Origin: Spirochaetaceae bacterium
GTDB taxonomy: Bacteria > Spirochaetota > Spirochaetia > B11-G9
Direction: 5' to 3'
Length of the DNA stretch: 9,295 nt
Assembly: GCA_030633365.1 (NCBI GenBank)
Contig: DAOVSY010000095.1
Coordinates: forward strand, 1 to 9,295
The notes beneath the pieces were generated by a model. The model was not told where the DNA came from. It ran no database searches and saw only the letters and a program-made list of their open reading frames with translations. The translations under genes were made by a program, and so were the position numbers. Within the stretch, counting starts at the first letter, position 1; every line of letters starts with the position of its first letter. This document shows, in pieces, positions 1 to 9,295 of this stretch.

Positions 1-399
1 CTGTTTCATACCTCTGCAAATCATCAGAGCTTTGAATGCTTCATTATATCTTTTTAATTCCAGTGCACTTAGGGCACATTTTAAGGTGACTTCAAATTCA
101 TCAATATCTTTTTGAGTTGCACACAAATCAATAAGCATTTCATAGTTTCTAAGAGATTTATCATACTTTGCTTCATCAAAATAAATCCCTGCCAGGGTAG
201 TGAGAGCCTCAGAATCCTTGGGATTTTGTGCAAGTTTACGGTTAGCTTCTTTCTGTAATGCTGCATTACTTTTATTTTTTAAACGTTTTTGTTTCTTACC
301 TGAATCATTCTTATGTTTTTTTGATGTTATGACGAAGAGTACTATAATGACAAAGAGTCCTAGAATTATAGGTAAAAGAAATATATAATTATTCTGCAT
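1..399 (-). CDS. Membrane-anchored TPR-like protein, 5' part (C-terminus outside window)
   Basis: An open frame of 133 codons runs from an ATG at 399-397 off the left edge with no stop. The first 25 or so residues form a hydrophobic N-terminal anchor (about residues 5-25, with an LLPIILGLFVIIVLFVI core). A very basic stretch follows at about residues 27-50, which suggests that the rest lies in the cytoplasm. From about residue 52 the sequence looks like helical TPR repeats: the NPKDSEALTTLAGIY stretch and a KYDKSLRNYE helix fit the TPR pattern, and a second possible unit lies around residues 105-128 (ALSALELKRYNEAFKAL). TPR arrays bind other proteins, and no enzymatic function can be assigned. 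No start codon exists in frame upstream of 399 within the divergent region, and no Shine-Dalgarno sequence precedes the ATG. It is divergent from the LysM gene, so any functional link is only suggested by position. Confidence 0.85.
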   Translation of the reverse strand, partial: MQNNYIFLLPIILGLFVIIVLFVITSKKHKNDSGKKQKRLKNKSNAALQKEANRKLAQNPKDSEALTTLAGIYFDEAKYDKSLRNYEMLIDLCATQKDIDEFEVTLKCALSALELKRYNEAFKALMICRGMKQ

Positions 400-405
400 G
401 AATAT

Positions 406-434
406 ATTATGCTTGTGTGATAGCTTGAAGTCAA
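406..434 (-). promoter_or_regulatory. Sigma70-like promoter of the TPR gene, probably giving a leaderless mRNA
   Basis: Read on the minus strand, a -35 box TTGACT (434-429) and a -10 box CATAAT (411-406) are separated by exactly 17 bases. Each box differs from consensus at one position. The -10 box ends 6 bases before the ATG at 399, so transcription would begin at or within a base or two of the start codon. That agrees with the absence of a ribosome binding site. Confidence 0.6.
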
Positions 435-471
435 GGTTATTTATACTTTTGCTTTTTATAGGAAAAAAATC

Positions 472-500
472 TTGACAATAGATATAGACGGTCTTAGTCT
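472..500 (+). promoter_or_regulatory. Possible weak promoter for the LysM gene
   Basis: A perfect -35 hexamer TTGACA at 472-477 is followed after 17 bases by TAGTCT (495-500), which matches the -10 consensus at only three positions. Its position just before the ribosome binding site and its good -35 box make it a candidate. With such a poor -10 it may need an activator, or the true promoter may be elsewhere in the divergent region. Confidence 0.3.
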
Positions 501-505
501 TAAGT

Positions 506-513
506 AAGGAAGG
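506..513 (+). promoter_or_regulatory. Ribosome binding site that fixes the GTG start of the LysM gene
   Basis: The sequence AAGGAAGG ends six bases before the GTG at 520-522. This supports GTG as the initiator. The overlapping ATG at 518-520 is in a different frame and is not the start. Confidence 0.7.
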
Positions 514-519
514 TGTGAT

Positions 520-1905
520 GTGAAAAATCCTACTATTGGAATAAAAATTGCTGATGGATCCTATTTTCCTATTATGGAGGAAGGCAGTTCAAAAAGAAAA
601 CGTTTAGTTTTAACAACTGTAAATGATAATCAGGAAAATGTTCAAATAGATCTTTATAAAGGTGATGGAGAGGAACTTCTTGATGCCATTTATGTTGGTA
701 GTTTATTAATAGAAAATATTGCTCAGGGTCCAAAAGAATTATCAGAAATAGAGCTTAAACTGGGATTTGCCCAGGACGGAACTCTAAATGCAGAAGCTGG
801 AGATCCAGGTTCAGGTCAATATGAATCTATGAGTATTAGTATGGAAACACTTGGTGAGTCTTCGGTGTATGATACTCCTGATTTTTCACTGGATGATGAA
901 ATGGAAGATTTGCAGATAGATGAGGAAATATCCCTTGATGCTGATATGGAAGACCTTCAACTTGATGATCTGGGAGAAGAAGACCTGGAAATTGATATGA
1001 TAGATGAGGAAATATCCCTTGATGACGATATGGAAGACCTTCAGCTTGATGATCTGGAAGAAGAAGACCTGGAAATTGATATGCCAGGTGAAGAACTGAG
1101 CCTTGACGATGATGTAGAAGATATGCAGCTTGATGATTTTGGTGATGAAGACCTTGAAATTGATATGGTTGGTGATGAGTTATCTCTTGATAATGATATC
1201 GACCAGAATTTAGATTTGGATAGTGAAGAATTGAGCCTTGATGATGAAGATTTTGATTTTGATGATTTGGAAGAAGATTCTCTGGAAGTTGAAGATTTTG
1301 ATATGGAAGTTGATGATGAAGAGCTTTTTGATGAAAGCTCCGAAAATATTACTGAAGATGAATTTGAAAAAACCTCAGACAGTGTTTTGGAAGATGAAGA
1401 TGAAGACGACTATACACCAGGTATTTTATCAGAGTCCGAAACGGTTCATAAGAAAGAAAAGGAGGGTGGAAACCCTCTTCTTATTGCCCTTTTAGTTATA
1501 ATTGCTATTGCAGCAATTGCCGGTATTTCGTATCTTCTTTTCCGTAGCCTTCAGGGTGAGGATTCCCCTGCTCTGGAAGCAAAAGCTGGCTCAGAAGAAA
1601 CTGTTTCTGAAGTAGAACCAGAAGCTTTATTAGAACCTATTGTCGAAAATGCTGAAGAAAGTACAAACGGAGAGCAACCAAAAGATGATACAACTGCAGT
1701 TCCTGAGCTTGCTGTGCAGGAGAGTACAAAAGTCCTGGACAGCACCGGTGTATGGTATAAAATACGATGGGGAGATACTCTCTGGGGCATCTCCTATTCC
1801 TTTTATGATTCTCCCCGGGATTTCAATGAGATTGTTAAAGAAAATAAAATTAAAAATCCAGATATCATTTTTGCAGAAACTGAAATATTTATACCTTCCA
1901 GGTAG
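520..1905 (+). CDS. Hsp70 substrate-binding-like domain, acidic repeats, one TM segment and C-terminal LysM protein
   Basis: This 461-residue protein starts at GTG. Residues about 5-110 resemble the beta-sandwich substrate-binding domain of DnaK/Hsp70. Landmarks are TVNDNQENVQIDLYKGDGE near 33-51, a GSLLIENI strand, and DGTLNAEAGDPGSG near 86-99, which parallels the NGIL-V-A-D-SG segment of DnaK. No ATPase domain is present. Residues about 120-300 are extremely rich in Asp and Glu and include 28-residue tandem repeats. Lysines at 311-314 precede one membrane span (about 319-341). A Ser/Glu/Pro-rich linker leads to a LysM domain at about 412-459 (YKIRWGDTLWGIS ... NPDIIFAETEIFIP). The positive-inside rule and the lack of a signal peptide suggest a cytoplasmic N-terminus with LysM binding peptidoglycan in the periplasm. 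The architecture recalls FimV (LysM, TM, acidic part) in reverse order. The next gene encodes a lytic transglycosylase and overlaps this one. The LysM call is firm; the Hsp70-like call is by eye and fairly strong. Confidence 0.9.
   Translation: MKNPTIGIKIADGSYFPIMEEGSSKRKRLVLTTVNDNQENVQIDLYKGDGEELLDAIYVGSLLIENIAQGPKELSEIELKLGFAQDGTLNAEAGDPGSGQYESMSISMETLGESSVYDTPDFSLDDEMEDLQIDEEISLDADMEDLQLDDLGEEDLEIDMIDEEISLDDDMEDLQLDDLEEEDLEIDMPGEELSLDDDVEDMQLDDFGDEDLEIDMVGDELSLDNDIDQNLDLDSEELSLDDEDFDFDDLEEDSLEVEDFDMEVDDEELFDESSENITEDEFEKTSDSVLEDEDEDDYTPGILSESETVHKKEKEGGNPLLIALLVIIAIAAIAGISYLLFRSLQGEDSPALEAKAGSEETVSEVEPEALLEPIVENAEESTNGEQPKDDTTAVPELAVQESTKVLDSTGVWYKIRWGDTLWGISYSFYDSPRDFNEIVKENKIKNPDIIFAETEIFIPSR
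922..1224 (+). repeat. 84-bp tandem repeat encoding 28-residue acidic units
   Basis: Three complete in-frame units lie at 922-1005, 1006-1089 and 1090-1173, followed by a degenerate partial copy to about 1224. Each unit reads roughly E-E-I/L-S-L-D-x-D-M-E-D-L-Q-L-D-D-L-x-E-E-D-L-E-I-D-M. Units 1 and 2 differ at 7 of 84 bases by my count, while unit 3 is more diverged. A partial unit (DFSLDDEMEDLQID) precedes the array at residues 121-134, and looser SLDD-type motifs continue to about residue 265. Confidence 0.85.
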
Positions 1906-4015
1906 TAAGCTTAGTTTTTTTCTTTTACTTATTTTTATTTCCTTACCTATTTATCCTTTCCAGCTATCTGAGAACAATTTACCATATTTCCATACATTAT
2001 CTGATAGTGATCTTAACAATTTAGAAATAAAAGAAAATTTGTTTCATAGTGCCAAGCATGGTACCAATATAATTCGTCTTAAGGCTGCATTAAAACTTTC
2101 TGAATTAGGGATAGAACAAAAAGATTTTAAGATTGTGGATGAGGTATGTAAAAGTTTACTGGAGGATGGATATACAGAAATTGCTCTTTTTGAAAATCTG
2201 TTTGATACGTATTATTTACAGGAAGACTTTAAAAGTTTGGTTTTGACAGTAAACAAGTATTTAGCTGCTGATATTTATTCTAAATTGAAATCTTCTCCTA
2301 AAATTGAGTTTTATATTTTTCTAGCTCAGCTTTATAGTGGTTCTGATACAGTCACAGAACATTTTAGAGAGTTTATTATTGAAAATACTGTATCAGAATT
2401 TACAGTTGATGCTTATTTTCACATTAAAAAATTTGAGATTAGCATTCCTGCTTCTACAGTTTATCTGGCCAACTTTAAAATGCAGCTGTTTAAGAAAGAA
2501 TATTATTCAGCAGGTCGAACTATGATCCAAATTTTAAACAGCCAGAAAGAAATAATTATTAGTACTTTGGAGAGAGGATATATAGTAGACAGTGTAGATA
2601 TCTCTTCTGTAATTTTAGATGAAATGTATAAAACTGCCAGTTCTACAGGTCAAAAAGGAGAACTTCTGGGATTAATTGAAGAACTTCTTTTAATACCTGA
2701 ATTATCTGGGTATGAGCCTGGAGAAGTTTATTCTTATGAGCTTTTAAGCAGATTATATGAAACGGCAGGATATCTTCTTAGACGAAATGGTGATTATTCC
2801 AAAGCTGCTGATATGTTTCTAACGGGCCTTTCTTTTACGAGTGTTAAAAAGTATGAAAAAATACTCTGGTACTGGTATAATAGCCTTATAAGATACTCTC
2901 CTGAACTGGCTGTCAGTCAAATTAATCTGTTAACAGAAAAATGGACTGATCCTGATTATTTTACAGATGTCCTTGAAGAATTGGCAACTTATTTTATTCA
3001 GCAAGGTCAATGGAGTGTTATAAACAAACTTCTTGATGCTATTGAATTAACCGGGCCCGATGAATCAATTTCAAAATATGCATATCTTACAGCCAGGGCA
3101 GGTATTGAATCTTATATTAGTATAAATAAAAAAGAGATAATACGTTTAATGACTTTATCATATAATAGTGGATATGGTATTGCTTCCGGACTTTACTACA
3201 GAATTCTTGCAGGAAATTATCTTAAGATTTTTGATATCAGACAGCTTCCATGGGTATTCAACAGAACTGTAAACAGATATCCAGTTCCTGCAGAGCCTGG
3301 AGAAGATGGAAGTTCAGAACTTATTTTTGGGTTTCTTGAATATGAACAACCCGTCGAAGCATATAAATATCTTATGGATAATCCATTTTCTAATTTTGGT
3401 TTAGTTCGTAGAACAGCATTGGAGTTGTCAGAAGGTAAAAATTTTGCTAAATCCATTCGATTAGTAAACCGCTATAGTCGTATAGATGGATTTAATTTAG
3501 ATATTTCCGATCTTAAACTTATCTATCCGGATGCTTACAATAGTGAGATATTAAAAATATCTGACAAAGAAGCTCTGGAGTGGTATGTTTTTACTGCCCT
3601 TGTAAGAGAAGAATCACATTTTCAGGAAAGAGTTGTATCTTCTGCCGGAGCAATTGGCCTAAGCCAGTTAATGCCGGCTACAGCTGCAGATGTTGCAGGG
3701 AGATTGAGATTTACAAATTATAATTTAAGGGATGCCAATACAAATCTAATGTTTGGAGGCTGGTATCTGGGTAATTTGATAAAAAGAACAGATATAATGA
3801 GTGATGCATTATTTGCCTATAATGGCGGTTTAACCAGGGTCAGGCGCTGGAGAGAAGAATATTCCAGTTTACCGGATGATCTTTTTCTTGAAGCTGTTCC
3901 TTATAAGGAGACAAGTCATTATGGACGGAAACTGCTTGTTTCATCAGTTGTTTATGGGTATCTTTACGAGGGTATACAACCCGGAGAAATTATAAATCTT
4001 TTTTACAGGAATTAA
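1871..4015 (+). CDS. Slt70-type lytic transglycosylase with N-terminal helical domain
   Basis: This enzyme would cleave the MurNAc-GlcNAc bond of peptidoglycan in the periplasm, leaving 1,6-anhydro ends. With a TTG start at 1871 it has 714 residues. A hydrophobic segment (about residues 16-30) behaves as a signal peptide or anchor. A long helical, TPR-like region follows, as in the superhelical arm of Slt70. The C-terminal SLT domain begins near residue 570. Its motifs are VREES with the probable catalytic Glu at 581, GLSQLMP at 596-602, AYNGG at 649-653 and PYKET with Glu680. The set matches family 1 transglycosylases, and the length is near that of the family. The start is uncertain. TTG 1871 overlaps the LysM gene by 35 bases and gives a signal peptide of normal size. 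ATG 1826 would overlap by 80 bases and add 15 basic-rich residues. Neither has a clear ribosome binding site, so translational coupling is likely. The LysM neighbour may serve as its wall-binding partner. Confidence 0.9.
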   Translation: MQKLKYLYLPGSKLSFFLLLIFISLPIYPFQLSENNLPYFHTLSDSDLNNLEIKENLFHSAKHGTNIIRLKAALKLSELGIEQKDFKIVDEVCKSLLEDGYTEIALFENLFDTYYLQEDFKSLVLTVNKYLAADIYSKLKSSPKIEFYIFLAQLYSGSDTVTEHFREFIIENTVSEFTVDAYFHIKKFEISIPASTVYLANFKMQLFKKEYYSAGRTMIQILNSQKEIIISTLERGYIVDSVDISSVILDEMYKTASSTGQKGELLGLIEELLLIPELSGYEPGEVYSYELLSRLYETAGYLLRRNGDYSKAADMFLTGLSFTSVKKYEKILWYWYNSLIRYSPELAVSQINLLTEKWTDPDYFTDVLEELATYFIQQGQWSVINKLLDAIELTGPDESISKYAYLTARAGIESYISINKKEIIRLMTLSYNSGYGIASGLYYRILAGNYLKIFDIRQLPWVFNRTVNRYPVPAEPGEDGSSELIFGFLEYEQPVEAYKYLMDNPFSNFGLVRRTALELSEGKNFAKSIRLVNRYSRIDGFNLDISDLKLIYPDAYNSEILKISDKEALEWYVFTALVREESHFQERVVSSAGAIGLSQLMPATAADVAGRLRFTNYNLRDANTNLMFGGWYLGNLIKRTDIMSDALFAYNGGLTRVRRWREEYSSLPDDLFLEAVPYKETSHYGRKLLVSSVVYGYLYEGIQPGEIINLFYRN

Positions 4016-4147
4016 TTGAGGCTGTCCTGAACCTCGTAGTTCACATATTATGTATTTTTATATATTATGTACTGTAAGATATCAGTATTACAATCTAAAA
4101 AATTAAGCCTCGATTCAGAGGGATTAAGTTAAGGGACGGCCTGAATT
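4016..4147 (+). other. Intergenic region between the transglycosylase gene and uppP
   Basis: The 132-base gap holds a promoter (4040-4068) and a leader of roughly 70 bases. In the leader CCTC at 4108-4111 can pair with GAGG at 4118-4121 around a six-base loop. The hairpin is too weak to call a riboswitch or terminator. No GC-rich stem followed by a T run is present after the transglycosylase stop, so read-through from upstream is possible. Confidence 0.5.
4040..4068 (+). promoter_or_regulatory. Sigma70-like promoter for uppP-ftsK and downstream genes
   Basis: TTCACA (4040-4045) and TATTAT (4063-4068) are separated by 17 bases, and each hexamer matches consensus at five of six positions. Transcription would start near 4075, leaving a leader of about 70 bases. 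No promoter of similar quality was found between later genes, so this could drive the whole downstream series. Confidence 0.6.
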
Positions 4148-4939
4148 ATGACATTTATTCAATCTATTTTACTGGGAGCTCTTCAGGGGTTTACTGAGTT
4201 TCTCCCTGTTTCAAGTTCCGGTCACCTGGCAGTAGTGGAATCTTTTATGAAACTCCAGGAGGTCCCTGTACTTTTTGATATACTTCTCCATATTGCAACT
4301 CTTTTGGTAGTAATTATAGTTTTTAGAACAAGGTTGATTGGAATTATTATTTCTATATTTAAAAGAAAAAATATTAATGATGAAGATAAAGCCAATAGAA
4401 AGCTTTTTCTTATGATTCTTGTATCTACATTTTTTACAGGTATTATTGGTCTTGGACTGAATAATCTTGAAGTGGAAAACTATCTGTTTATTATATATCT
4501 GCTTTTCATTCTAACAGGGTTTATACTTATTGGAAGCAAATTCTGGGGTGGGAATATAGATTACAGCAGTTTAGGTCTGAAGCAGGGAGTAATTACAGGA
4601 ATAAGTCAGGGGCTTGGGGTTCTTCCTGGAATCTCCCGGTCAGGCATAACTATATCTGCTGCCCTCCTTTCCGGTATGAGCAGGGAAAAAGCCGGAGAAT
4701 ATTCATTTCTTATATCAGTGCCTGCTATTCTGGGTGCCTTCATTCTTGAGTTTAAAGATGCAGAGGGATTAATGGATATGGTTGATCCTATAACAATAGC
4801 AGTCGGTATGCTTTCAGCTTTTATTGTAGGTTTACTTAGTCTAAAGATATTATTAAAACTTATAAAAAATGGAAAATTATATCTGTTTAGTTTCTATTTA
4901 ATTCCACTGGGAAGTATGGGATTAATATTTTTCAGGTAA
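4148..4939 (+). CDS. uppP: Undecaprenyl-diphosphate phosphatase (BacA/UppP family)
   Basis: This integral membrane enzyme removes one phosphate from undecaprenyl diphosphate to regenerate the lipid carrier used for peptidoglycan and other surface glycans. Overproduction in other bacteria gives bacitracin resistance. The protein has 263 residues, close to the usual length. Motif 1 is QGFTEFLPVSSSGH at residues 13-26, with Glu17, the Ser22-24 cluster and His26. Gln13 sits where E. coli UppP has Glu17, and the family consensus allows Glu or Gln there. Motif 2 is PGISRSG at 160-166, with Arg164 as the expected phosphate-binding residue. Hydrophobic stretches cover most of the chain, with a charged loop near 70-85 (KRKNINDEDKANRK). 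AAGGGA at 4131-4136 is the best ribosome binding site, 11 bases from the ATG, which is rather far. It is followed after 66 bases by ftsK. Confidence 0.96.
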   Translation: MTFIQSILLGALQGFTEFLPVSSSGHLAVVESFMKLQEVPVLFDILLHIATLLVVIIVFRTRLIGIIISIFKRKNINDEDKANRKLFLMILVSTFFTGIIGLGLNNLEVENYLFIIYLLFILTGFILIGSKFWGGNIDYSSLGLKQGVITGISQGLGVLPGISRSGITISAALLSGMSREKAGEYSFLISVPAILGAFILEFKDAEGLMDMVDPITIAVGMLSAFIVGLLSLKILLKLIKNGKLYLFSFYLIPLGSMGLIFFR

Positions 4940-4963
4940 AATTATCCTTTCTCCTAATCATTC

Positions 4964-4981
4964 ATTTTTTTTGAAAAAAAT
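4964..4981 (+). repeat. A/T-tract palindrome between uppP and ftsK
   Basis: Eight T residues (4965-4972), one G and seven A residues (4974-4980) form a near-perfect inverted repeat flanked by A and T. It lacks G-C pairs and has almost no loop, so it is not a standard intrinsic terminator. It could be a bent-DNA element or simply a product of AT-rich intergenic sequence. Confidence 0.5.
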
Positions 4982-4994
4982 CCGATAACGAAGT

Positions 4995-5004
4995 AAGGGA
5001 GAGG
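4995..5004 (+). promoter_or_regulatory. Ribosome binding site of ftsK
   Basis: The purine run AAGGGAGAGG ends one base before the ATG at 5006. The AGGGAG core lies at a normal distance of a few bases. This strongly supports the chosen ftsK start. Confidence 0.7.
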
Positions 5005-5005
5005 T

Positions 5006-7396
5006 ATGCAAAAAGGTCGATTGTCATATTATTCAGCAGCTGTACTGGGATTATTGGGAGTGTTTTTTCTTCTTTCTTTAATTCTAAGTTTTTATGGAAT
5101 AGGGAATCCCTCCGGGGACTTTCTTAAAGCCAGTTTTACTTATGCATCTTTCTTTATTCCATTATATATTTTTACAGCAGCACTGATGTCTTTTAAAGAG
5201 CAGTTTCGCAGTAAATGGGTAATCCTTCTTACTTCTACAATACTTCCATTTTTAACCCTGGTCTTATTTTTAAAAGTGTATCTTGATATTGATAGTTCTT
5301 TACCAGTTGTTTTTACAGTCAATCTTATGGGAAGAAAAGAAAGTTCATTTCTTCTGTCTCTTATATTTTTAGTAGAAATATTAATAATTTATGTTCTAAG
5401 TATAAAAATATCAGTTGCAACCAGAGCCTCCATAGAAGTAAATACACAGATAATTAAGGAAGTTCCTGAAGTAATTGAAGAACCTAATCATAAAGGCCAT
5501 TCTATTTTACGCCCTGGAATATCTGAAGAACTTCTTGGAACCAGCTCTGTCGATAGTACTGACTCTTTTGATTCAGATCAATCAGATTATAATAATCCTA
5601 CTCCATTTATGACAGAAAATATCTCTGGTGATCATAGTAATTTAGATATAGACCTTCCCGAACTGCCATCACTGGATAAGCTTAAATCTATTGGGAATCA
5701 AAGTTCGGGCTTAGCAGAAATTTTGGTAAATGATAAAGATCTATCTATTAATTTTGGGGAAGAATATGAAGAGATAGATGAGTCTGAAGAACAGAATAAT
5801 CCTAATTTTGAAGAAGAAGTATTTTCTGAAATTGGTGAAGATCATCTTATCAATACAGATATTTCAGATAACATTTTAACTGAAGATTCCCCTGTTAAAA
5901 TTCTCAGTGAAAAGGATACAGGCACTCCAAAGGGGCAGAAAAAATTTACTTATGCAAATTACAGTGTACCATCTAAAAATATACTTAAGGACTATGCTGA
6001 CAGCCACTATTGGGTAATTGATGATGCAACAAGACTGGCTGCAGAAGTACTAAGGGAAACACTGGAAGAGTTTAAAATTAAAGCAGAAGTTACAGGAATA
6101 AAAAAAGGTCCTGTAATTACAATGTTTGAAATTCTGCCTGCTCCAGGTGTGAAGTTGTCAAAGATTGCCAATCTGGCAGATAATATTGCAATGCGTCTTG
6201 CTGCTTCCAGGGTTAGAATTGTTGCCCCCATACCTGGTAAGCATGCTGTTGGAATTGAGATTCCCAACAAGGAAAGAGCTATAGTTTCCTTTAAAGAGAT
6301 GCTTCAGGACGATAAGTTTTTGGATCCTAAGAATGAGATACCAGTTGCCATTGGCAAGGATATTACAGGAAATACACAAATAATAGATCTTGTAAAAACA
6401 CCCCACCTTTTAATAGCCGGAGCTACTGGTTCCGGTAAATCTGTATGTGTAAATGCTCTTATCTGCTCAATACTTTATAAACGAAACCCCGATCAGGTCA
6501 GACTTTTATTAATTGATCCAAAAATTGTAGAACTTAAACTCTACAATGGTATACCTCATTTACTTACTCCTGTAATTACCGAACCTAAACGTGCTTTTCA
6601 GGCGCTTCAGTACTGTATTTACATAATGGAACAGCGATATGCACTTCTTGATGGTATGGGTGTAAGAGATATTAGATCCTATAATAAAAAAATAGTTAAA
6701 AATAGAATTGCAACAAAAAAATTGCCTTATATTGTAGTAGTAGTAGATGAGTTTGCAGACCTTATTGCAACATCCGGAAAAGAGCTTGAGTCAATTCTTG
6801 CCAGGCTTGCAGCTATGGCCAGGGCTGTTGGAATTCATCTTGTTCTTGCAACTCAGAGACCGTCTATAGATGTTATTACTGGTCTTATTAAGGCAAATAT
6901 TCCAAGCCGGATAGCATTTATGGTATCCAATAAAATTGATTCCAGAATAATTCTGGATACTTCAGGAGCTGATAAACTTCTTGGGCAGGGTGATATGCTT
7001 TTCTCCTCTGCCTGGGATCCCTCTTTAACACGAATTCAGGGTGCCTTTTTATCAGATGCTGAGGTTGAAGGTGTAACTGCCCATGTGAAAACCCTTGGTG
7101 AGCCTGACTATATTGACGATGAAATTTTCTATGATGATGACACTGAGGATACAACAGATACAGGAAGTTATATAACTAATGATCCTCTAATGGATAAGGC
7201 TATAGAAACAGTTGTTCTGGCAGGAAAGGCCTCTGCTTCTTATCTTCAGCGACGTTTACAGATTGGATATAACCGGGCAGCAAGAATAGTGGAAGAGATG
7301 GAAGCCAGAGGTATAGTTGGCCCTCCTAATGGCAGCAAGCCCAGAGAGATTCTGCATGTACCGGATCGGGTTCGGGATGCTGGTTCTGAAGAATAG
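5006..7396 (+). CDS. ftsK: DNA translocase FtsK/SpoIIIE
   Basis: This membrane-anchored hexameric ATPase pumps chromosomal DNA through the closing septum and helps dimer resolution. The protein has 796 residues. Four membrane spans lie at about 8-31, 44-63, 71-93 and 113-135. An acidic, Ser/Asn-rich linker covers about 140-310. The motor follows: an alpha subdomain from about 325 (YWVIDDATRLAAEVLRETL), Walker A GATGSGKS at 472-479 with Lys478, and Walker B VVVVDE at 577-582. Family signatures DPKIVEL, ATQRPS and NIPSRIAF are present. The C-terminal gamma winged helix (about 724-785; SASYLQRRLQIGYNRAARIVEEME) is the DNA-sequence-reading domain that recognises polar motifs such as KOPS or SRS. 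All key motor residues are present. The length is close to that of SpoIIIE and shorter than E. coli FtsK because the linker is short. It lies 66 bases after uppP and 16 bases before the next gene, suggesting cotranscription. Confidence 0.97.
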   Translation: MQKGRLSYYSAAVLGLLGVFFLLSLILSFYGIGNPSGDFLKASFTYASFFIPLYIFTAALMSFKEQFRSKWVILLTSTILPFLTLVLFLKVYLDIDSSLPVVFTVNLMGRKESSFLLSLIFLVEILIIYVLSIKISVATRASIEVNTQIIKEVPEVIEEPNHKGHSILRPGISEELLGTSSVDSTDSFDSDQSDYNNPTPFMTENISGDHSNLDIDLPELPSLDKLKSIGNQSSGLAEILVNDKDLSINFGEEYEEIDESEEQNNPNFEEEVFSEIGEDHLINTDISDNILTEDSPVKILSEKDTGTPKGQKKFTYANYSVPSKNILKDYADSHYWVIDDATRLAAEVLRETLEEFKIKAEVTGIKKGPVITMFEILPAPGVKLSKIANLADNIAMRLAASRVRIVAPIPGKHAVGIEIPNKERAIVSFKEMLQDDKFLDPKNEIPVAIGKDITGNTQIIDLVKTPHLLIAGATGSGKSVCVNALICSILYKRNPDQVRLLLIDPKIVELKLYNGIPHLLTPVITEPKRAFQALQYCIYIMEQRYALLDGMGVRDIRSYNKKIVKNRIATKKLPYIVVVVDEFADLIATSGKELESILARLAAMARAVGIHLVLATQRPSIDVITGLIKANIPSRIAFMVSNKIDSRIILDTSGADKLLGQGDMLFSSAWDPSLTRIQGAFLSDAEVEGVTAHVKTLGEPDYIDDEIFYDDDTEDTTDTGSYITNDPLMDKAIETVVLAGKASASYLQRRLQIGYNRAARIVEEMEARGIVGPPNGSKPREILHVPDRVRDAGSEE

Positions 7397-7412
7397 ATGA
7401 GTTTAATTCACT

Positions 7413-7781
7413 ATGTCATCTAAACCTCCTCTCCCATGGCCAGTCCTCCTCATCCCTTTAAGCATAATGCTCTTAGGCCAAATTTTCGCAAAACTATCCG
7501 GAAACTATATCGCGTCCGGTGGATCTATTCTAAATACCTATTCTTTAATTAGTTACATTTGCTTAATAAGCAGAGGATTTCTCTGGATATTTATTATACG
7601 TAGAATGCGATTGGTTTTTGCTTATCCTGTAATGAGCATCAATTACATATTGGTACTTCTTGTTTCATACTTTATCTTTAAAGAAGAAATTGTAAGCACA
7701 AACTTAATTGGAGCCGGGCTAATAAGCCTGGGTGTTATTCTTATAGGTATTGGAGAAAAATATAACGGGAGAAGGGTTTGA
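7413..7781 (+). CDS. Small EamA/SMR-type membrane protein, ArnE-like putative flippase subunit
   Basis: This 122-residue protein has four predicted membrane spans (about 9-28, 41-62, 67-87 and 93-114). The FAYPVMSINYILVLLVSYFIF segment followed by KEE and a GxGLISLGVILIG helix are typical of the EamA/SMR fold. When aligned by eye with EmrE, the position of its proton-coupling Glu14 is Met19, so a drug/proton antiporter is unlikely. ArnE and ArnF are short proteins of this fold proposed to flip undecaprenyl-phosphate-linked aminoarabinose, and this gene is likewise followed by a second short paralogue and an ArnC-type glycosyltransferase. It starts 16 bases after ftsK with no strong ribosome binding site. 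The sugar carried cannot be told from sequence, so no arn symbol is given. Confidence 0.8.
   Translation: MSSKPPLPWPVLLIPLSIMLLGQIFAKLSGNYIASGGSILNTYSLISYICLISRGFLWIFIIRRMRLVFAYPVMSINYILVLLVSYFIFKEEIVSTNLIGAGLISLGVILIGIGEKYNGRRV
7768..7776 (+). promoter_or_regulatory. Ribosome binding site of the ArnF-like gene
   Basis: The purine run GGGAGAAGG G-rich core at 7768-7776 lies inside the end of the preceding gene. It ends four bases before the ATG at 7781, which favours that ATG over the in-frame TTG at 7778. Confidence 0.6.
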
Positions 7782-8143
7782 TGCTTGTTTATAGTAAACT
7801 TCTGTTAATGGTAATTTTAACATCCCTTTCTCAAGTATTTATTAAAATTGGTTCCCGTAAAATAATTACAAATAGTGGACTTTCAGTACTAATAAAAACG
7901 TTTTTAAATTATAATATTATTATTGGAATTAGCTTTGTTGTAGCTGCCCCTTTACTCTATTTTTCTGCTCTGTCCAGTGTCCCTCTGAATATTGCATTCA
8001 GTGTTAATGGCCTAGGCTACATAATTGTAATTGTTTTAGGAAGACTGGTTTTAAAAGAACATATTTCAATTTTTCATATTACTGGAGGGTTGCTAATTTT
8101 TGGTGGCTTTATGGTTTGGAATTTGGGAGCAGGATTATTTTGA
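7781..8143 (+). CDS. Small EamA/SMR-type membrane protein, ArnF-like putative flippase subunit
   Basis: This 120-residue protein has four predicted spans and shares the fold of its upstream neighbour. An N-terminal helix has SLSQVFIKIGS, a central span carries ISFVVAAPLLYFSALSSVPLNIAFSV-like character (about 44-70), and a LVLKEH loop precedes the final GGLLIFGGFMVW helix. The EmrE Glu14 position is Thr14 here, again arguing against drug/proton antiport. The ATG overlaps the stop of the upstream gene by one base (TGATG) and the 3' end overlaps the glycosyltransferase by four bases if TTG 8140 is its start. Such coupling is expected when two subunits are made in equal amounts, so the two probably form a heterodimer that moves a polyprenyl-phosphate sugar across the inner membrane. 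Part of this function is inferred from context. Confidence 0.8.
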   Translation: MLVYSKLLLMVILTSLSQVFIKIGSRKIITNSGLSVLIKTFLNYNIIIGISFVVAAPLLYFSALSSVPLNIAFSVNGLGYIIVIVLGRLVLKEHISIFHITGGLLIFGGFMVWNLGAGLF

Positions 8144-8874
8144 AAATATCTGTTGTTATTCCCAGTTACAATGGTTTGGATCGATTGGGTGAACTTTGTG
8201 TCAAAATAGAAAAAGCACTTCTGAATAATATTGAATTAGAAGATTTTGAAATAATTATAGTGGATGATGGCAGTAAAAACAGACCGGAAAAGCAGATTAT
8301 TGAATTACGAAATATGGGTATAGATGTTAAAGGTGTATTTCTTAAACAAAACTATGGGCAGCAGCTTGCTACCCTGGCAGGATTAAAAGTGTCCAAAGGG
8401 GATTATATTGTTACTATGGATGATGATCTTTCCCATAATCCGGAGGATATTATCGAATTATTTTCTTCTATTCAAAAAGGTAAGTTTGATGTTATCTATG
8501 GAATTCCCAAAAATAGTAGAACTGGATTGTTAAGAAAGAGTGGTTCGTTATTAAGAGATTTGATTTTTAATATATTTTTTAAAAAACCTAAAGGTATTTC
8601 TGTTTCAAGTTTTAGAATTTTAAACAGGGTTCTGACAGATAGAATAATAAGTGATATTTCTGAATATCGATATTTGTCTGTTGAAATTTTAAAGCATACA
8701 CAGGCAATTGCAAATATACAGGTTAGATATAATAGAGCAATAGAAAAAATAAGTCAGTATAATTTTATTAAACTTGTTCTACTTGCTTTATCTCTTATAA
8801 GATGTTCCCGTTTTTTTCCAAAATGGATTCGGGTGTCTGAAGCAGCATCAGAAATGAAGTGGGATATTATATGA
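8140..8874 (+). CDS. Family 2 glycosyltransferase, ArnC/DPM1-like polyprenyl-phosphate sugar transferase
   Basis: The enzyme probably transfers a sugar from a nucleotide donor to undecaprenyl phosphate on the cytoplasmic face. It has 244 residues. N-terminal GT-A signatures are KISVVIPSYNG (2-12), VDDGS (41-45), QNYGQQLATLAGL (70-82) and the metal-binding MDDDLSHNPED (93-103), which parallels the ArnC/GtrB series. An ISVSSFRILNR segment in the second half corresponds to the conserved DSFR-type region of these families. Unlike ArnC or GtrB it ends without two C-terminal membrane helices, so it is closer in form to soluble DPM1. The TTG at 8140 is preferred because it yields the standard GT2 N-terminus, has AGGA at 8131-8134 as ribosome binding site, and overlaps the previous stop as TTGA. 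An ATG at 8116 would add eight residues. The sugar cannot be inferred. Confidence 0.88.
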   Translation: MKISVVIPSYNGLDRLGELCVKIEKALLNNIELEDFEIIIVDDGSKNRPEKQIIELRNMGIDVKGVFLKQNYGQQLATLAGLKVSKGDYIVTMDDDLSHNPEDIIELFSSIQKGKFDVIYGIPKNSRTGLLRKSGSLLRDLIFNIFFKKPKGISVSSFRILNRVLTDRIISDISEYRYLSVEILKHTQAIANIQVRYNRAIEKISQYNFIKLVLLALSLIRCSRFFPKWIRVSEAASEMKWDII

Positions 8875-9295
8875 AGCTCATGATTGTTGGTGGTGGAGAG
8901 GCCCAGATAAATGCAATAAAAAGAGCCAAATTTATGGGTTTTTCTGTTGTAGTAAGTGATATGAATCCCGATTGCCCTGGAGCAAAAGAGGCTGATATAT
9001 TTGTTAAAGCAAGTACTTACAGCTATGAAGAAACTTGTTCTGCTGCAGAAAAAGAAAATGTGGATGCAATATTTACTTTAGGTACGGATCAGCCAGTTCT
9101 TCCTGTAACAAAGACTGCTCTGGGATTGGGAATTCCTTCAGGGATAAGTGTAAAAACCGCTTTATCTGTTACAAATAAAAGAATGATGAAACCGATTTTT
9201 GAAAAAGCAAAAATTCCTACTTGTAAATTTCAATTTATATCCATGGAATCAGTTTTTAATGATCTTGATGGTTTTACTTATCCACTGGTAATAAA
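8871..9295 (+). CDS. ATP-grasp family protein, N-terminal part (C-terminus outside window)
   Basis: The first 141 codons are present, from an ATG that overlaps the glycosyltransferase stop as ATGA (8871-8874). The frame is still open at the right edge. The N-terminal MKLMIVGGGEAQINAIKRAK and the following VVVSDMNPDCPG form the Rossmann-like pre-ATP-grasp domain seen in PurK, PurD and the carbamoyl-phosphate-synthase-like ligases. A TLGTDQPVLPV strand and an SVTNKRMMKPIFEKAKIPT segment mark the transition to the ATP-grasp fold. Such enzymes join a carboxylate to an amine, thiol or similar group through an acylphosphate. Its place directly after a lipid-sugar transferase suggests that it makes or decorates a sugar precursor, or attaches an amino acid. 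The ATP- and metal-binding residues lie beyond the window, so activity cannot be checked. Confidence 0.85.
   Translation, partial: MKLMIVGGGEAQINAIKRAKFMGFSVVVSDMNPDCPGAKEADIFVKASTYSYEETCSAAEKENVDAIFTLGTDQPVLPVTKTALGLGIPSGISVKTALSVTNKRMMKPIFEKAKIPTCKFQFISMESVFNDLDGFTYPLVI

Follow-up and report, generated by a model that had tools for sequence, protein, structure and literature searches.

A spirochaete membrane protein joining an Hsp70-type substrate-binding domain to LysM, encoded beside a flagellar lytic transglycosylase: a possible ATP-free adaptor

We describe a protein, encoded in a 9,295-nucleotide stretch of Spirochaetaceae DNA (the whole of which is referred to here as the window; contig DAOVSY010000095.1, assembly GCA_030633365.1), that carries an Hsp70-type substrate-binding beta-domain (SBD), an acidic linker, one membrane helix and a C-terminal LysM domain, and that may be an undescribed flagella-linked adaptor. 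Its open reading frame lies at 520..1905 on the forward strand, has a GTG start and specifies 461 residues. Hsp70 substrate-binding domains ordinarily work together with an ATPase, and spirochaetes move by means of flagella that have to pass through the peptidoglycan within the periplasm. The absence of a nucleotide-binding domain and lid, the linkage to a flagellar lytic transglycosylase (LTase) gene and the occurrence of the family in flagellated spirochaetes together make a role as an adaptor in wall penetration the likeliest one. Specifically, we propose, with confidence somewhat short of even, an ATP-free single-pass adaptor that couples a cytoplasmic peptide ligand to peptidoglycan during flagellar wall penetration. 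If so, a conserved family spread widely through one phylum would offer a clean natural example of the Hsp70 peptide grip serving alone as a static recognition module across the membrane from a wall-binding domain.

The beta-domain occupies residues 3-112 (526..855) and was detected by Pfam (E 8e-7), by sequence comparison with the PDB (E 4e-8), and by AlphaFold2 modelling followed by Foldseek and VIA-align, the predicted fold lying 1.6 A from DnaK over 107 residues (model compared with 4r5l_A) at approximately 23% identity. The original prediction, made from the letters alone, had placed a DnaK-type substrate-binding domain at residues 5-110 or so and had proposed structure prediction as a check; an Hsp70-type beta-sandwich is indeed what the model contains. 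It had also held that neither nucleotide-binding domain nor lid is present, and here too the Pfam span and the model agree with it. The match to the Pfam Hsp70 profile (PF00012) covers only profile positions 395-510 of 599, Pfam finds no nucleotide-binding domain in the frame, and upstream of it there is no open reading frame able to hold one. The hydrophobic interdomain linker of DnaK, which we take to be VLLLDV, is likewise absent, since residue 3 of the model pairs with DnaK residue 396, directly past that linker. In place of the helical lid the AlphaFold2 model has a short helix (residues 108-114) and then an acidic, low-confidence chain, with no helix until the membrane span. With neither nucleotide-binding domain nor lid the Hsp70 cycle is impossible for this domain, which could at most hold a peptide passively.

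At the position where an Hsp70 lid would start there is instead a Y-D-x-P-x-F motif (residues 117-122; 868..885), conserved among the 120 family members listed at 1.00 for F122, 0.99 for P120, 0.92 for Y117 and 0.68 for D118. AlphaFold confidence is low here; the motif might act as a pseudosubstrate, stand in for the lid or serve in docking. The linker itself (residues 118-309; 871..1446) is 50% Asp/Glu, was modelled with low confidence and is probably disordered; it contains a 28-residue repeat encoded by an 84-nt in-frame tandem repeat at 915-1199. Twelve near relatives have total lengths of 377-474 residues, with the linker as the most variable part, and it appears to lengthen and shorten rapidly. 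The membrane helix (residues 319-344; 1474..1551) is predicted to run N-in, C-out, and the LysM domain (residues 413-459; 1756..1896) was found by Pfam (E 5e-6) and modelled at a pLDDT of about 96. The acidic stretch, single helix and terminal LysM were all anticipated in the original prediction.

Other explanations were considered and rejected. A chance match generated by the acidic repeats is ruled out, given that residues 1-111 alone score higher and the fold is of high confidence. A split or frameshifted DnaK gene is ruled out because the order recurs throughout the family; in addition, Hsp70-size matches occur in all four genomes checked, within open frames of 542-658 residues. Phage origin was considered through PHROGs, which gave five matches, four of them over the LysM region (an endolysin, a transglycosylase and two of unknown function) and the fifth, also of unknown function, over residues 30-107 (E 1e-4).

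With regard to topology, the window protein has no hydrophobic N-terminus. Among the 119 members with exactly one membrane helix, out of 120 listed including the window protein, Lys and Arg are more numerous in the 15 residues before the helix than in the 15 after it in 106, fewer in two and equal in 11. This excess on the N-terminal side predicts a cytoplasmic SBD and a periplasmic LysM, the arrangement originally proposed, so that judged by charge the SBD is probably inside the cell and the LysM domain outside.

The protein was compared with known systems. The beta-sandwich is that of the Hsp70/DnaK substrate-binding domain (the C-terminal part of PF00012; 4r5l, 1dkx), with a cleft that is largely hydrophobic and conserved, whereas the window protein lacks the nucleotide-binding domain, interdomain linker and helical lid and is fused to a membrane helix and LysM. 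FimV-like polar proteins have an N-terminal LysM, one membrane span and a long acidic, TPR-containing part that is cytoplasmic and C-terminal. They therefore share LysM, a single span and a long acidic region with the window protein, but their order and sides are reversed relative to its C-terminal LysM and predicted N-in, C-out orientation, and they lack an Hsp70 domain. FAP363, found in Chlamydomonas doublet microtubules (6u42, 8glv), differs in being eukaryotic and axonemal.

The family is conserved. Of 465 candidates compared with the SBD, 236 proteins matched at E<=1e-3, and of the 120 listed (the window protein included) precomputed labels assign an Hsp70 domain to 119 and LysM to 105, while a LysM core motif lies within the last 130 residues of 115. 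A profile built from 41 members matched 1970 proteins, the tail of which may hold LysM-only or Hsp70-only proteins. Relatives confirmed on genome contigs number 176; the 80 loci kept all bear spirochaete names, among them a Brevinematales bacterium, Treponema and Breznakiella. Listed entries that carry an organism in their name are all Spirochaet- and are titled "Hsp70 family protein"; further names are "Hsp70 protein/LysM domain", "LysM repeat protein", "nucleoid-associated protein YgaU" and "hypothetical protein". The original prediction had stated that no protein with this domain order had been described. This holds for the papers searched and not for the databases, which contain many such proteins, some labelled Hsp70/LysM. 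Our literature searches, which covered main texts, found no paper describing the protein, nor any description of an SBD/TM/LysM protein under the names BB0260 or BB0261; the parts of PMC3726837 and PMC6275353 seen contain none, and the passages of PMC8517470 on operon, upstream, LysM, BB0260, BB0258 and Hsp70 do not mention the SBD gene. The component parts, and the database labels on some members, are already known; the papers found do not describe the architecture, nor how widely spirochaetes conserve it, nor its association with the flagellar LTase. Two further copies were noted in passing: in G369 (C19:7984-11601) the family matches lie inside a 1235-residue open frame, representing a very long linker, and in G391 (C1:2644619-2645647) the match is interrupted by three stop codons and the LTase match beside it by none, so that this copy is perhaps decaying or frameshifted.

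The original prediction had noted an adjoining lytic transglycosylase gene, and this can now be specified as the flagellar one: the downstream product scores 404 bits against NF047373, the BB0259 family, for which the curated cut-off is 234. The gene is on the forward strand, for instance at 1826..4015, that start being an example only. The LTase frame has no ATG, GTG or TTG between 1905 and 2039, and position 2039 is already within the family match, so with the usual start codons the LTase must begin inside the SBD gene; the candidates are ATG at 1805, ATG at 1826 and TTG at 1871. An undecaprenyl-diphosphatase gene (BacA/UppP; 4148..4939) and an FtsK DNA translocase gene (5006..7396) follow on the same strand, and upstream on the reverse strand lies a divergent TPR-like gene (1..399), truncated where the window ends; its product is hydrophobic near the N-terminus and matches TPR families only weakly, below cut-off. 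A survey of spirochaetes for the same domain order beside a transglycosylase had been suggested, and across the 80 loci an LTase match lies downstream on the same strand in 71, making it the most regular of the neighbours tested; the divergent TPR-like match is upstream in 62. In the wider phylum survey the family and LTase matches occur in the order of the window and within 3 kb in 81 of the 85 genomes listed for both, the other four comprising three with the matches on separate contigs and one long-linker form. The SBD gene is a specific candidate that usually stands beside the gene of the known wall-opening enzyme.

That survey took in 389 spirochaete genomes, kinship and completeness not being part of the comparison. 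The family matched at E<=1e-15 in 174 of these, FlhA at 1e-50 in 332 (218 above the curated cut-off) and LTase at 1e-30 in 315 (202 above cut-off), the last level being unspecific in that 4 of 14 control genomes match and none exceeds the cut-off. The family is rare where FlhA is missing: 173 of 332 FlhA-positive genomes have it at E<=1e-15 as compared to one of 57 FlhA-negative ones, and 158 of 332 as compared to one of 57 at E<=1e-20, where intrusion of full-length DnaK is less likely. G282, the one FlhA-negative genome with the family, nevertheless has an LTase match. Set against LTase at 1e-30, the family occurs in 154 of 315 genomes with LTase and five of 74 without at 1e-20, and in 164 and 10 at 1e-15. 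Fisher values for these comparisons range from 5e-15 to 4e-10 and overstate the evidence, since relatedness is uncontrolled; the FlhA association may reflect one or a few losses. No family match at 1e-15 was found in 159 of the 332 FlhA-positive genomes.

Of the 150 listed genomes whose LTase exceeds the cut-off, the family was matched at 1e-15 in 110, leaving 40 without a match. Of these 40, 29 were inspected, and 25 of the 29 are Borrelia-like, a label drawn partly from gene order. In all 25 a diverged gene with a TTG start sits beside the LTase; its product resembles the family at the N-terminus, is acidic in the middle and has a membrane span near the end, but lacks LysM. An ATG-only scan of these loci came back empty because the frames start with TTG; when TTG and GTG starts were allowed, 22 of the 25 fitted the first pattern and all 25 the second. 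A LysM in one of the 22, L122, was suggested by a loose motif and rejected, the motif lying in the acidic linker before the membrane span and Pfam finding none. Pfam detected neither LysM nor SBD in the 11 of the 25 genes scanned; a profile of four such genes nevertheless matches the family profile (probability 85, E 6e-6, 77 columns). The BB0259-type locus of the Borrelia-like genomes resembles the window in its LTase and in the diverged SBD-like, acidic, membrane-spanning gene in the same place, and differs in the loss of LysM, from which it follows that the LysM wall anchor is dispensable in that group. As a separate observation on Borrelia-like genomes, L118 has an Hsp70-type gene (8793-9970; Pfam HSP70 E 6e-99) a few genes from the SBD gene, as do L119-L121, the latter judged from translations only.

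In a T. pallidum-like genome of 1.14 Mb the protein combines a short linker with LysM (E 7.5e-12); the family profile matches this genome (E 9e-28), its SBD escaping detection by Pfam. The T. pallidum orthologue would presumably be TP0042, from the gidA- and deaminase-like neighbours in L123; our searches found no T. pallidum literature on TP0042 or TP0043. TP0048, an initial guess, is ruled out, being described in the portion of PMC5015957 seen as a CcmA-type protein.

The remaining four inspected loci, L124-L127 (from genomes G321, G388, G236 and G219), have an over-cut-off LTase without an adjoining SBD gene, and at 1e-15 the family was not matched in their genomes. The LTase of L124 and of L125 stands directly beside a TPR gene (4442-5785 and 3993-5408, respectively), and that of L127 follows a LysM/peptidase-like gene. 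FlhA is present in all four genomes, which may carry a diverged SBD copy elsewhere. With LTase and FlhA present and the gene missing beside the LTase, the SBD protein appears not to be required for flagella in these genomes. It is accessory in some lineages, and LysM is expendable in one.

These four genomes also fit an alternative in which the protein is a general envelope or division adaptor tied to FtsK and UppP and not to flagella, anchoring a cytoplasmic peptide ligand at the wall as the cell grows or divides, with the LTase adjacent merely as part of a cell-wall cluster. Downstream FtsK at 43 of the 80 loci and UppP at 15, in conserved order and with contig ends cutting many loci, point the same way. 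We regard this alternative as unlikely, however, for it accounts poorly for the near-absence of the family from FlhA-negative genomes and for the LTase being the most regular neighbour.

The SBD cleft bears on a further question, namely whether the domain still binds peptides. We take the peptide contacts of DnaK to be I401, T403, M404, F426, S427, A429, Q433, V436, T437, I438, R467 and I472. Residues 27-107 of the window protein were aligned to DnaK 422-502 (1dkx, equal lengths) and residues 6-13 were placed by further alignments, giving I8, I10, A11, L31, T32, V34, Q38, V41, Q42, I43, K72 and I77 as the corresponding positions. Across the 120 members listed, these 12 have a mean conservation of 0.96 as compared to 0.72 for residues 5-108, a mean reached by none of 20,000 random position sets of equal size. 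Such conservation suggests a cleft that may still be functional, and from it we infer that the SBD may bind client peptides. Alternatively, the conservation could be structural, as cleft residues are partly buried, and the beta-domain might no longer bind peptides at all, representing a rigid structural or protein-docking reuse of the Hsp70 fold. The lack of both lid and nucleotide-binding domain, the altered arch residues relative to E. coli DnaK (M404 to Ala and A429 to Val by alignment) and the strong divergence in Borrelia-like and T. pallidum-like genomes are consistent with this. We consider it improbable, to much the same degree as the envelope alternative, because the cleft is among the best-conserved parts of the domain, the equivalents of V436 and I438 standing at 0.98 and 1.00.

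A membrane-bound holdase that binds the nascent chain or signal-peptide region of the LTase and passes it to Sec near the wall, although in keeping with the overlapping window genes, the order kept across loci and the description of the Borrelia LTase as Sec-secreted (PMC8517470), is very unlikely, as L124-L127 have the LTase with no SBD gene beside it and such a role would not need LysM, the core motif of which is retained almost throughout the family.

In the flagellar adaptor that we prefer, the detached cytoplasmic beta-domain would grip a partner by a short, extended peptide, with no need of ATP, nucleotide-binding domain or lid; the flexible acidic linker and single helix would join it to a periplasmic LysM holding peptidoglycan; and the protein, acting with the LTase encoded downstream, would position or tether a partner, cytoplasmic or in the membrane, at the site of hook passage through the wall. 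According to PMC8517470, hooks of Borrelia LTase mutants stay below the wall and do not cross it, the LTase interacts with FlgJ, and the authors' enzymatic assays of the LTase failed. A recent review states that proteins of the motor collar have yet to be identified (PMC13023049). In its boldest form, which we offer as a doubtful if attractive speculation, the proposal is that spirochaetes turned the Hsp70 peptide grip into an ATP-independent, wall-anchored receptor that recognises a linear motif in some flagellar component of the cytoplasm or membrane, which would bring the wall-cutting enzyme and the growing hook together and supply a missing contact between the periplasmic flagellar motor and peptidoglycan.

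Finally, we note that further along the window, at 7413-8874, two small overlapping membrane genes, weakly ArnE/ArnF-like at scores below the curated cut-offs, are followed by a family 2 glycosyltransferase gene, and the three perhaps form a lipid-linked sugar module.
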